From Klebsiella pneumoniae (GTDB lineage Bacteria; Desulfobacterota; Binatia; UBA12015): a DNA stretch of 64,000 nucleotides. Below are positions 1-64,000 of this stretch, piece by piece. Below the pieces are notes generated by a model. The model had not been told where the DNA came from. It made no database searches and saw only the letters and a program-made list of their open reading frames with translations. Location: the NCBI GenBank assembly GCA_945872365.1, contig CAMBZJ010000006.1, positions 62,001 to 126,000 on the forward strand. The letters are read 5' to 3'. The position numbers were made by a program, and so were the translations under genes. Positions within the stretch are counted from its first letter, which is position 1. Every line of letters begins with the position of its first letter.

Positions 1-1980
1 CTGGATGTCGGTGCCACCGTCGAAGCCGATCTTGCCACGCGCATCGAACGCGTAGTCCGGGTTCGCGAGGCGCAGGTGATCGAACAGCAGGGCGCCGGCA
101 TCGACCCGGCCCGAGGCCGCGAGCGTTCCGATCGAACTCGTCTCGGCGACCAGTTGCGGCGCACGGGAGCGGGCGACCCGCAGGACGGCGTCGCGCAGTC
201 CCGGCACCGACCGCAACCCGGAGAGCGTGGTCCCCGCGAGGTTCAACCCCCCGATCTCGCCGTCGTGCAGGCGGACTTCGAAATCGCCCGCGAGATTGCG
301 GAGCGCCTCGTCGAGGTCGCTTCCGCTGGTCGAGAGGTGCGCCGCACCGGCGAGCGTCCCCCGGCCGGTCGTGGTCGAGCCGATCACCGAGAGGAGGCCC
401 GCGAGATCCACCGCATCGAGGGTCGGATCGACGACGGCGTCCCAGCGTCCGCCCGCCTCGTGTGCGATCCGGCCCTTCGCGAGGACGGTGCCGCCGAGGG
501 CGTCGGCGTGCGCGGCCCGGACCTCGATGCCGCCGTCCACGACGGTCGCTTCGAGGCCGATGCGGCGCAGCGGCAGTTCGCGCAGGCCGCCTTCCCGTGC
601 GGCGAGGACAACCGTCAGCCCGTCCGGACGAGTCTCGATACGACCTTCTACGCCGTCCATGCGCGCCGAGACGCCGTCGACTCGGGTGATCGCCAGCGAC
701 CCGGCGACACCGTCGCCGTCCTCGTTCAAATCGAGCCGCACCTCTCCGCCGCCGATGTCGACCGGCAGGCCCCCCGGGGCCACGCGCAGCGCATCGCCAC
801 GGATCGCGACGAGACCGGTGACCGGACGGCCCGGCTCGATCCTGCCTTCGAACGCGAGTCCCCCGGAAGGTTCGATGCTGGCAAGGGCGGGGATCCAGCG
901 GGCGAGCGCGCGCGCGTCGAGCTTGTCGGAGGAGAAGACGAGCGGGACCTGTGCCTCGCCGGCGGGGCCGGCCGCAGGCCGGATCCGCAGCGTACCGCCA
1001 TCGAGCCGGATGTCTGCGGAGGCCACGCCGAGCCCGGCCGTGCCGGTCCGCAGGTCGAGATCGGCGTCGAGGCGCGATCCCGCGGGCTTGCCGATCCATC
1101 CACCGGCGGTGCGCAGCGTCGCGTCGTCGGCGCGCACGGAGAGTGCGATGTCCGCGGCGACCGGCGGCCAGACGCTCGGCAGGGTCGCCCGCGCGCGGAG
1201 GTCCACGTCGCCGTCGACGGCGGCCCCGAACGGCAGGCGGCCGCGCAGCAAGGACACGAGTTCCGCGAGGCGGGCGCCGTCGACCTTGCGGGCGTCGAAT
1301 TCAACGGAAGCGTCCGCCGCGGGGCCGTCGAGCGGAGGGATCCGCACCGAGCCCGAGAGGTTTCCAGCCGGTCCACCGAGAGCGCGCCCCTCGAAGACCA
1401 GGTCAAGCGCGGAGCCGATGCGGCGCAGTCGCAGGTCGAGATCCCGCAGCTCGTATTCGCCGATCCCGGCGACGCCCCGGTCGCGCAAACTCAGTCGGCC
1501 GTCCCGCACGCGGATCGATTGCACCGAGACGCCCGGCCCGGCGGGCGACCCGCGCAATTCCAAGCCGGGCGACGTCGTGCCCGGCCGTCGCCTGCGGAGA
1601 TTCCAGCCACCATCGGCGCCCCGCACCGCGCGCAGCACCGGCGCCTGCAGGCGGACGTCGTCGACCACGATTCGGCCCCGCAGGAGTTCGCCGAGCGAGA
1701 GCTCGAAGCGGGCCTCCTCCGCGTAGGCGAGCGTCCCGGGGCCGTAGGGCGACTCGTCGGGCACGCTCACGTCCCGCGCGACGAGCGCGGGCGGAAACCA
1801 CGCCACGTCGATCGAGCCTGCCTCGATCGGCCAGCCGACGAGTCGGGAGACCGAGGCGAGGAACTCGCCGCGCTGGGCGGTGAGCGTCGCCGCGGTGCGC
1901 CACGCCGCGGCGGACGCCGCGAGCGCGGCCAGCGCCAGGAGCGCCACCGCCGCGACGGCTCTCCGGGCGCGCCCGGTCAA
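1..1980 (-). CDS. AsmA-family outer-membrane biogenesis protein, C-terminus cut by window edge
   Basis: The gene runs off the left edge; 660 codons are visible without a stop. The frame begins with TTG at 1980, overlapping the stop of the upstream lipoprotein gene as TTGA. One hydrophobic segment (about residues 6-27) is followed by a very long beta-rich region of repeating strands. Near the visible end, [16 protein letters not shown] resembles the AsmA C-terminal domain. AsmA-like proteins are inner-membrane anchored, span the periplasm and are thought to help move phospholipid or organise the outer membrane. The family call rests on architecture and this segment; the exact subfamily cannot be set without the missing end. 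Confidence 0.75.
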
Positions 1981-2399
1981 TCGATCTCCTGGAAGTTGGC
2001 GACGCGCCAGGCGCCCCCCTCCTCCCGCATCGTCACCAGGCTGCGGCGCGCGAGGGTCTCACCGCCGTCGAGGTGGATCGAGAGTTCGAAGAGAAAGCCG
2101 CGACGTTCGTGTTGCGCCTCGTCCTGCGACTGGAGGAGCTTGTAGTGGATCGTCGGGCGCGCCCCGGAATCCGGCGGACCCTGACCGGCGAGGAGCTTGA
2201 TTTGGTCCTCGATCTTCGACCGGGCGAGACCGACCGCCTCGTCGCGGGCCCGCGGGAGGTTCACCTCGACATAGTAGGCGTCGACGAAGTGTTCGGCACC
2301 GCTCCGCACCGGGTCGCCGCGCGAGCATCCCTGGGCCACGAGCAGAACCGACGCCAGGGAGAGCAGGATGCGACCGGGAAGGCGACGCCGCAGCGCCAT
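1977..2399 (-). CDS. small lipoprotein, unknown function
   Basis: A 140-residue protein starting at ATG 2399. The N-terminus has an arginine cluster, a hydrophobic stretch and a lipobox ending VAQGC, so a lipidated periplasmic protein is likely. The frame is open further upstream, but only this ATG puts the signal peptide at the N-terminus. The mature part is charged and helix-like, then becomes strand-rich with a C-terminal pattern ([18 protein letters not shown]) like small NTF2-like or DUF4864-like accessory proteins; that resemblance is weak. Its stop overlaps the TTG start of the AsmA-like gene, so the two are probably co-transcribed. Confidence 0.7.
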
Positions 2400-2540
2400 C
2401 GGGCGGCTTCCGCACCCGATCGCTTCCAGATCGCCCTCGGGGCCTCGATTCACCCCCGGGCGCCAACCGCTTCCGCCGCGAGCCCCTGCCACGCCGACCT
2501 GAAAAGCACACCGAACCCTGCGACGCACCCCTCGAGTGGC

Positions 2541-2574
2541 GGCGGGCGCCCCCCTCGCAGGGGGGGCACCCGCC
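2541..2574. other. strong two-part hairpin between divergent genes
   Basis: An outer GGCGGG/CCCGCC stem and an inner GCCCCCC/GGGGGGC stem enclose the loop TCGCA. It lies in the 283-base gap between the minus-strand lipoprotein gene and xerC. No T-run follows on either strand, so it does not look like an intrinsic terminator. A role as a leader structure or a simple GC-rich repeat cannot be decided. Nothing else is evident in the gap besides a xerC ribosome-binding site. Confidence 0.5.
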
Positions 2575-2682
2575 CGGGCGACTCCCCTGGCAACGCCCCC
2601 GGTGCTAAGCTCCGCGTCGGAATGCGGGGGCCTCGGTCCCGCGACGCCGGACGAGGAGATGCCCGGTGGGGGGAGGTGAGCG

Positions 2683-3591
2683 GTGGCGGAGTCGCGCGAC
2701 GCAGACGCGCCGGTGGACGATTCGGAGATCGAGGCCTACCTCGGGCACCTCCGCGTGGAGCGCCGCGCCTCGGCCCACACCCTGCGGGCCTACGACGCCG
2801 AGCTGCGACGGCTGCGGGAGTTCCTCGAAGCAACCGCATGGGCGGACGTCGCCCCCGACGACCTGCGGCGCTTTCTCGCTTGCCGGGCCGAGCAGGTGGA
2901 TCGGCGCAGCGTCGGCCGAACGGTCGCGGTATTGCGGGGCTTCTTCGGCTTCGCCAAGCGGCGCGGTCGCCTGGCGACGAACCCCGCCGCCGGCATCGGC
3001 AGCCCGCGCTTCACGCGTTCGCTTCCGCGCTGGGTGCCCGAGAGCGATCTCGCCCGCCTCTTCCGCTCGCTGCCGCCGCCCTCCGACGAGTTTGCCGCGC
3101 GCGACGCGGCCATGCTCGAAGTGCTCTACGGCAGCGGGCTTCGCGCGAGCGAAACCGTGGCGCTCGACTGGGGCGACCTGTCGCTCGACGAGGGCCGCGC
3201 GCACGTCCGGCAGGGCAAGGGAGCCAAGGACCGCATCGTCCCGCTCGGCGGCGCCGCCACCGACGCCCTGCGCACGCTAGCGGCGCTCGCCGTCGGCGAC
3301 CGCGGTGGGCGCGCGAGCGGCCCGGTCTTCCGCAACCGCAGCCGCCGGCGCCTCGACGTGCGCAGCGTCGGCCGGATCGTCGCCCGGACCCTGCGCGCCG
3401 CCGGCCTCCCCGAGGTGAATCCGCACGCTCTTCGCCACAGCTGCGCGACCCACCTGCTCGACGCGGGGGCCGACCTGCGTTCGATCCAGGAACTGCTCGG
3501 CCATGCGAGCCTCGCGACGACCCAGCGCTACACACACGTGAGCCTTGCGCGGCTGCGGGCCGCCTATTCACGTTTTCACCCGCGCGCCTGA
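2683..3591 (+). CDS. xerC: tyrosine recombinase XerC
   Basis: A 302-residue site-specific recombinase that should resolve chromosome dimers at dif with XerD. The GTG start at 2683 follows a clear GGGGAGGTGA ribosome-binding site. The N-terminal SAM-like core-binding domain spans about residues 12-100. All catalytic residues are visible: Arg154 (GSGLRASE), Lys179 (QGKGAKDR), His248 and Arg251 (HALRHS), His274 (LLGHASL) and the nucleophile Tyr283 (QRYTHVS). Length and motif spacing match chromosomal XerC/XerD rather than phage integrases. Its position directly ahead of hslVU is a common bacterial arrangement and supports XerC over XerD. Confidence 0.93.
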
Positions 3592-3686
3592 CAGGGCGAG
3601 GCCGCCTGTCCGCCCGCCCTCGTCCCTTCTCGACATTCCCCCGCAGCGACCTTAGAAGCGTGAACGTGGGAAGAGAGGAACGACCC

Positions 3687-4250
3687 GTGATCCGCTCGAC
3701 GACGATCCTCGCGGTGCGTCGTGACGGCCGCACCTGCGTCGCCGGCGACGGCCAGGTGAGCATCGGCGCCACCGTGATGAAGCACACCGCACGCAAGGTC
3801 CGCAGGCTCCACCGCGACCAGGTCGTGGTCGGGTTCGCCGGCGCCTCGGCGGATGCCTTCACCCTGTTCGAGCGCTTCGAGCAGAAGCTCGAGGAGTTCC
3901 GCGGGCAACTCCGGCGTGCAGCCGTCGAACTGGCGAAGGACTGGCGCACCGACCGGGCCCTGCGCCGGCTCGAGGCTCTGCTCATCGCCGCCGACTCGGA
4001 AAGCCTGCTCGTGGTCTCGGGCACCGGGGACGTGATCGAACCCGACGCCGGCCCGGGCGGCGATGCGGCGATCGCCATCGGATCGGGCGGCAACTACGCG
4101 CTCGCCGCCGCGCGCGCGCTCCTCGCCCACGGCGACCTCGACGCGCGCGCGATCGCCGAGGCCGCGATGGGGATCGCCGCCGACATCTGCGTCTACACGA
4201 ACCGCGAGATCGCCCTCGAGGAAATCCCGCCGCGCGGTCCGATCCCGTGA
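3687..4250 (+). CDS. hslV: ATP-dependent protease subunit HslV (ClpQ)
   Basis: A 187-residue proteasome-like peptidase that forms the double hexamer core of the HslUV complex in the cytoplasm. GTG 3687 is preceded by GAGAGGAA. The sequence starts [12 protein letters not shown], so a four-residue propeptide would be removed to expose the catalytic Thr5. GDGQVS, the [10 protein letters not shown] block and IGSGGNYA match the family throughout, and the length is typical. The gene frame stays open well upstream, but homology begins only here. It overlaps hslU by four bases (GTGA), implying translational coupling. Confidence 0.95.
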
Positions 4251-5638
4251 ACGGCGACGCCGACGACCGACCGGACGAACGGCGCGGCGCGGCCGCCACG
4301 GCGACCGCGGTCGCCATGACACCCCGAGAGGTGGTTTCCGAACTCGACCGCTACGTCGTCGGGCAGCGCGCGGCCAAGCGCGCGGTGGCCATCGCCCTGC
4401 GCAACCGCTGGCGTCGCCAGCAGGTCACGAGCGACCTGCGCGACGAGATCGTCCCGAAGAACATCCTGATGATCGGCCCGACCGGCGTCGGCAAGACGGA
4501 GATCTCGCGCCGCCTCGCGCGGCTCACCGACGCGCCCTTCGTCAAGGTCGAGGCGTCGAAGTTCACCGAGGTCGGCTTCGTCGGCCGGGACGTCGAGTCG
4601 ATCGTGCGCGACCTGGTCGAGAGCGCGATCGCGATGGTCGGGCGGGAGGCCCGCGAACGGGTCGAGACGTCGGCGCGCGAGGCAGCCGAGGAGCGGGTGC
4701 TCGACCTGCTCCTGCCGCCGCACCCGGCCGAGGTCGCCGCCCAAGCGGGCGAAGGCGCCGGTACCACTCGCGACAAGCTCCGACGCATGCTCCGCGAGGG
4801 TGCGCTCGACGACCGCCCGGTCGAGGTCGACCTGCCCGAGAACGTCTCGCCTACCATCGAGGTGATGACGCCCCAGGGAACCGAGGAGGTCGGGTTCAAC
4901 CTGAAGGAGATGTTCTCCCAGTTCCTGCCGCGGCGCACGCGTCAGCGCCGGGTGAACGTGGCCGAGGCGATGCGGTTGCTTACGCAGGAGGAGGCCGGGC
5001 GACTCGTCGACACCGAGGCCGTCGCGCGCGAGGCGATCGCCCGCGCCGAGAACTCCGGCATCGTCTTCATCGACGAGATCGACAAGATCGCCGGACGCTC
5101 GCAGGGCGCCGGGCCCGACGTCTCGCGCGAGGGGGTGCAGCGCGATCTCCTGCCGATCGTCGAAGGCTGCACCGTGAACACCAAGCACGGCCAGGTCCGG
5201 ACCGACCACGTGCTGTTCATCGCCTCGGGCGCGTTCCACGTCTCGAAGCCCTCGGACCTAATCCCGGAATTCCAGGGCCGCTTCCCGATCCGGGTCGAAC
5301 TCGAGCCGTTGACCGACGAGGATTTCGTCCGCATCTTGACGGAGCCGCGCAACGCGCTCGTACGGCAGTATGCCGCCCTGCTCGCGACCGAGTCGGTGCA
5401 ACTCGAGTTCGCACCCGACGCGATCCGGGAGATCGCGCGGATCGCGGCCCTGGTGAACGAGCGAACCGAGAACATCGGCGCCCGCCGGCTCCATACCGTG
5501 CTCGAGCGACTGCTCGACCCGATCCTGTTCGAGGCCTCCGACATGGCCGGCCGTCACGTCGTCGTCGACGCCGCACGCGTGCACCGGGAACTCGATCCGA
5601 TCCTGGCGAGCGAGGATCTGGCGCGCTTCATCCTCTGA
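4247..5638 (+). CDS. hslU: ATPase subunit HslU (ClpY) of the HslUV protease
   Basis: A 463-residue AAA+ unfoldase that feeds substrates to HslV. Walker A is GPTGVGKTE, Walker B is IVFIDEIDK, the sensor/arginine-finger block [11 protein letters not shown] is present, and the C-terminus ends RFIL, the tail that docks into HslV. The GTG at 4247 overlaps the hslV stop and gives a 23-residue charged N-terminal extension before [11 protein letters not shown], where most family members begin; ATG 4316 is therefore an alternative start. The intermediate domain between Walker A and B is shorter than in E. coli, a common variation. Confidence 0.95.
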
Positions 5639-5690
5639 GCCCGGACGCGCCCCGGCGCGAGCGGAGACCCGCGCGGGGCGCGGAGAAAGC

Positions 5691-5719
5691 TTGCGTCGCC
5701 GGGGCGGGTTCCGTATCGC
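5691..5719 (+). promoter_or_regulatory. predicted sigma-70-type promoter of argB, leaderless geometry
   Basis: TTGCGT (5691-5696) and TATCGC (5714-5719) are separated by exactly 17 bases. The argB GTG begins only six bases after the -10 box, so transcription would start at or next to the start codon. It is the only apparent start signal in the 87-base gap after hslU. Inference from pattern only. Confidence 0.5.
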
Positions 5720-5725
5720 CTGCCC

Positions 5726-6649
5726 GTGGCCGACCCCACGCTCATCGAACGCGCCGAGATCCTCCTCGAAGCGCTTCCCTACATCCGCCGCTTCGCGGGC
5801 AAGACCATCGTCATCAAGTACGGCGGCCACGCGATGACCGACGACCTGCTCAAGCGCGCCTTCGCCGAGGACGTGGTGCTGCTCAAGGCCGTCGGCATCA
5901 ACCCCGTTGTCGTCCACGGTGGCGGGCCGCAGATCGACCGAATGCTCTCGGATCTCCGGATTCCCTCGGAGTTCCGGCGCGGCCTCCGCGTGACCGATGC
6001 CGCCACGATGCGGGTGGTGGAGATGGTTCTCGCGGGCCAGATCAACGGCGAGATCGTCACCATGATCAACCAGGTCGGCGGGCGCGCGGTGGGCATCTCC
6101 GGCAAGGACGGCAACCTGATCGTCGCCCGGCGCGTCGCCGAGCCGGGGACCGAGGGCGACATCGGCCAGGTCGGCGAGATCCTGGGGATCGACCCGGAAC
6201 TCGTCGCGTCTCTCGAACAACGCGACTTCATCCCGGTGATCGCGCCGGTGGGCGCGTCCGCCGCGGGCGAGAGCCTGAACATCAACGCGGACACCGCCGC
6301 GGGTCGACTCGCCGAGGCGCTGCGCGCCGAGAAACTCCTGCTGCTCACCGACGTCGCCGGGATCAAGGACGACAAGGGCGAACTCATCGCGACGCTCACC
6401 GTCTCGGAGGCTGAGGGCCTGATCGCAAGCGGGGTCGTGACCGCGGGAATGATCCCCAAGGTCGAATGCTGCCTGCAGGCCCTGCACGGCGGCGTGCGGA
6501 AGGTCCACGTCATCGACGGGCGGGTACGCCACGCGGTGCTGCTCGAGTTGTTCACCGACCAGGGCGTCGGCACCGAGCTCACGCGCGACGCCGTGCGACC
6601 GGCACGGCGCACCGCCAAGCCGGGCGGCCGGGCAAGGAGCGGGGGTTGA
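5726..6649 (+). CDS. argB: acetylglutamate kinase
   Basis: A 307-residue enzyme that phosphorylates N-acetyl-L-glutamate with ATP, the second step of arginine synthesis. Family motifs are clear: [10 protein letters not shown] near residue 30 (phosphate loop), [11 protein letters not shown], the NINADTAA block and TDVAGI, and a C-terminal [18 protein letters not shown] basic tail after about residue 290 is not conserved. GTG 5726 is preceded by no good ribosome-binding site but by a well-spaced promoter. First gene of an arg run; its stop overlaps the argD TTG start. This hexameric-type kinase is often inhibited by arginine, which cannot be judged here. Confidence 0.95.
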
Positions 6650-7866
6650 GCGCCATCGTCCACGAGCCCCCCGGCCCCAGGAGCGCCGCGATCATCGAGC
6701 GCAACCGGCGCTACCTCCTGCCGACCTACGCGCGCGCCGACTTGGTCGTCGCCCGGGGGCGCGGCGCCGAGATCTGGGACGCCGACGGACGTCGATGCCT
6801 CGACTTCTTTTCTAGTATCCTCTGCACGAACCTCGGCCACTGCCATCCGGTGGTGACCGCGGCGATCCAGCGCCAGGCCGAGACCATCGTGCACGTCTCG
6901 AACATCCAGCACAGCGAGCCGCAATCGCGCCTCGCCGAACTCCTCGTCGAGCACTCGTTCGGCGACTCGGTCTTCCTCTGCAACAGCGGCGCCGAGGCGA
7001 ACGAGGCCGCGATCAAGGCCGCCCGCCGTTACGGGCACGCCCGCGGCGGGCGCTACGAGATCCTGACGGCGCTCGGCTCCTTCCACGGCCGCACCTTCGC
7101 GGCGATCGCGGCGACCGGCCAGGAGAAGGTCCGCCGTGGCTTCGAGCCCTCGCTGCCGGGATTCCGCTACCTGCCCTTCGGGGACGCCGCGGCGGCCGAG
7201 GCGGCGATCGGCGAACACACGGTCGCGATCCTCGTCGAGCCGGTTCAGGGCGAGGGGGGCGTCGTCGTCCCGCCTTCGGGCTACCTGCGCAAGCTGCGCG
7301 AGATCTGCGACCGGCACGACCTGCTGCTGCTGCTCGACGAGGTCCAGACCGGCTGCGGCCGCACGGGCACGTTGTGGGCCCACGAGCAGATGGACGCCGC
7401 ACCCGACGCGATGAGCCTCGCGAAGTCGCTCGGCAACGGCGTGCCGGTCGGCGCGATGGTTTGCAACCAGCGTGCCGCGTCCGGCCTCGACCTGGGCTCG
7501 CACGGCTCCACCTTCGGCGGGAACTGCGTGACGAATGCCGCCGCGGTCGCGACGATCGAGACGCTGCTGGATGGTCGCACGCTGCCGCGCGCCCGGGAGG
7601 CCGCGGCGCGGCTGCGAGCCGGACTCGCAGCTCTCGGCCGTGTCCATTCCGACCAGATCCGCGAGGTCCGGGGGCTCGGCCTGCTGCTCGGGGTCGAGAT
7701 GGTCGATACCCGGCGCGCGAAGGACGTCGCGGCAAACGCGCTCGACCTCGGCCTCCTGCTGAACGTCACCGCCGAGCGCGTCCTGCGCATCGCGCCTCCG
7801 ATCGTCGTCACCGACCCGCAAATCGACGAGGGTCTCGATATCCTCGGAAAGGCGCTCGCAGCATGA
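6646..7866 (+). CDS. argD: acetylornithine aminotransferase
   Basis: A 406-residue PLP-dependent class III aminotransferase converting N-acetylglutamate semialdehyde to N-acetylornithine. TTG 6646 overlaps the argB stop (TTGA) and has GGAGCGGGG just upstream; longer in-frame extensions would overlap argB. Visible motifs are the PLP-phosphate region [12 protein letters not shown], the [13 protein letters not shown] block with the PLP-contacting Asp, and the Schiff-base Lys260 in SLAKSLGNG. Length fits ArgD. It could also act on succinyl-diaminopimelate as DapC, since no separate dapC is seen near the lysine genes. It overlaps argF by ATGA. Confidence 0.94.
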
Positions 7867-8801
7867 AGCGCGACCTCCTATCGCTCGCCGAACTCGACCG
7901 CGAGGAGATCCTCGCGATCTGCGACGACGCGGCCCGCCTCAAGGTGGAACTGCGCGCCGGTCGCGGTCCGCGATCACTCGTAGGCAAGACCCTCGCCATG
8001 ATCTTCGAGAAGCCGAGCCTGCGCACCCGGGTCACCTTCGAAACCGGGGTGAAACAGCTCGGCGGCGCCTCAGTCTACCTCACGCACGAGGACATCCGGC
8101 TCGGCGAACGCGAGACCGTCGCCGACATTGCGCGCAACCTGTCGCGCTGGGTGGACCTGATCGTCGCGCGGACCTTCTCGCACACGACGCTCGTCGAACT
8201 CGCGCGCCACGCGACGATCCCGGTCATCAACGGACTGACCGACCTGAGCCACCCCTGCCAGGTGCTCGCCGACCTGCAGACGCTGCGCGAGCACCGCGGC
8301 CACGACCTCCGCCACCTCGAGGTCGCCTTCATCGGCGACGGCAACAACGTGGTGAACTCCTGGCTCGAGGCGGCGGGACGGGTCGGCTTCGGCTTCCGGC
8401 TCGGCTGCCCACGCGGCTACGAGCCCGACCCCGCGATCCTCGCCGAGGCGCGGCGTGCGAATCCCGGACGCGTTCAGGTGCTCCACGACCCGGCCGATGC
8501 CGTGCGCGGCGCCGACGCCGTCTACACGGACGTCTGGACGAGCATGGGCCAGGAGGCCGAGACGGTGGCGCGCAAGCTCGCATTCGCCGGCTACCAGGTG
8601 AATGCCGCGCTCATGGCGCACGCGAAGCCCGATGCGCTCGTGATGCACTGCCTGCCCGCGCACCGCGGCGAGGAAATCACCGCCGACGTGCTCGACGGCC
8701 CCCGCTCGGTCGTGTTCGACCAGGCGGAGAACCGCCTGCACGCCCAGAAGGCGGTCATGGTCCGCCTCCACGAGAGATCCCATCCGGGCGACGCCCGCTA
8801 G
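7863..8801 (+). CDS. argF: ornithine carbamoyltransferase
   Basis: A 312-residue enzyme joining carbamoyl phosphate and ornithine to citrulline. The carbamoyl-phosphate loop reads SLRTRVTFE near residue 52 in place of the STRTR of E. coli, a frequent variant in this family. The ornithine-binding [11 protein letters not shown] lies near residue 260 and the [11 protein letters not shown] segment near residue 123. ATG 7863 overlaps the argD stop. It ends in TAG, and argG follows after 11 bases with its ribosome-binding site spanning the stop. Acetylornithine transcarbamylases share this fold, but the motifs favour ordinary ArgF. Confidence 0.93.
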
Positions 8802-8812
8802 GAGACCCTGCC

Positions 8813-10018
8813 GTGTCGAAGCCCCGCGTAAAGAAGATCGTCCTTGCCTACTCAGGGGGTCTCGATACCTCCGTCATCCTCGGCTGGCTTCGCGAGGAGT
8901 ACGGGGCCGAGGTGATCGCCTACTGCGCCGACGTCGGCCAGGGCGAGGAACTGGCACCCGTCGAGGGCAAGGCCAAGGCGAGCGGGGCCTCGCACGTCGT
9001 CATCGAGGACCTGCGCGAGGTCTTCGCGCGCGACTACGTCTTCCCGATCCTACGCGCGAACGCGCTCTACGAGGGGACGTACATGCTCGGAACCTCGATC
9101 GCGCGACCGCTCATCGCACGCCGCCAGGTCGAGCTCGCGCTCGAGCATGGCGCCGATGCGGTCGCCCACGGCGCCACCGGCAAGGGAAACGACCAGGTGC
9201 GCTTCGAGTTGACCTTCGCGGCACTCGCCCCGCAGCTCAAGATCATCGCCCCCTGGCGCGACTGGGACTTCCAGGGGCGCGCCGACCTGATCGCCTACGC
9301 CGAGAGGCATTCGATCCCGATCCCCGTCACGCGCGAGAAGCCCTACTCTTCGGACCGCAACCTGCTGCACATGAGCTTCGAGGGTGGCATCCTGGAAGAC
9401 CCCTGGCGGGAGCCCCACGACGACATGTTCATGCTCACGACGGCCCCCGAGAAGGCGCCCGACCAGCCGCAATACGTCGAGATCGACTACCTCGCCGGCG
9501 ACCCGGTCGCCGTCGACGGAGACGCTCTCTCGCCGGCGGCCCTCCTCGCCCGCCTGAACGAGATCGGCGGACGCCACGGCATCGGGCGCATGGACATCGT
9601 GGAGAACCGCTACGTCGGCATGAAGTCGCGCGGAGTCTACGAGACGCCCGGTGGCACGATCCTCCACGTCGCGCACCGCGCCGTCGAGTCGCTCACTCTC
9701 GACCGCGAGGTCGTGCACCTGCGCGACGGCCTGATCCCGCGCTACGCCGAGATGGTCTACTACGGGACCTGGTTCGCGCCCGAGCGCGAGATGCTGCAGG
9801 CGGCGATCGACGAGGCCCAGAAGCCGGTCACCGGGACGGCGCGGATCAAGCTCTACAAGGGCAACGCGACGGTCGCGGGACGCCGTGCCGACAAGTCGCT
9901 CTTCGACCCGGGCATCGCGAGCTTCGAGGAGGCAGGCGGCTACCGTCAGAGCGACGCGACCGGTTTCATCTCGCTCAATGGCCTGCGCCTGCGCCTGCGC
10001 AAGCTGAAGCAGGGCTGA
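8813..10018 (+). CDS. argG: argininosuccinate synthase
   Basis: A 401-residue ATP-dependent ligase of citrulline and aspartate. The N-terminal PP-loop AYSGGLDTS (about residues 12-20) marks the ATP site. [14 protein letters not shown] and the C-terminal tetramerisation segment match the short (about 400-residue) ArgG class. GTG 8813 follows AGGAGACC at a good distance. It lies 11 bases after argF and before argH, so the last three arginine steps are adjacent. Nothing is missing or disrupted. Confidence 0.96.
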
Positions 10019-10097
10019 GCCGCACCGGGAAAACCGGGACGGACCGTGGCCCGGGTGCGCCTTGGAGCCCCCGCGTGCGCCGTGGTACGCGAGCGCG

Positions 10098-11558
10098 ATG
10101 GCACGCACCGCTCGCCCCGCACCTCCACGCCGCCCCGCGGCGAAGCGCAGCACCACCCCCGAGAAGGCCTGGGCAGGACGTTTCCGCGAGCCGACCGACC
10201 CATCCGTCGAGGCGTTCAGCACCTCGATCGAGACCGACCTCGCGATGGCGGAACAGGACATCCGCGGCTCGATCGCCCACGTGCACGGATTGCGGCGCGC
10301 GCGCCTCCTCTCCGCGCGGGAGGCAACGACCATCGAGCGTGGACTCGGCCGGGTGGCGCGCGAGCTCGCGACCGGCACCTTCACGGTGCGACCGTCGGAC
10401 GAGGACGTCCACATGGCGGTGGAGCGGCGCCTGACCGAGATCGTCGGACCCGTGGGCGGGAAGGTTCACACCGGCCGCAGCCGCAACGACCAGGTGGCGA
10501 CCGACCTGCGACTCTGGCTGCGCGACGAGATCGACGCGACGATCGCCGACGTCCGTCGCCTCGCGGGTGCGCTCGTGGGTCGCGCCCGCACCGATCTCGG
10601 GATCGTCGTGCCCGGCTACACCCACCTCCAGCGCGCCCAGCCTGTCCTGCTCTCGCACCACTGGCTGGCCCACGTCGAGATGCTGCTGCGGGACGCCGAG
10701 CGCCTCGGCGACGCACGTCGGCGAACGAACGTGATGCCGCTCGGTTCGGGAGCACTCGCCGGGGCAGGCTTTGCAATCGACCGCGAGAAGGTCGCGCGCG
10801 AACTCGGGTTCGAAGCCGTGAGTCGCAACTCCCTCGACGCGGTTTCCGATCGCGACTTCGTCGCCGAGTTCCTCGCCGCCTGCTCCATCCTCGCCATGCA
10901 CCTCTCGCGGCTCGGCGAGGAGATCGTACTCTGGTCCTCCCAGGAGTTCGGCTTCCTCGGGCTGCCCGACGCCTTCGCGACCGGCAGTTCCATGATGCCG
11001 CAGAAGAAGAATCCCGACGTCGCCGAACTCGTGCGCGGCAAGACCGGGCGGGTCTACGGTGCGCTGGTCTCGATCCTGACGACCCTGAAAGGTCTGCCGC
11101 TCGCCTACAACCGCGATCTCCAGGAGGACAAGCCACCCCTGTTCGAGGCTTCCCGCCAGGTCCGCGCCTGCCTGCACGTGCTCGCGCGCATGATGCCGCG
11201 GGTCGAGCCCCGGGCGGCGACGATGCGCGCGGCGGCCGGTGGACTCTCGCTCGCGACCGAACTCGCCGACTTCCTCGTCGAGCGCGGCCTGCCCTTCCGG
11301 CAGGCCCACGAAGTGGTCGGCCGGATCGTGCGCGACTGCGTCGACCGCGGGCGCGACATGGAGGCGATGACGGCCGGCGAACTAGCCGCCTTCTCGCCGC
11401 TCCTCGATCGTCACGCCCTGGCCCGCCTCACGGTCGAGAGCGCATTGCGACGCCGCAGCTCCACGGGTGGCACCTCGCCCGCCGGCGTCGAGGGCCAGCT
11501 CCGGGAACTGGAGTCGCTCCTCGGCGTCGGTCGCGCCGCGGGCCGTGCACGCCGGTGA
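10098..11558 (+). CDS. argH: argininosuccinate lyase
   Basis: A 486-residue fumarase/aspartase-superfamily enzyme splitting argininosuccinate into arginine and fumarate. The signature GSSMMPQKKNPD lies near residue 295, and HTGRSRNDQVATD and the TAHL-equivalent THLQRAQP are in place. ATG 10098 gives a basic, proline-rich N-terminus of about 20 residues before the conserved KAWAGRFREPTD; an in-frame TTG at 10062 is a longer alternative. No strong ribosome-binding site distinguishes them. The 79-base gap from argG makes it likely part of the same transcript. Confidence 0.94.
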   Translation: MARTARPAPPRRPAAKRSTTPEKAWAGRFREPTDPSVEAFSTSIETDLAMAEQDIRGSIAHVHGLRRARLLSAREATTIERGLGRVARELATGTFTVRPSDEDVHMAVERRLTEIVGPVGGKVHTGRSRNDQVATDLRLWLRDEIDATIADVRRLAGALVGRARTDLGIVVPGYTHLQRAQPVLLSHHWLAHVEMLLRDAERLGDARRRTNVMPLGSGALAGAGFAIDREKVARELGFEAVSRNSLDAVSDRDFVAEFLAACSILAMHLSRLGEEIVLWSSQEFGFLGLPDAFATGSSMMPQKKNPDVAELVRGKTGRVYGALVSILTTLKGLPLAYNRDLQEDKPPLFEASRQVRACLHVLARMMPRVEPRAATMRAAAGGLSLATELADFLVERGLPFRQAHEVVGRIVRDCVDRGRDMEAMTAGELAAFSPLLDRHALARLTVESALRRRSSTGGTSPAGVEGQLRELESLLGVGRAAGRARR

Positions 11559-11614
11559 GACACCGCGCGCCCCGGGCCGGTCGCGCGCCGGCGAGGGACC
11601 GGGAGCGACGCACC

Positions 11615-12190
11615 TTGCGCCTGCTGGTCGCCGCTCTCGCCTGCGCCGCGTTCGCCGCTTGCGGGCGCAAGGCCCTGCCCCGCCCGCCGCAGTGGGTGGT
11701 TCCCGAGATGCCGGCCCCGCTCGAGGTGACCGCGGTCGAGGGCGGCACGAAACTCTCGTGGCGGCGTCCGACGAAGTACGTCGACGGCGCGACGCTCGAC
11801 GATCTCGGCCGTTTCGACCTCGAGCGCTCCTGCGCGGATCTGCCCTGGGAGAAGATCGCCGAACTTGCGGTGAGCGACCGGGAGCGCTTCCGGCGCAACC
11901 GCAACTTCGCCTGGGTCGACCGCACGGCGCGAACGCCCGAGACCTGCCACTACCGCGTCACGGCGATCACGCTCGACGGCTACGCGAGCGCTCCCGCAGA
12001 AAGCTGGCTCGGTGCCCCCGCGCCGACGCCCAGGCCCTCGCCGACGCCCGGGCGCAGCGACACCTCCCGGAGCGCCTCGCCCACCGAGCCCTCGCCGACG
12101 CCCGTCCTTCCGGCGGCGTTCGCCTCGCCGGGACCCCTCTCACCTGCCGACGCGGATCCGGACGCGCCACGACCGCCGATCCAGAGATGA
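11615..12190 (+). CDS. FN3-like lipoprotein in the argH-lysA gap, LptM-like N-terminus
   Basis: A 191-residue predicted lipoprotein. TTG 11615 gives an ideal signal peptide (MRLLVAALACAAFAAC) with GGGAG upstream; a GTG at 11555 overlapping the argH stop would add 20 arginine-rich residues. After the lipidated Cys comes GRKALPRPP, resembling the CGLKGPLYxP motif of LptM/YifL, which in E. coli also neighbours lysine genes. Residues about 35-130 look like one fibronectin type III domain (LEVTAVEGGTKLSWRRP), with further Cys residues. The tail is Pro/Ser/Thr rich and low in complexity. Whether it helps LPS transport like LptM is inference. Confidence 0.65.
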   Translation: MRLLVAALACAAFAACGRKALPRPPQWVVPEMPAPLEVTAVEGGTKLSWRRPTKYVDGATLDDLGRFDLERSCADLPWEKIAELAVSDRERFRRNRNFAWVDRTARTPETCHYRVTAITLDGYASAPAESWLGAPAPTPRPSPTPGRSDTSRSASPTEPSPTPVLPAAFASPGPLSPADADPDAPRPPIQR

Positions 12191-12422
12191 GCAACGACCG
12201 AGCGTATCGCCTGTGCCGCAACGCGAAGCAGCAACTCCCCAAGAAGCGACCGCGTCGGCGCGTTGCAAACGCTTGCGCTCAAGAGCGACAACGGCCCGGA
12301 CTTTCTGTCGTGGGCGATCCTTCGCTGCGTTGACTCGCCGGCACCGGGTCGATTGCGCGCTGAGTGGCCCGCGCAAGCCGTGGCAAAAAGGCTGCGCCGA
12401 GAGCTTCCACTGCAAGTTCTGG
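12187..12422 (+). mobile_element. decayed IS3-family transposase (orfB) remnant in three frames
   Basis: Three pieces of an rve-type transposase lie in order but in different frames. From 12187, DRAYRLCRNAKQQLPKKRP matches the usual RxYRLxRxxxxxxxKRxRR segment. From 12275, LKSDNGPDFLSWAILR carries the second catalytic Asp. From 12363, SGPRKPWQKGCAESFHCKF matches the conserved PGKPWQNGxxESFNGKF with the catalytic Glu. The part holding the first Asp is deleted and at least two frameshifts separate the rest, so it is dead. It begins exactly at the stop of the preceding lipoprotein gene. No terminal repeats or target duplication were recognised. Confidence 0.7.
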
Positions 12423-12430
12423 CGGCTTGA

Positions 12431-12459
12431 GTTGCCCCGAAGAAGTCCTTCGGAGCAAC
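12431..12459. repeat. inverted repeat at the edge of the AT-rich segment
   Basis: GTTGCCCCGAAG and CTTCGGAGCAAC form 12-base arms with one mismatch around AAGTC. It lies between the transposase remnant and the AT-rich gene. It may be the end of a mobile element or a terminator-like hairpin for the minus-strand gene; there is no T-run. Confidence 0.4.
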
Positions 12460-12505
12460 CGCAATACCCGGAGGCGACGCTCTTTATCGATCTCCTAACC
12501 CAAAC

Positions 12506-12937
12506 CTACTTACGGGATATGTCATGACAATCGGCAACGGGCCCAGCCGTCTTGTTCGAAGGATCAGACGTAGTGGTCATGAAACATACAGCAAGTTTAT
12601 TCGGATTGAGAACTTTAAAGGTATAAGTTCCATCCTTATCGGCCATTGCGCCACTTGCCAAGTCGCTTGAAAATGAGCCTACGATCGGCACGATATTCTT
12701 TTCAATCGTAACTGTTCCAGAAAATACACTATCTGATTGCTTATCGAACTTATAGGCGATGGTTTCCTTCATGAAGCGGATTTCATTTGGTTTTCCATTG
12801 GGATAGTGTTTCCCAGTGCCGATGACGGCGTCATTGGTTTCACCAACCCAAGTGCCAATGACATTGGGAACTTGCTGAGCCATTGCCGACGCTGAAAACC
12901 CGAGTCCTAACAATATTGCCATCACTATTTTATTCAT
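12506..12937 (-). CDS. AT-rich secreted protein of unknown function, horizontally acquired
   Basis: A 143-residue protein with a textbook signal peptide (MNKIVMAILLGLGFSASAMA, cleavage before QQVPN) and GGGGAGA upstream of ATG 12937. The mature part is a small beta-rich domain with GTWVGETND, FSGTVTIEK and GTYTFKV strands and two Cys residues near the C-terminus. Similar layouts occur in small periplasmic proteins of proteobacteria, but no family is recognised. Base composition is strikingly low in GC, with A/T-ending codons, unlike every neighbour. It lies beside a transposase remnant, so recent transfer from an AT-richer host is likely. The frame is intact. Confidence 0.72.
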   Translation of the reverse strand: MNKIVMAILLGLGFSASAMAQQVPNVIGTWVGETNDAVIGTGKHYPNGKPNEIRFMKETIAYKFDKQSDSVFSGTVTIEKNIVPIVGSFSSDLASGAMADKDGTYTFKVLNPNKLAVCFMTTTSDPSNKTAGPVADCHDISRK

Positions 12938-13180
12938 ATCAATCTCCCCTATTGTTCATGAGTGCCAAAATGGCCCCCATGATCCGATGCCCATTGATCA
13001 GCCGTCCGAGCCCCTCCCCTGCGCCGCAATCGAGCGCGCGAGAGCCGCAGGGGAGCTAACGGCTAGGGTGGTCGGACGCTAGCACCCACGTCCCCGAAGA
13101 GCGAGGCAGATCGCCACCCAAGCCGACCGATGCGGCGAGGACGAGTCGATCTGCAAAACTAATGACTTCGCGGCAAGGCG

Positions 13181-13790
13181 GTGATGGCCTCGCGGCATGC
13201 CGACGTTCACCACGTGTACCCCGAAGGACAGGTCTACCAGCCCGTCACCCTCGATACCCCCGAATGCTTCCTGAAGGCCACCGCCCATGAGCTGCTGCAC
13301 CGCAGGGAAGGTGCCTATCCGGGGGCCCCAATCAACACCCGGGCCATCGGGCATCGCACCTCAGGTCGGCCAGGCCTTGCAGCGCGCGTTCCAGCGCGGA
13401 CTGGAGATCCGAGCGGCGGACATCCATGACATGCAGGAACGCAAGGACGGCATCCACGTCCAGCTGACGCGTCGCGAGACGGATGATGGCGTCAACGACC
13501 TGGTGCGCTTCGACCGGATCTACTCCGGACTTGGGATGGCCAACGATTTCAAGTTCATCCAGGACCACTCACCGCTCTGGGGGAACATCATCGAGAAGAA
13601 CGGCTTCACCAGCTCGCATCGCTTCGGCGGCGTCATGGCCGATCCCAACGGAAGGCTGCCTGTCGGGGGACGCGAGCGCCGCTGCCGAGTACTGGTGCAC
13701 CGACCTCCTGCGCGACGACCGCGTTCCCCGCCTACCGGGAAAGGGACCCGCGCAAACAGCTCCGTCATCCCAACCTTTCTTTTCGACTTT
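13181..13790 (+). pseudogene. decayed oxidoreductase-like gene (possible FAD/NAD(P)-binding family)
   Basis: Protein-like text is spread over several frames. One frame near 13181 reads PEGQVYQPVTLDT and FLKATAHELLHR. Another (about 13350-13660) reads LEIRAADIHDMQERKDGIHV, then RFDRIYSGLGMANDF and GVMADPNGRLP. After a shift, a third frame continues ASAAAEYWCTDLLRDDRVP. The order resembles the C-terminal half of FAD-NAD(P)-binding proteins of the PF13454 type, where a strand leads to an N(C/A)TG-like motif and a DADGRLLD segment. No start or full-length frame exists. The family call is weak; the broken state is clear. The stretch 13791-13959 shows nothing recognisable. Confidence 0.4.
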
Positions 13791-13959
13791 CCGATTCCGA
13801 CGATGTTCCCGGATCAAGCGGCTGTCCCGTGCAAGCGATCGAAACGTCGCTTCCGCCCCGGATGCAACGTCCGTGCAAGCCGCTCGCGAGGGGCCCCGCG
13901 CAGTCGGTCAGCACGCTCGCGACCATGCGCGAGATCGAGGCGATCTTCGAGACCCTCGC

Positions 13960-15249
13960 TCAGAGGGGAAGTGCCTCTTCGCACTCCGCGGCGACGATGT
14001 CGGCGAGCGTCTCGCGGCGCGACATGAGGACGGCCCGGCCCTCGTCCCACCAGACCTGCGGGACCCGCCCCAGCGAGTTGTAGTTGGAACTCATCGAGGC
14101 ACCGTAGGCGCCAGCATCGTGCAGCAGGACGAAGTCGCCGACGTTGGGCCGGGGGAGTTCGCGCGGCTCGATCAGTTCGTCGGCGTGTCGCGTGAATACG
14201 TCTCCGGATTCGCACAGCGGCCCCGCCACCGCGAAGCGGCCGGTCGGCCCCGGCTTCTCTGCGACCACGCTGATGCGATGGAACGACCCGTACATCGCCG
14301 GTCGCACCAGGTCGCAGAACCCGGCATCGACCATAATGAAGTCGTGGCCCGGCCCCTTGTCGTTCTCCCGCGTCGCCTTCACGTCGGCAACCCGGGCGAC
14401 GAGCGTCGCCGCGGGGGCGACGAAGAAGCGACCCGGTTCGATCTCGACGCGGATCGCGCGTCCGGCGACCTCGCAGAAGCGCGCCCGCGACTCGACGAGG
14501 ATCCGCCCGAGGTGGCGCAGGTCCGGCTGCCAAGACGGATCGCGGTAGGAGTGCGGAATGCCGCCGCCCAGGTTCACCGCGCGACAGTCGGGGAAACTGG
14601 CCAGCAGCTCGGCGAAGCGCCCGGCGAGCTTCGTTAGATTGCGTTCGAGTTCGGCGATCTCGGGTCCGCTGCCGACGTGCGCATGCAGCAGTTCGACCCG
14701 CAGTCCCACGGCTCGGGCCGCTTCGCCGACCACTGCCGCGTCGTCGATCCAGATCCCGTGCTTGGAACTCGGTCCGCCGGTGTCGCAGGCCTGGACGTGG
14801 CCGTGACCGAAGCCCGGGTTGAGCCGCAGGCCCACCGGGCCGCGGTAACCGGCGGCGGCGAGCGCGTGCACCTGCCCGGGAGAGCCGAGGTTCGGCAGCA
14901 CGCCCTCGTGCAGGACGACGTCGAGTGCGTTGTCGCGAAAGACGTCGGCTGTCAGGAGGACCACCGGGGGCTCGTGCCCGACCGGAAAACCCGCCGCCTT
15001 CGCGCGCAGGACCTCGTTGCCCGAGACCGCGTCGATCCAGGTGCCGGCGCGCTTCACCTCGCGCAACACGAGATGCGCGGAACAGGCCTTCATCGCGTAG
15101 CGCGCCTGGAGGCCTTCGGCGGAAGTCAGTCCGCGGATCGCGTCGATGCGCCGCCGCACGGTCGCCGCGTCGTAGAGATAGAAGGGCGTGCCGACGGCCG
15201 CGGCGAGGCGGGCTAGGGAGGCATGGTCGGTTGGGGGGCTCACAAGCAT
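13960..15249 (-). CDS. lysA: diaminopimelate decarboxylase, E. coli LysA type
   Basis: A 429-residue PLP enzyme (alanine-racemase fold) that decarboxylates meso-diaminopimelate to lysine. ATG 15249 gives a short N-terminus before TPFYLYDA; the frame extends upstream but without homology. The Schiff-base Lys54 sits in YAMKACS. NPGFGHGH, SKHGIW, EIEPGRF, the CESGDVF cysteine and GAYGASMSSNYNS match the E. coli-type LysA very closely, rather than the shorter Gram-positive type. It is divergent from dapF with a 176-base gap. The immediate 3' flank is the decayed foreign island. Confidence 0.95.
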   Translation of the reverse strand: MLVSPPTDHASLARLAAAVGTPFYLYDAATVRRRIDAIRGLTSAEGLQARYAMKACSAHLVLREVKRAGTWIDAVSGNEVLRAKAAGFPVGHEPPVVLLTADVFRDNALDVVLHEGVLPNLGSPGQVHALAAAGYRGPVGLRLNPGFGHGHVQACDTGGPSSKHGIWIDDAAVVGEAARAVGLRVELLHAHVGSGPEIAELERNLTKLAGRFAELLASFPDCRAVNLGGGIPHSYRDPSWQPDLRHLGRILVESRARFCEVAGRAIRVEIEPGRFFVAPAATLVARVADVKATRENDKGPGHDFIMVDAGFCDLVRPAMYGSFHRISVVAEKPGPTGRFAVAGPLCESGDVFTRHADELIEPRELPRPNVGDFVLLHDAGAYGASMSSNYNSLGRVPQVWWDEGRAVLMSRRETLADIVAAECEEALPL

Positions 15250-15425
15250 GTCGCTTGGGTGCCACCCGCAGGGCGGGCGTTCAAGTCGAGTGGTCCCGGC
15301 CGCCGGCGGGTGCGGCATCCCGGGGCTCGACCCGGGCGCCCCGCGCACGACCGGCCACCGACGCGCTCGGCCGATGCGGCCCGCGGACGTGGCGTCGGGC
15401 GCGGCGTGCATGGTAGGCCCGCCGT

Positions 15426-16271
15426 ATGCGGCTGCGCTTCACGAAGATGCACGGGATCGGCAACGACTACGTCTACGTCGACGCCTTCGCCCAGCCGCTC
15501 GCCGACCCGGCGGCGGTCGCTCGCCGGGTCGCCCCGCGCCGCACGGCGATCGGCTCGGACGGGCTCATCCTGATCGCCCCGTCGGAGACCGCCGACGTGC
15601 GCATGGAGATGTACAACGCCGACGGCAGCCGGGGCGCGATGTGCGGCAACGGCGTCCGCTGCGTCGCCAAGTACGCCTGGGATCACGGGCTCGCGCGGCG
15701 CAACCCGATGCGAGTCGAGACCGATTCCGGAGTGAAGACCGTCGACCTGCGGCTCGAGCGCGACCTGGTCGCGTCGGTCGCCGTCGACATGGGACCGCCG
15801 ATCCTCGATCCCGGACAGGTGCCGATCGCCGCACCAGCGCGGATGATCGACGCCTCGTTCGCCATCGACGGCCGGGATCTCCGCATCACCTGCATTTCGA
15901 TGGGCAACCCGCACTGCGTGATCTTCGTCGATTCGACCGAGGACGCGCCGGTGACGACTCTCGGTCCGCGCATCGAGGTCCACCCGCTCTTCCCGCAGCG
16001 GGTGAACGTCGAGTTCGTGCAACTGCTCGGGACCGCCCCCGCCGACCGCCTGCGCATGCGAGTCTGGGAGCGCGGCTCGGGCGAGACCGCTGCCTGCGGT
16101 ACCGGCGCCTGCGCCGTCGCGGTCGCGGCGGCGCTCACCGGCCGCGGCCGTCGCTCGGTCGAGATCGAACTCATCGGTGGAAACCTGCAGATCGACTGGC
16201 GCGAGGCCGACGACCACGTGATCATGAGCGGCGGCGCGACCGAGGTCTTCACCGGGGAGATCGACCTATGA
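15426..16271 (+). CDS. dapF: diaminopimelate epimerase
   Basis: A 281-residue cofactor-independent epimerase converting LL- to meso-diaminopimelate, the precursor of lysine and peptidoglycan. The two catalytic cysteines are Cys73 (MCGNGVRC) and Cys224 (ACGTGACA). KMHGIGNDY at the N-terminus and GNPHCV are canonical. ATG 15426 is preceded by a TAGGCC hexamer six bases upstream, a possible -10 box of a leaderless transcript. First gene of a dapF-dapA-dapB operon with 4-base overlaps, divergent from lysA, so all four lysine genes cluster. Confidence 0.95.
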   Translation: MRLRFTKMHGIGNDYVYVDAFAQPLADPAAVARRVAPRRTAIGSDGLILIAPSETADVRMEMYNADGSRGAMCGNGVRCVAKYAWDHGLARRNPMRVETDSGVKTVDLRLERDLVASVAVDMGPPILDPGQVPIAAPARMIDASFAIDGRDLRITCISMGNPHCVIFVDSTEDAPVTTLGPRIEVHPLFPQRVNVEFVQLLGTAPADRLRMRVWERGSGETAACGTGACAVAVAAALTGRGRRSVEIELIGGNLQIDWREADDHVIMSGGATEVFTGEIDL

Positions 16272-17176
16272 GTGCTTCGCCCTGTCCCTTCTCCGGCTCG
16301 ATCGTCGCGCTGGTCACCCCCTTCCGCGACGGCAAGGTCGACTGGGCAGCGCTCGAAGCGCTCATCGAGGCGCAGATCGCCGGCGGTCAGAGCGGCCTCG
16401 TGCCCTGTGGTTCGACCGGCGAGTCGGCGACGCTCAGCCACGAGGAGCACACCGAGGTCGTTGCCTTCACGGTGAAGCGCGCGGCCGGCCGGGTACCGGT
16501 GATCGCCGGGACGGGCTCGAACGCGACCGCGGAGGCGGTGCGCCTCACCCGCGAGGCCGAGCGAGCGGGGGCCGCGGGGGCCCTCCTGATCTCCCCCTAC
16601 TACAACAAGCCGACCCAGGCCGGGATCGTCGAGCACTACCGGGTCGTGGCGGCGGCGACCGCCCTGCCGCTGATCGTCTACAACATCCCTGGTCGCACCT
16701 CGTCCACGATCGAGCCGGACACGCTCGCGCGCCTCGGCGAGATCCCGAACGTGGTCGCCGTGAAGGATTCCACCGGCTCGCTCGACCGGATCATGGACAC
16801 GATCGCCGCCTGTGGCGCGTCCCTCGCCGTGATCTCGGGGGACGATTCGCTGACGCTCCCGATCGTCGGCCTCGGCGGCGTGGGCGCGATCTCGGCGCTC
16901 GCCAACGTCGTCCCGCGGGAGATGGCGGATCTGGCGCGGGCCGCGCTCGAGGGCCGCTGGGACGAAGCGCGGCGGCTGCACTTCCGGCTGCTGCCGCTCA
17001 TGCGCGCCGCGTTCCTCGAAACGAATCCGATCCCGGTCAAGGCGGCGCTCGCGATGCTCGGTCGATGCGCCGACGAACTGCGCCTGCCGCTCCTCCCCAT
17101 GACCGCGGCACCGCGCGAGCGATTGCGGCGCGCCCTCGCCGATCTCGGCCTGCCGCTGGTCGGGGACCGGGCGTGA
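16268..17176 (+). CDS. dapA: 4-hydroxy-tetrahydrodipicolinate synthase
   Basis: A 302-residue class I aldolase condensing pyruvate with aspartate semialdehyde. Schiff-base Lys166 lies in VVAVKDSTG, Tyr138 in VYNIPGRTS, and the Thr/Tyr triad region is CGSTGES (about 48-54). The ATG overlaps the dapF stop (ATGA) and the stop overlaps dapB (GTGA). Length is standard. In many bacteria this enzyme is feedback-inhibited by lysine; the sites for that were not assessed. Confidence 0.95.
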   Translation: MSASPCPFSGSIVALVTPFRDGKVDWAALEALIEAQIAGGQSGLVPCGSTGESATLSHEEHTEVVAFTVKRAAGRVPVIAGTGSNATAEAVRLTREAERAGAAGALLISPYYNKPTQAGIVEHYRVVAAATALPLIVYNIPGRTSSTIEPDTLARLGEIPNVVAVKDSTGSLDRIMDTIAACGASLAVISGDDSLTLPIVGLGGVGAISALANVVPREMADLARAALEGRWDEARRLHFRLLPLMRAAFLETNPIPVKAALAMLGRCADELRLPLLPMTAAPRERLRRALADLGLPLVGDRA

Positions 17177-17994
17177 GCCCCGCCGCGAAGCCGCCCGTCG
17201 GCATCGTCATCGCCGGGGCCGCCGGCCGGATGGGCCGGATGCTCGTCGGACTCGCAAGCTCGAACCCGTCGCTGCGCGTACTCGCCGCACTCGAAGCACC
17301 CGAGCACCCGCAGCTCGGGGTCGATGCCGGGCGGATCGCCGGTGGTGCGGAACTCGGGGTGCCGCTCGCCGCGAGCGTCTCCGGGGTGCCTGCGGGCTCC
17401 GTGTTGATCGACTTCACCGCGCCCGAGCCGACGCTCGAGCACGTCCGTGTCGCCGCGGCGCACGGCTGGGGGGCGATCGTCGGGACGACCGGTTTCCGGC
17501 CGGAGCAGGAGCGCGAGATCGACCTGCTCGGGGAGCGGATCCCCCTGCTGCGCGCGGCCAACATGAGCGTCGGGGTGACGGTGCTGCTCGACGTCGCGAA
17601 AGAGCTTGCGCACCGGCTCGGCGGTTCGTTCGACATCGAGATCGCCGAGACCCACCACCGATTGAAGAAGGACGCCCCCTCGGGCACCGCCCTCGCCCTC
17701 GGGCGCGCGGTCGCCGCCGGACGCGGCGTCGTGCTGCAGGAACACGCGGTCTACGGTCGTGACGGCCTCGTCGGCGAACGTCCCGACGGCGAGATCGGCG
17801 TCATGGCGCTGCGCGGCGGGGACGTGGTCGGCGACCACACCGTCTTCTTCTTCGGGACCGGGGAGCGCATCGAACTCACCCACCGGGCGCAGAGCCGCGA
17901 GGCCTTCGCGGCAGGTGCCCTGCGGGCCGCGGCGTGGATCGCCGGTCGGCCACCGGGACTCTACGAGATGCGCGACGTACTGTCGGCGGCCTGA
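17173..17994 (+). CDS. dapB: 4-hydroxy-tetrahydrodipicolinate reductase
   Basis: A 273-residue NAD(P)H-dependent reductase following dapA. The nucleotide-binding GAAGRMG is near residue 14 and the substrate motif ETHHRLKKDAPSGTA is intact. GTG 17173 overlaps the dapA stop. An insertion of about ten residues after the first helix (ALEAPEHPQLG, then GADAG-like text) is within normal variation. The dapB stop lies only about 15 bases from the broken end of a convergent RRM gene fragment, so its 3' flank is a rearrangement junction. It ends the dap operon. Confidence 0.94.
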   Translation: MSPAAKPPVGIVIAGAAGRMGRMLVGLASSNPSLRVLAALEAPEHPQLGVDAGRIAGGAELGVPLAASVSGVPAGSVLIDFTAPEPTLEHVRVAAAHGWGAIVGTTGFRPEQEREIDLLGERIPLLRAANMSVGVTVLLDVAKELAHRLGGSFDIEIAETHHRLKKDAPSGTALALGRAVAAGRGVVLQEHAVYGRDGLVGERPDGEIGVMALRGGDVVGDHTVFFFGTGERIELTHRAQSREAFAAGALRAAAWIAGRPPGLYEMRDVLSAA

Positions 17995-18009
17995 GCGCGA
18001 CCGCCGCCC

Positions 18010-18171
18010 CTCGGCGGCCGAAGACATCTCGAGGAAACCGAAACCGCGCGACTGGCCGGACTCGCGATCGGTGATCACGCGTGCCGACACCACCGTACCA
18101 GCCTCCGAGAAGGCCCGCTGAAGGTCGTCGTTGCCGACGCTGTAGGGAAGATTCCCGACGAAAAGCCTCAC
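18010..18171 (-). pseudogene. truncated RRM RNA-binding protein gene
   Basis: From GTG 18171 (AGGAG seven bases upstream) 54 codons read as the first two thirds of an RNA-recognition motif. RNP2 is LFVGNL, RNP1 is SRGFGFLEM, and RVITDRESGQ lies between them. Bacterial single-RRM proteins run to about 80-110 residues with AIxxLNG and a final strand. Here the similarity stops abruptly at SSAAE, where the reading frame enters the dapB end and becomes antisense. The final helix and strand are lost, so a foldable RRM is unlikely. The translation signal is intact, suggesting a recent deletion. Confidence 0.65.
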
Positions 18172-18212
18172 CTGACCGCTCCTGTCTGGCGACGCAGCCG
18201 CCGCCGACCGCT

Positions 18213-18235
18213 CCGCCCGCCGGCTCGGCGGGCGG
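18213..18235. other. perfect 10-bp hairpin upstream of the RRM fragment
   Basis: CCGCCCGCCG and CGGCGGGCGG flank GCT. It lies 42 bases upstream of the RRM start, so in that gene's leader, and in the gap before folK. Genes for small RNA-binding proteins sometimes carry leader structures; a role here is not shown. No T-run follows. Confidence 0.4.
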
Positions 18236-18254
18236 GAAAACGACCGCGCTTCTA

Positions 18255-18276
18255 TGCCTGACGTCACGGTCAGGCA
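18255..18276. promoter_or_regulatory. perfect 8-bp dyad, possible operator
   Basis: TGCCTGAC and GTCAGGCA are separated by GTCACG; the core GACGTCACGGTC resembles a symmetric protein-binding site. It lies between the divergent RRM fragment and folK. No matching regulator can be named. Confidence 0.35.
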
Positions 18277-18405
18277 AGCGGCGCCGGTTGTCGCCTGCAG
18301 GAGCGTCGGCTAAAGGGTGGCGTGCTGCGGGCCGGGAGGCCGCGCGGCGTGGGCCGGCCGCCCCAGGCGCGGCGCCCACGGGATAAGGGAGGAAGCCGTA
18401 AAACC

Positions 18406-18948
18406 ATGCCGCACCGGGCTTTCATCGGCGTCGGATCCAACCTCGGAGATCGCAAGGCCAACGTAGCCGAGGCAATCGTCCTGGTGGGCAAGATCCCCGA
18501 TTCCCGCCTCGCCCGGACCTCCTCCCTCTACGAGAGCGAGCCGCACGGCCCGGCGAAGACCCTCTTCGTCAACATGGTCATCGAACTCGAGACCGAGTTG
18601 GCGGCCCTCGACCTCCTCAAGCACCTCAACGACATCGAGGAGCAGATGGGTCGCAAGCGCGCGAAGCCGAAGGCGGCGGCCGCAGCGAAGGCCAAGCCGG
18701 CAAAGGCCGCACCCAAGCCGGACGTCTCTCGGGTGATCGATCTCGACATCCTGTTCTTCAATACCGAGATCGTGAAGACGTCCAAGCTCAAGATCCCGCA
18801 TCCCGAGATTCAGCGCCGCCGCTTCGTCCTCATGCCGCTTGCCGAAGTGGCGCCGCAGCTGATCCACCCCGAACTCGGCCAGACGGTCTCGAAGATGCTC
18901 GCGACCACCGAGGATCGCAAGCGCGTCACGCTGATGCCGCCGCGCTAA
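18406..18948 (+). CDS. folK: HPPK-like 6-hydroxymethyldihydropterin pyrophosphokinase
   Basis: A 180-residue enzyme of the FolK family, which transfers pyrophosphate from ATP to the pterin in folate synthesis. ATG 18406 has GGGAGGAAG upstream. IGVGSNLGDR, SSLYESEPHG, NMVIELET and the metal-binding Asp112/Asp114 (VIDLDILFF) are present. Between MGRKR (about 81-85) and SRVIDLD lies an Ala/Lys/Pro-rich insertion of roughly 22 residues in place of the usual short loop ending WGPR. The loop tryptophan is absent while the Arg before the DxD motif remains. No folP or folB is adjacent. Activity is likely but the altered catalytic loop is unusual. Confidence 0.8.
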   Translation: MPHRAFIGVGSNLGDRKANVAEAIVLVGKIPDSRLARTSSLYESEPHGPAKTLFVNMVIELETELAALDLLKHLNDIEEQMGRKRAKPKAAAAAKAKPAKAAPKPDVSRVIDLDILFFNTEIVKTSKLKIPHPEIQRRRFVLMPLAEVAPQLIHPELGQTVSKMLATTEDRKRVTLMPPR

Positions 18949-18967
18949 GCGCGCGTCCGGATCCCCT

Positions 18968-19417
18968 TCAGCGTTCGGCGTCGATCTCGTGGCGCGTCGC
19001 GGCAGCAGCTTCTTCGAGTGTCGCGCGGCCGCGCGCGATCTCCGCGACGGCATCCGCGCGGACGAGGATCGCGGGGTCCGCGACCAGCGCTGCATAGGCT
19101 GCGACGGCACGGTCGAAGGCCGCGAGCGATCGACGGCCGGGGTAGCGGCTCGCGACGATGCGAGCAAAGTCGCGGGCGCGCTCCAGCGGGTAGGTGAATT
19201 CACCCCAGCGCTCGGCCGGAACCGTCACGCGGTCCTCCGCAAACCCCTGCAATTTCGCGGCGTAATCGACCATGAGCCCGAGGTGCGTCTCCACGAGCCG
19301 GGGGTAGCGCTGCCAGTAGCAGCCGGGCGCAAGTGCTAGGACCAGCCACGCCAGCACCCACCCGAGAGCCGGTACGACCTTCGCCGTACGACGCCCCGCA
19401 ACCTTGACCCCTTCCAT
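18968..19417 (-). CDS. helical lipoprotein, unknown function
   Basis: A 149-residue protein with a basic start, a long hydrophobic stretch and a lipobox ending LAPGC. ATG 19417 has AGGAG five bases upstream; the frame is open earlier but lacks a signal there. The mature part is almost all alpha-helical (HLGLMVDYAAKLQGFAEDR; ALVADPAILVRADAVAEIAR), with no motif recognised. It is convergent with folK, 19 bases apart, and divergent from the kinase pseudogene. Confidence 0.65.
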   Translation of the reverse strand: MEGVKVAGRRTAKVVPALGWVLAWLVLALAPGCYWQRYPRLVETHLGLMVDYAAKLQGFAEDRVTVPAERWGEFTYPLERARDFARIVASRYPGRRSLAAFDRAVAAYAALVADPAILVRADAVAEIARGRATLEEAAAATRHEIDAER

Positions 19418-19454
19418 TCCGGCTCCTACCATCCAATGGTTCTGCTCGATTTCC

Positions 19455-20191
19455 ATGTCCGCCCTGCCGCCGATCTCTTTCGAACGCCTGCTCGAGGACT
19501 CGCCGGACATCGTGGTAGCGGTCGATCGGCAGGGTGACGTCGTCTTCTATAACGACGGAGCCCGCACGGCGCTCGGCTAGGCCTCGGAGGAAGTCGGGGG
19601 GGGCACGAGATCGCCGTGGGCGTCGCCCACGAGCTGAACAACCCGCTCGCCCCCATCCTGAACAACGTCGCCCTCGTCGGCCACGACCTGCGGGCGCGCG
19701 ACGACGACGATTTCGACGTCCAGAGCGAGCGTCTCAAATCGATCGAGGGAAGCATCGACAACATCCGGGCGATCGTGAACCGGCTCGCCGAAATCGCCGG
19801 CGAGGGTGGATACGACACCCGCGAGTACCTTCCCGGCACGCGCATGGCCGGCCTGCGCGGTTCCTCGCCGGCGGCGGGTGGTCCCAGGACCCAGAGGTGT
19901 CTGGTCACCACCGCCGCGTCGGGCCGCGCAGCCGCCCGGATCCTCGAGCAGCGGCGCTTCGACTTCGTCCTGAGCGATGTTGTCATGCCCGACGGCGACG
20001 GGTAGGACCTGTACATGACGGTCCGGGACCGATACCCCGGGACGCCGGTGGTGCTGATGACGGCGTTCCTCCACGACCGAAACCATGTCATCAAGCGTGC
20101 GAAGATCGAGGGCTTGCAGGGCGTGCTGTTCAAGAAGCCGGTCGACCCGGCCCGACTCGTGGAAGTCCTCCACGAGCGCTGCGGACGCTGA
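19455..20191 (+). pseudogene. PAS / histidine-kinase / receiver pseudogene with amber codons
   Basis: From ATG 19455 a PAS-like start reads FERLLEDSPDIVVAVDRQGD and is cut by TAG at 19578, where relatives usually have Tyr (ALGY). After a run of eight G and a frame change, VAHELNNPLAPILNN gives the H-box of a HisKA domain, but no HATPase domain follows. A receiver-like part then reads RRFDFVLSDVVMPDGDG, a second TAG at 20003, then DLYMTVRDRYPGTPVVLMTAF and LFKKPVDPARL to a TGA at 20189. The phosphoacceptor Asp and Lys are visible. With two ambers, one shift and a missing ATPase domain it cannot make the original hybrid regulator. Confidence 0.75.
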
Positions 20192-20218
20192 GCGCGCGGA
20201 GCTCGGAAGGACCAGCCG

Positions 20219-20902
20219 ATGGCGATCCGGATCAATCGGGTCTACACCCGCACCGGCGACAAGGGCACGACGCACCTCGTGGGCGGGGCCGAGGTCCGCA
20301 AGGACTCGCCGCGCGTCGAGGCCTACGGGACCGTCGACGAGCTGAATTCCGTGCTCGGCCTCGCCCGGGTCTTCAACGAGGAACTGCTGGCCAGGGATGC
20401 TGCGGCGCCGGACCGCGGCGGCGCAGCGTCGGCTGCGCGCGAACTCGAAGACCTCCTCATGCGCCTCCAGAACGAACTCTTCGATCTCGGCAGCGAACTT
20501 GCGACCCCACCCGGGGGTGAGTACCCGGGTATGTTCCGGATCGGCGACGAGCAGGTGACCGCGCTCGAACACCTGATCGACCGTTGCCAGGAGGAGCTCG
20601 AGCCGCTCAAGTCCTTCGTGCTGCCCGGCGGGGGCCGCGTCGGCGCGGTCCTGCACCAGGCCCGGACCGTCTGCCGCCGCGCCGAGCGTGAGACCCTGCG
20701 CCTGGCAACGGTCGAGGAGGTCGGCGCGGGGCCGATCAAGTACCTGAACAGGCTCTCGGACCTGCTCTTCGTGCTGTCGCGCTGGATCGCCCGGCGCACC
20801 GGCACGCCGGAGTACCTCTGGGAGCGCGGGCTGCACCTGGCCGCCACGCCCGACGAGGTCGCCGCGGACGGGAGCCCCGGGGAGGCGTCGCGTGGCAAGT
20901 GA
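20219..20902 (+). CDS. PduO-type ATP:cob(I)alamin adenosyltransferase
   Basis: A 227-residue four-helix-bundle enzyme transferring adenosyl from ATP to cob(I)alamin to make coenzyme B12. The N-terminal ATP motif YTRTGDKGTTHLVGG, the VDELNSVLGLAR helix, FVLPGGG and CRRAERE with the catalytic Arg, and YLNRLSDLLFVLSRW are canonical. ATG 20219 follows GGAAGGA. A charged insertion of about 15 residues after residue 55 is tolerated in the family. Its product would serve B12-dependent mutases of the ethylmalonyl-CoA route suggested by the downstream ccr gene. Confidence 0.92.
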   Translation: MAIRINRVYTRTGDKGTTHLVGGAEVRKDSPRVEAYGTVDELNSVLGLARVFNEELLARDAAAPDRGGAASAARELEDLLMRLQNELFDLGSELATPPGGEYPGMFRIGDEQVTALEHLIDRCQEELEPLKSFVLPGGGRVGAVLHQARTVCRRAERETLRLATVEEVGAGPIKYLNRLSDLLFVLSRWIARRTGTPEYLWERGLHLAATPDEVAADGSPGEASRGK

Positions 20903-21575
20903 ACCCAGGCTCTACCTGCGCCAGGTCGAGGTCGGGCCGATGCAGAACTTCGCCTACCTGATCGGCGATCGCGAGAAGCGCGAGGCCACGATCGTCGACG
21001 CCGCATGGGACGTCGAGGGACTCGTCGAACTCGCCGAGCGCGACGACATGAAGATCACCTCGGCGCTCGTCACCCACTTCCACCCCGACCACCTCGGCGG
21101 CTCGATGATGGGTCAGCAGATCACCGGCGCCGCGGAACTCGTCGGTCGCCTCCCGCTGAAGGTCTACATGCACAAGACCGAGGTGCCGTTCGCGAACCGC
21201 GTCTCCGGCCTCTCGGCCTCGGACATCGTGCCGACCGAGGGCGGCGACGAGTTGCGCGTCGGCGACCTGACGATCAAGTTCCTGCACACCCCCGGGCACA
21301 CCCCGGGATCGCAGTGCTTCCTCGTGGACGGAAACCTCGTGTCGGGCGACACGCTGTTCATCGGGGCCTGCGGACGCGCGGATCTGCCGGGCAGCAACGC
21401 CGAGGACCTCTGGCGCAGCCTGAACGAGACGTTGAAGGTGCTGCCCGAGCAGACCGTCCTCTTCCCCGGCCACAACTACTCGGACCGCCCCACTTCCACG
21501 ATCGGCGCCGAGAGCCGGACCAATCCCTACCTGCGGATCCGGCTCGACCAGTTCCTCAGCATGATGGGCCACTAA
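20892..21575 (+). CDS. metallo-beta-lactamase-fold hydrolase (GloB-like)
   Basis: A 227-residue protein with the zinc motif THFHPDH near residue 57, HTPGHTPGS for the next His ligand, SGDTLF for the bridging Asp and FPGHNY for the last His. The layout fits hydroxyacylglutathione hydrolase-like thioesterases or persulfide dioxygenase relatives; a lactoylglutathione role is not proven. GTG 20892 overlaps the adenosyltransferase gene by 11 bases. An insertion before the second His (about residues 75-115) holds [19 protein letters not shown]. It shares a probable operon with ccr, so an acyl-thioester substrate is conceivable. Confidence 0.85.
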
Positions 21576-21612
21576 CCGCGACGCGGCCGAGCCCGACCAG
21601 GAGTCGAGACAG

Positions 21613-22860
21613 ATGAGCGAGCCCAGCGTTTACGAGATCGGAACCCAGCCCCCGCTCGGCACCGTGCCGAAGGAGATGTTCGCGCAAATGATCCGCCAGG
21701 ATCGCTTCGGCGAACCCCACCGGGCCTTCGCGGTCGAGAAGATCGCGGTCCCCTCGATCAAGCCCGACGAGGTGCTCGTGTGGGTCATGGCGGCCGGGAT
21801 CAACTACAACAACGTCTGGGCCGGACTCGGCACACCCGTCGACGTCATCAAGGCCCGCCAGAAGGAGGGCTCCGACACCTCCGACTTCCACATCGGCGGC
21901 AGCGACGCCTCGGGCATCGTCTACGCGGTGGGTTCCGAGGTAAAGCACCTGAAGGTCGGGGACGAGGTCGTCGTCCACTGCGGTACCTGGAGCGCGAAGT
22001 GCCCGAGCGTGCTCGCCGGCAAGGACCCGATGTACAGCCCGACCTTCCGCATCTGGGGCTACGAGACGAACTGGGGCAGTTTCGCACAGATCACCCGCGT
22101 CCAGGCGCACCAGTGCCTGCCCAAGCCCAAGCACCTCTCCTGGGAAGAGGCGGCCGCCTACATGCTCGTCGGCGCCACCGCCTACCGCATGCTGATGGGC
22201 TGGGCGCCGAACCAGGTCCACGCGGGGGATGCCGTGCTCATCTGGGGCGGCGCAGGCGGCCTGGGCTGTCAGGCGATCCAGATCGTGCGGGCCAAGGGCG
22301 GCGCGCCGGTCGCGGTCATCTCCGGCCAGGAGAAGCACGACTTCTGCGTGAAACTCGGCGCCAAGGGCACGATCAATCGCAAGAACTTCAAGCACTGGGG
22401 CATGATGCCGCACTGGAAGGACGACGCCGCCTACGCCGAGTGGGTCAAGGGCGCGCGCGCCTTCGGTGCCGCGATCTGGGACGTCCTCGGCGAGCGCAAG
22501 AGCCCGCAGATCGTGTTCGAGCACCCCGGAGAGGACACCGTGCCGACGTCGATCTTCATCTGCGACACGGGCGGAATGGTGGTCATCTGTGCCGGCACGA
22601 CCGGCTACAACGCCGTCGCCGACCTGCGCTACCTGTGGATGAGACAGAAGCGCTTCCAAGGCTCGCACTTCGCCAACGACGAGCAGTGCAAGGCGCTCAA
22701 CGACATGGTCCTCGCCCGCGAGGTCGATCCCTGCCTCTCGCAGACCGGCAGCTTCACCGAGATCCCGGCGTTCCACCAGACCATGTACGAGAACCGCCAT
22801 CCGCACGGCAACATGGCCTGCCTAGTCGGCGCCCCGCGCCCGGGGATGGGACGCAGCTGA
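21613..22860 (+). CDS. ccr: crotonyl-CoA carboxylase/reductase
   Basis: A 415-residue medium-chain dehydrogenase/reductase that reductively carboxylates crotonyl-CoA to ethylmalonyl-CoA. [13 protein letters not shown] near residue 57, [12 protein letters not shown], the NADPH fold [11 protein letters not shown] and QGSHFAN are characteristic of Ccr rather than simple enoyl reductases. ATG 21613 has AGGAG upstream. Ccr supplies ethylmalonyl-CoA for C2/C1 assimilation or for polyketide extender units. A PduO-type adenosyltransferase gene two genes upstream fits the B12-dependent mutases of the ethylmalonyl-CoA pathway; those mutase genes are not in the window. It is convergent with rpoH. Confidence 0.92.
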
Positions 22861-22950
22861 GTTCGACGGTCGAGCGGGTCGCCTTCGGCGATCCGCAGGC
22901 CGGACACGATCGGCTGCTCGGCATCGACCGGCGGTACCCCGGCCCGCCTC

Positions 22951-24090
22951 TCAGTTCCCGGTTCCGAGGTTCAGGCGGACGTCGACGTCGTTGATGTCGG
23001 GCATCTCGCTCACCAGAAAGTCGCGCAGGCGCCGCTTGATGCGTTCCTCGATCTGGCGCACGCGCTCGCGGCTGATGCCGTACTTCTCGCCGATGTCCTG
23101 AAGGGTGAGCGGATCCTCGGCGATCATGCGCTGGTCGAAGATGAGCTTCTCCTTGTCGTGGAGCGTCTCGCCGAACTCGCGGATCTTCTGCGCCACCAGG
23201 TCGCGCACCTGCGCCTCGCCGAAACGCGCCTCGGGTTCATCGCGGCGATCGGGTAGGAAGTCGAGCATCGAGGCGTCGCCGTCGGGCCCGATCGGCGCGT
23301 CGACCGAGACGTCGCGCCCGCCCATGCGCTGCTCCATGTCGACGACCTCGGAGGGCTTAACCGACAGGCGCTCGGCGATCAGGGCGGGGTCAGGACGAAA
23401 GCCCTGCCGCTCGAGCCGCTCCTTTTCCCGCTGCAGGTTGAAGAAGAGCTTGCGCTGGGCCTGGGTCGTGCCGAGTTTCACCAGACGCCAGTTGTTCATC
23501 ACGAAGCGAATGATGTACGCGCGGATCCACCAGGCCGCGTAGGAGGGAAAGCGAACGCCGCGGTAGGGATCGAAGTTCTTCACCGCCTCGAGCAGCCCGA
23601 TGTTGCCCTCCTGTACGAGGTCGATCAGGTTCTTGAAGGCCTTCTGGTACTGCCGCGCGATCATGACGACGAGCCGCAGGTTCGCGGTCGCGAGCCGGGT
23701 CGCCGCCGCGCGATCGCCCTCCTCCCGCCAGCGCACGGCGAGGCGGTGCTCCTCCTCGGGATCGAGCAGCGGGTAGCGTCGGATCTCGCCCAGGTAGCGC
23801 TGCAGGCTGTCCATCGGGACGAGTGCCGCCGAGACCTCGGGACCGTCGACCGGTTCGAGTTCCAAGACGCTGGTCGGCTCCGTCTCGCCATCGGACTCCG
23901 GCCCGACCTCGCCGAGTTCAAGGACGTCGGTCTCGTCGCTCTCTTGGCGCTCCTCGTCCTCCTCCCCGGCCGCTTCGATCTCCGGCACGAGGGCGGTCGA
24001 ATTCTCGGTACCCGTCGCGACCGCCTTGGCATCGGAGCGTCGACGCCCTGGTCTCGACGCCCCGTCGCGCGGCGATCCCGCCCGCTTCAC
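22951..24090 (-). CDS. rpoH: heat-shock sigma factor RpoH-like (sigma-32)
   Basis: A 379-residue sigma-70-family factor. Region 2 ([27 protein letters not shown]) and the region 4 helix-turn-helix ([19 protein letters not shown]) are complete. The RpoH box [12 protein letters not shown] (about 208-219) identifies the sigma-32 class. The first 90 residues are an acidic, low-complexity extension absent from E. coli RpoH, reminiscent of region 1.1 in housekeeping factors. It overlaps the dnaJ-like gene by four bases and so lies in a transcript with rpoZ and a chaperone, a sensible heat-shock unit. DnaK/DnaJ control of its stability is known for the family, not shown here. Confidence 0.88.
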
Positions 24091-25154
24091 AGGCGGAGGT
24101 CCTTGCGCACGTCCGACTTGTAGGCTGCTTCGAGCGAACCGAGCGCGGCGCGAACCCGATCGTCGTCCTCCGGAACCTGCACCATGATCCGCACGTAGAG
24201 GTCGCCCCGCTCGCCGCCGTGCAGCGCCGGCACGCCCTTGCCACGCAGGCGCAGGCGGCGTCCGCTCTGCGTCCCGGCGGGGATGCGCAGGGCCACATCC
24301 CCCTCGGGCGTGGGGACCGTGACCGTCGCGCCGCGCACCGCCTCGGGAATGGTCACTGGCACCTCGAGCGTCAGGTCGTTGCCCTCGCGCTGGAGCAGTG
24401 GGTGCGGCTTCACCTCGACGAGGATGAAGAGATCGCCCGACGGTCCGCCGTCGATGCCAGCCCCGCCCTTGCCCGCGACACGGACCCGCGAGCCGGTCTC
24501 AACCCCCGGCGGGATCTTCACGTTCAACCGGACCGATTCCTCCGTGCTGCCGGCACCACCACACTTGCCACAGGCGCCGCGGGCCGTCTCGCCGATTCCC
24601 TGGCAGGACCCGCAGGGCTGCGGGCGGCGCACCGAGATGGAGCGGGACGCGCCGCGGACGGCTTCGAGGAAGTCGACCGGGACCGCGACCTCGACGTCGG
24701 CCCCTCGCTCGGACACCGCGCCGCGCGAAAACATGCCGCCGAAGAGATCCTCGAAACCGCCGAAGCCGCGTTCGCCGGCGCTCGACGAGGCGCGGCCGCG
24801 CCGGGGTCGCGCCCCCGCACCCGTACCCGCTCCGCCGCGCGTCGCTCGCTGCCAGTCGCGGAGTTGGCGTGCCCGATCGGCGTCGAAGCCCGACTGCAGA
24901 GCCTCGGTACCGAACTCGTCGTAGAGCGCGCGCCGCTTTTCATCGGAAAGCGCGTCATGCGCCCGCGAGATCTGCTTGAAGCGCTCCTCGGCGGACTTGT
25001 CGCCCGGGTTTACGTCCGGGTGGCACTTGCGCGCGAGCTTGCGGTAAGCCTTGCGAATCTCGTCGTTCGTGGCGGTGCGCGCAACGCCGAGGACCGCGTA
25101 GAGATCCTCCCCCGCGGCACCGCCGGCGCTCGGGGCGTCGTGTCGGGTCGGCAT
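24087..25154 (-). CDS. DnaJ-type co-chaperone with a half zinc finger
   Basis: A 355-residue type I-like J protein. The J domain (about 17-82) has the HPD motif at 45-47 (KCHPDVN). A Gly/Phe-rich linker (about 105-145) leads to a zinc region with only two Cys pairs, CGSCQGIG (181-188) and CGKCGGAG (195-202), where DnaJ has four. The C-terminal substrate domains follow ([28 protein letters not shown]). It should stimulate DnaK ATPase; holdase activity may differ with a single zinc site. ATG 25154 is chosen for a short N-terminus; the frame extends to 25205. It sits between rpoZ and rpoH. Confidence 0.85.
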
Positions 25155-25205
25155 CAGTCGTCGGCAAGCGGTGCCCCGCCGCGCGCTGCGGCCGGGCCCT
25201 CCCAC

Positions 25206-25397
25206 CTACTCCTTGTAGACCGGCTGGACCTTGTCCTCCGCGATCTCGCGCAGGGCGGTCACGACTTCCTTGTTGTGCGACTCGACCAAGGGTCGAGCCC
25301 CCTTGATCAGCTGCTTGGCGCGACGCGCCGCGAGAAGCACGAGTTCGAAACGACTCGGCACCCTCTCCAGGCAATCTTCGACGGTCACTCGGGCCAT
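25206..25397 (-). CDS. rpoZ: RNA polymerase omega subunit
   Basis: A 63-residue protein reading [20 protein letters not shown], then LAARRAKQL and the conserved [12 protein letters not shown] helix, so it is the omega subunit that aids beta-prime assembly. ATG 25397 has GAAGGAG upstream; longer versions of the frame enter the promoter region. It is slightly shorter than E. coli omega. It heads the rpoZ - dnaJ-like - rpoH transcript. ppGpp sensitivity of omega is family knowledge only. Confidence 0.9.
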
Positions 25398-25420
25398 GCT
25401 CACTCCTTCGAACGCGTGCG

Positions 25421-25441
25421 GGCCCGGTTTGCGGCCGGGCC
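25421..25441. other. hairpin in the rpoZ leader
   Basis: GGCCCGG and CCGGGCC enclose a seven-base loop, within the predicted 5' leader of rpoZ on the minus strand. No T-run. Role unknown. Confidence 0.4.
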
Positions 25442-25461
25442 GATCGCAGCGCCGAAGCGCG

Positions 25462-25489
25462 AGCCTAGCGGACCCGACGGGGGAAACAA
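25462..25489 (-). promoter_or_regulatory. predicted promoter of the rpoZ-dnaJ-rpoH transcript
   Basis: On the minus strand TTGTTT (25489-25484), a 16-base spacer and TAGGCT (25467-25462) form a sigma-70-like promoter. Transcription would begin about 60 bases before rpoZ, leaving room for the leader hairpin and a ribosome-binding site. It is a stand-out T-rich patch in a very GC-rich gap. Confidence 0.5.
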
Positions 25490-25562
25490 GCAGGAGCGCC
25501 GCCACCGGGGTTCCGTGCCGGGACCAAGCAGCGGTCGGTCGCCGGAAGGCCTCTCGTCCAGC

Positions 25563-26006
25563 CTAGTCGAGCGCGTGGGGATCGGAACGCGCGACCAGGT
25601 CGTTCAACTCGTCGCGATGGCGGGTGGCCGCGTCGAGCACCGACCGGACCACGGCCGCATCCTCGGTCGACTCATCGTCCCATCGCACCCAGAGCTGGGA
25701 GAGGCGGCGCAGGAGCGCCCGGTAGTCGTCGGTGTCCTGGATCAGGCGCTCCCACGAGTTGCGGCCCGTGCGGATGGCCCCGGAGGGGGCGATCGAAGGC
25801 TGCCGGCCGAGCGCCATCAGCCGGTCGCCGATCAGGCGGGCACTGCGTTCCTCGTCGCCGCTGATCTTCTTCAGGCGCTCCGCCATGAAGGGGTACGGTG
25901 CTAGGTCGGCGTGGAACTCGATCTGCCGAGCCAGCCGCAGGATGTCGTCGTGTACGGCTTCGAGGCCGTCGGCGACGCGCTCCGATTCCTTCTTGAACCA
26001 GGACAC
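25563..26006 (-). CDS. helical protein, possibly ferritin-like fold
   Basis: A 147-residue, Trp-containing, strongly alpha-helical protein starting GTG 26006 (WFKKESERVADGLEAV). Helices such as IEFHADLAPYPFMAERLKKI, SGDEERSARLIGDRLM and AATRHRDELNDLVAR suggest a four-helix bundle, and scattered Glu/His/Asp could fit a ferritin-like fold, but no conserved ExxH pair is clear. No signal or membrane segment. It is last in the ctpA-xseA-xseB-ispA-tlyA direction, 32 bases after tlyA, and may share that transcript. Function not recognised. Confidence 0.6.
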   Translation of the reverse strand: MSWFKKESERVADGLEAVHDDILRLARQIEFHADLAPYPFMAERLKKISGDEERSARLIGDRLMALGRQPSIAPSGAIRTGRNSWERLIQDTDDYRALLRRLSQLWVRWDDESTEDAAVVRSVLDAATRHRDELNDLVARSDPHALD

Positions 26007-26038
26007 CGCGCCGTGGCTACCGACGGGGACCCTACCTG

Positions 26039-26821
26039 TCAACCCGCACCCGCCGGCCCATCGCCCCGAAGCCCGCCCGCCGAGGCCTGCGCCAGGTGGA
26101 CCAGGAGTTCGACGTTGCCCTTCTTCGCGCCGCGGATGGGCGATTCGCCATTCGCCCGCAGTTCCAGCCCGAGGGCGCGAGCGGCCTCCACGACCGACGC
26201 CACGGCTTCGGTTCGCCACTGCGGCTCCCGCACCACGCCGCCGGGCCCCACCCGCTCCCGGCCGACCTCGAACTGCGGCTTCACCAGCGCCACGATCTCG
26301 GCCGGCTCGATGAGTTGCGCGAGCGTCGCCGGCAGGAGGAGCCGCAGCGAGATGAACGACGCATCGATCACCGCGAGCGAGGGGGCGGGGTCCAGCGAGC
26401 GCGGCGCCAGGGTGCGCGCATTGGTCCGCTCGTGCACGACCACGCGCGGGTCGGTGCGCAGCTTCCAGGCGAGTTGCCCGTAGCCGACGTCGATCGCATG
26501 GACCTTCGCCGCCCCCCGCTGCAGCAGGCAGTCCGTGAAGCCCCCGGTCGAGGCACCGACGTCGGCACAGATCCGGCCCTCGACCGGGATGCCGAACTCG
26601 GCGAGGGCATGTGCGAGTTTCACGCCGCCGCGCGAGACGAACTCGTGGTCGGGGCCCGCGACGCGGATCTCGGACCCCGCGCGCACGCGGTCGCCGGCGT
26701 GGGCGGCTCGCTGCCCGTCGACGAAGACGAGGCCCGCGAGAATCAGACGCCGGGCGCGCTCGCGGCTCGGCGCGAGGCCCCGGGCTGCAAGCGCGACGTC
26801 AAGACGCTCGAGCGACGACAC
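26039..26821 (-). CDS. tlyA: TlyA-family rRNA 2'-O-methyltransferase
   Basis: A 260-residue protein with an N-terminal S4 RNA-binding domain (residues 4-62: ERLDVALAARGLAPSRERA, LVFVDGQ) and an FtsJ-like methyltransferase domain beginning SRGGVKLAHAL. The SAM motif is ADVGASTGGFTDCLLQRGA; the catalytic tetrad region includes DVGYGQLAW, IDASFISL and LVKPQFE. TlyA methylates ribose in 16S and 23S rRNA and affects capreomycin sensitivity in mycobacteria. GTG 26821 overlaps the ispA end by 23 bases; upstream extension has no homology. 'Hemolysin' is an older name for the family. Confidence 0.9.
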   Translation of the reverse strand: MSSLERLDVALAARGLAPSRERARRLILAGLVFVDGQRAAHAGDRVRAGSEIRVAGPDHEFVSRGGVKLAHALAEFGIPVEGRICADVGASTGGFTDCLLQRGAAKVHAIDVGYGQLAWKLRTDPRVVVHERTNARTLAPRSLDPAPSLAVIDASFISLRLLLPATLAQLIEPAEIVALVKPQFEVGRERVGPGGVVREPQWRTEAVASVVEAARALGLELRANGESPIRGAKKGNVELLVHLAQASAGGLRGDGPAGAG

Positions 26822-27701
26822 GGTCGACCAGCGCGCGCAGCACCGCCGCGCGGGCGCCGAAGGGGAGGACGGCCTGGTGCGCCTGCGCCGCCGCGCGGGA
26901 CATCGCCGAGCGGGCTCCCGGGATCCCGAGCGCCGCGGGATAAGTCGCCTTGCCGCGCTCCGCATCACCGCCGCGGCGCTTGCCGGTAACGTCGGTCGTC
27001 CCGGTCTCGTCGAGCACGTCGTCGGCGATCTGGAAGGCGAGTCCGAGCGACTCCCCGTAGTCTGTGAGCCGTGCGAGATCGCGCGCGCGCGCGCCGGCGC
27101 AGATCGCACCAACCCGGACCGCGGCGCGGATCAGCGCTCCGGTCTTGCGTCGGTGGATGCCGGCAACGAGGGCGAGTCCGAAACGCGCTCGCCCCTCGCT
27201 CTCCAGATCGAGCGCCTGGCCACCGACCATCCCGGCGGCGCCGGCCGCACGCGCGATTTCGCCGACGACCCGGAGGCGCCCGTCGGCGGCCGGGCCGGCC
27301 GACCCTTCCTCGACGAGTGCGAACGCCTCGGTGAGCAGCGCGTCTCCGGCGAGGATCGCGGTCGCCTCGTCGAAACGGACGTGGGTCGTGGGGCGACCGC
27401 GGCGCAGGCGGTCGTCGTCCATCGCCGGCAGGTCGTCGTGGACGAGCGAGTAGGCGTGGATCATCTCGACGGCGCAGGCCGCGTCGAGCGCACGGGCGCG
27501 CCCGCGCGCGCCATCGAGCAGGTGCGCGGTCTCCAACGCGAGGATCGGCCGGATGCGCTTGCCCGGACCGAGCAGGGAGTAGCGCATCGCCGCGCGCAAC
27601 CGCGGGGGCCAGGCACTTCCGCGGACGATCACGGCGCGCAGCGCCGCTTCGGTCTCGCGCTTGCGGGCCGCGAGGCGTCGATCGAGGGCCGACGGCGTCA
27701 C
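26799..27701 (-). CDS. ispA: geranylgeranyl/farnesyl diphosphate synthase (IspA-type)
   Basis: A 300-residue short-chain trans-isoprenyl diphosphate synthase. The first Asp-rich motif is HDDLPAMDDD, the second QIADDVLDE, with GKRIRP at the N-terminus, the KTGALIR block and GGDAERGKATYP near the end. FPP made here would feed undecaprenyl phosphate, quinones and the polyprenol-linked sugar steps in the right part of the window. GTG 27701 overlaps xseB by four bases. The xseA-xseB-ispA-tlyA order is common in proteobacteria, where dxs often follows; dxs is absent here. Confidence 0.92.
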   Translation of the reverse strand: MTPSALDRRLAARKRETEAALRAVIVRGSAWPPRLRAAMRYSLLGPGKRIRPILALETAHLLDGARGRARALDAACAVEMIHAYSLVHDDLPAMDDDRLRRGRPTTHVRFDEATAILAGDALLTEAFALVEEGSAGPAADGRLRVVGEIARAAGAAGMVGGQALDLESEGRARFGLALVAGIHRRKTGALIRAAVRVGAICAGARARDLARLTDYGESLGLAFQIADDVLDETGTTDVTGKRRGGDAERGKATYPAALGIPGARSAMSRAAAQAHQAVLPFGARAAVLRALVDRVVARAS

Positions 27702-27949
27702 TTGTCCGCGTCGCCCACGGCGCGTACGCGCAGCACGCCTGCCGCGTCGCGCACCAGAACCTCGACGCGCTTCTCCACCTCGTCGAGGCGGCCGTGCAGC
27801 ACGCGCAGCAGGGCCACGCCCTTCTCGAAGGCACCGAGCGACTCGTCGAGCGTGGCACCGCCCTGTTCGAGGCGTCCGACGATCGCCTCGAGTTCGCGCA
27901 TGGCGTCCTCGAAGCTCAAGCCCGCGATGTCCGTCGTCCGATCGCTCAA
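27698..27949 (-). CDS. xseB: exodeoxyribonuclease VII small subunit
   Basis: An 83-residue, fully helical protein with the family pattern SFEDAMRELEAIVGRLEQG followed by LDESLGAFEKGVALLR. It binds XseA in a multi-subunit complex degrading single-stranded DNA in both directions. TTG 27949 overlaps the xseA stop as TTGA. The C-terminal VEVLVRDAAG is slightly longer than typical. Well supported by its position directly after xseA. Confidence 0.92.
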   Translation of the reverse strand: MSDRTTDIAGLSFEDAMRELEAIVGRLEQGGATLDESLGAFEKGVALLRVLHGRLDEVEKRVEVLVRDAAGVLRVRAVGDADK

Positions 27950-29412
27950 CCCCGACTCCTGCGCGGCGTCCCCGCCGGGGGAGACTCCGCCGTCTGCGCC
28001 GGCGCCGCGACCGCGCTGCCGCCCGGCCCCGGCGTCGGGTCGATGCCTAGCACGGCCGCATGTGCCGCGCCCTCGGCGAGCAGGAGGCGAACCTCCTCTC
28101 CGACCGCGAGCGTCGCGGCGCGGCGCACGATCGCACCGTCGGCGCGGCGCACGACCGCGAATCCGCGTGTCAGCACCGCGAGCGGCGAGAGGGCGTCGAG
28201 GCGCGCCTGTTCGCGGGCGACCTCGCCGTGCGCCGCGGCGAGCCCGGCCCGCGTCGCCGCCTCCATGCGTTCACCGAGGCGCTCCGCACGGGTGCGCAGC
28301 GCCGCCGTCGCCGGGCGACCGCGGTCGAGCCGGCTCTCGAGTCCCCCGAGAGTCGAGTGGACGCGCTGCCTTGCCCGGGAAAGCGCCTCCCGGGCGCGCC
28401 CGACCAACTGATCGACGCGCAGGCGGGACTCGTCGATACGACGCCGAGGGTCGCCGAGCCTCGCCTCCTGCGTCGCCATCCTGTGCCGGGCCGTCTCGAC
28501 CCTCCGCAAGGCGGCACCGCGCAGGCGCTCGCCGAGTTGGTTCAAGTCCCCGAGCAATTGCGCGTGCCTGGGCATGACCGCGGACGCGGCCGCGGTCGGC
28601 GTCGACACCCGCAGGTCGGCGACCTCGTCGGCGAGCGTCCAGTCCGACTCGTGCCCGACGGCCGAGACCACCGGGATGCGGGAGCGCGCGATCGCACGCA
28701 CCACGGCCTCGTCGTTGAAGGCCCCGAGGTCCTCCGTGGAACCACCGCCCCGTGCGACCACGATCACGTCGACGCTGCCGTCGCGGTTCAGGTCGTCGAG
28801 CGCCGCGGCAACGTCCGCAGCCGCACCGGCACCCTGCACGAGACACGGACGAAGCAGCACCCGGCGGGCGGGGAACCTGCCGTCGAGGGTGCGCAGCAGA
28901 TCCTGCAGAGCGGCGCTCGGCCGCGCGGTTGCGATCCCGACGGCCCGCGGCAGGACCGGCAGCCTGCGCTTGCGCTCGGGGGCGAACAGCCCTTCGGCGT
29001 GCAGCTTCCTGCGCAACTCCTCGCGCGCCTGGTGGAGAGCGCCCTGACCCTGCGGCTCTAGTCGCTCTACCTGCACCCGAAGCCGCCCCTGCGGTGCGTA
29101 GAAATCGACCTTGGAGAGCAGCGCCAGCACCTGCAGGCCGTCGGTCGGCGTGAAGCGCAGCACCGCGCGCCGGCTGCTCCAGAGAACGGCCTCGACCTGG
29201 GCATCGCCCTCCTTCAGGGTGAAGAAGGCGTGGCCGCTCGTGCGGTGAACCTTGTAGTTCGAGACCTCGCCCTCGACCCACAGACGGCCCGGGAAGTTCT
29301 CGACCAGTGCGAGCTGGATGCGGTCGACCAGGGCTCGGATGCCGATGCCGCGCGGACGGGCCTCCGACGCGGGCCCGGCCGCGGGAGTAGGTGGAACGGA
29401 GAGCGGCGGCAT
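27946..29412 (-). CDS. xseA: exodeoxyribonuclease VII large subunit
   Basis: A 488-residue nuclease subunit. The N-terminal OB-fold reads RLWVEGEVSNYK and HAFFTLKEGDAQV (about 43-75). The catalytic domain has VGIATARPSAALQDLL (family TSxxGAAxxD), the DVIVVARGGGSTEDLGAFND motif and SAVGHESDWTLAD. A coiled-coil region of about residues 290-410 and a short C-terminal domain (LTRGFAVVRRADG) follow. ATG 29412 gives a Pro-rich N-terminus. TAR in place of TSP at the first motif is a mild variant. It starts 21 bases after the ctpA end. Confidence 0.93.
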   Translation of the reverse strand: MPPLSVPPTPAAGPASEARPRGIGIRALVDRIQLALVENFPGRLWVEGEVSNYKVHRTSGHAFFTLKEGDAQVEAVLWSSRRAVLRFTPTDGLQVLALLSKVDFYAPQGRLRVQVERLEPQGQGALHQAREELRRKLHAEGLFAPERKRRLPVLPRAVGIATARPSAALQDLLRTLDGRFPARRVLLRPCLVQGAGAAADVAAALDDLNRDGSVDVIVVARGGGSTEDLGAFNDEAVVRAIARSRIPVVSAVGHESDWTLADEVADLRVSTPTAAASAVMPRHAQLLGDLNQLGERLRGAALRRVETARHRMATQEARLGDPRRRIDESRLRVDQLVGRAREALSRARQRVHSTLGGLESRLDRGRPATAALRTRAERLGERMEAATRAGLAAAHGEVAREQARLDALSPLAVLTRGFAVVRRADGAIVRRAATLAVGEEVRLLLAEGAAHAAVLGIDPTPGPGGSAVAAPAQTAESPPAGTPRRSRG

Positions 29413-29433
29413 CGCCCGACTCGCCCCGCCGAC

Positions 29434-30861
29434 TCAGCCCTTCTTCGCTTGCAGCGTCTTGAAGACCTGCCAGCTCTTGAGCAACTCGAGCGCCCGGTCG
29501 AGCTGCGGATCCTTCCCCGGCTCGCCCATCACGGTCAAGCCCGGATCGACCGGCTCGTCGTCTCCGTCCTCGGGTGCGGCGGCACCGGCCTTCGAGCGCG
29601 GCTTGCCGTCACCCTTGGCCGGCTCCGCGGTCGCCTTGGGTGCCGGCTCCGCGGATCCCCCGGTCGGGTTGTCGAGGTGCTTCGGCAGGTTCGCCTCGCG
29701 CAGGAACTGCGGATCGCCACGGCGCGTCTCGCCGGCCACCTGCACGACATTCTCCATCTCGATGTCGGGCTTGATGCCGGTCGCCTGGATCGAGCGTCCG
29801 TTGGGCGTGAAGTAGCGGGCCGTCGTCAGGCGCAGCGCCGACTGGTCGTCGAGCGGCAGGATCGTCTGCACCGAGCCCTTGCCGAAGGTCTGCGTGCCGA
29901 GGACGAGCGCGCGCTTGTGGTCCTGCAGGGCACCGGCCACGATCTCGGCCGCGCTCGCCGTACCGCCGTTCACGAGCACGATGACCGGGAAGTCGACGTG
30001 GCTGCCCTGCTTGCGCGCGAAGTACTTCTGCTTCTGGTTCTCGAGGCGGCCGTCGGTGTAGACGATCATGCCCGAGTCGAGGAAGGTGTCGGAAACCGCG
30101 ACCGCCTGCGAGAGCAGCCCGCCCGGATCGTTGCGCATGTCGAGCACCAGTCCGCGCAGGTTGGCGTCATCGCCGCGGCTCAGTTTCTCGAGCGCCTCGT
30201 CGAGCGCCTCGCCGGTGTGCTCCTGGAACTGCGTGATCCGCACGTAGCCGTAGCCGTCGCCGAGGCTGCGCCACTTGACGCTCTGCACCTGGATGTTCTC
30301 GCGCACCAGCGTGAAGTCGAGCAGGCGCGCGACGCCCTCGCGCCGGATCGCCAGGTTCACCTTCGTGCCGAGGGGGCCGCGCATCTTCTTCACGGCGTCC
30401 ACGAGCGACATGTCCTTGGTGAGATCGCCGTCGATCTTGATGATCTGGTCGCCGGGGTGGAGACCGGCGCGCGCCGCCGGCGTGTCCTCGATCGGCGAGA
30501 CCACCGTGAGCACGCCACCCTTGTTGGTGATCTCGATGCCGAGGCCGCCGAAACTGCCCTTCGTGTCGACCTGGAGTTCCTTGTAGAGTTCGGGCGTGAG
30601 GTAGGCGCTGTGCGGGTCGAGCGAACCCAGCATGCCGTTGACGGCGCCCTCGAGGAGTTGCTTCGTCGTCACCTCGTCGACGTAGTTCTTCTGGACGATC
30701 GAGAGGATGTTCGTGAAGGTCTCGAGATCGTCGTAGGTCTCCTTGGGGACCGCCGCGACCCGCTCGACGGCGCGGCCGCCCGAAAAGAGGATCGCCATGC
30801 ACGCGGCGAAAGCGAGCAGGGTAAGGATGGCGCGGCGACGACCGTCTCGGGGGGCCTTCAT
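29434..30861 (-). CDS. ctpA: carboxy-terminal processing protease CtpA (S41)
   Basis: A 475-residue periplasmic serine protease with an N-terminal membrane anchor (ILTLLAFAACMAILF). A PDZ domain (GGLGIEITNKGG to RREGVARLLDF) precedes the S41 domain, where the nucleophile Ser lies in GGTASAAEIVAG and the Lys in TFGKGSVQT. The C-terminal region carries a Lys/Pro/Ala-rich linker and a helical end (DRALELLKSWQVFKTL). ATG 30861 has GGGAGAA upstream. A GCTAGGGT hexamer-like box lies about 47 bases upstream (TAGGGT at 30913-30908). Such proteases trim envelope proteins or lipoproteins. It may start the xseA-xseB-ispA transcript. Confidence 0.93.
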   Translation of the reverse strand: MKAPRDGRRRAILTLLAFAACMAILFSGGRAVERVAAVPKETYDDLETFTNILSIVQKNYVDEVTTKQLLEGAVNGMLGSLDPHSAYLTPELYKELQVDTKGSFGGLGIEITNKGGVLTVVSPIEDTPAARAGLHPGDQIIKIDGDLTKDMSLVDAVKKMRGPLGTKVNLAIRREGVARLLDFTLVRENIQVQSVKWRSLGDGYGYVRITQFQEHTGEALDEALEKLSRGDDANLRGLVLDMRNDPGGLLSQAVAVSDTFLDSGMIVYTDGRLENQKQKYFARKQGSHVDFPVIVLVNGGTASAAEIVAGALQDHKRALVLGTQTFGKGSVQTILPLDDQSALRLTTARYFTPNGRSIQATGIKPDIEMENVVQVAGETRRGDPQFLREANLPKHLDNPTGGSAEPAPKATAEPAKGDGKPRSKAGAAAPEDGDDEPVDPGLTVMGEPGKDPQLDRALELLKSWQVFKTLQAKKG

Positions 30862-31005
30862 CGATCTCGTTCTCCCAGCAGGTCGCGGACTGCGCAACCC
30901 GTGGCTTACCCTAGCGGATTCGGCCGCGGCCCGCCCGCGGGATTCCAACCGACCCCGCCGGGCGCAACGCGCACCCGGCCCCGGCCCAACCGTCGGGTGT
31001 CGGCG

Positions 31006-31470
31006 TCAATGGGCCGACACGATCGGGTCTCGATCCGCTGCCGGGCCGGGCGCCCGTTGCGGCAGCGAGCGCAACCAGGCGACGATCGACCAGCGCTCCG
31101 CTTCGCCCAGGGAATGCTGGAAGGACGGCATCGCCGAGCCCCGCTTGCCTTTGGAGATGCGCCAGAACAGGTAGCCGTCGCTGTACCGGGGCACGACGTC
31201 CGGCCCGGCCAGGTTTGCGGGCGAAGGCGTGAGCCCGACCGAACCAGGACCATGCCCATCGGCCTCGACCCCGTGGCAGGGCGCGCAATTCTGGACGAAC
31301 AGGCCGCGGCCCCGCCCGACCGCCGCCGGGTCCGCCGCGAGCGGGTTCACCCGGTTCACCTCGCCTGCGGTCGGATCCTGTGCCGCGGCCCGACGCGGAC
31401 CCGGCACGCCCAGCCCCGCGAAGAGAAGTGCGGCCACCGCGAGCGTCCCGAGGACCCGAGGCGGGAGCAC
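31006..31470 (-). CDS. secreted mono-heme cytochrome c
   Basis: A 154-residue protein with a signal peptide (PPRVLGTLAVAALLFAGLG, cut near RRAAA-QDP) and one heme site CAPCH in FVQNCAPCHG. The distal Met is probably in GSAMPSFQ. It is class I-like, with WSIVAWLRSLP as the final helix. GTG 31470 is the nearest standard start; a CTG three codons earlier would overlap the FTR1 stop as CTGA, matching the overlap habit of this genome. As third gene of the iron operon it may oxidise or accept electrons from ferrous iron during FTR1 transport; that is inference from position. Confidence 0.82.
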   Translation of the reverse strand: MLPPRVLGTLAVAALLFAGLGVPGPRRAAAQDPTAGEVNRVNPLAADPAAVGRGRGLFVQNCAPCHGVEADGHGPGSVGLTPSPANLAGPDVVPRYSDGYLFWRISKGKRGSAMPSFQHSLGEAERWSIVAWLRSLPQRAPGPAADRDPIVSAH

Positions 31471-31475
31471 GATCG

Positions 31476-32735
31476 TCAGGCCGCTTGGCGCGCCGCCGCG
31501 GTTCCGACCGAGGGCACGTCGGGCCGGCGCGACCAGAACCAACCGACGACGAGCGCCAGCACGAGAAGTCCCTGCAGCGCCAGTGCGAGCGCGTCGGGGA
31601 AGACGCCGAGCCAGTCGCGCAGCCACGCGGCATCCGGCATCCATGCGACGGGGTGCTGGCCGAGCCAGCCCGCCTCCTGCAACTCGCGGATGCCGACGCC
31701 CGCGAACTTGATCGCGAGCAGGTAGAGCAGCCCTCCGGTGACCGCGAAGAACGGGCGCATCGGGACGCGGACGCCGAACCAGTGGATCGCGCCGTAGAGA
31801 AGTCCGAGCAGCAACAGTCCGACGACGAGGCCACCCGCCACCGCGGCCGTGCCGCCGGTCGTCCCGAGGGCCTCGACCGCCAGCGCCTGGTAGAAGAGCA
31901 CCGTCTCGAAGCCTTCGCGGAAGACCACGAGGAAGGCGAGCATCGCAAGGCCGCCTAAGTGGTCGGAAGACGCCGCCCGCTTCACCGAGTCGCGGATGAA
32001 CTCCTGCCAGCGCCGCCCTTCGACGCGGGAGATCAGCCAGTAGGAGGTGAAGAAGAGCACCACGACGGCGAGCAGACAGGTGAGTCCCTCGATCGCCTCG
32101 CGCCCCGCCCCGAAGCCACCCGCCCGGTGGGCGACTGCGGCGAGTCCTAGGCTCGCGGCGACCGCCGCGACCGCTCCTCCGTAAAAGGGCCGCAGCACCG
32201 CGGTGCGACCGCTCGCGCGCAGCGAGGTCGCCACCGCCGACAGGATCAGGATCGCCTCGAAGCCCTCGCGCAGGATGATCAGCAGCGAGTTCGCGAAGAG
32301 CGCCCCCCTACCACCGCTCGACGAGCCCGGCGACACCCCGTCGAGCCGACCGCGGATCGCCGCGTGCAGTCCGTCGATCTCCGTCTGGGGCGCGCCGGCG
32401 CGCATCCGCGAGACGAGTTTCATCCAGTCCGCCTCGAGCGCCTTGTACGCGGCCGGGTCGCGCACGGCGAGCTTACGATCGAGGCCCGAGGACTCGAACG
32501 CGAGAAAGGCGTCGCCGACGATCTCCCGCGCCCGAACGGCATCGCTCGCGTAGAGGGCCCGGGCCTGGTCGAGCCGCGCATCGAGCGAGGCCAGGGTCTC
32601 CTCGGCGGCACGAGACGGCCGCGCGTCGAACACGAGCCCCGAAAGGAGCAGGCCGAACAGGCCGAGGAGTGCCGCGCCGCGCCGCGCGGCGCAGCGGCGG
32701 AAGTCCGGGCTTCCGAACGCAGTTACGAGGATCAT
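31476..32735 (-). CDS. FTR1-family high-affinity iron permease
   Basis: A 419-residue membrane permease. A signal segment and a helical periplasmic domain (about 45-145) precede the permease. The two REGFE iron motifs are REGFEAILIL and REGFETVLF, each inside a transmembrane helix; about seven helices follow in total. ATG 32735 overlaps the upstream iron-binding protein stop (ATGA). FTR1 proteins move iron with coupled oxidation; the neighbouring cytochrome c may be the electron partner in place of a copper oxidase. The N-terminal helical domain is like that of other bacterial FTR1 proteins with extracytoplasmic extensions. Confidence 0.9.
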   Translation of the reverse strand: MILVTAFGSPDFRRCAARRGAALLGLFGLLLSGLVFDARPSRAAEETLASLDARLDQARALYASDAVRAREIVGDAFLAFESSGLDRKLAVRDPAAYKALEADWMKLVSRMRAGAPQTEIDGLHAAIRGRLDGVSPGSSSGGRGALFANSLLIILREGFEAILILSAVATSLRASGRTAVLRPFYGGAVAAVAASLGLAAVAHRAGGFGAGREAIEGLTCLLAVVVLFFTSYWLISRVEGRRWQEFIRDSVKRAASSDHLGGLAMLAFLVVFREGFETVLFYQALAVEALGTTGGTAAVAGGLVVGLLLLGLLYGAIHWFGVRVPMRPFFAVTGGLLYLLAIKFAGVGIRELQEAGWLGQHPVAWMPDAAWLRDWLGVFPDALALALQGLLVLALVVGWFWSRRPDVPSVGTAAARQAA

Positions 32736-34165
32736 CCCTTGGTCTCCTCCGCGGGCTTTTCGACCCGCCAATCGAATGCGGTGGATGCGTTTCCGAGAAA
32801 ACGCGGCTCGCCGAGCGTGCCGATCCGCGGGGGCGCCACGTCGATCTCCACCCGGTACTCGCCAGGCCGCACCTGCAGGGTCTCGCCGTAGTGCTGGAAG
32901 GCCGACAGCAGTCCGTGCAGCGGAACCTTCACCGGCACGCCACCCGACTTCGGGGTGAGAACGAGCGTGACCTCGGCCCCCGGCACGAGCAGCCCGGTGC
33001 TGCGATCCTGCAGCACCACCTCGAGGTGGTGCGTGTCCTGCGGTCGCACCGCCTTCAACTGCGGGCCGTCGGTCCAGATCCAGAACGGCTCGGGCGGCTC
33101 GACGACGAAGCCGATGCGGTAGCCGCCCGCTTGCGCCTCGTTGCGCGCCGCGGCGAAGCCCTCGAGGATGTCGTCGCCGATCGAGTAGTCGGCGTCGACG
33201 GGCGCGGGGGGCGCCGGCGGGAAGACCGGGTGCCCGCCCTCGATCGAGTAGTCGAAGACCACGTCGGCCGGTTTCGCCACGACCCCCAGCATGTCGCCGT
33301 GACGGTCGTGGTGCGGCGCTTCGACGTGAATGCGCAGCCGGCCCTTCGCCCCGGTCGGCGCGGGCAAGTTGGCGCCGTACTGCTGAAAATCCCCCCACAG
33401 GGGTGCGAGTTCGGCCTTGGCCACCACCTCGTCGCCGGCGCCGAGGAACTCCGCCGTGACCACCGAACCCGGCAGGAAGCGCTTGCTGCGTCGCTCGCGC
33501 AGGACCACGCCAAGGTAGGTCGTCGAGTCCGCCGGCGGCGCGACCTTCTCGGCCATGCCGCCGGCTACTCTCCGGAAAATCGGCTGCGTGGGCTCGGTGA
33601 GCACGCCGATCCGGTAGTCGCCGGCCACCTGCTCGGCCTCGATGGCGCGGTCCGCCTGCGCGGTCGCCGCGCGGAGGCCCGCCGTCGCGCTACTTTCGGC
33701 CGGACCAAGCGCGAGCAGCGTCGCGGTCGCGGCCCGCGACAGGGACGCCACCTCGGCCGGCGGCTTGCGCGCGCCGACCGCGCCGGTGAGCGCCGCGATC
33801 GCGTCACGACCGCGGCCGATCGCCGCCTCGTCCGCCCGGAGCCGCGGCGCGAGTTTCTCCAAACGCATTCGCGCCTGGTCGCAAAACAGCTCCGCCTCGC
33901 CGATCTCGACCTCGTCCTTCACCTTGCCCGTGTCGTCGACGGCAAGACCGTACTCCTGGGAGACGAGCTTGACGGCGGCGGTGAGTGTCGCGAGGTCGTC
34001 GGAGAGGGTCGCGTCGGGCGGCCCGGGCGAGGGCGCGCCTGGATTGGTACCCGACAGTCCGGTCGTCGCCGCCGCCGCTGGGGGCGCCGCGACCAGAGCG
34101 AAGCGCCCTTTCCAGCCGACGAACGGCAGGGCGAGGACGAAGAGGAAGAAGGCGCGGGTTCTCAT
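32732..34165 (-). CDS. tandem Tp34/P19-type periplasmic iron-binding protein
   Basis: A 477-residue exported protein. After a signal peptide (RAFFLFVLALPFVG) and a Pro/Ala linker comes a helical domain (about 52-160), then two Iron_transp (PF10634)-like beta domains at about 181-307 and 347-468. They share YRIGxxxEP starts and a YGxxL...GxxRxxIxVxxP end, so they are internal duplicates. Single-domain relatives (Tp34, P19) are about 170 residues and bind Fe2+/Cu in the periplasm. ATG 34165 has AGGGA upstream; an earlier in-frame ATG at 34189 lies inside the Fur-like site and is less likely. First gene of the FTR1 operon. Confidence 0.82.
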   Translation of the reverse strand: MRTRAFFLFVLALPFVGWKGRFALVAAPPAAAATTGLSGTNPGAPSPGPPDATLSDDLATLTAAVKLVSQEYGLAVDDTGKVKDEVEIGEAELFCDQARMRLEKLAPRLRADEAAIGRGRDAIAALTGAVGARKPPAEVASLSRAATATLLALGPAESSATAGLRAATAQADRAIEAEQVAGDYRIGVLTEPTQPIFRRVAGGMAEKVAPPADSTTYLGVVLRERRSKRFLPGSVVTAEFLGAGDEVVAKAELAPLWGDFQQYGANLPAPTGAKGRLRIHVEAPHHDRHGDMLGVVAKPADVVFDYSIEGGHPVFPPAPPAPVDADYSIGDDILEGFAAARNEAQAGGYRIGFVVEPPEPFWIWTDGPQLKAVRPQDTHHLEVVLQDRSTGLLVPGAEVTLVLTPKSGGVPVKVPLHGLLSAFQHYGETLQVRPGEYRVEIDVAPPRIGTLGEPRFLGNASTAFDWRVEKPAEETKG

Positions 34166-34174
34166 GATTTCCCT

Positions 34175-34222
34175 GAAAACGACTTTCATTTTCAGTTTGC
34201 CATGGGGTCGCAGGGGCGTCAA
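34175..34222 (-). promoter_or_regulatory. predicted promoter with overlapping Fur box for the iron operon
   Basis: On the minus strand TTGACG (34222-34217), 17 bases, then CAAACT (34199-34194) make a promoter. Immediately after lies GAAAATGAAAGTCGTTTTC (34193-34175), matching the 19-base Fur consensus GATAATGATAATCATTATC at 14 positions. It is centred in a dyad of CTGAAAA/TTTTCAG arms (34173-34195). Bound Fur would cover the -10 box and start site and repress the operon when iron is plentiful. Pattern and context agree; binding is not shown. Confidence 0.62.
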
Positions 34223-34266
34223 CTGCCCCGGCCGCCACCCGGTCCGGGGGGCCGGGCCGGCCGGTC

Positions 34267-35553
34267 TCAGTTCCCGTCGGGCCCGCGGACCCACTTCCCG
34301 GTGTCGATGAGCGTCTTCAGATCGCGTTCGATCGCCGGGTCCCGCCAGTCGCGCGGCCCGATGAAGCGGGCCAGTTGGCGGCCCTCCCGGTCGATGATGA
34401 AGGTCTCGGGGTAGCCGGTGATGCCGTAGCGACGCCCGATCTCGCCGGTCGAGTCGACGAGGACCGGAAAGGTGATCCTCATCTCGTCGACGAATCGGCG
34501 CACCGGTTCGCTGCCGTCGTCCTCGCTCACGGCGAGCATGACAAAGTCCTGGGCGCCGAGCTTCTCCGCGAGCGCCTCCATCGCCGGCATCTCGCTGCGA
34601 CACGGCGGGCACCAGGTCGTCCAGAGGTTCAGGAAGACCACCTTGCCGCGCTGCGACGAGAGCCGTACCGCCTGACCCGCGAGGTCCTGGGCGACGAAGT
34701 CGGGGGCCGTGGGCGACCCCTTGCAGCCGCTCGCCACGCCGGCGAGCGTCAGGCCGAGCACGATGAGGGGAAGCCCGACGATCCTGCGCTGGTGTCGCTG
34801 CGCCCAGACCAAGCCGAGTCCACCGAGGAGCATGCTCGCGATCCCGAACCACTGCGCCTCGGTGAGCCCGAGCCACAGGCGCGGCTCGATGCGCACGATT
34901 TCGACGAGGAACCGCGCGAGCCCCGAGAGCACCAGGTAGGCGCAGAGCACCGAACCCGGTGCGTACCGGTCCTCGCCCTCGCGCCGCGAGAGCGCGAGCA
35001 GCCAGAGGAAGATCCCCGCATACAGCAGGCTTTCATAGACGGGTGCGGGGTGGACGCGAAAGCCGTCGGGATGCGACCAGCCGAAGATGGCGCGGGTGTA
35101 GGCCATCGCCCAGGGCAGCGTGGATGGCCCACCCCAATCGCCGTCGCCCGAGAGCTGGCAGCCGATGCGCCCGATGGCCTGTCCGAGCGCAAGTCCCGGT
35201 GCGATCGCGTCGACGACGACTGGCCATGGCAGGCCGCTGCGCACGACGTAGGCCGTCACTGCGACGAATCCGCCGACGAGTCCGCCATACCAGACGAAAC
35301 CCGCGCCGGTGATGAGCCGGTCGAGCGGGGCCGAGAGGAAGCCCTGCCAGTCGTTCAAGAGGGCGAGGATGCGCGAGCCGAGGATGCCGCCGACGGCCGC
35401 CCAGGTGACGATCGAGGTCACGTGCCCCCGGTCGAGTCCGCGGCGTTCGAACCCCCGCTCGATCACCGCCCCGGCGCCGAGGAAGGCGAGCGCGAGCATG
35501 GCCCCGAAGCTGTAGAGCTTGAGCGGACCCAGCTGGAGCAGGACGGGGATCAT
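34267..35553 (-). CDS. lgt: fused prolipoprotein diacylglyceryl transferase and TlpA-like thioredoxin
   Basis: A 428-residue fusion. Residues 1-255 are Lgt with about seven transmembrane helices: VWYGGLVGG (88-95), the signature GRIGCQLSGDGDWG (128-141) and PVYES (171-175). Residues 256-277 form a basic-hydrophobic segment ending in a lipobox, AGVASGC (Cys277). Residues 285-420 are a TlpA/ResA thioredoxin domain with CPPC at 315-318 and the cis-Pro in GYPETFII. No stop separates the parts. Lgt attaches diacylglycerol to lipobox cysteines; the TlpA part would be a periplasmic thiol reductase held at the membrane, fitting the nearby cytochrome c genes. The lipobox inside an Lgt fusion is remarkable. 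Confidence 0.9.
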   Translation of the reverse strand: MIPVLLQLGPLKLYSFGAMLALAFLGAGAVIERGFERRGLDRGHVTSIVTWAAVGGILGSRILALLNDWQGFLSAPLDRLITGAGFVWYGGLVGGFVAVTAYVVRSGLPWPVVVDAIAPGLALGQAIGRIGCQLSGDGDWGGPSTLPWAMAYTRAIFGWSHPDGFRVHPAPVYESLLYAGIFLWLLALSRREGEDRYAPGSVLCAYLVLSGLARFLVEIVRIEPRLWLGLTEAQWFGIASMLLGGLGLVWAQRHQRRIVGLPLIVLGLTLAGVASGCKGSPTAPDFVAQDLAGQAVRLSSQRGKVVFLNLWTTWCPPCRSEMPAMEALAEKLGAQDFVMLAVSEDDGSEPVRRFVDEMRITFPVLVDSTGEIGRRYGITGYPETFIIDREGRQLARFIGPRDWRDPAIERDLKTLIDTGKWVRGPDGN

Positions 35554-35703
35554 CGGACGACTTCGGGTCTATCGCATCGCGTGGCAGGGTGCCATGCGCC
35601 GGTCGTCGCCCCGCCGGCCGACACGGACCGCGGCGCCAGCCGCTGCACGTCGAGCGTTGTCCGGGCGGCGGGGCACCTGATAGGACGCGGGCCAGAGGGA
35701 CCG

Positions 35704-37281
35704 ATGCGATCCGAAACCCACCACCGCTTGCGACCCCGCCAGGGCGACCTCCCACGCCGCCGGTGGCGATGTGCGCCGGGCATCGCCCTGCTCGCGCTGC
35801 TCGCCTCGGCCTGCTCCGATAGCGGACCCGCGCCCGGCGGCGACGGAGTGCCCGCCGTCGGACCCTGGAATTCCGGGGCGTACCTCGCGGCCGAGCCGCA
35901 GGAGGTGGGCGATCCGGAGGCCGGCCGCCACATGCTGCTCAACGGCGACTTCATGACCTGCGGCATTCCCTACTCGCTCTATTCGAATCCCGTCTGGGGC
36001 CCGGTCGTCTCCGGCGGCTTCGGAGCGACGACCGCCGACCGCATCCCGGGGCGCGAGGGCAAGAACGCCGACATGCCCTACTCGCTCAACGTCTTCACCG
36101 CGCCCGACGGCGCCGAGGTCGTGAACGCCAACTGCCTCATGTGCCACGGCGGCAAGTTCGACGGCGAGGTGATCGTCGGGCTGGGCAACGCGAACGCCGA
36201 CTTCACCGGTCGGCTCGGCGGAAACGGCGCCGGGCCGCTCGCGCCGGAGATCCTCGACCTGCTCGGACTCACGCCGGCCGAGAAGGACAACCTGAACAAG
36301 ATGCTGGGCCGCGCGGCGACCCTCGCGCCGGCCACGGTCATGCGAGCGGTCGGCAACAACCCGGCCGAACTCTACGCCGTCATCCTCATGGTCCACCATG
36401 ATCGCGACACGCTCGCGTGGAGCGACGTGCCGGTCACGCAGATCCACCCGGTGGACGTCGACGGCAGCCCGATCGCCGACTACACGCTCACCTCGGATCC
36501 ACCGCCGTGGTGGCGCGCGCACAAGAAGAACGCGCTGTTCTACAATGGCATGGCGCGCGGCGACCACCGCGGCACGATGGCGCTCGCGACCTCTGTCTGC
36601 ATCGACGACGTCGACCGCGCCCGCGAGGTCGATGCGATGTTCCGCGACATCCAGGCCTACATCGCGAGCCTGCGTGCGCCGCTCTGGACCCGCCCGGTCG
36701 ACCGCGCACTCGCGGCGGAGGGCAAATCCGTCTTCACGCGGAACTGTGCCGGCTGCCACGGCACCTACGCCGACGACCCCCTCGACGACGCGCACGACAC
36801 CTACCCCAACCTGCTCATCCCGCTCGACGTGATCGGCACCGACCCGGTCGTCGCGAACCTCGGTGTCGTCCACTCGCCCGAACTGGTCGAGTGGTACAAC
36901 GCCTCGTTCTACGGCGGCGTCACCCGCATGGTGCCGAACGACCCGTTTCCCGGCTACATGCCGCCGCCGCTCGACGGGATCTGGGCCACCGCCCCGTATC
37001 TCCACAACGCTTCGGTGCCGACGATCGAACTCGTGCTGAACGGCCCGGCGCGCCCCACGGCGTGGCGACGCGTCGACCAGGACAGCAGCCACTACGACGC
37101 GGAGGCGCTCGGCTGGCCGTGGGTCGAGGTGCCGGGCGGCCAGGACTCGGTACCCGAGCCGGAGCGCAAATACGTGTACGACACCTCGTGGTGGAGCCAG
37201 TCGAATGCGGGCCATCCCTTCGGCGACCATCTCTCCGAGGCCGAGCGACGCGCCGTCCTCGAATACCTGAAGACGATCTGA
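35704..37281 (+). CDS. di-heme cytochrome c lipoprotein
   Basis: A 525-residue protein with a lipobox-type signal (ALLALLASAC) and two heme sites, CLMCH (about residue 145) and CAGCH (about residue 350). The second half reads like a terminal cytochrome c domain with YKMxPP-like MPPPLDGIWATAPYLHN, resembling the di-heme c-type or peroxidase-related families. ATG 35704 has AGAGGGA upstream; TTGTCC (35657) and TAGGAC (35681) with an 18-base spacer may be its promoter. It is divergent from the Lgt-TlpA gene, whose thioredoxin domain could assist cytochrome maturation. Substrate not determinable. Confidence 0.8.
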   Translation: MRSETHHRLRPRQGDLPRRRWRCAPGIALLALLASACSDSGPAPGGDGVPAVGPWNSGAYLAAEPQEVGDPEAGRHMLLNGDFMTCGIPYSLYSNPVWGPVVSGGFGATTADRIPGREGKNADMPYSLNVFTAPDGAEVVNANCLMCHGGKFDGEVIVGLGNANADFTGRLGGNGAGPLAPEILDLLGLTPAEKDNLNKMLGRAATLAPATVMRAVGNNPAELYAVILMVHHDRDTLAWSDVPVTQIHPVDVDGSPIADYTLTSDPPPWWRAHKKNALFYNGMARGDHRGTMALATSVCIDDVDRAREVDAMFRDIQAYIASLRAPLWTRPVDRALAAEGKSVFTRNCAGCHGTYADDPLDDAHDTYPNLLIPLDVIGTDPVVANLGVVHSPELVEWYNASFYGGVTRMVPNDPFPGYMPPPLDGIWATAPYLHNASVPTIELVLNGPARPTAWRRVDQDSSHYDAEALGWPWVEVPGGQDSVPEPERKYVYDTSWWSQSNAGHPFGDHLSEAERRAVLEYLKTI

Positions 37282-37318
37282 ATCCGGCGGTGCGCGCGCC
37301 GCACCGCGCGCACCACCG

Positions 37319-37347
37319 TTGCCGCTCCCGCGGGCCGGCGGTATCCT
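37319..37347 (+). promoter_or_regulatory. predicted promoter of the DUF1285 gene, leaderless geometry
   Basis: TTGCCG (37319-37324), exactly 17 bases, then TATCCT (37342-37347). The ATG follows after six bases (37354), with no ribosome-binding site between, so the mRNA should start at the start codon. The clearest such example in the window. Confidence 0.55.
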
Positions 37348-37353
37348 CACGGC

Positions 37354-37824
37354 ATGGCACGCGCGGGATTCTGGGCGATCGAGAACATGACCATCCGCTT
37401 CGGTCGCGACGGCCGCTGGTACTCCGACGACGAGCCGATCGAGAACCGGCGGATCGCCGACCTCTTCTCCCGCCACGTGACCCGGGACGGCGACGGCGGC
37501 TGGTGGCTCGTCATCGGCGACGAGCGCGCCCGCATCGTGGTCGACGACACTGCCTGGGTCGTCGTCCGGGTCGACGGCGACCCCGTGCGGGGCTTCACCA
37601 TCGAGTTGAACGACGGCATCCGCGAGGAACTCTCCACCGGCTCGCTGCGCCTGGGCGACGGCCATGTGCTCTATTGCGACGTGAAGGGGGGCGCCTTTCC
37701 CGCCCGCTTCCTGCGCGGCGCGCAGGCCGAATTGCTCGGGCATGTCGAGGCCCGCGCCGAGCGCTTCGTGTTGCCGCTGCCGGGTGGCGCCCAACAGGAG
37801 ATCCGCCCCGCCAAGGCGGACTGA
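37354..37824 (+). CDS. DUF1285 family protein
   Basis: A 156-residue cytoplasmic protein. IRFGRDGRWYSDDEPIENRR (residues 14-33), LFSRHV and WWLVIGDERARI match the DUF1285 (PF06938) pattern of a beta-rich fold; the last 30 residues are also conserved-looking (ARAERFVLPLPGG). The function of the family is not established. The ATG lies six bases after a predicted -10 box, with no Shine-Dalgarno sequence. It ends seven bases before trmL, so the two probably form an operon. Confidence 0.8.
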   Translation: MARAGFWAIENMTIRFGRDGRWYSDDEPIENRRIADLFSRHVTRDGDGGWWLVIGDERARIVVDDTAWVVVRVDGDPVRGFTIELNDGIREELSTGSLRLGDGHVLYCDVKGGAFPARFLRGAQAELLGHVEARAERFVLPLPGGAQQEIRPAKAD

Positions 37825-37831
37825 GTCGCCG

Positions 37832-38281
37832 GTGGACGTCGTTCTGGTCGCGCCCGAGATCCCGCAGAACACCGGCTCGATCGCCCGCCTCTGCGCGGCC
37901 ACCGTGAGCCGCCTGCACCTCGTCGGCAAGCTCGGCTTCTCGCTCGAGGACCGCTACCTGAAGCGCGCCGGCCTCGACTACTGGCCGCACGTCGACCTCG
38001 CGGTGCACGCGGACTGGGCGGGATTCCTCGCGGCGCGCCGCCCGGCGCGCCTGCACGCCTTCAGTTCGCACGGCGCCGATTCCTACACCCGGATCGCCTT
38101 CCGGGAGGACGACGCGCTCGTCTTCGGCGGCGAGAGCAAGGGACTTCCCGAAGATCTGCGGGTCGCCCTCACCCCGCTCTGGCGCATCCCGATGGAGGGC
38201 ACGGCGGTGCGCAGCCTGAACCTCGCCAACGCAGTGTCGGTCGTCCTCTACGAGGGGCTGCGCCAACTCGGGCGAGCCTGA
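37832..38281 (+). CDS. trmL: tRNA (cytidine/uridine-34-2'-O)-methyltransferase TrmL
   Basis: A 149-residue SPOUT-class methyltransferase. PEIPQNTGSIARLCA near the N-terminus, VFGGESKGLPE (knot motif) and the C-terminal IPMEGTAVRSLNLANAVSVV are typical of TrmL, which methylates the wobble ribose of tRNA-Leu. GTG 37832 is chosen because homology begins at VDVVLVAPEIP; the frame is open upstream. Length is that of E. coli TrmL (157). Confidence 0.92.
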   Translation: MDVVLVAPEIPQNTGSIARLCAATVSRLHLVGKLGFSLEDRYLKRAGLDYWPHVDLAVHADWAGFLAARRPARLHAFSSHGADSYTRIAFREDDALVFGGESKGLPEDLRVALTPLWRIPMEGTAVRSLNLANAVSVVLYEGLRQLGRA

Positions 38282-38315
38282 AGCGCCGCCCGCGGCGGCG
38301 GCCGGGGATCCGCCC

Positions 38316-38642
38316 TCAGAGGCGGCGATGCCGGGTCAGGATCTCGTCGATCGTTCGGGGCTTGGTCGAGCAACCACCGCTTGCACAACCCGTGGCGCAA
38401 CCGGCGGCGAGCGGGTCGCGCAGATCGTAGCCGAGCCGCTCGAGATCGCCCTCGGAGAAGAAGTCGATGCCGGAGAGCGGGCCGTCGCAGTGGACGCAGA
38501 GCCAAGTCTCCTCGTCGTCCTCACCCGGGATCGCGTACGCGAGCACCTCGCGCTCGCACCGGGGACAAGGCCCCGCGGGCAGCGCCGCCGCAAACGGGTC
38601 GGAGCCGACGCTCGTCGGGTCGAAGGAAGCCGCGCCACTCAT
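38316..38642 (-). CDS. small zinc-ribbon protein, Cys-rich C-terminus
   Basis: A 108-residue protein. Two CxxC pairs, CPRCEREV and CVHCDGPL, about 21 residues apart suggest a zinc ribbon. After an acidic segment (FFSEGDLERLGYDLRDPLA) comes a second Cys cluster, CATGCASGGC, and a basic tail. No family recognised. ATG 38642 overlaps the stop of the Mut7-C gene by ATGA, so both are likely co-expressed and could act together in RNA metabolism; that is inference. Longer frames upstream lie inside the neighbouring gene. Confidence 0.68.
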   Translation of the reverse strand: MSGAASFDPTSVGSDPFAAALPAGPCPRCEREVLAYAIPGEDDEETWLCVHCDGPLSGIDFFSEGDLERLGYDLRDPLAAGCATGCASGGCSTKPRTIDEILTRHRRL

Positions 38643-39169
38643 CCCGACACCCCCGCAGCCGATGCCCCCGTCGGGCGGCTCGGGGTCGTGCACCGGAACG
38701 AACCCGGCCCGGCGATCCCCAACCCCGTCAACTCCGCTTCGATGCGGTCGAACTGCGTGCCGCGCCAGGCGACCCGCCGACAGCGCGGGCAACGGGTGAC
38801 GGCCGCCGCCGAGGCGGGCATCCGCGCCGACTGGGCCGCCCGCAGGTCGGCGACGGTGACCTCGCACGGCGCCTCGTTGCAGGCCGTGCAGCGCGCCAAG
38901 CGGCGCAGCGCGGGATCGAGCAGGCCGGCTTCGGCGAGTTCACGGAGTTGTCCGCGGAAGTCGGCCCCGGCGAGCACCCGCACCCGGGCGCGGCCCGGAT
39001 CGCGCGCCAGGCGTGCATCGCGCGTCAGCACAAGGCGGTCTTCGCGTGCGGCGAGCACCAGCAGGTCGCGCCCGGTCATCTCGCGCCGCACGCTCGCGTC
39101 GCGGCCGAGCAGGCGCAGCCAGCGTGCGAGCCGTTCGAGCGGGCGATCAACGGCGAAACGCGTCTCCAC
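38639..39169 (-). CDS. Mut7-C RNase domain protein
   Basis: A 176-residue protein. RFAVDRPLERLARWLRLLGRDA, then LLVLAAREDRLVLTRDARLA, give the PIN-like Asp-containing core of Mut7-C (PF01927). The zinc part has CTACNEAPC and CPRCRRVAWRGTQFDRI. Mut7-C domains are predicted RNases, named after nematode Mut-7; bacterial substrates are unknown. GTG 39169 has GGTGGAG six bases upstream; GTG 39181 is a slightly longer alternative. It follows the radical SAM gene and overlaps the small zinc protein gene. Confidence 0.8.
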   Translation of the reverse strand: METRFAVDRPLERLARWLRLLGRDASVRREMTGRDLLVLAAREDRLVLTRDARLARDPGRARVRVLAGADFRGQLRELAEAGLLDPALRRLARCTACNEAPCEVTVADLRAAQSARMPASAAAVTRCPRCRRVAWRGTQFDRIEAELTGLGIAGPGSFRCTTPSRPTGASAAGVSG

Positions 39170-39187
39170 GCAAGTCTCCACCCGGCC

Positions 39188-40717
39188 TCAGGCCGCCCGG
39201 GCGGCTTCCTCGGCTTGGGCATCCCGAGCGATCGCGTGGGCGCCGTGCGGCAGGTGCCGCTTGCCGGTGAGCGCGGTCCACGCCATGCGCAGCGTGCTGC
39301 GGATTCCTTCCATGCCAAGGAACGGGAAGGTGATCGGGATCAGCACGATGTAGAGCATGAGCGCGAGGCGCTTCATCCGGTTGCGGATGATCCAGCGGAT
39401 CGCCGGCTTCAGGAATTCGGGACTGCGCGCGTAGACCGGCGTGATCTTGGCGAGCGTCTCGGCGAGTTCCTTGTGCGGGTGCAACAGGATCGACTCGTGG
39501 TGGTAGCCCGAGATGCCCTCGCGCACCTTCTCCTCGCCCCCGGCGTCGAGGTAGCCCATTTCGACCGACGCCGTGTACATCTTGGTCTTGGGAAACGGGT
39601 AGAAGATGTAGGCGGAACTTTGGGACGGCTTGATCCGGTCGACCATCTCGAGCGTCTTGAACATCTGCTCGGGCGTCTCGCCGGGGTTGCCGTAGATGCA
39701 CGACACCTGGAGTCCGACGCCGGCCTCCTGGATGCAGCGCGCCGCCTTGTAGATGAGTTCGTCCTCCATCGGGCGCTCCATGAGGGAGCGGCGCAGCCCG
39801 GGATCGCCCGAGTCCACGCCCATGAAGACGGTGTGGCAGTTCGCCGACTTCATGGCCTTCATGAGACCGGGCTTGATCGTCGTCGGGTAACCGAAGCAGT
39901 ACCAGGGCAGGTTGATCCGCTTGCGGTACTCCTCGCAGAACTCCTCGACCCAGCGCGGGTTGGTGGTGAAGTTGTCGTCGTGCACCGACACGAACTGGAC
40001 GTCGTAGCGCGCGACGTTCTGCTCCAGTTCCTGCATCACGTTCTCGACCGAGCGCTTGCGCAGAAAGTCGCCCTTCCCGCGGAAGAGTTCGCGCTGGTAG
40101 TGGATGTTGCAGAACGTGCACTTGAACGGACAACCGCGGCCGGTGAAGACCTCCAGGTTGTCCTTGAAGCAGCCGTACTCCCACCAAAGATGCTTCTCGG
40201 GAAACGGGAGTTTGTCGAGGTCGTTCTCGAGCATCCCGAGTTCGTTGCGATGGATGATGCCGTCCTGCTTGGCCCAGATCGACGGAACCGTCGTGACGTC
40301 CTCGCCCCGTTCCATCCGGGAGACGAGTTCGAGCAGGGCGAGTTCCCCCTCGCCGGTGCAGACCATGTCGACGTTGGGGTTCGAGAGCACGAACTCCGGA
40401 AGGGCCTGCGCATGGTGTCCGCCAATCAGGATGGGCACGTCGAGCTTCTGCTTGAGCTTCTCGGCCATCACCTTGACGAACGGGTACAGGTTCGTCAGGC
40501 AGCCCATCGCGATCAGGTCGGGCTTGAAGGCGACCGCGCGTTCGAGCAGCGCCTCGTGGCGGTTCATCCACGCGAGGTGCGGCATCTTGATGAAAAGGTT
40601 GTCGTCGAGGCCGGGGTCGAAGATCAGGTCGATCTCGTGGCCGTGAGCCTTGAGCATCGACATGAGGTAACCGACGCCCAGGTTCTCGATGCCCCGGTAG
40701 TAGAACAGCACGCGCAC
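39188..40717 (-). CDS. B12-binding-domain radical SAM protein
   Basis: A 509-residue enzyme. The N-terminal Rossmann-like domain (about 1-140; LIGGHHAQALPEF) resembles the cobalamin-binding part of the BchE/P-methylase group. The radical SAM cluster is CPFKCTFC (Cys196, 200, 203). The C-terminus has a hydrophobic segment (LALMLYIVLIPITFPFLG), so it may associate with the membrane. GTG 40717 has GAGG eight bases upstream; TTG 40744 is the longer alternative. Such enzymes often methylate unactivated carbons in lipids or pigments; the substrate is unknown. Adenosyl-free cobalamin supply would link loosely to the B12 gene at 20.2 kb. Confidence 0.85.
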   Translation of the reverse strand: MRVLFYYRGIENLGVGYLMSMLKAHGHEIDLIFDPGLDDNLFIKMPHLAWMNRHEALLERAVAFKPDLIAMGCLTNLYPFVKVMAEKLKQKLDVPILIGGHHAQALPEFVLSNPNVDMVCTGEGELALLELVSRMERGEDVTTVPSIWAKQDGIIHRNELGMLENDLDKLPFPEKHLWWEYGCFKDNLEVFTGRGCPFKCTFCNIHYQRELFRGKGDFLRKRSVENVMQELEQNVARYDVQFVSVHDDNFTTNPRWVEEFCEEYRKRINLPWYCFGYPTTIKPGLMKAMKSANCHTVFMGVDSGDPGLRRSLMERPMEDELIYKAARCIQEAGVGLQVSCIYGNPGETPEQMFKTLEMVDRIKPSQSSAYIFYPFPKTKMYTASVEMGYLDAGGEEKVREGISGYHHESILLHPHKELAETLAKITPVYARSPEFLKPAIRWIIRNRMKRLALMLYIVLIPITFPFLGMEGIRSTLRMAWTALTGKRHLPHGAHAIARDAQAEEAARAA

Positions 40718-40789
40718 GGGGAGAACCTCGTTGGGAACGGGCAAGTTGTCAACCTGCCCTTGTCGGAAACTGTTTTCCGGGCGGCACGG

Positions 40790-41872
40790 TCAGCCCGGGG
40801 TCGGGGCCGGCGACGGGGCAAGGGCCGGCGACGGGGTCGGCAGCCCAGCGAGTTCGCCCAGCGCCTCCCATGGGACCCCGGGCTGCGCCTCGCTCGCCCA
40901 ACGGATCGCGTCGAAGGCGGCGCGCGCGTCCCCCCAGCGCCGCCCGACTTCGTCGAACCAGGCGAGCCGGTCGAGGTAGGCCATACGCGACAACAGGACC
41001 GCGTTGTTCACCTTGTCGGGGTCCCCGAGTTCCGCGAAGATCGCGCGCCGGTCGCGGAGCACGTCGGCTTCGGCCCGACCGTCGCTCCCGGCCTGCGCAT
41101 AGAGCGCGCGCAGGCGCTCGAGCGCCGACCCGAGCCGGCCCGAGGACGCGACCTGGGCCTGCCAGTGCTTGCGCGCCTCGATCGTGGTCGCGGCCTCCGG
41201 GCCGTCGACCTCCTCGAAGTAGGCGATCGCCCCGCGGTGGCCGACGAAGTTCGCGTACGACTCGTTGAAGTCGGTCTGGCCCGCGAGATAGGTCGTTCGG
41301 TGGAGCAGCTCGTGCAGGACCAGTTCCGCGAGCTCGACCCGGCTCGACTGCATCCAGTTGGACAGCACCGGGTCGTCGAGCCACCCGAGCGTGCTGAAGG
41401 CGACCGAGCCGCGGACGTAGGTGTCGTAGCCCCGCCCCTCGAGGCGCTCCGCCTCGCGACGCGCCTCCTCCGGCGAGAAGTAGCCCTTGTAGGAGACCCG
41501 GCCGACGATCGGGAACCACCAAGTGACCGGCACGAGGCGGGAGCGCTCGGCCGCCGAGAGCACCTGGACGAGGGCGCCGTCGTCGACCTCGGCATAGCTC
41601 CGGTAGGCTCCGCCGACGTCGAGCCCGAGCCGATCGCCGCCGAACTCGCGGACCGAGAGCACGGTGGCGAGTTTCTCGCGCGTTGCCGGGTCGAGCGCGG
41701 GATCGGCGAGCAGGGTCTCGATCGGGCGGCGACGCCAGAGAATCCGCGCCTCCTCCCATCCGGCGCGGGCCAGGTAGCCGGCGGTCGAGCCGGCACAGCC
41801 GTCGACGAGGAGAGCTGCCGCCAGCATTGCGACGACCACCCCTGCCGGCGCTCCGCCCACGCCCCGTCTCAA
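40790..41872 (-). CDS. putative zinc aminopeptidase lipoprotein
   Basis: A 360-residue protein matching the putative aminopeptidase family PF10023. The signal (AGVVVAMLAAALLVDGC) has a lipobox Cys. The zinc motif is HELLH in LVLHELLHRTTY, with the third ligand probably in FNESYANFVG. WWFPIVGRVSYKGYFS is typical of the family. TTG 41872 overlaps the ABC gene stop (TTGA). The C-terminus ends in a repetitive Pro/Ala/Ser tail (PTPSPALAPSPAPTPG). Predicted location: outer-membrane inner leaflet or periplasm. True activity has not been established for most members. Confidence 0.78.
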   Translation of the reverse strand: MRRGVGGAPAGVVVAMLAAALLVDGCAGSTAGYLARAGWEEARILWRRRPIETLLADPALDPATREKLATVLSVREFGGDRLGLDVGGAYRSYAEVDDGALVQVLSAAERSRLVPVTWWFPIVGRVSYKGYFSPEEARREAERLEGRGYDTYVRGSVAFSTLGWLDDPVLSNWMQSSRVELAELVLHELLHRTTYLAGQTDFNESYANFVGHRGAIAYFEEVDGPEAATTIEARKHWQAQVASSGRLGSALERLRALYAQAGSDGRAEADVLRDRRAIFAELGDPDKVNNAVLLSRMAYLDRLAWFDEVGRRWGDARAAFDAIRWASEAQPGVPWEALGELAGLPTPSPALAPSPAPTPG

Positions 41873-43614
41873 GTCGCGCTCCCCGCCGCCTGGTCCGCGT
41901 CCGCGTACTGCAAGGCGTGCAGCCGGGCATAGATCCTGCCGAGGGCGATCAACTCCGCATGCGTGCCGACTTCGCGGATCTCGCCGTGGTGCATGACGAC
42001 GATCCGATCCGCCCGCTCGATCGTCGAGAGACGGTGCGCGATCACGATCGCCGTGCGTTCGGCGAGCAGCCGGTCGAGCGCCTCCTGGATCATGTGCTCG
42101 CTCTCCGCATCCACGCTGGAGGTCGCCTCGTCGAGCACCAGGATGCGCGGGTCGTAGGCGAGCGCCCGCGCGATCGCGAGAAGCTGGCGCTGCCCCGACG
42201 AGAGATTCGAGCCGCGTTCCCCGACCCGCTCCTCGAGTCCGTGCGGCAGCGATGCCACCAGTCCTTCCACGTTCGCCGCCCGCAGGATCCGCTCGATCTC
42301 GTCTTGCGGCGGACGCCCTTCGGGAAACACGTTCTCGCCGATCGTGCCGGTGAACAGGAAGGAATCCTGCAACACCACACCGACCTCCCGGCGCAGCCCC
42401 CGCAGGTCCCAGTCGAGGACGTCGATGCCGGAGACACTCACCCGGCCGCGGGTCGCATCGAAACTCCGGTTCAGCAGCTTGGTGAGGGTCGTCTTGCCGG
42501 AGCCGGTGGCGCCGACGATCGCGATCTTCTCGCCCGCGCGCACCCGCAGGGTCACGTCCTTCAGGACGAAGTCGTCGCGTTTGTAGGCGAACCATACGCC
42601 CTCGATCTCGACCGAGCCACGCTCCGGGTCGCCCGGGTCAGGACGGCGCGCCCCTTCCGACGACTCGATCCCGACCGGTGTGTCGAGGAGTTGGAAGATC
42701 CTCTCGCCCGCGGTCATCGCCGACTGCAGGACCGCGTACTTGGCCGAGAAGTCGCGGATCGGGACGAAGAACCTCTGGATGTACTCGATGAAGGCGACAA
42801 GCGTGCCGAACGCGACCACGCCGCCGCGGATCTGCCCCGCCGCGTACCAGACGACGAGCGCCACCGAGATCGAGGCGGTCATCTCGACGATCGCGAAGAG
42901 CATGGCCTCGTAGACGTTCGAGAGGTGGTAGGCGTCGCGGTGGGCGCCGTTGTGTTCGAGGAACTCGGCGTAGGATGCCCCCTCGTGGGCGAAGAGCTGG
43001 ATGACCGACATCCCGGAAATCGCCTCCTGGAGGAAGCTGTTGATCCGCGCGACGCGCTCCCGGATCAGGCGGTAGGTGACCCGCGCACGACGCCGGAAGA
43101 AGTCGATCGCGAGGAGCAGCGGCGGAACCGCCGAGAGCGTCACCAGCGCGAGGCGCCAGTCGATCCACAGCATCACGCCGACGATGCCCGCCAGGGTGAG
43201 CCCGTCCATGAAGATCGTCATCGACCCGGTTGCGAACATCTCGTTCAGGACGTCGACGTCGGTCGTCATGCGCGTGACCAGGCGCCCGACCGGATTGCGG
43301 TCGAAGAACGACTGCGGCAGGCGCTGGACGTGGCGAAAGAGCGCGAGACGGAGATCGGCGAGGCTGTTTTGCGCGACCACCATCGTGAGCCAGTACTGGA
43401 CGTAGAGCGCGAGGAACTCACCGACGACGGCGAGGAGGAAGAGCGCCGCATTGCCCGTGAGCCCGGCGGCGTCCCCACGATCCGCGTAGCGGTCGATCGC
43501 GACCTTGAGCAGCCAGGGCTGAACCAGCATAAGCGCGGACGCGATCGGCAGCACGAACGCGCTCGCCCAGAAGGTCCGCCGGTAGGGATGGATGAACTCC
43601 CAGAGCCGGCGCAC
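41869..43614 (-). CDS. ABC exporter half-transporter with canonical ATPase site
   Basis: A 581-residue (or longer) fused membrane-ATPase protein. Six transmembrane helices fill about residues 15-300. Walker A is GATGSGKTT, the signature LSSGQRQ, Walker B ILVLDEATSSVD with the catalytic Glu, and the H-loop IAHRLS. GTG 43614 is the first standard start, but the frame continues upstream as plausible protein (HAEEALERGYDSEIVRRLW) to CTG 43704, which overlaps the stop of the next ABC gene as CTGA. The pair probably forms a heterodimer for lipid or drug export. Confidence 0.9.
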   Translation of the reverse strand: MRRLWEFIHPYRRTFWASAFVLPIASALMLVQPWLLKVAIDRYADRGDAAGLTGNAALFLLAVVGEFLALYVQYWLTMVVAQNSLADLRLALFRHVQRLPQSFFDRNPVGRLVTRMTTDVDVLNEMFATGSMTIFMDGLTLAGIVGVMLWIDWRLALVTLSAVPPLLLAIDFFRRRARVTYRLIRERVARINSFLQEAISGMSVIQLFAHEGASYAEFLEHNGAHRDAYHLSNVYEAMLFAIVEMTASISVALVVWYAAGQIRGGVVAFGTLVAFIEYIQRFFVPIRDFSAKYAVLQSAMTAGERIFQLLDTPVGIESSEGARRPDPGDPERGSVEIEGVWFAYKRDDFVLKDVTLRVRAGEKIAIVGATGSGKTTLTKLLNRSFDATRGRVSVSGIDVLDWDLRGLRREVGVVLQDSFLFTGTIGENVFPEGRPPQDEIERILRAANVEGLVASLPHGLEERVGERGSNLSSGQRQLLAIARALAYDPRILVLDEATSSVDAESEHMIQEALDRLLAERTAIVIAHRLSTIERADRIVVMHHGEIREVGTHAELIALGRIYARLHALQYADADQAAGSAT

Positions 43615-43700
43615 GATCTCCGAGTCATAGCCGCGCTCGAGCGCCTCCTCGGCGTGGATGCCATCGCGGGGCGCAGCCGGCCGCTCGTTTCCGGTGGTGC

Positions 43701-45620
43701 TCAGATCTCCTCCAGTTCCGCCGTGAGCTGCTGGCGGTGGAACAGGTCCGCGTAGAGCCCGTGCGCGCGCAGCAGGCTCGCGTGATCGCCCCGCTCGACG
43801 ATCCGTCCCTCGTCGAGAACCACGATGAGGTCCGCGTCCTGCACGGTGGAGAGCCGGTGCGCGACCAGCAGGCAGGTGCGACCGCGGCGGCGCTCCTCGA
43901 GCGCGGCCAGGATCCGCGCCTCGGTGCGCGTATCGACGCTCGAGAGGGAGTCGTCGAGCACGAGAATCGGTGCATCGTCGACCAGGAGGGCGCGCGCCAG
44001 AGTCACGCGCTGCTTCTGGCCACCCGAGAGCGTGATCCCGCGCTCGCCGACCATCGTCTCGTAGCCGCGCGAGAAGTCCTCGATGTCGCCCGCGACCGCG
44101 GCCCGTTCCGCGGCGCGCCGCAGGTCCTCGAAACCCGCCTCGCCCTTGGCGAGGAGTTCCGGCCGGGCAAAGGCGAGGTTCTCGCGCAGCGAGGTCGAGA
44201 AGAGGAAGGGATCCTGCGGGACGAAGGCGATCGAGCGGCGCAACTCGGCGAGCGGGAACCGGCGAAGGTCCTCGCCGTCGATGCGGATCACGCCCGCCGT
44301 GGGATCGAAGAGCCTTGGGAGGAGCCGCAGCAGCGTCGACTTGCCCGCACCCGCCCGGCCGACCAGGGCCACCGTCGCACCGGCGGGCACCCGCAGGTCG
44401 ACTTCGCGCAGGGCCGGACGGCGCCCGCCGGGATACGCGAAGGAGACGCCCGCGAATTCGATCGCGCCGCGCAAGGTACGCGGCCGCACCGGCGACGGCG
44501 GCGACACGGCGAGCGCACCGCCGCCGTTGCCGTTGCCGTTGCCGTCGCCGTTGCCAGCGGTGGCGCGGATCGCCGGGGTGTTCGCATGGGCCGAGGGCGC
44601 CACCGCCGCGACCTCAGCGGCCGGATCGGCGTCCACCGGGTCAGCGATCTCGGGCGACGTGTCGAGGATCTCGTCGAGCCGTCGCAGCGAGGCCCGGCCG
44701 CGCTGGACGATCGAGAGCATCCAGCCGAGCGCCATCGTCGGCCAGGCAAGGAGGTGCAGGTAGCCGATGAACGCGACCAGGTCGCCGATGCCGAGACGGC
44801 CGGCCGCCACGCGCGAGCCCCCGAGCCAGAGCACGACAAGGGTGCCGAGGGCGCTGACCGAGCGGAACACCGGGGCGAGTACCCCCCGCACCCGCCCGAG
44901 TTCCAGGCTCGACTTGCGGAACGAGGTGTTGAGCGCGGAAAACCGCTCGATCGACCGGTCTTCGAGCGCATACGCCTTGACCACCGCGATGCCGCTCGTG
45001 TTCTCCTGGATCGCGTTGCTCATCTCCGCGAGCCCCTCCTGCACGTGGAGGGTGCCCTCCATCAGGCGGCGGCTGTAGTGCTTCACGACGAGCAGCATGA
45101 ACGGGTACGGCAGCAGTGCTGCGACCGTGAGCAGGGGGTCGATCGAGGCCATGATCGAGACCGCCCAGAGGTAGTAGATGGGCGTGTTGAGCAGGTTCAG
45201 GATCCCCGGGCCGAGCATCATGCGCACCGCCCCGATATCGTTCACGAGGCGCGACATCAGGTCCCCCGTCGGGTGGGCGAGGTAGTACGACGTCGGGAGT
45301 CGCTCCAGATGCGCGAAGACGTCGTTGCGCAGGTCGTACTCGACGTCGCGGCCGACGTTGAAGATCGTGAAGCGCGAGATACTGCGCGCGATCGCCTGGA
45401 CGATCGCGATGCCGATCACGCCGAGCGCGTACCAGGCGACGGCGTGACCGCTCTCGTGCGGCCTCGACGGGTCGATCGAATCGACGGCGGCCTTGAGGAG
45501 CCGTGGAATCGCCATCGCGAGCGAGGCCGTGACGATCAGGCAGAGAACGCCGACGGCCGACCGGCGGCGGTAGCGCGCGAGATATCCGAGAAGCCGACGC
45601 ACGACTCCTTCGTAGCGCAC
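43701..45620 (-). CDS. ABC exporter half-transporter with degenerate ATPase site
   Basis: A 639-residue fused exporter. Transmembrane region about 15-310, Walker A GRAGAGKST, signature TLSGGQKQ, Walker B ILVLDDSLSSVD, where the catalytic Glu is Asp. Heterodimeric exporters such as BmrCD or TM287/288 pair one such site with a normal partner, exactly as here. Between the domains is a low-complexity linker (GNGDGNGNGNGGG) encoded by CCGTTG-like repeats at about 44524-44555. GTG 45620 is chosen; GTG 45602 is an alternative. Substrate unknown; the nearby glycolipid genes make a lipid-linked substrate possible. Confidence 0.9.
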   Translation of the reverse strand: MRYEGVVRRLLGYLARYRRRSAVGVLCLIVTASLAMAIPRLLKAAVDSIDPSRPHESGHAVAWYALGVIGIAIVQAIARSISRFTIFNVGRDVEYDLRNDVFAHLERLPTSYYLAHPTGDLMSRLVNDIGAVRMMLGPGILNLLNTPIYYLWAVSIMASIDPLLTVAALLPYPFMLLVVKHYSRRLMEGTLHVQEGLAEMSNAIQENTSGIAVVKAYALEDRSIERFSALNTSFRKSSLELGRVRGVLAPVFRSVSALGTLVVLWLGGSRVAAGRLGIGDLVAFIGYLHLLAWPTMALGWMLSIVQRGRASLRRLDEILDTSPEIADPVDADPAAEVAAVAPSAHANTPAIRATAGNGDGNGNGNGGGALAVSPPSPVRPRTLRGAIEFAGVSFAYPGGRRPALREVDLRVPAGATVALVGRAGAGKSTLLRLLPRLFDPTAGVIRIDGEDLRRFPLAELRRSIAFVPQDPFLFSTSLRENLAFARPELLAKGEAGFEDLRRAAERAAVAGDIEDFSRGYETMVGERGITLSGGQKQRVTLARALLVDDAPILVLDDSLSSVDTRTEARILAALEERRRGRTCLLVAHRLSTVQDADLIVVLDEGRIVERGDHASLLRAHGLYADLFHRQQLTAELEEI

Positions 45621-45715
45621 GGCGGGGCACCGCCAAACGCACCCGCTCCGCCCGCATGCACCCGCCCCGGCCGACGCCGCGCGCCGGGCGCGCCCCCATC
45701 GGGCCGGGTACGGCC

Positions 45716-46951
45716 TCAGGCGGTGCGCAGCAGCGGACCGAGTCGCGCGACTTCCTCGTAGACGCGCAAGGTCGCCCGGGCCGCGCCGGGCTCGTCCGCG
45801 AGCGCGGCGCGGCGACGTCCGCGCTCGCGCAGTTCGCCGGCCAGCGCCGGATTCCCGAGCAGCTCGAGGATCGCGTCGGCGAGATCCGCCGGGGAATCGA
45901 CCGGCACCAGGCAAGCGGCGTCTCCGGCCACCTCCACGATGGCGGGGGCCGCGGTCGAGACGACCGGCACCCCGCTCGCGAACGCCTCGACGACCGGCAG
46001 GCCGAAGCCCTCGTGGCGCGTCGCGAGCACGACGGCCGCAGCCCCGCGGAACAGCGCCGGCATCTCGCCCGCCGCGAGCACGCCGAGCAACAGGATCCGG
46101 TCGCGCGACGGCGCGGACGCGATCGCGCGGAGAGCCGACGCCCCGCCCGGACCAGAAGCGACCGGCCCCGACAGGACGAGCGCTATCTCCCGGTCGAAGG
46201 CCGCCACCCGGTCGAAGGCCGCCACCAGATCGGGCAGCCGCTTGCGCTCGTCGGAGCCGCCGGGATGGAGCAGGTAGCGCGCGGGGACGCGCAGGCGTCG
46301 AAGCAATTCGCGGTCCCCGGGCCTCTCACCCGGTTGGAAGCGCGGGCTGGCCGCCTCCGGCACGACGGCGATGCGCGCGCGCGGCACGCCGAGCGTCGCC
46401 GCGAGTTCACCCGCAGTGACCTGCGACGGGACGATGATCCGCGCCGCGCGACCGATCGCACGCCTTTCGATCGCCCGGGCGATGGCGAAGCGCGCGGCGG
46501 CGGCGGGACCCGGCGCCTCCGGCCGCGCCCCGGGGCGATGCAGCTGAACATCGTGCACGGTCACGATCGAAGGCACCCGCACGCCCGGCGGGGCATCGGT
46601 CTGCGCGGCGAAGTGCACCGCGGCCGGCGACCGTCGGGCGATCCAGGCGGCGAGCACCAGCTGCTGGCGCACCTGGCTTGCCAGGCGCCCCCGACCCGTG
46701 GGCCAGGCAGGTGCCGCGAGCAGGCCGTCGGGGGTCGGCGACCCGGCGAGCCGGGCCCCGGCCTCGACGAAGAGCCGGACGCGGCCGGGTGCAGCCTCCC
46801 CGGGCAGCGCACCCGCAAGCCCCGCGACGTAGGTGCCGATTCCGCGACCGGCGTGCTCCTTGAAATCCGCCTGCAACCCGCGCGCGTCGAACCAGACGGA
46901 CTGCGCAGCGGGCCGCTCCGCGGCAGGGTTCGGGTCGCGCGCGGATGCCAT
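45716..46951 (-). CDS. GT4 family glycosyltransferase
   Basis: A 411-residue GT-B glycosyltransferase. N-terminal domain with FDARGLQADF and GRGIGTYV; the C-terminal domain starts LLHPGGSDERKR and carries the EGFGLPVVEAFASGVPVV nucleotide-sugar motif with the two Glu-type residues, then ELLGNPAL. ATG 46951 has AGGAAGG upstream. It is mannosyl/glucosyl-transferase-like, probably for surface polysaccharide. An exact 18-base tandem duplication inside the gene doubles VAAFDR. It is divergent from the methyltransferase gene. Confidence 0.88.
   Translation of the reverse strand: MASARDPNPAAERPAAQSVWFDARGLQADFKEHAGRGIGTYVAGLAGALPGEAAPGRVRLFVEAGARLAGSPTPDGLLAAPAWPTGRGRLASQVRQQLVLAAWIARRSPAAVHFAAQTDAPPGVRVPSIVTVHDVQLHRPGARPEAPGPAAAARFAIARAIERRAIGRAARIIVPSQVTAGELAATLGVPRARIAVVPEAASPRFQPGERPGDRELLRRLRVPARYLLHPGGSDERKRLPDLVAAFDRVAAFDREIALVLSGPVASGPGGASALRAIASAPSRDRILLLGVLAAGEMPALFRGAAAVVLATRHEGFGLPVVEAFASGVPVVSTAAPAIVEVAGDAACLVPVDSPADLADAILELLGNPALAGELRERGRRRAALADEPGAARATLRVYEEVARLGPLLRTA
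46191..46226. repeat. exact 18-bp tandem duplication within the GT4 gene
   Basis: CGGTCGAAGGCCGCCACC occurs twice back to back (46191-46208 and 46209-46226). It keeps frame and gives VAAFDRVAAFDR in the protein, at the helix after KRLPDL. Probably a recent slippage event. Confidence 0.9.
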
Positions 46952-47119
46952 CGATCGGCGCCTTCCTACCTCGCCCCCTCGCGACCCGCCAAGCCCGGGC
47001 GCGCGCGGGCGGCAGCGACCCCGCCCGGTTCGGTCCCGGCCGGCCTGTGCTACACCCGTCGTGCCTTGGAAACTGCATCGGAGATCCATCGCCGCGAGGC
47101 CGCGCACGCCGCATCGGGC

Positions 47120-47968
47120 ATGCAGCGCGGTTGCCTCGTCTGCGGCGGCAGAGCTTCGCGCCCGCTCTTCGAGAAGGGTGGCAAGCGCTTCCTGCGGTGC
47201 CCGGCCTGCGGCTTCGTCCGGCTCGAACCGCTGCCGACGGTCGAGGAACTCGCAGCCCACTACGCCTGGACCTATGCCGAGGGGCCCTACGCGGTGTTCG
47301 CCGCCGCCGACGCGATCCGCTCGTTCATCGCCCGCGACCGCCTCGCCTCTCTGGGTGGTGCCCTTCCCGTTGGTCCGTGGCTCGACGTCGGCGCCTCGAC
47401 CGGAGCGTTCGTACGCGCAGCGCGCGAGGCGGGCCACGACGCGCGCGGCATCGAACTCTCCGAAGCCGCGGTACGCACCGCGCGCGCCGCCGGGCTCCCG
47501 GTCGAGCAGGCGCGCCTCGAGGAGTGGGAGCCCCCCGAGCCGCTCGCCGCGGTGACCGCGTTCGACACGATCGAGCACCTGCTCGACCCGACGACGCTTC
47601 CCGAGCGGGCGCACCGCTGGCTGCGACCCGGCGGCATGCTCGCGCTCACCCTGCCCGACATCGGCAGCCCGATCGCGCGCGTGCTCGGCAAGCACTGGTT
47701 CTTCTATGCGCCGCACGACCACTTCCACTACTTCGACCGCTCGACGATCGCGCGCTTTCTCGAAGCCCGCGGCTTCCGGGTGGAGCGCATCGCCACCGCC
47801 GCGAAGCCGCTCACGCCGGACTACGTCGCAGGCCAGGTCGAGGTCTTCTACCCGGCACTCGCCGCCGGGGCCGGCCTGCTCCGCCGTCTCCCGCGTTGCC
47901 TGCGCGAACGGACGATCCACGTCCCGGTCGGCGAGATGCTCGTGCTCGCGCGACGGAGCGACGCATGA
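47120..47968 (+). CDS. class I SAM methyltransferase with zinc ribbon
   Basis: A 282-residue protein. CLVCGG and CPACGF near the N-terminus form a zinc ribbon, followed by a SAM-binding core with WLDVGASTGAFVRAA and the motif II region VTAFDTIEHL. The end, HDHFHYFDRSTIARFLE, is typical of 'class I SAM-dependent methyltransferase' proteins in polysaccharide clusters. ATG 47120 starts just before the ribbon; TTG 47066 is a longer option with a possible -10 box upstream. Its stop overlaps the acyltransferase gene (ATGA). The target is probably a sugar or lipid-linked sugar. Confidence 0.85.
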   Translation: MQRGCLVCGGRASRPLFEKGGKRFLRCPACGFVRLEPLPTVEELAAHYAWTYAEGPYAVFAAADAIRSFIARDRLASLGGALPVGPWLDVGASTGAFVRAAREAGHDARGIELSEAAVRTARAAGLPVEQARLEEWEPPEPLAAVTAFDTIEHLLDPTTLPERAHRWLRPGGMLALTLPDIGSPIARVLGKHWFFYAPHDHFHYFDRSTIARFLEARGFRVERIATAAKPLTPDYVAGQVEVFYPALAAGAGLLRRLPRCLRERTIHVPVGEMLVLARRSDA

Positions 47969-48648
47969 GCGAGTCCGGAGGCCCGGCCCCCGGCAGTCCA
48001 CCGGCGGTCCGGGGCCGGGACGGCGGCGATCGCGGCTTCCGCGCGCTGGTTCGCAATTTCCTGCGCACGCTCACCCCCCGCAAGGCGGCGACGGTGTGGG
48101 CCGAGGACTTCGTCGGCATGCTGGTCCGGCCGATCCCCGGCTTCCTCGGCTTCGGCCTGCGCTTCCTGCTGTACCGCGGCCTGTTCGCGCGCCTCGGCGG
48201 CTTCCCCTTCATCTACAAAGGCGTGTACTTCGAGCACTGCTACGGCATCGACGCCGGGTCGAACCTCCACGTGAGCGCCGGTGCGGTCCTCTATGGACGG
48301 GGCGGGCTCACGATCGGCAACGACGTCATGATCGGTCACTACGCGACGATCTACACCTCGCAACACCGCTGGGACCTCGGCCCGGAGATCCCGATGATCC
48401 GACAGGGCCACAAGCCCGAGCCGGTCGTGATCGGCGACGACGTCTGGATCGGCGCGCACGCGGTCGTGCTGCCGGGCGTGCGGATCGCGAGCGGCACGGT
48501 CGTCGGCGCCGGATCGGTCGTGAACCGCGACACGGCACCCTACACGATCGTCGCCGGGACGCCGGCGCGGGTCGTCGGCGAGCGGCCGCGCCCGGCGATC
48601 GACACGGGCCCCCTCCCCGTCGCGCTCTTCGACGAGGAGGTGTCGTGA
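47965..48648 (+). CDS. left-handed beta-helix acyltransferase
   Basis: A 227-residue hexapeptide-repeat acyltransferase. The repeats begin at LHVSAGAVLYGRGGLTIGND and run to WIGAHAVVLPGVRIASGTVVGAG, with the catalytic His in SQHRW. The C-terminal DTAPYTIVAGTPARVVGER is the usual closing segment. The first 45 residues are variable and include TPRKAATVWAEDFV. It is probably an O-acetyltransferase for a glycan. Its start and stop are coupled with the methyltransferase and GT2 genes. Confidence 0.88.
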   Translation: MSESGGPAPGSPPAVRGRDGGDRGFRALVRNFLRTLTPRKAATVWAEDFVGMLVRPIPGFLGFGLRFLLYRGLFARLGGFPFIYKGVYFEHCYGIDAGSNLHVSAGAVLYGRGGLTIGNDVMIGHYATIYTSQHRWDLGPEIPMIRQGHKPEPVVIGDDVWIGAHAVVLPGVRIASGTVVGAGSVVNRDTAPYTIVAGTPARVVGERPRPAIDTGPLPVALFDEEVS

Positions 48649-49346
48649 GGATCCTCGTCGTCACCCCGACCTACAACGAACGCGAGAACCTCGAGCCGCT
48701 CTGCGCCGCCGTGCTCTCCTCCCCCGTGGGCGCGGACTTCCTGGTGGTGGACGACGCCTCCCCCGACGGCACCGGGCGGATCGCGGACGCGATCGCGGCG
48801 CGCGAGCCCCGCTTCCGGGTGCTGCACCGGGCGGGCAAGCTCGGGCTCGGAACCGCCTACGTCGAAGCCTTCGAGCAGGCTCTCGAAGGCGGCTACGACG
48901 CGGTCATCACGATGGACGGGGACTGGTCGCACGACCCGAAGTACCTGCCCGACCTGGTCGATGCGACGTCGCGAGCGGAGCTCGTCATCGGGTCCCGCTA
49001 CCTCAAAGGCATCAGCGTGGTGAACTGGGACCTGAAGCGGCTCATCCTGTCGCAGTTCGCCAACAACTACGCGCGGGCGATCACCGGACTCTCCTTCCAC
49101 GACTGCACGAGCGGCTTCCAGTGCCTCACGCGCCGTGCACTCGAGGGCGCGCAACTCGGACGGATCCGGAGCAGCGGCTACTCGTTCCTGATCGAACTCA
49201 AGTACCGCGTCGTCCACGCCGGGCTGCGCGGCGAGGAGGTGCCGATCGTGTTCACCGACCGGCGCCTCGGCAGCTCGAAGATCTCGAAGACCGAGGTTCT
49301 GCGGTCGATGGTGACACCGTGGCGGCTGCGCTTCGGCCGCTCCTGA
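48645..49346 (+). CDS. polyprenol-phosphate mannosyltransferase-like GT2
   Basis: A 233-residue soluble GT-A enzyme. VVTPTYNERENL, VVDDASPDGTG and MDGDWSHDPKYLP (DxD region) are the dolichol-phosphate mannose synthase pattern; no C-terminal transmembrane pair is present. It should load a sugar onto a polyprenyl phosphate for use by GT39-type transferases, two of which lie at 52.1 and 62.4 kb. GTG overlaps the acyltransferase stop (GTGA). Confidence 0.9.
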   Translation: MRILVVTPTYNERENLEPLCAAVLSSPVGADFLVVDDASPDGTGRIADAIAAREPRFRVLHRAGKLGLGTAYVEAFEQALEGGYDAVITMDGDWSHDPKYLPDLVDATSRAELVIGSRYLKGISVVNWDLKRLILSQFANNYARAITGLSFHDCTSGFQCLTRRALEGAQLGRIRSSGYSFLIELKYRVVHAGLRGEEVPIVFTDRRLGSSKISKTEVLRSMVTPWRLRFGRS

Positions 49347-49365
49347 CCGGCCCCGCGGACGCGCC

Positions 49366-50541
49366 GTGATCTCCTGGACGTTCGCCCTCGGCACGCTCGC
49401 CCTGGCGCTGGCGACGACGGTCCTCCCCGCGGCCGCGCGTCCGGCCGCCGTCGCGGCGCTCTCGCTCGCCGGACTCGGGCTCCTCTGGCCGGTGCCGATC
49501 ATGGCGCTGCTCGCCGCCTCGGTCGCCACCTGGGGCCTCGGGCGCGTCCTCCCGCGCCTCCCGGAGAAGGCCCGCGAGACCGCGGCATGGGGTGCCATCG
49601 CGGTCATCGTCGCAGCACTCGCGCTGCTGCGCTCGGGGCCCGGATCCCGCGAGAGCCTCGTGCCGACGACCGCCTGGATCGGGCTCTCGTACTTCGCGCT
49701 CAAATTCGCCCAACACCTGCTCGACGCCGCCGCGGGGCGCGCCGCCGCCGTGGACCTGCCGTCCTTTCTGGCCACCATCCTGTTCCTGCCGACCTATGCG
49801 GCCGGGCCGATCGAGCGCACCGGCGAGTTCACCGCCAAGCTCGCGGGTGCGCCCTTGCCCTGGCCCGAACGGGTGCTCGGCATCGAGCGGGTGCTCGTCG
49901 GACTCGGCAAGAAACTGCTCGTCGGCGATCGGCTGCTGGCGTTCGCGGAGCCGATCTTCGCCGATCCGGCCGCCGCATCGCGCACCTCGCTCTGGCTCGC
50001 GATGTACGCCTTCGCGATCGCGCTCTACCTCGACTTCGCCGGCTACTCCGACATCGCGATCGGTGCGGGCCGCATCGCCGGGCTCGGAATCCGCGAGAAC
50101 TTCGACTCGCCTTACCTGCAACCGAACCTGACCCAGCTCTGGCAGCACTGGCACATGAGCCTCACGAGCTGGCTGCGCGACTACGTCTTCGTGCCGGTCG
50201 CGCGGCGGACGCTGAAGGCGACCCGGCGGCCGTTGCTGAGCCAGGGCGTCGCGCAGACCGTGACCATGGTCGCCTGCGGCCTGTGGCACGGCTTCGCCTG
50301 GAACTTCGTCGCCTGGGGATTGTGGCATGCGGCCCTGCTCACCGGGCTCGCTGCCTGGCGCACACGCTCGGGACCGGCCCGCCCGGCGAGCCCGGCGGCG
50401 GCCCGGCGCGACCGGATCCTCGGCGCGCTCGCGTCCTTCCACGCCTTCGCGTTCGGGCTCCTGCTCTTCGGCTGCTCGGTGCGCGGCGCGCTGCGCTTCG
50501 GCCTGCGCATGTTCGGCCTCGATGCGCCGTTCGCCCCCTGA
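49366..50541 (+). CDS. MBOAT family O-acyltransferase
   Basis: A 391-residue membrane-bound O-acyltransferase with about ten hydrophobic helices. FLPTYAAGPIERTGEF, DFAGYSDIAIGAGRIAG, WQHWHMSLTSWLRDYVF and the catalytic-His segment CGLWHGFAWNF are the AlgI/DltB-like signature. It would move an acyl group across or at the membrane onto a glycan or lipid. GTG 49366 follows GT2 after 19 bases. It is convergent with a small membrane-protein gene; nearby hot-dog and ACP genes could supply its donor. Confidence 0.92.
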   Translation: MISWTFALGTLALALATTVLPAAARPAAVAALSLAGLGLLWPVPIMALLAASVATWGLGRVLPRLPEKARETAAWGAIAVIVAALALLRSGPGSRESLVPTTAWIGLSYFALKFAQHLLDAAAGRAAAVDLPSFLATILFLPTYAAGPIERTGEFTAKLAGAPLPWPERVLGIERVLVGLGKKLLVGDRLLAFAEPIFADPAAASRTSLWLAMYAFAIALYLDFAGYSDIAIGAGRIAGLGIRENFDSPYLQPNLTQLWQHWHMSLTSWLRDYVFVPVARRTLKATRRPLLSQGVAQTVTMVACGLWHGFAWNFVAWGLWHAALLTGLAAWRTRSGPARPASPAAARRDRILGALASFHAFAFGLLLFGCSVRGALRFGLRMFGLDAPFAP

Positions 50542-50570
50542 GGCCGCAGCGGCGCGGCCTGCGCGCGCGC

Positions 50571-50590
50571 CGCGCGAGGCGCCTCGCGCG
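50571..50590. terminator. perfect 20-bp palindrome between convergent genes
   Basis: CGCGCGAGGC is followed directly by its reverse complement GCCTCGCGCG. It fills the end of the 49-base gap between the MBOAT gene and the convergent small membrane-protein gene and abuts the latter's stop. Possible bidirectional terminator, though without T-runs. Confidence 0.45.
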
Positions 50591-50818
50591 TCAGAAGCCC
50601 TGGTAGATGAAGCCGGCGCCGGCGCGCGCGAGGAGCAGGAGCGCCATGACCAGGGCGGCGTAGGCCGCCCCCAGGCCGAGCGCGCGCAGGAGGGAGGCCG
50701 GGCCGTCGGGCGGCCGGGGTTCCAGCGGTGGCGTCGCCGACGACGACGCCGGGCCGCGCGGCGGAATCGGCCGCGGCGGAATCGCCCGCGGCGCAGCGGG
50801 CCCCGGACCCGCGCTCAA
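50591..50818 (-). CDS. 75-residue membrane protein, DUF5989-like tail
   Basis: A short protein starting TTG 50818, which overlaps the stop of the hot-dog gene as TTGA. The first 45 residues are Pro/Ala rich; one hydrophobic helix (LGAAYAALVMALLLLARAG) precedes the end GAGFIYQGF. Small DUF5989 proteins in biosynthetic clusters have a similar single helix and aromatic FIYxxF end, but the match is short. No catalytic residue is seen, so it may be a scaffold or partner of the MBOAT. Confidence 0.55.
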   Translation of the reverse strand: MSAGPGPAAPRAIPPRPIPPRGPASSSATPPLEPRPPDGPASLLRALGLGAAYAALVMALLLLARAGAGFIYQGF

Positions 50819-51735
50819 TTCGACCTCCTCTGCGGGTCGCGAACCGAACCCTCGAGATGTTTCTCGACGCTGCTCACCGCGATCAATCGCCCGTCGCTCG
50901 CACGGAAGATCCGGTGTTCGAAGAGCAGGTTTCCACCGGCCAGGCGATGCCCCGCCGTCTCGATCTCGAGCCGGTCGTGCGGCTGCGCGTTGCCGTAGTA
51001 GCCGATCCGCCGCCACACCGTCACCCGCCGGTCGATCTCGAAGCGGGAGAAGCGGTCGTCCGCGTGCAGGAGCCGGCGCTCCGCGAAATCGGTGAACACG
51101 ACGAAGTTCGCGAAGTAGAGGAGACCGACGCCGTTCACGTCCCGGTCGGGGTTGATCTCGTAGTCGACGCGGCGCGCCCCCGCCCAGAGCGGCGTCGCGT
51201 CGGCGGGCGGATCGACGAAGCGGCCGGCCTGCCGCGCCAGCTTGACGACACGGTACGAGTCGGGCTCCGCGGGAAGTATCGGGAGACGCTCGATGTCGGC
51301 ATTGGCCGGCGTCGCGATGCGCAGGTCGTCGGCCCCGCCCCCGAGCGCCACCAGCACGTTCGAGAGCCGAAGGAACGGCCCCGACGGAGTGGGGTCCGGA
51401 AGCTCGCCCGCGGGATCGTCCCGAAGATGCAGGTAGTGGTGGCCGTCCATCATGCTGCGCCCGAAGCGGCCGACCTCGCTCACCAGTTCCAGCCGGTCGT
51501 CGGGGCCGAAGGCGGCGAGGCCGGCGGGCGGGAACCCGCCGATCTCGACATAGTAGAAGCTCGCGTAGACCGGGCGGCCGTCGGCGTCGTGCTGGCGGGA
51601 CGCCGGCACGCCGGTCGCCGCCGCGAGCGACGCCCACTGCAGATCGCCGGCGTGCGCCAAGAGTGCAGCCTCGCCGAGCGAGTGGAATCGCGTGTGCGGC
51701 ATGCCGAGCTGCAGCGAGGATCGCGAGCGTCGCAT
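50815..51735 (-). CDS. hot-dog-fold protein of the LnmK / Pnap_2097 type
   Basis: A 306-residue protein. MPHTRFHSLGEAALLAHAGD, ASFYYVEIGGFPPAGLAAFG and LEIETAGHRLAGGNLLFEHRIF resemble double hot-dog proteins of the LnmK group (bifunctional acyltransferase/decarboxylase loading an acyl carrier protein) and the Pnap_2097 family found beside dedicated ACPs. The call is from remembered pattern, moderate. ATG 51735 lies 12 bases after a -10 box; ATG 51702 is a shorter start. It is divergent from the ACP gene and coupled to the small membrane protein. Confidence 0.6.
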   Translation of the reverse strand: MRRSRSSLQLGMPHTRFHSLGEAALLAHAGDLQWASLAAATGVPASRQHDADGRPVYASFYYVEIGGFPPAGLAAFGPDDRLELVSEVGRFGRSMMDGHHYLHLRDDPAGELPDPTPSGPFLRLSNVLVALGGGADDLRIATPANADIERLPILPAEPDSYRVVKLARQAGRFVDPPADATPLWAGARRVDYEINPDRDVNGVGLLYFANFVVFTDFAERRLLHADDRFSRFEIDRRVTVWRRIGYYGNAQPHDRLEIETAGHRLAGGNLLFEHRIFRASDGRLIAVSSVEKHLEGSVRDPQRRSN

Positions 51736-51747
51736 CGAACCGCCCGG

Positions 51748-51776
51748 ACGCTAGTGTCGGGGCTCCGGGGACGCAA
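51748..51776 (-). promoter_or_regulatory. predicted promoter of the hot-dog gene
   Basis: On the minus strand TTGCGT (51776-51771), 17 bases, then TAGCGT (51753-51748), 12 bases before ATG 51735. Opposite it, TAGCCC (51902-51907) lies seven bases before the ACP start, so both divergent genes may be leaderless. Confidence 0.5.
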
Positions 51777-51914
51777 GCGCCCCGGCGATCCGCGCTCGGA
51801 GCCGCGGTGCGCAGGCCCCGCCGGAGGCCGCACGGGTGACGACGGGCCGCAGAGCGCCGCGGCACGCGCCGCGGTGCTCGACACCTCGCTGCGCGCTCTG
51901 CTAGCCCCGGCGGC

Positions 51915-52160
51915 ATGGCCGAAGACCGGGGCGCGATCCTCCTCGACTACATCCGCTCGCAACTGCTCGTGGACCCCGAGCGCGCGCTCGACGCCGAGAC
52001 TCCGCTCATCAGCGAGGGGCTCGTCGACTCGATGGGTCTCGTCATGCTCGCCGCGTTCGTCGAGGAGCGCTTCGGTGCGCGCATCGAGGACGCCGACCTG
52101 CGCGCCGGCTCGCTCGAAACGGTCCGCGACGTCGTCGCACTCATCGAAGCCCGCTGCTGA
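51915..52160 (+). CDS. free-standing acyl carrier protein
   Basis: An 81-residue, acidic, four-helix carrier. The phosphopantetheine Ser39 is in GLVDSMGLVMLAAFVEE. It is not the housekeeping AcpP, which has DSLD and fab neighbours; here it stands between a hot-dog gene and a glycosyltransferase-like gene. ATG 51915 has no Shine-Dalgarno, but a TAGCCC box sits seven bases upstream. The last 20 bases overlap the convergent membrane protein gene. Confidence 0.9.
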   Translation: MAEDRGAILLDYIRSQLLVDPERALDAETPLISEGLVDSMGLVMLAAFVEERFGARIEDADLRAGSLETVRDVVALIEARC

Positions 52161-54111
52161 GAGGCGCATCGACCCGCCGCAGGCGGTGTAGCGTGAGCTC
52201 GGCGGCCCACGGCGCGACCTCGGCCGGGGCATGGTCCGAGGTCCGTTCGAGCATCCTGGTGCCGAAGGAGAAGCCCCGCACCGGCTCGATCGTCCAGCCC
52301 GCCGGGAGGATCCCGTCGAGCGACCCGGGTGGCACGGACGCCCCGGGTTCGACCATCGCACCGGAGAGCAGGAAGAGCGGCCGCCCGCGCTCCTCCTCGA
52401 CCGCGAGGAGTCGGGCGGCGGCCGCCGGAAAGCCGACCCAGGTCCGCGCGACGAGTACGTCGCGGCGGCCCGACCGCCACAGGACCGGCGCCAGGTGGAT
52501 CCAGTCGAGCGACGGCGCGACCAGCACGGCGGCCGCCGGCGGAAGCGCACCATCGAGTTCGCGGGCGAAGGCCGCGGAGCCGTGCTGCAGGCGGCGACCC
52601 AGGACCGGACGAATTGCGGCGAGGCCGAGGACGACGGCGGCCGCGACCAGGGCGAGTCCCACCCGTGCCGCAGTCGCCGAGCGCGGGCGGTCGCGGCGCG
52701 CGATCGCCCAGCCGGCGGCGAGCGCGACCAGCGGGAGCACGACCACGACCAGGCGGCGCGCCCCCCAGACCTGCTCCGGCGTCACCCGCGGACTGACCAC
52801 CTGGTCGCAGGCCTCGATGAACAGCGCGAGCCCGAGCCCCGAGGGTCGGGCGAACGGAAGGACGCCGAGCGCAGCCGCGAGCCACGCGGGCCACGGCACG
52901 TACCACGAGAGCCAGTCGAGCGCGGGCAGTCCGCTCGGCGGGTTTCCGGCGACGATCGCGGCGAAGGCGAGCGCTCCGGCGATCCCGGCGGCGACCCGGG
53001 TCTCGAGCCCCCGGCTGCGATGGTGCAGCCATCGCCCGCCGACGAAGGCCGCGAGGCCGAGCGCGAGGGTCGCGAAGGCGACCCGCACCGGCGTGCCGCC
53101 GAGGAGCATCCAGGCTCGGGCGAGGGCACCGGTCGCGACCTCCGTCATGCGCTTCCCGTAGTCGGTGGGCACGATCGCGAGGTGCACCGCCGCGTGCACG
53201 GCGGCGAGGGCGAACCAGGGTACGGCGGCGCGCGGCAACAACGGCCGATCGCTGGGCAGGAGCGCCCGGGCGAGCAGGAGCGCCGGCGGGAGAATCGCGA
53301 GCTGTTCGAGCCGGGCGAAACAGGCCACCCCTAGGCAGGCGCCCGCGATCGCGGCCGCGGCATTCGGGCGGGCGCGCGACGGCGCGAGCGTCGCCGCCGC
53401 GACGCCGCCCCACACCAGGGCCTCGGCGAGCACCTCCGGCATGAGAAATCGTCCGAACCAGTGCTGCGGAAGCCAGGTCGCCAGCAGGGCGATCGTCGCC
53501 GCCGCACTCGCCAACCCGGCCTGCGCGAGCGCGACGAGACCGATCGCCCACCACGCGGTCGCCGCGAAGAGCGGGCCGAGCCAGCCGATCGCCGACTCGC
53601 CAAGGAGGCCGTCGACGATCGCGATCCACACCGCGAGCAGGTGGGCGAAACTCGGCACGACGAGCGAGGAGCGATCCGAGGGGATCACGAGCCCGCCCGG
53701 CAGTCGGGAACGAGAGACGTCGAGCAGGCCGGTCGCACCCCGTTCGAACAGGTCGCGTCGCTCCGACTCCGGGAGGCCGTCGAGAACCGGGTCGTGCACC
53801 GCAAGGGAACCCGAGCGGGCGAGTTCGATACCGGCCAAGCGGTGCAGGCTCGCGTCTTGGCTGAGCAGTGTCGTGTCGACAGGTGGCGCGAGCGAGAGTG
53901 CCGCGACCAGGGCGATGACCCCGACCGCGCTCGCGCCGGGGAGTACGATCGGCGACTTCTCGCGGCCGATCGCGCGCCAGACGAGGGCGGCGGCCACGAG
54001 GCCGGATGCGACCGGAATCGGCGCCGCGAATCGACCGACCTCGGCGAGCGCGATGCCGATCCAGGAGGCGGCCGCGAGAAAGGCCGCCCAAGCGAGGAAG
54101 AGCCGGGGCAT
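52141..54111 (-). CDS. polytopic membrane protein, probable GT39-like glycosyltransferase
   Basis: A 656-residue protein with about twelve hydrophobic helices and a soluble C-terminal part. PPVDTTLLSQDASLHRLAG near residue 77 and the periplasmic loop SWYVPWPAWLAA fit polyprenol-phosphate-dependent GT-C enzymes, where an acidic residue in the first loop is catalytic; no family motif is certain. LVAPSLDWIHLAPVLWRSGRRD starts the soluble end. GT2 and flippase-like neighbours support a glycosyltransferase role. Its 3' end overlaps the ACP gene by 20 bases. Confidence 0.6.
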   Translation of the reverse strand: MPRLFLAWAAFLAAASWIGIALAEVGRFAAPIPVASGLVAAALVWRAIGREKSPIVLPGASAVGVIALVAALSLAPPVDTTLLSQDASLHRLAGIELARSGSLAVHDPVLDGLPESERRDLFERGATGLLDVSRSRLPGGLVIPSDRSSLVVPSFAHLLAVWIAIVDGLLGESAIGWLGPLFAATAWWAIGLVALAQAGLASAAATIALLATWLPQHWFGRFLMPEVLAEALVWGGVAAATLAPSRARPNAAAAIAGACLGVACFARLEQLAILPPALLLARALLPSDRPLLPRAAVPWFALAAVHAAVHLAIVPTDYGKRMTEVATGALARAWMLLGGTPVRVAFATLALGLAAFVGGRWLHHRSRGLETRVAAGIAGALAFAAIVAGNPPSGLPALDWLSWYVPWPAWLAAALGVLPFARPSGLGLALFIEACDQVVSPRVTPEQVWGARRLVVVVLPLVALAAGWAIARRDRPRSATAARVGLALVAAAVVLGLAAIRPVLGRRLQHGSAAFARELDGALPPAAAVLVAPSLDWIHLAPVLWRSGRRDVLVARTWVGFPAAAARLLAVEEERGRPLFLLSGAMVEPGASVPPGSLDGILPAGWTIEPVRGFSFGTRMLERTSDHAPAEVAPWAAELTLHRLRRVDAPLSSGLR

Positions 54112-54123
54112 GGCGCCCCCGCC

Positions 54124-54462
54124 CTAGCCGAATCGGGCGAGCAGGAACAGCGACGCGATCGCGAGGCCGATCCCGACAACCTCCCGACCCGAAGGGATCT
54201 CGTCGAAGTACGCGACGCCGATCGCGGTGAGCATGAGGATCATGCACACGGAATAGATGACGCCGATCGTCGCCAGTGCGAGGTGGCGCATGAGAAACAC
54301 CCAGGCGAACGCGGTCGTCGCATAGAGCACGAGCCCGACCAAGAAGTGGGCGGAGACCAGCGGCGAGTCCTGCTCACTTGCGCGCTTGAGGAAATAGTCG
54401 CCCGCGATCCCGACCGCGCTCATCCCGATGGCCGCGAGCGTGGCGATGGTCTTCGCATCCAT
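54124..54462 (-). CDS. SMR/EamA-type small membrane transporter
   Basis: A 112-residue protein with four hydrophobic helices, in the size and order of EmrE/ArnE-type proteins. DYFLKRASEQDS after the first helix, and LALATIGVIYSVCMILMLTAI then YFDEIPSGREVVG before the last helix, match the GxxYxxxxxxx...GE pattern only partly. ArnE/F relatives flip polyprenyl-linked sugars, which would fit this cluster. ATG 54462; it starts upstream of the GT-C gene by 12 bases, so an operon is likely. Confidence 0.72.
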   Translation of the reverse strand: MDAKTIATLAAIGMSAVGIAGDYFLKRASEQDSPLVSAHFLVGLVLYATTAFAWVFLMRHLALATIGVIYSVCMILMLTAIGVAYFDEIPSGREVVGIGLAIASLFLLARFG

Positions 54463-54613
54463 GTCCCGACCTCCCGTCCGGTCCCGTCGCGCGACTGCTC
54501 GCGTCCCACGGCCTCCTAGCACGGGCGTCGACCGCGCGACGCCGGGGTGCGCGGACGATCCGCGGGCGGCCTTTCCCTTGTCGTCGCCACGGCAGTCGTG
54601 CATCCTTCACGCG

Positions 54614-55453
54614 ATGCGCGCGCGGCGACACCGGACGGCCTGCGCCTTCGGCGCGCTCCTCCTCGCCGCAGGACTCCTCCTCGATTCCGGCGAGGGCCGA
54701 GCGCGGACGATCGACGCGATCGGCGACAGCATCACCGCCGGCTACGTGCGTTCGGATGGCGGCAACGGCGGCGCGGAGATGGATCCCGGCGGCGGCTATC
54801 CCGGGCGACTCGGCGCGCTGCTCGCCGATGGCGTGGTCGTGCGAAATCGCGGCGCGGGCGGATCCACCGCCCGCCTGTGGGTCGATCCGGCGAGGAGCGG
54901 CCCGAGCGATCTCGCTGCTCTTCTCCACGGGCTCTGGCCCGATCTGCCCGCGGATGCGCCCCTGCCCCGGCCACAACAGGGCCCGTTGTCTTGGACGCTA
55001 GCGGTGGACCGTCCCGACGCCGTCCTCTTCCTGCTGGGCGTGAACGACCTCTGGCTCGACGCCTTGCGCACCGGGCCACCCGACCCGCGCGGTGCCGCCG
55101 ATCGGGTCGTGCGCGCCGCCGCGATCGCGCGGGCCACGGGCGCGCGCGTGCTCGTCGCGACAGTCCTGCCCAACGAACGCGATTCCGCAGCCGTGCTCGA
55201 GGAGTTCAATCGCCGACTGTGCGAGCGCGAACCCGACTGCGTCTCTCTCGGCGCCCGGTTCCGCGCGGCCGGCGGCACGGCCCTGCTCGGCGACGAGATC
55301 CACCCCTCGCAGGCCGGCCATCAGGCAATCGCCGAGGTGATGGCGGACGCCCTGGTCGCCGCGGGACTCGCGCAGCGGCGGACGACCCGGCCCGGCGAGG
55401 CCACCGCGGGCGGTGCCATGCACTCCCCGGTGGTCGCCGATCCGCCGCGTTGA
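54614..55453 (+). CDS. exported SGNH/GDSL hydrolase
   Basis: A 279-residue protein with a signal peptide (ACAFGALLLAAGLLLDSG). Block I is IGDSITAGY, block II Gly in RNRGAGGSTA, block III GVNDLW, and block V DEIHPSQAGH gives the Asp-His pair, so the catalytic set is complete. Such enzymes remove or transfer acyl groups on lipids or glycans in the periplasm. ATG 54614 is chosen to place the signal at the N-terminus. It is divergent from the SMR gene and precedes the nucleotidyltransferase-GT2 fusion by 32 bases. Confidence 0.87.
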   Translation: MRARRHRTACAFGALLLAAGLLLDSGEGRARTIDAIGDSITAGYVRSDGGNGGAEMDPGGGYPGRLGALLADGVVVRNRGAGGSTARLWVDPARSGPSDLAALLHGLWPDLPADAPLPRPQQGPLSWTLAVDRPDAVLFLLGVNDLWLDALRTGPPDPRGAADRVVRAAAIARATGARVLVATVLPNERDSAAVLEEFNRRLCEREPDCVSLGARFRAAGGTALLGDEIHPSQAGHQAIAEVMADALVAAGLAQRRTTRPGEATAGGAMHSPVVADPPR

Positions 55454-55485
55454 CCGGATTCCCGCCGGCAGGCTAACCCACCGGG

Positions 55486-56925
55486 GTGTCCATGCCCGCG
55501 CTTTGCGTGATCGCTGCCGGCGGTCGCGGCACCCGACTGCACCCGCGCAGCGCTCACGTGCCGAAGGTCCTGATCGAGGTCGGCGGCAAGCCGTTGCTCT
55601 TCCGCCAGATCGAACTCGCGCGCGACCAACTCGGGATCTGCCGGATCCTGCTCGTCGTGGGGCATCTCGCGCAGCAGGTCCGCGCCGCCTGCGGGGACGG
55701 CAGCGCTTTCGGGGTCGAGATCTCCTACGTCGACAACCCCGACGTCGATGCCGGCCTCGGCTCGCTCCTGACCGCGATCGAGCCGCTCGTGCACGAGCGC
55801 TTCGCCTTGCTCCTCGGCGACGAACTCTACCTCGAGAGCGGACACGCAGGCCTCGCCGACGTGCCCGATGCGTTCGCCGTCTGCGGGCTGCTCCCCTGCG
55901 AGGACGCCGAGCCGATCCGCCGCAACTACGGGGTCGTCCTCGACGGCGAGCGCATCCGCACGCTGGTCGAGAAGCCGACCGAGCCGCCGAGCCCCTGGCT
56001 GGGCTGCGGCACCTGGATCCTCGGGCCCGAGATCTTCCGCTGGACGCGCGACACGCCGCGCTCGCCACGGACGGGCCGACTCGAACTCCTCGACGTACTC
56101 GACCGGGCCGCGCAGGCCGGCGAGCCGGTGCTGCCGTTCCGTCTCTCGGGCTCCTACGTGAATGTGAATACGATCGAGGACCTGAACCAAGCGAGCTTCC
56201 TGTGCCGCTCGCTCAGGTTCGACGAGCACCGGACGAGCGTGATCATCCCCGCCTGGAACGAAGAGGCCGCGATCGGGCGCGTGGTGCGCGACTTCCTCCC
56301 GCACGTGGACGAGGTCGTCGTCATGGAGAACCTGTCGAGCGACCACACCGCGGAGATCGCGCGCGCGGCGGGCGCCGTCGTCCACTCCCGCGCCTACCGC
56401 GGCTACGGCGACGCTCTTCGCCAGGGCATGGCGGCCGCGACCGGCGAGATCCTGGTGCTGGTCGAGGCCGACGCCACGTTCCGGGCCCGCGACCTCGGCA
56501 AGCTGCTGGAATACCTAAAGGACGCCGACATGGTGATCGGCACCCGCACGACGCGCCAGCTGATCGAGCAGGGCGCGAACATGGACGGCCTCCTGCGCTG
56601 GGGAAACGTCGTCGTCGGCAAGCTGATCGAGGTCCTCTGGTGGAACCAGGAACCGCGCTTCACCGACGTCGGCTGTACCTACCGCGCGATCTGGCGCGAC
56701 GCCTGGAACAAGATCCGCGACCACGTCGGACGCGAAGATGCGGCGTTCTCGCCCGAGATGATGATCGAGATCCTGCGCGTCGAGGGACGCGTCATCGAGA
56801 TCCCGGTGAGCTACCACGAGCGCCTCGGCGGCGCCTCGAAGCACTCGTCGAGTCGCTGGCACAGCATGCGCACCGGGCTCAAGATGCTGCGCCTGATCCT
56901 CGAGAAGCGCCTGAACGTGCACTGA
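55486..56925 (+). CDS. fused sugar-phosphate nucleotidyltransferase and GT2
   Basis: A 479-residue bifunctional protein. Residues 1-235 are a nucleotidyltransferase: CVIAAGGRGTRLHPRSAHVPK (activating loop, Lys), LLLGDELY, VEKPTEPP, GCGTWILGPEIF and YVNVNTIEDL. Residues 240-479 are a GT2: SVIIPAWNEEAAIGRVV, VEADATFRARDL and DVGCTYRAIWRD, like polyprenol-phosphate glycosyltransferases. It would both make a nucleotide sugar and transfer it. GTG 55486 or ATG 55492 may be the start. No stop or frameshift separates the parts. The sugar is not identifiable. Confidence 0.85.
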   Translation: MSMPALCVIAAGGRGTRLHPRSAHVPKVLIEVGGKPLLFRQIELARDQLGICRILLVVGHLAQQVRAACGDGSAFGVEISYVDNPDVDAGLGSLLTAIEPLVHERFALLLGDELYLESGHAGLADVPDAFAVCGLLPCEDAEPIRRNYGVVLDGERIRTLVEKPTEPPSPWLGCGTWILGPEIFRWTRDTPRSPRTGRLELLDVLDRAAQAGEPVLPFRLSGSYVNVNTIEDLNQASFLCRSLRFDEHRTSVIIPAWNEEAAIGRVVRDFLPHVDEVVVMENLSSDHTAEIARAAGAVVHSRAYRGYGDALRQGMAAATGEILVLVEADATFRARDLGKLLEYLKDADMVIGTRTTRQLIEQGANMDGLLRWGNVVVGKLIEVLWWNQEPRFTDVGCTYRAIWRDAWNKIRDHVGREDAAFSPEMMIEILRVEGRVIEIPVSYHERLGGASKHSSSRWHSMRTGLKMLRLILEKRLNVH

Positions 56926-56932
56926 CGCACCT

Positions 56933-56950
56933 GCCGCGCTTCAGCGCGGC
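56933..56950. terminator. hairpin between convergent genes
   Basis: GCCGCGC and GCGCGGC enclose TTCA, in the 15-base gap between the fusion gene and the convergent acyltransferase gene; the loop holds the latter's stop codon. Terminator-like for both directions but lacking a T-run. Confidence 0.45.
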
Positions 56951-58782
56951 AAGGCGTCGAGCCAGAGCGCACCCGCCGCGGCGTATCCGCCGCGCGTCAG
57001 GTGCACGCCGAGCCCGTCCACGGGCAGGTGCACCACCTGGAAGTCCGGTCCACCCACGAGTCCGGCGGCGCGCAGCGCCTCGGCATAGACCGCGAGCCCG
57101 GCGCGCTTCGGCTGCGGACTCCAGAACGGGGTCGCGATGAGCACCCGGGCCGGAGCGAAGCCCGCAGCGATCGCACGCAGGTTCGCAACATAGGTCTCCG
57201 GCGCCACCCGGTTCATCACGTCGTTCGCCCCGAGCACGACCAAGACCAAGTCGGGTCGTTCACCGAGCAGGCGGCGTACCGCCGCGCCGAGGCCACCGCC
57301 GGTCTCGCAGGCCGCGGCGAGAGCGCGTGCCCCGAGATCGGCCGGGACCGGCGTAGCGACGGCCGCGTCCTTCGAGTTCGCGGCGGAAGCGCTGCCCACG
57401 CGGTCCCGGCCGCGTGCACCGGCCGCGGCGAGATAGCGGCAGACCTCCGGCTTCACCTCGATCCAGTCCGCGGTCGTCGACCCGCCCACGCCGGCCGAGA
57501 CGGCGCGGAGATCGCGCCAACGCGACCCCTCGGGAAGTCGCGCACGCAACTGCTCGAGCGCCGTCGCCGGACTCGCCGCGGGTGACGGCGGGCACCCCTC
57601 GCACATCCCCGCCGTCGTCGAATCGCCGACGAAGAGAACGAGCGGACGCGGACCCGCGACGGCCGGCGACGACGCGCCGAGCAGGGCGAACGCCAGCAGG
57701 GTCGCGCGGCGCGCGAGCCCGGCCGACGGGCGAGCGCGCAAGCCGCGGAGCGCGTCACCCGCGACCCGGCTCGAAGCGATCCAGGCGAGCGCGCCCGCGA
57801 GCAGCAACACGGTGAGTGCGGACGCACCGAAAGCCGCGCGGAACGCATCGGTCCCGTAAAAGAGCGCAACGGCGTTGTGGGCGACCATCTGCCCGAGGTA
57901 GACGCCATAAGAGCGCACCCCGAGCCACTCGAGCGGGACCGCAACCAGCGGCATGCGCACGATCAGCGCGGATGCACCGAGCAGCAGGACCGTGACGGGC
58001 AGGTCGAGCAGTCGGTAGGCGGCCGCGCTGGCGCCCGAAGCACCGAGTCCGATGCCGTCGGGCACGAGTTGCCAAGGCGAATGGGGGCCGAGGATGGCCG
58101 GCAGCGCGAAGTAGAGCGAGCAGACCCCGGCCGCGGCGATCCAGTCACGCGCTCCCAGGCGAGAGACGACCGGCACCAGCGCCATCCCGAAGACCAGGTT
58201 CGCGAGCAGCCGGGGTGGAAAGGCGAACCAGCCGAACATGCCGAGTCGGGCGACGAGCGGAAAGCGCGCGAGGAAGCACGCGGCACTCGTGAGCACCGCG
58301 AGCAGGAGGGCGCGCCGCACACCGATCTTACGCACTGCGAGGACGAGCAGCGGCAGGAGGATCGCATACTCGATCGCGAGTGTGACGAACCAGCCGGTGC
58401 CCACGCCCTCGAGCCAACCCACGCCATTGCGCGCGAGCCGGCGCCACCCGAGATCGCCCCGGGCGGCCCGGGGTGCGAAGACCGCCATCAGCCAGAAGGC
58501 GGCGACCGCAGGCCACATCGGGGGGTAGAGTCGGCGGGCGCGGCCGGTCCACCAGGCGAGGACGTCGGCAGGGCCGCGACGCCGCCACCAGAGCCCCGCG
58601 TTCAACCCCATCAGTACGACGAAGATCGGCGCGGCACGATTGAACAGATAGACCATGAGAGGCTCTCCCTCCATGGCCCCGGCGTGGATCATCAGCACCC
58701 AGAGGGAGGCGACTCCCCGGGCGACGTCGATCGCCGCGAGCCGCGGCGAGGTCGCCGCGCCCTCTGCCGCGACTTCCCCCAT
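56941..58782 (-). CDS. acyltransferase-3 / SGNH fusion (OafA-like O-acetyltransferase)
   Basis: A 613-residue protein. Residues 15-365 form an acyltransferase-3 membrane domain of ten or more helices (AIDVARGVASLWVLMIHAG start, RARRLYPPMWP loop). Residues 380-613 are an SGNH domain: LFVGDSTTAGMC, GVGGSTTADW, VLGANDVMNR and DGLGVHLTRGGY with the final His. Such fusions O-acetylate surface glycans (OafA/OatA type): the membrane part passes the acetyl group and the SGNH part transfers it. ATG 58782 is nine bases after a TAGCGT box. It is divergent from an SGNH-like gene. Confidence 0.88.
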   Translation of the reverse strand: MGEVAAEGAATSPRLAAIDVARGVASLWVLMIHAGAMEGEPLMVYLFNRAAPIFVVLMGLNAGLWWRRRGPADVLAWWTGRARRLYPPMWPAVAAFWLMAVFAPRAARGDLGWRRLARNGVGWLEGVGTGWFVTLAIEYAILLPLLVLAVRKIGVRRALLLAVLTSAACFLARFPLVARLGMFGWFAFPPRLLANLVFGMALVPVVSRLGARDWIAAAGVCSLYFALPAILGPHSPWQLVPDGIGLGASGASAAAYRLLDLPVTVLLLGASALIVRMPLVAVPLEWLGVRSYGVYLGQMVAHNAVALFYGTDAFRAAFGASALTVLLLAGALAWIASSRVAGDALRGLRARPSAGLARRATLLAFALLGASSPAVAGPRPLVLFVGDSTTAGMCEGCPPSPAASPATALEQLRARLPEGSRWRDLRAVSAGVGGSTTADWIEVKPEVCRYLAAAGARGRDRVGSASAANSKDAAVATPVPADLGARALAAACETGGGLGAAVRRLLGERPDLVLVVLGANDVMNRVAPETYVANLRAIAAGFAPARVLIATPFWSPQPKRAGLAVYAEALRAAGLVGGPDFQVVHLPVDGLGVHLTRGGYAAAGALWLDALPR

Positions 58783-58791
58783 CCGTTGGCG

Positions 58792-58821
58792 ACGCTAGCC
58801 GATCGCCGCGGCGCCTGTCGA
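58792..58821 (-). promoter_or_regulatory. predicted promoter of the acyltransferase-SGNH gene
   Basis: On the minus strand TCGACA (58821-58816), 18 bases, then TAGCGT (58797-58792), nine bases before ATG 58782. On the plus strand TAGCCT (58870-58875) lies nine bases before the ATG of the divergent gene at 58885. Confidence 0.45.
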
Positions 58822-58884
58822 ACGGGGTCGCTCGGCCGCGCCGGGTTCGCGCGCCCGGGGCCCCTCGGCTAGCCTCCGGGGGGC

Positions 58885-60018
58885 ATGGATGTGCACACGC
58901 GACGACGCGGGCTGCTCGCGGCCGTGCTCCTCCTCGCCCTGCTCGAGTTCTCGCTGCGACGCTTCGACCTGCTCTCGGTCTTCTCCGACGACACCGTCCC
59001 GGCGACGTTCTTCGCCGCGATCAACTCGCAGGTGATCGACGCGGTGCGGACCCTGCGGGGGGGCCCCGCGGAGGCCGGTCGTCCGGTCGTCCTCATGGGC
59101 AACTCCCAGATGGACTTCGGAGCGCGTCCGCTGCCCATCCTGCGCGAAGAGTTGGTGGCCGCGGGCGCACCGCCCGACACCCGGGTCGTGCCGCTCTTCG
59201 TCTACGCGAGCACCGTCACCGACGCCGAGGTCCTGTCGCGTTCGCTCGGGCCGCTCCGCCCGTCGGTGGTCGTGCTCGGGATCAGCGCCCCGGACATGGG
59301 CACGACGCTGGAGGTCGCGCGGGGCACCCCGGTCCACCGCGTCCTCGACACGGGTTTCCGCGACGGCCCGGTCGCGCCCGGCGGGCTCGAAGCGCGGCTC
59401 GATCGCTGGATGGGTACGCTTTGGCGCACCTGGGCGCAGCGCTCGCTCTATGCGGATCTCCTCTTCCCGCCGCCCGGCAAGCGGGTGGTGCGGTCACTCG
59501 CGGATCGCGCGGACTCCGAGGAGGACTTCCTGCGCCGTTTCGCGCCCGATGGTAGCGCCGACAGGGTGATCGAACTCAGGCCACGCTTCGAGCGGGGCGA
59601 CGACCCGCAGGCGATCGCCGAATACGTCGGCGCGCTGCAGGGGCCCGCCTATCTCGACGGCCTGCGCAACCGCTGGCGCGACCTCGCCCCCCAGCCGGTG
59701 CAGGGCGCGGCACTCGACACCTTCGCGCGCAACGTCCGCGCGGCCGGTGCGGTGCCGGTCTTCCTGCTCGTGCCGGAGAACCCGCTGCTCGACCACGACC
59801 CGGTGGTCGGCGCGGTCGTCCGGGAACGCTCGGAGGAGGCGGCGGAAGCCGTGCGTACGGCGGCCCGCGCCGAGGACGCGACCGTGATCGACCTGCGAAG
59901 CGGATTCGGCCCCGAACGCTTCCTCGACCTGAATCACCTATTCCGCCAGCAGGGGGGACTCGCCCCACGACTCGCGCGGGAGATGGCGAATCGCGGACTC
60001 CTGTCCCGGATCTCCTGA
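58885..60018 (+). CDS. membrane-anchored SGNH-like protein with GNS nucleophile elbow
   Basis: A 377-residue protein with one N-terminal hydrophobic segment (GLLAAVLLLALLEF). VLMGNSQMDFG replaces the GDS block, VVVLGISAPDM is in the block III position and IDLRSGFG plus DLNHLFRQQGG gives a D-x-x-H pair. This matches AlgJ/AlgX- or DUF1574-like SGNH proteins that assist O-acetylation with an MBOAT. A TAGCCT box is nine bases upstream of ATG. It lies 6 bases before the hydrolase gene at 60025, so they form an operon. Confidence 0.7.
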   Translation: MDVHTRRRGLLAAVLLLALLEFSLRRFDLLSVFSDDTVPATFFAAINSQVIDAVRTLRGGPAEAGRPVVLMGNSQMDFGARPLPILREELVAAGAPPDTRVVPLFVYASTVTDAEVLSRSLGPLRPSVVVLGISAPDMGTTLEVARGTPVHRVLDTGFRDGPVAPGGLEARLDRWMGTLWRTWAQRSLYADLLFPPPGKRVVRSLADRADSEEDFLRRFAPDGSADRVIELRPRFERGDDPQAIAEYVGALQGPAYLDGLRNRWRDLAPQPVQGAALDTFARNVRAAGAVPVFLLVPENPLLDHDPVVGAVVRERSEEAAEAVRTAARAEDATVIDLRSGFGPERFLDLNHLFRQQGGLAPRLAREMANRGLLSRIS

Positions 60019-60024
60019 GCCGCG

Positions 60025-62382
60025 ATGCGCTGCTTCTCCCTAAGCGCACACGTCCCCGGCGCGGTTCTCGGCGTGGCACTCGGCGTCCTACTCGGCCTAG
60101 TCGCCGGCAGTGCCGGGGCCGGCGAGACGCCTCCCGTCGCCGTGGTCGCCGGCGCAGGCGCCGCGGGAACGGACGCGGCGAGCCCGGCCCGCTCGCCGGT
60201 CGCTTCCGCGGAACCCGAACCGCATCCGGCGACGCGCCCGCCCGTCTGGGCCGCCTGGGACCTGATCGCCCTCGCCGAAGGGGAGCGGCAGCCCTCGTCC
60301 CGCCGGCGCATCACGACGCTTGCCAACTTCGGGGAACAGCGCCGCGTCCTCGCGCTTCCGATCCCCGATCGGCTGGAATTCCCCGCCGCGATTCCGCCCG
60401 ACGCAGTGCTCGAGTTGGGCTTCGCGATCCAGGCCCGGCTCTTCAGCGTCGACTTCCTCGACAAGGCGGGTCCGACCCTGTTCCGGGTCGCGTTCACCGG
60501 GGAGGACGGGACCGAGACGGTTCTCCTGCGCCGGGTGATCAGTCCCCGCGACTCGATCTACCATCGGCGCTGGTTCGACGAACGCATCGACCTCGGCCGG
60601 CTCGCCGGGAAGCGCGGACGGCTCGCCTTCTCGGTGGCGCGCGCCGACGCACCGGACGAACCCGGCGCCGTCACCGCGCTCTTCTCCGCCGCGCGCATCG
60701 TCCCCGCAGCCGCCTCTGGCGACGCGAACCTGCTCTTCATCACGATCGACTGCCTGCGGGCCGACCATGTCGGCGCGTACGGCTACGGCCGACCGACGAC
60801 ACCGCGGATCGACGGGCTCGCGGCGGAGGGCATCCGCTTCGCCGAGGCCTATGCGAGCGCCCCGATGACGCTGCCCTCGCTGCCGCAGATCTTCACTTCG
60901 GCGGTCTTTCCCGAGCCCGGCTCGCCCACGTTCGCACACGCGATCGCGGCGGCCGGGATCCCGAGTGCCGCCATCGTGAACAACGTGTGGCTCGTCCTCT
61001 GGCTGGCCCGCAACGCGGTGCCCTTCGACATGATCGCCTCGGGGGACCTCACGGCCGACGAGATCACCGACCGCGCACTGGCCTGGGTACGGACGCACGG
61101 CGACCGTCGCTTCGCACTCTACCTCCACTACCTCGACGCGCACACGCCCTACCACGGCCCGCGCCACTATGCGCGGCTCTTCGCCGACCCCGCCTACCGG
61201 GGCCCGGTCGGCGACGGCTTCGACGACGTCGACGGTGCCAATGCGGGCCGGTTCGACCAGGCCGACCACGAGCGCATCGTGTCGCTCTACGACGGACAGG
61301 TGCGCTTCATCGACGACCAGGTCGGGCGCCTCCTCGACGAATTGCGCGAGCGCGGACTGCTCGACCGCACGATCGTCGTCGTGAGTGCCGATCACGGCGA
61401 GGAGTTCTGGGACCACGGGCACTTCTTTCACGGCCAGAGCCTGCACGACGAGTTGCTCCACGTCCCGCTCCTGGCCCGCCTGCCCGGAGGGCGGGCGGCG
61501 GGGACGGTCGTCAAACGCGCGGTGCGCTCGATCGACATCGCGCCGTCACTGCTCGACTGGCTCGCCGTGCCGCGTCCGCAGGGATTCGAGGGACGCCGGC
61601 TCGCCGAGGCGATGGGCTCCCCCGATGCGCCGCCCGACGACCTGATCGCGACGGCGACCATGGGGCAGTTCCCGACGCGCTACGGCATCCGCACACCCGC
61701 GGCGAAACTCGTCGACACGGTCGACGACGGGCAGCGCCGGCTCTGGGATCTGGCTGCCGATCCGGGCGAGCGACACGACATCCTCGCCGAGCGGCCGAAG
61801 GAGGCCGCAGAACTCGGGGGAAGACTCGCGGACGCCCGGCGCGCCATGGACCGCGACGGCGTCCAGCTTCACGTCGTCGGGCCGCGCCAGGGCAAGGCGC
61901 GCTTCTCCCTGGCCCTGCGAAGCCCCGCCGACACCGGCGTCTTCGAGACGCTCGACCGCACCGGCGGCCCCGTCGACGACACGCGCATCACGCTGTCGAG
62001 CGACGGCCGCGACCTCTACGTGCGCGGCACGACTGACGCGCGCGGGCGCGACTTCCGCTTCGACCGCCGACTCCTGCTGCTCGCCGCGGCCGGCGGGAAA
62101 CCCGACCGCCTGCGTGCCCGGCTCCGGGTCGACGGGACGCGCGCCGCGCCCGGCTCGGTGCGGCTCGGCGACGATCGCGCGCTCTCCGACGACGGGATCC
62201 TCTCGTTCGCCGAGCCGGCGATGCGCGTCGCGCAGGTGCCCGCCTGCCCCGCTCCCGAGTCCGGTGTGCGGGCCTGCCTCTGGCGCTCGGCTGAGGTCCG
62301 CGCCGAGCCGGTACCGGTGCCGCTGCCGGTCGCGGACGATGCCGCGCGCGATCGCCTCCGGGCACTGGGCTACATCCAGTGA
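60025..62382 (+). CDS. exported alkaline-phosphatase-fold (sulfatase-like) hydrolase
   Basis: A 785-residue protein. After a signal (LGVALGVLLGLVAGSAGAG) comes a beta-rich N-terminal domain (about 60-235), then a sulfatase-like domain starting LLFITIDCLRADHVGAYGYG. The nucleophile region is SAPMTLPSLPQIF: Thr stands where sulfatases have Cys/Ser for formylglycine, so phosphotransferase or phosphodiesterase chemistry is more likely. Metal sites continue in VVSADHGEEFWDHGHFFHG. A C-terminal domain of about 170 residues ends RLRALGYIQ. It overlaps the next gene as GTGA. Possible role: phospho-modification of a surface glycan or lipid. Confidence 0.82.
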   Translation: MRCFSLSAHVPGAVLGVALGVLLGLVAGSAGAGETPPVAVVAGAGAAGTDAASPARSPVASAEPEPHPATRPPVWAAWDLIALAEGERQPSSRRRITTLANFGEQRRVLALPIPDRLEFPAAIPPDAVLELGFAIQARLFSVDFLDKAGPTLFRVAFTGEDGTETVLLRRVISPRDSIYHRRWFDERIDLGRLAGKRGRLAFSVARADAPDEPGAVTALFSAARIVPAAASGDANLLFITIDCLRADHVGAYGYGRPTTPRIDGLAAEGIRFAEAYASAPMTLPSLPQIFTSAVFPEPGSPTFAHAIAAAGIPSAAIVNNVWLVLWLARNAVPFDMIASGDLTADEITDRALAWVRTHGDRRFALYLHYLDAHTPYHGPRHYARLFADPAYRGPVGDGFDDVDGANAGRFDQADHERIVSLYDGQVRFIDDQVGRLLDELRERGLLDRTIVVVSADHGEEFWDHGHFFHGQSLHDELLHVPLLARLPGGRAAGTVVKRAVRSIDIAPSLLDWLAVPRPQGFEGRRLAEAMGSPDAPPDDLIATATMGQFPTRYGIRTPAAKLVDTVDDGQRRLWDLAADPGERHDILAERPKEAAELGGRLADARRAMDRDGVQLHVVGPRQGKARFSLALRSPADTGVFETLDRTGGPVDDTRITLSSDGRDLYVRGTTDARGRDFRFDRRLLLLAAAGGKPDRLRARLRVDGTRAAPGSVRLGDDRALSDDGILSFAEPAMRVAQVPACPAPESGVRACLWRSAEVRAEPVPVPLPVADDAARDRLRALGYIQ

Positions 62383-64000
62383 TCCGGCAGGCCGCACGCG
62401 AATCGCTCATTGCCCTCGGTCTCGCGGCCGCCACGCTGGCGATCCACCTGCTCTACTGGAATCGCGGCTTCATCCTGCTCGACGAGGGTTTCGTCGCGAC
62501 GGTCGCGTCGGTCATGGCGCACGGCGGCCGACTCTACCGGGACGCTGTGAGCTATGCGCTCCCCGGTGGCTACGCCCTGCTCGCGCTGGTCTTCAAGGTG
62601 TTCGGCGAGTCGTTGCAGGTCTCGCGCGGGCTCACGCTCGCACTGCTCGCGATCCTGGTTCCCGCCGCCTTCCGCGTGGCCCGGGCGGCGCTTTCGGTGC
62701 CGGCTGCGGCGCTCGCCGTCGCGCTCGTCGGCCTGCTCACCGTCTGGTCGTTCCCGCAATGGCAGGTTTACGGCTACCAGCAACCCGGTCTCGTCGCGGT
62801 GCTCCTCGCCGCCGCCCTGCTCGCACCGGAAGGTGCCGCGAGCGGACTCCTGCGACCGGCGCTCGCCGGGCTGCTCGTCGGCGCCGCGGTCTGCACCAAG
62901 CAGACCAACCTCGCCGCGGGAGCGACCCTCGGGCTCTTCCTGCTCGTCGACCGGCTGCTCGCGGGCCGCCGCGGCGATGCGCACCCCTGGCGCGCGGGAC
63001 CGGTCGCGGCGCCGTTGCTCGCCTTCGCCGCGGGCGGCGCCCTGCCGGTACTGTGGACGTTCGGTTCGGCACTTCACGCGGGGACCCTCGGCGACCTCTG
63101 GGTGCAGAGTGTCCTGTCGCCCCTGCACGGCGCCGACTTCGACGGCTACGTCGGACTGCCCGACTTCCGGCGGCTCTTCGAGCGCGACGAGGATCTGCGC
63201 GGACGCCTCGTCCACTACCTGCCGCCGCTGCTCGACACGCGCCGCGAACTGCTGCTCACGAGCCGGCTCTGGCGCTGGACGAGCGTTCCCGACTTCCTGC
63301 TGAAGATGCTCTACCTGAAGCCGCTGCTCGTGGCCGGGCTCGGGCTGCCGGTCCTCGCCTGGCGGTTGCGCCACGGCTGGAGCGCCGTGCGCGGCGGCGC
63401 GTTGCTGTTCGCCCTCGATCTCGGGCTGCTGGCCGGAATGAACCGGCCCTTCGACTGGATGCACGAGTCCTTTGCATGGATCGGGACGCTTCTGCTCGGC
63501 ACCTGGATCGTGGCACCCGGCGAGCAACCGCGACGCGGCATCCTGCGGGGCCTCGCGATCTTCACCGGCTGCGTGCTCGTCGTCACCCTGTTCTTCGTGC
63601 TCGACCTGCGGCGCGTGAACAGCGAGCCGGTCCACCTCGCACGCGCCGGCGTCTATGCACGCCCGGCCGACGCGCGGGCCATCGAGCGCATCGTCGGTGC
63701 CATCGAGGAGCACGCGGCACCGGGCGAAGCGATCCTCGTCGTTCCCTACCAGCCGCTTGTCGACTTCCTCGCCGCGCGGCCACCGGCTTCACGCTTCCTG
63801 CTCGTGTGGCCGGTCGAATACCAGTCGAGCCGCGACGCGGAGATGCTCGCCGAGATCGATCGCCGGGGCGTGCGCACGGTCATCCACGGCGCGACGGCGG
63901 CGCCCCAACTGGGAACCCTCGCGGGCAGCGCCCCGGTGCTGCTCGAGGGGCTCGCCGAGCGCTTCCGCGTCGCCGAGGTGATCGCCGAGGATCCGCGCGG
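62379..64000 (+). CDS. GT39-type membrane glycosyltransferase, C-terminus cut by window edge
   Basis: 540 codons are visible before the right edge. GTG 62379 overlaps the stop of the hydrolase gene. LLDEGFVATVASVMAHGG near residue 30 provides the acidic DE in the first periplasmic loop, followed by LYRDAVSYALPGGYALLAL, the pattern of polyprenol-phosphate sugar GT-C enzymes (PMT/ArnT type). About ten hydrophobic helices are followed by a soluble part beginning RAIERIVGAIEEHAAPGE. With the GT2 and SMR genes it fits transfer of a lipid-linked sugar in the periplasm. Little of the C-terminus is missing, judging by the similar protein at 52.1 kb. Confidence 0.78.
   Translation, partial: MIRQAARESLIALGLAAATLAIHLLYWNRGFILLDEGFVATVASVMAHGGRLYRDAVSYALPGGYALLALVFKVFGESLQVSRGLTLALLAILVPAAFRVARAALSVPAAALAVALVGLLTVWSFPQWQVYGYQQPGLVAVLLAAALLAPEGAASGLLRPALAGLLVGAAVCTKQTNLAAGATLGLFLLVDRLLAGRRGDAHPWRAGPVAAPLLAFAAGGALPVLWTFGSALHAGTLGDLWVQSVLSPLHGADFDGYVGLPDFRRLFERDEDLRGRLVHYLPPLLDTRRELLLTSRLWRWTSVPDFLLKMLYLKPLLVAGLGLPVLAWRLRHGWSAVRGGALLFALDLGLLAGMNRPFDWMHESFAWIGTLLLGTWIVAPGEQPRRGILRGLAIFTGCVLVVTLFFVLDLRRVNSEPVHLARAGVYARPADARAIERIVGAIEEHAAPGEAILVVPYQPLVDFLAARPPASRFLLVWPVEYQSSRDAEMLAEIDRRGVRTVIHGATAAPQLGTLAGSAPVLLEGLAERFRVAEVIAEDPR

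Follow-up and report, generated by a model that had tools for sequence, protein, structure and literature searches.

We identified in the window (the whole 64,000-nucleotide stretch analysed here, contig C6:62001-126000) a FolK whose catalytic loop 3 was expanded by a run of alanine, lysine and proline residues. We consider it most probable, at roughly 0.86, that this protein is an ordinary folate-pathway FolK (HPPK) with a lineage-specific, disordered and basic expansion of loop 3, which is probably tolerated and at most would alter how the lid moves or how product is released. The activity, substrate and kinetic effect of the window FolK are inferred. The host genome (3.12 Mb, 57 contigs, 97% complete) belongs to Binatia/Binatota and is not a classical deltaproteobacterium, with Candidatus Binatia records among its closest relatives.

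Identification of folK and its extended loop 3

The features of the gene are as follows.

18406..18948, + strand: folK (HPPK, 180 aa), an open frame with Pfam and NCBIfam matches and the single match in its own genome
18652..18654, + strand: Arg83, start of loop 3, R in 124 and K in 2 of 126 distinct FolKs
18661..18726, + strand: Ala/Lys/Pro-rich stretch A86-V107 in catalytic loop 3, from sequence, loop lengths and low model confidence
18730..18732, + strand: Arg109, end of loop 3, R in 126 of 126 distinct FolKs
18739..18747, + strand: Asp112-Leu-Asp114, DxD motif for Mg/ATP, with both Asp residues invariant across all 63 aligned rows

The window protein, P0001, scored 111.8 bits against Pfam PF01288 (cut-off 25.7) and 113.3 bits against the NCBIfam equivalog TIGR01498 (cut-off 54.1), and it fell under the cut-offs of the narrower equivalogs NF010692 and NF007595 (234 and 252). 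N56, E78, R109, D112, D114, H132, R138 and F140 were invariant in all 63 aligned relatives, and R83 was nearly invariant. In E. coli numbering the catalytic and binding residues are N55, E77, R82, R92, D95, D97, H115, R121 and F123, with Arg83 the counterpart of E. coli Arg82 and Arg109 that of E. coli Arg92. The initial annotation had suggested looking for a second, normal folK, but none was detected in the host genome at its 97% completeness, and P0001 was the only HPPK match. A pseudogene or a duplicate folK was also considered and rejected, since the frame was intact and no other copy was detected.

The catalytic loop had at first been described as carrying about 22 low-complexity residues, without the usual Trp and with the Arg before DxD retained. 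All three points held: exactly 22 residues lay between GRKR and SRVIDLDIL, with 10 Ala, 6 Lys and 4 Pro (20/22), no Trp was present in loop 3, and the Arg preceding DxD was kept. Measured between the GR and SR arginines, loop 3 had 25 residues in the window FolK, 9 in E. coli and 10 in nearly all the same-family members compared, which gave a gain of 15 residues relative to the 10-residue sister-genus loop and 16 relative to E. coli. Judged from these aligned lengths, the figure of 22 counts the whole replaced stretch, of which about 15-16 residues are a net gain. When all six-frame ORFs of at least 100 aa in the window were scanned for at least 16 A/K/P with at least 4 K per 20 residues, folK alone was returned, so the insert was not chance frame noise. 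An insert of this kind, similar but not identical, occupied the corresponding position in the congener G001 (loci L032 and L112).

Structure model and the loop 3 lid

An AlphaFold2 model was built from a 63-row alignment and had a mean pLDDT of 89.6, with the blocks over residues 81-110 at 50-65 and the remaining blocks at 88-98. The top rows of a Foldseek search against PDB were all HPPK, and the best was E. coli 4m5n (E 4e-17, TM 0.80 on the query). The confident blocks together with these matches indicated an HPPK core with a predicted flexible insert.

In HPPK, the Trp is less important for the chemistry than loop 3 taken whole. PDB titles showed that E. coli HPPK has been crystallised as the variants R82A, R92A and W89A and with 84-89 deleted. 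According to PMC3261883, loop L3 is a mobile lid that shifts >20 Å over the cycle, the terminal phosphate is hydrogen-bonded by Trp89 in the ternary complex of the E. coli enzyme, and E. coli HPPK without loop L3 has unchanged ATP affinity and a catalytic rate constant about 10^5-fold lower, so altering loop 3 need not be harmless. PMC4790348 gives product release, dependent on loop movement, as the rate-limiting step. The claim that this loop closes over the ATP site thus agreed with what both papers (PMC3261883, PMC4790348) say of L3 as the mobile HPPK lid, and because loop 3 is that lid, a kinetic effect of the insert is plausible.

Loop length and Trp among relatives

To compare loops, 141 loci were sampled, a FolK frame was present in 137, and merging of identical or contained proteins left 126 distinct FolKs, which are not a random sample because the loci were picked by similarity to the window protein. 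Among the loci without a FolK frame, L132, L133 and L141 were other genes, and L125 was a short divergent paralogue missed by the search. Eight of 59 match rows were left out (G026, G033, G036, G040, G042, G049, G052 and G057), and these spanned at most 405 bases, so they contained no insert as long as that of the window. Arginine to arginine, loop 3 had 8-11 residues in 105 of the 126 FolKs, 15-20 in 17 and at least 25 in 4. The four longest were the window (25), its congener G001 (27), and, from a different family, G022 and G048 (30 each). A Trp at the loop tip is frequent in HPPK without being a defining feature. Trp was found in loop 3 of 69 distinct FolKs and was absent in 57; it was missing from 21/21 loops of at least 15 residues versus 36/105 shorter loops.

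The survey was extended to the class, where an HPPK match was obtained in 140 of 148 genomes (150 match rows), and only four rows exceeded 420 bases, namely the host genome G000 (435), G001 (441), G022 (450) and G048 (450); G002, the third genome of the window's genus (81% complete), gave no HPPK match. In the phylum sample 143 of 148 genomes matched (150 rows), and the window's row alone was over 420 bases, the next being G122 with 417. These span counts were read by eye, both totals of 150 were derived from genomes with one or two matches, and a match span covers the whole domain and so bounds loop 3 only indirectly. Whether the insertion is common in the family, which the initial annotation had named as a refuting observation, had a divided answer: at this length it was rare (4/150 class rows), but a milder, Trp-less loop 3 of 15-20 residues was present in 15 of 15 distinct Binataceae-type tree rows and in both f10 rows. 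The open-access literature searched had no account of Binatota HPPKs with a long loop 3, nor of low-complexity HPPK inserts.

A shorter HPPK-like gene was also observed in all nine sampled genomes of genus g24 (family f12), with 75-86 bits and a span of 336-351 bases; it lay beside a normal HPPK in seven genomes and was alone in two. On L125 (- strand, genome G034) this gene was near FolB-family and SDR-like frames, and it possibly belongs to a separate pterin pathway.

Origin and divergence of the insert

A tree was built under LG+C20 from 78 of the 126 FolKs (Binatia-range loci plus 11 from L053-L063) with the loop columns removed. The window FolK grouped with its own family in a 12-row clade supported at 100/98, and G022 and G048 were inside theirs. 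On this loop-free tree the long loops needed two changes; the starred branches forced two, the bootstrap trees gave two throughout, and the mid-length K/R-rich loops needed two further changes. Thus, the long loop 3 arose at least twice, separately, within Binatia. As both loops end in VSR, we considered whether folK had been acquired horizontally from the second long-loop lineage, and rejected this because the loop-free tree groups the window with its own family. The FolKs of L042 (titled Klebsiella pneumoniae) and L032 (titled Alphaproteobacteria) were also inside the Binatia tree, so these record titles look wrong.

The two long-loop pairs diverged differently. Over the residues aligned between G000 and G001, with two gapped, identity was 75% in the insert and 79% in the body, so the insert has been conserved to almost the same degree, consistent with some constraint. 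Between G022 and G048 the insert was 45% and the body 91% identical, and both inserts were still lysine-rich with Ala and Pro; divergent sequence with kept composition is as expected of a disordered tether.

Folate pathway and gene neighbourhood

The host genome had one GTP cyclohydrolase I (folE) and one dihydropteroate synthase (folP), and folB was not found in it (97% complete). One PTPS (L141, genome G000, C6:21648-22088) was located outside the window; it reads ERLHGH and lacks a Cys at the position known from QueD. According to PMC5041015, ExxHGH is the motif of PTPS-III, the folate-pathway subfamily, which bypasses FolB. From its motif L141 is likely a PTPS-III folate bypass, and since a PTPS of this kind is present and FolB was not found, the FolK substrate very likely comes from PTPS.

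One frame upstream of folK is needed here, which we take to be dapB-like.

17065..17994, + strand: dapB-like frame upstream of folK, from phmmer over folK loci; its true start may be inside the frame

A dapB relative was found by phmmer on 41 folK loci (a count in which one place can appear more than once), including members of both long-loop families and short-loop members of the window's own family. This recurrence on folK loci across many Binatia relatives supports orthology and is as expected under vertical descent. Between dapB and folK we also saw a cut-short RNA-recognition-motif gene (18007-18171, - strand), whose RRM match covers 1-49 of 70 and whose frame continues into dapB antisense past the RRM part. 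The congener locus L032 had a longer RRM frame ending in a Gly-rich tail, and RRM frames were present on L033 and L115 as well; the window gene may reflect decay or an assembly fault.

Discussion

HPPK is a well-studied enzyme and drug target, and loop 3 is its textbook mobile lid. A natural lid of 2-3 times the usual length, Trp-less and in what is apparently the sole copy, would offer a test of how much of the lid is needed. In the working model, FolK would move pyrophosphate from ATP to 6-hydroxymethyl-dihydropterin, with the pterin probably supplied via PTPS in place of FolB. Loop 3, the lid over the ATP/pterin site, has lost its tip Trp and gained about 15 residues to become a lysine-rich tether predicted to be disordered, and the catalytic arginines at both loop ends stay in register with DxD. 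These two arginines would make the essential contacts, and the tether would alter lid closing or product release at most. The insert is probably tolerated because the essential contacts would come from the loop ends. The effect of the lengthened lid is likely modest, and the protein would be a small variant of HPPK, with no evidence for a new function.

It is also conceivable, though we think it unlikely, that the loop is an adaptation, in which electrostatic capture of ATP, pyrophosphate or product by a flexible basic loop replaces the sealing Trp and a kinetic or regulatory advantage was selected. The two origins of long K-rich loops, the two further changes to mid-length K/R-rich loops, the missing Trp in every loop of at least 15 residues against about a third of the shorter ones, and the kept composition of the G022 and G048 inserts while their sequence diverged would all suit such a lid. 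However, the short loops of the sister genera are basic already (e.g. KRVKGKKWGS), so little net charge was added, the G022/G048 insert diverges much faster than the body, and the Trp correlation is based on few independent events. The wider form of this idea is slightly more doubtful again, namely that Trp-less Binatia HPPKs repeatedly evolved long disordered basic lids whose lysine-rich tether holds the ATP phosphates or product instead of a Trp plug; if true, the tether would give HPPK an alternative mode of lid operation.

A tolerated expansion in an ordinary folate enzyme also accounts better for the gene than a shift of FolK to another pterin-like or other substrate, which the initial annotation had raised and which we regard as very improbable. 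The catalytic loop is altered and its Trp is gone, and the pterin-contact segment of P0001 reads SEPHG where E. coli has TPPLG, but YESEPHG is common to P0001 and relatives of another family, some of them short-looped. P0001 is the sole HPPK detected, alongside folE, PTPS and folP in the same genome, its conserved residues are kept and the neighbourhood with the dapB relative is unchanged; a new substrate is unlikely because the folate setting is otherwise as expected. Least credible of all is that the insert arose artefactually in the sequencing or assembly of this metagenome-assembled genome, as the low-complexity and GC-rich insert DNA (74% GC versus 65% for the whole folK) might suggest, but the reading frame is kept, a separate congener genome has the similar non-identical insert, and the insert DNA showed no array of tandem repeats. 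Simple tandem-repeat slippage was likewise rejected as a visible cause, since there were just scattered 6-8 base repeats.

Comparison with known systems

The window FolK shares with bacterial HPPK (E. coli 4m5n) the fold, the DxD, both loop-3 arginines, the E, N, H and F positions and the single domain, and P0001 is 34% identical to E. coli 4m5n; it differs in its loop 3, which has 25 instead of 9 residues, no tip Trp and an Ala/Lys/Pro-rich composition. The Binataceae FolKs (e.g. Candidatus Binatus soli, L039) are of the same class and also have a lengthened Trp-less loop 3 with the arginines kept, but their loops of 15-20 residues are 5-10 residues shorter than that of the window, K/R-rich and not A/K/P-rich, and of separate origin. 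The FolKs of G022 and G048 (L113 and L114, family f4) are like that of the window in having a Trp-less lysine-rich loop with Ala and Pro, of 30 residues, but they represent a separate gain in f4, whose sister genera have Trp-less short loops, e.g. GRKRDPAKTSVSR. Outside bacteria, Rattanachuen et al. (2009, cited in PMC9182141) are reported to have described non-homologous insertions in Plasmodium HPPK-DHPS. Plasmodium HPPK-DHPS and the window FolK would thus both have lineage-specific HPPK insertions, but the Plasmodium protein is eukaryotic and bifunctional.

Follow-up and report, generated by a model that had tools for sequence, protein, structure and literature searches.

A fused lgt-tlpA gene with an internal lipobox as a candidate polyprotein of the bacterial lipoprotein pathway

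Can an Lgt carry a substrate of its own kind within the same polypeptide chain? This question is raised by a gene located on the minus strand of the window, by which we mean the whole 64,000-nucleotide stretch of DNA analysed here. The gene joins Lgt to a CPPC thioredoxin in one unbroken frame, as a first-pass annotation of this DNA had claimed; its coordinates and residues were confirmed, and only the strand had been left unstated. Our reading is that the product is probably a bacterial polyprotein, the Cys277 residue of which would receive its lipid from Lgt itself, either in cis or from a second molecule, before Lsp cuts the chain into Lgt and a lipoprotein thioredoxin.

The fusion protein and its internal lipobox

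The features of the locus, with the evidence for each in brackets, are as follows.

34267-35553, minus strand: lgt-tlpA fusion gene (a single 428-codon frame starting from ATG, without internal stop)
34795-35553, minus strand: Lgt part, residues 1-253, with seven TM helices (Pfam, alignment, AlphaFold model)
34780-34797, minus strand: basic loop R253-I258 (RHQRRI) between TM7 and TM8, the putative cytoplasmic-side n-region of a signal peptide (sequence; positive-inside reading; AlphaFold helix limits)
34726-34776, minus strand: TM8, residues 260-276, the putative h-/c-region of the internal signal peptide (AlphaFold helix 260-275; spacing from charge to Cys)
34723-34734, minus strand: lipobox A274-S275-G276-C277, with the Cys277 codon at 34723-34725 (conservation in fusions)
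34300-34710, minus strand: ResA/TlpA-type thioredoxin domain, residues 282-418 (Pfam, 3kcm match, Foldseek)
34600-34611, minus strand: CPPC redox motif, residues 315-318 (sequence; both Cys invariant in fusions)
29434-30861, minus strand: ctpA, encoding a PDZ-containing S41 peptidase and located downstream of lgt-tlpA, listed for context only

Pfam analysis of the fusion protein gave LGT at residues 3-250 (E 8.6e-43), AhpC-TSA at 282-391 (E 2.8e-29) and Redoxin at 282-409. The LGT profile (PF01790) was covered from position 1 to 240 of its 240 positions, with 146.8 bits as compared to a curated cut-off of 24.9. The two domains are joined by the linker RHQRRIVGLPLIVLGLTLAGVASGC, in which a basic loop is followed by a hydrophobic stretch and by a lipobox with Cys277 as its last residue. 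In the AlphaFold model of the fusion, the seven Lgt helices are followed by an eighth helix at residues 260-275 and by a thioredoxin fold from about residue 287; with a mean pLDDT of 67.8 this model is modest, and the surroundings of the active site are too weak for judging the geometry of a modification in cis. The seven helices described earlier apply to the Lgt part of the protein, while the whole precursor has eight according to this model, the eighth being the putative internal signal.

The thioredoxin half is nearest to ResA/TlpA-type proteins, with 117 bits for 3kcm on the sequence level and with 3kcm, ResA and TlpA as the best Foldseek matches; the Foldseek matches listed are thioredoxins and bear on this half of the protein, not on the Lgt half. 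Full-length ResA/TlpA-type thioredoxins are attached to the membrane by their N-terminus. Lipoprotein or membrane-anchored representatives (3kcm, ResA 1st9, TlpA 1jfu and the pneumococcal Etrx2 4hqz) share the thioredoxin fold and a CPPC or CxxC motif with the fusion, in which, however, the predicted signal peptide is internal and located behind a seven-helix enzyme.

The features of a type II signal peptide are present in the linker, namely a basic n-region (RHQRR), an h-region (260-276) and a lipobox (ASGC). Unlike in an ordinary bacterial lipoprotein, this signal is internal and not N-terminal in the primary product. Conservation of Cys277 was a point on which the first-pass annotation had made its reading depend, and the residue is present in 19/19 fusions, preceded at position -1 by Gly or Ala in every one of them (19/19). 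In the window's own family (f1), the mean fraction of the commonest letter, with a gap treated as a letter, is 1.00 at Cys277 and about 0.55 in the other columns from 254 to 281, the corresponding values for Lgt and thioredoxin being 0.76 and 0.79. The helix preceding the cysteine is highly variable, its segment length and sequence changing in the fashion of signal peptides, and the spacing from the last charge to the Cys amounts to 15-22 residues in all fusions. Besides C277, the only invariant cysteines of the fusions are C132 in the Lgt motif and the CPPC pair. A strict PROSITE-type lipobox core was found in 13 of the 18 fusions scanned; the other five (5/18) have Pro or Cys at -4 or -3, and all of these still end in [GA]-Cys. 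With respect to its position and the small residue at -1, the lipobox of the fusions agrees with that in the signal peptides of the lipoprotein TlpAs encoded separately in families f4, f6, f14 and f16, and the spacing from charge to Cys is similar. Since the TlpAs of eight other families are devoid of that Cys, the thioredoxin fold does not require it.

Residues and likely activity of the Lgt half

The Lgt half resembles E. coli Lgt (PF01790; PDB 5azb/5azc) over the whole length of the domain with its arginines kept, but it represents a divergent N146C/E151D, H103Y subtype and bears a C-terminal extension consisting of the putative lipoprotein signal and the thioredoxin. R129, R214, G141, E174, E218 and R221 of the window's Lgt correspond to R143, R239, G154, E202, E243 and R246 of the E. 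coli enzyme, and substitutions are present at H103 (Y89), N146 (C132) and E151 (D137) as well as in the form of Y26F and Y235S. The equivalents of R143, R239, G154, G99, G104, G142, G145, E202, E243 and R246 are invariant in 75/75 aligned class members, and the replacements of N146 by Cys and of E151 by Asp are likewise found in 75/75. All fusions have Tyr or Phe at H103, Phe at Y26 and a small residue at Y235.

E. coli Lgt is inactivated by N146A and by Y26A (PMC13251419). In distant Lgts, a 2026 survey found H103 replaced by Y/W/F, N146 by C and E151 by C/D; the N146C Lgt of Leptospira interrogans is partly functional in E. coli, and the N146C homologue of M. smegmatis is presumed to be weakly active (PMC13251419). 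As both H103 and N146 are replaced in surveyed distant Lgts, these residues do not define the Lgt family as a whole, and since the same replacements occur there, the N146C/E151D Lgt is, as judged from its sequence, a natural subtype and not a decayed copy.

A search for a separate lgt elsewhere, as suggested by the first-pass annotation, gave a divided answer. The own genome (an assembly of 3.1 Mb in 57 contigs, 97% complete) has one further LGT-family match, a divergent paralogue, together with Lsp and Lnt, while genomes G005, G028 and G035 (88, 96 and 95% complete, respectively) have none, so that the fusion is their sole LGT-family match. All three contain Lsp, and G028 and G035 also contain a Pal bearing the lipobox VLVMAGC. 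A sole LGT-family gene in the company of Lsp and a lipobox-bearing Pal suggests that the fused Lgt is very probably functional and would have to act on chains of its own kind. Thus, if lipoproteins are made in G005, G028 and G035, it is most likely the fused Lgt that makes them, its own thioredoxin included. Lsp was present in 13/13 fused genomes checked. As far as additional LGT-family genes of other fused genomes were accessible to reading, their motifs are of the GCCFG/GCCAG-like type, and the canonical GRxGN was seen in none of them.

Further LGT-family proteins with GRxGC...GCCFG/GCCAG-like motifs, some of them without (Y/H)GGL, were also seen at loci L002, L145, L147, L149, L150, L192, L193, L196-L199 and L202. 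They are probably paralogues.

Distribution of the fusion and its origin from adjacent genes

The fusion was found in 19 of the 148 class genomes searched, spread over four families: 13 of the 14 members of f1, two members of f4, one of f6 and three of f10. The fourteenth f1 member, G013, has lost the junction at a contig end, and all 13 readable f1 junctions are fused. A stop between the two parts, the other finding that would have spoken against the first-pass annotation, does not occur in any of the 19 fusions. The genomes compared are mostly draft assemblies, mostly or all from uncultured organisms, and the named relatives with the fusion or a linked pair are labelled Deltaproteobacteria, Candidatus Binatia or similar, from which we infer a Binatia-like, uncultured class. 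Outside this class, no fusion was detected at E <= 1e-60 in a 395-genome phylum sample; distant phyla were hardly sampled. A candidate distant fusion at L083 (Anaerolineales) was rejected, its Lgt and thioredoxin matches being located in different open frames or strands. In the open-licence literature, nothing relevant was found on internal lipoboxes or on a fusion of Lgt to a thioredoxin.

Linked families without the fusion have the thioredoxin gene immediately behind lgt, mostly with a four-base NTGA overlap and in another frame; in f2, lgt is unlinked to a thioredoxin gene. The separate lgt-tlpA pairs of other Binatia families (e.g. L152, L021, L156) resemble the fusion in being direct neighbours, but consist of two reading frames giving two proteins from the outset. 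Where the genes are split in f4, f6, f14 and f16, the same lipobox as in the fusion is located at the N-terminus of the free-standing thioredoxin, and the thioredoxins of f3, f5, f7, f8, f9, f11, f13 and f15 are anchored by a hydrophobic segment that lacks the Cys. Among the linked genomes examined, the lipobox lineages comprise 19 fused and 12 split cases and the anchor lineages 0 fused and 38 split cases, counts that are not independent because of shared ancestry. The association of fusion with lipobox was not significant when analysed by independent pairs, as there are too few events.

On the Lgt tree the fused state requires four changes, and the same number is required on the thioredoxin tree, where the f4/f10/f14/f16 thioredoxins form a separate long branch with 100% support. 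One origin for all fusions was rejected by the AU test (p 1.9e-6); as for narrower unions, f1 + f6g11 was weakly rejected (p 0.04) and f4g15 + f10 was not rejected (p 0.105). Both trees and the AU test therefore point firmly to at least two fusions of different partners, and the number of origins was probably four. As lgt and tlpA are in different frames, an indel is required for fusing them; in a single genome one might reasonably suspect a sequencing error behind it, though not in 19.

Two further observations concern the tlpA genes. The branch leading to the f4/f10/f14/f16 TlpAs (L152-L158, L016, L017, L019, L020, L118) separates them from all other linked TlpAs by 1.07 changes per column, and in these families the position behind lgt may have been taken over by a different thioredoxin. 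In f8, the junction reads CTGA in L027, L167, L170, L171 and L174, without ATG, GTG or TTG at the start of tlpA, and GTGA in L172; the first five are likely to use CTG as a start or to be coupled in some other way.

With respect to the neighbourhood, ctpA is located downstream of lgt-tlpA in most loci with long enough flanks throughout the class. Between the fusion and ctpA, an insert in the window (31006-34189) comprises the genes for an FTR1 iron permease and a cytochrome c together with a third gene of 486 codons to which no Pfam family matched. This insert of the window's genus is present in L033 and L034 and was not detected in the other loci examined, which argues against a role of the iron genes in the core function of the fusion. 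A RoxA-like cytochrome with an N-terminal lipobox of its own (LLASAC) is encoded divergently beside the fusion gene (35704-37281, plus strand).

Proposed processing, alternatives and significance

Lgt has its N-terminus outside and its C-terminus in the cytoplasm. Because the Lgt C-terminus is cytoplasmic, TM8 would run outward, with its basic end inside and Cys277 outside. The gene product would be a single membrane precursor, the Lgt half of which inserts by seven helices, and the basic loop and the eighth helix would act as a lipoprotein signal peptide that takes the thioredoxin to the periplasm and positions Cys277 on the outer side of the membrane. Diacylglycerol would be put on Cys277 by the Lgt of the same chain or of another copy. 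Subsequent cleavage by Lsp in front of Cys277 would leave Lgt with the used signal as an additional helix at its C-terminus and would yield, as the second product, a separate lipid-anchored ResA/TlpA-like thioredoxin. The description as a self-processing enzyme-substrate fusion is therefore half right, as the cut itself would be made by Lsp. While the frame, the conservation of the lipobox, the descent from adjacent genes, the repeated fusion and the presence of Lsp are read from the sequences, we infer the lipidation, the cleavage and the mode of modification, cis or trans.

For E. coli Lgt, it has been proposed that the lipobox peptide enters via a cleft between TM3 and TM7 (PMC4728403). As only a short loop connects TM8 to TM7, beside this proposed entry, modification in cis is plausible; the data agree equally well with one molecule modifying another. 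A more detailed scenario combines cis lipidation via the TM3/TM7 cleft beside TM8, release by Lsp and repeated in-place fusions with a thioredoxin that may keep lipobox thiols reduced; we put it forward tentatively, as possible rather than probable.

Alternatively, the fusion might remain uncut and TM8 might be a lasting tether, perhaps so that the thioredoxin can keep Cys132 of Lgt, or the lipobox Cys of further substrates, in the reduced state; Cys277 would then be redox-active or structural, or lipidated in the uncut chain. Lgt needs a free thiol on its substrate, and the adjacency of lgt and tlpA in nearly all families of the class, mostly with a membrane-anchored TlpA, suggests joint action. 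However, every fusion has a lipobox and the lineages with a non-cleavable anchor never fused, which makes a lasting tether unlikely; moreover, a Cys277 with Gly/Ala at -1 would be needless in a tether, and Lsp accompanies the fusion wherever checked. It is rather improbable that lipidation and cleavage do take place but are due to another Lgt, the fused half being weak or specialised. The N146C, Y26F and H103Y replacements would fit with this, as would the further LGT-family genes of most fused genomes, including the one in the own genome, but G005, G028 and G035 lack any other LGT-family match at 88-96% completeness, the readable paralogues have GCCFG/GCCAG motifs instead of the canonical GRxGN, and the fusion invariably has the two arginines on which the E. 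coli enzyme depends (R143 and R239).

It is hardly credible that the fusion arose as an artefact of assembly or sequencing, or that two proteins are produced via internal initiation. The genes of the split relatives, overlapping by four bases in different frames, could be joined by a one-base error, but the same open frame is found in 19 separately assembled genomes, including all 13 readable f1 junctions, and an artefact was rejected on these grounds. An internal translation start was rejected as well: no start codon is conserved among the fusions from TM7 to Cys277, and the L006 and L007 fusions have none at all behind the basic loop. A single precursor leaving the ribosome is the simple reading of these sequences.

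When regarded as a polyprotein that would be parted by Lgt and Lsp, the fusion can be compared to Bradyrhizobium FbcH, a cytochrome b/c1 polyprotein that is cut at an internal signal peptide by signal peptidase I. In both cases, a polytopic membrane protein and an exported protein are combined in one chain and are parted, or would be parted, at an internal signal. FbcH, however, depends on signal peptidase I and not on Lgt and Lsp, and its chain does not include the enzyme. The peptide substrate is absent from the E. coli Lgt crystal structures (PMC4728403), and a natural covalent enzyme-substrate chain would help to trap an Lgt-peptide complex and to test the entry of the lipobox to the active site. 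Furthermore, the class-wide linkage of lgt and tlpA raises the question whether a dedicated thioredoxin keeps lipobox cysteines reduced. If our reading is true, the fusion would represent a polyprotein of bacteria that is separated into its parts by the lipoprotein pathway and that itself contains the modifying enzyme.
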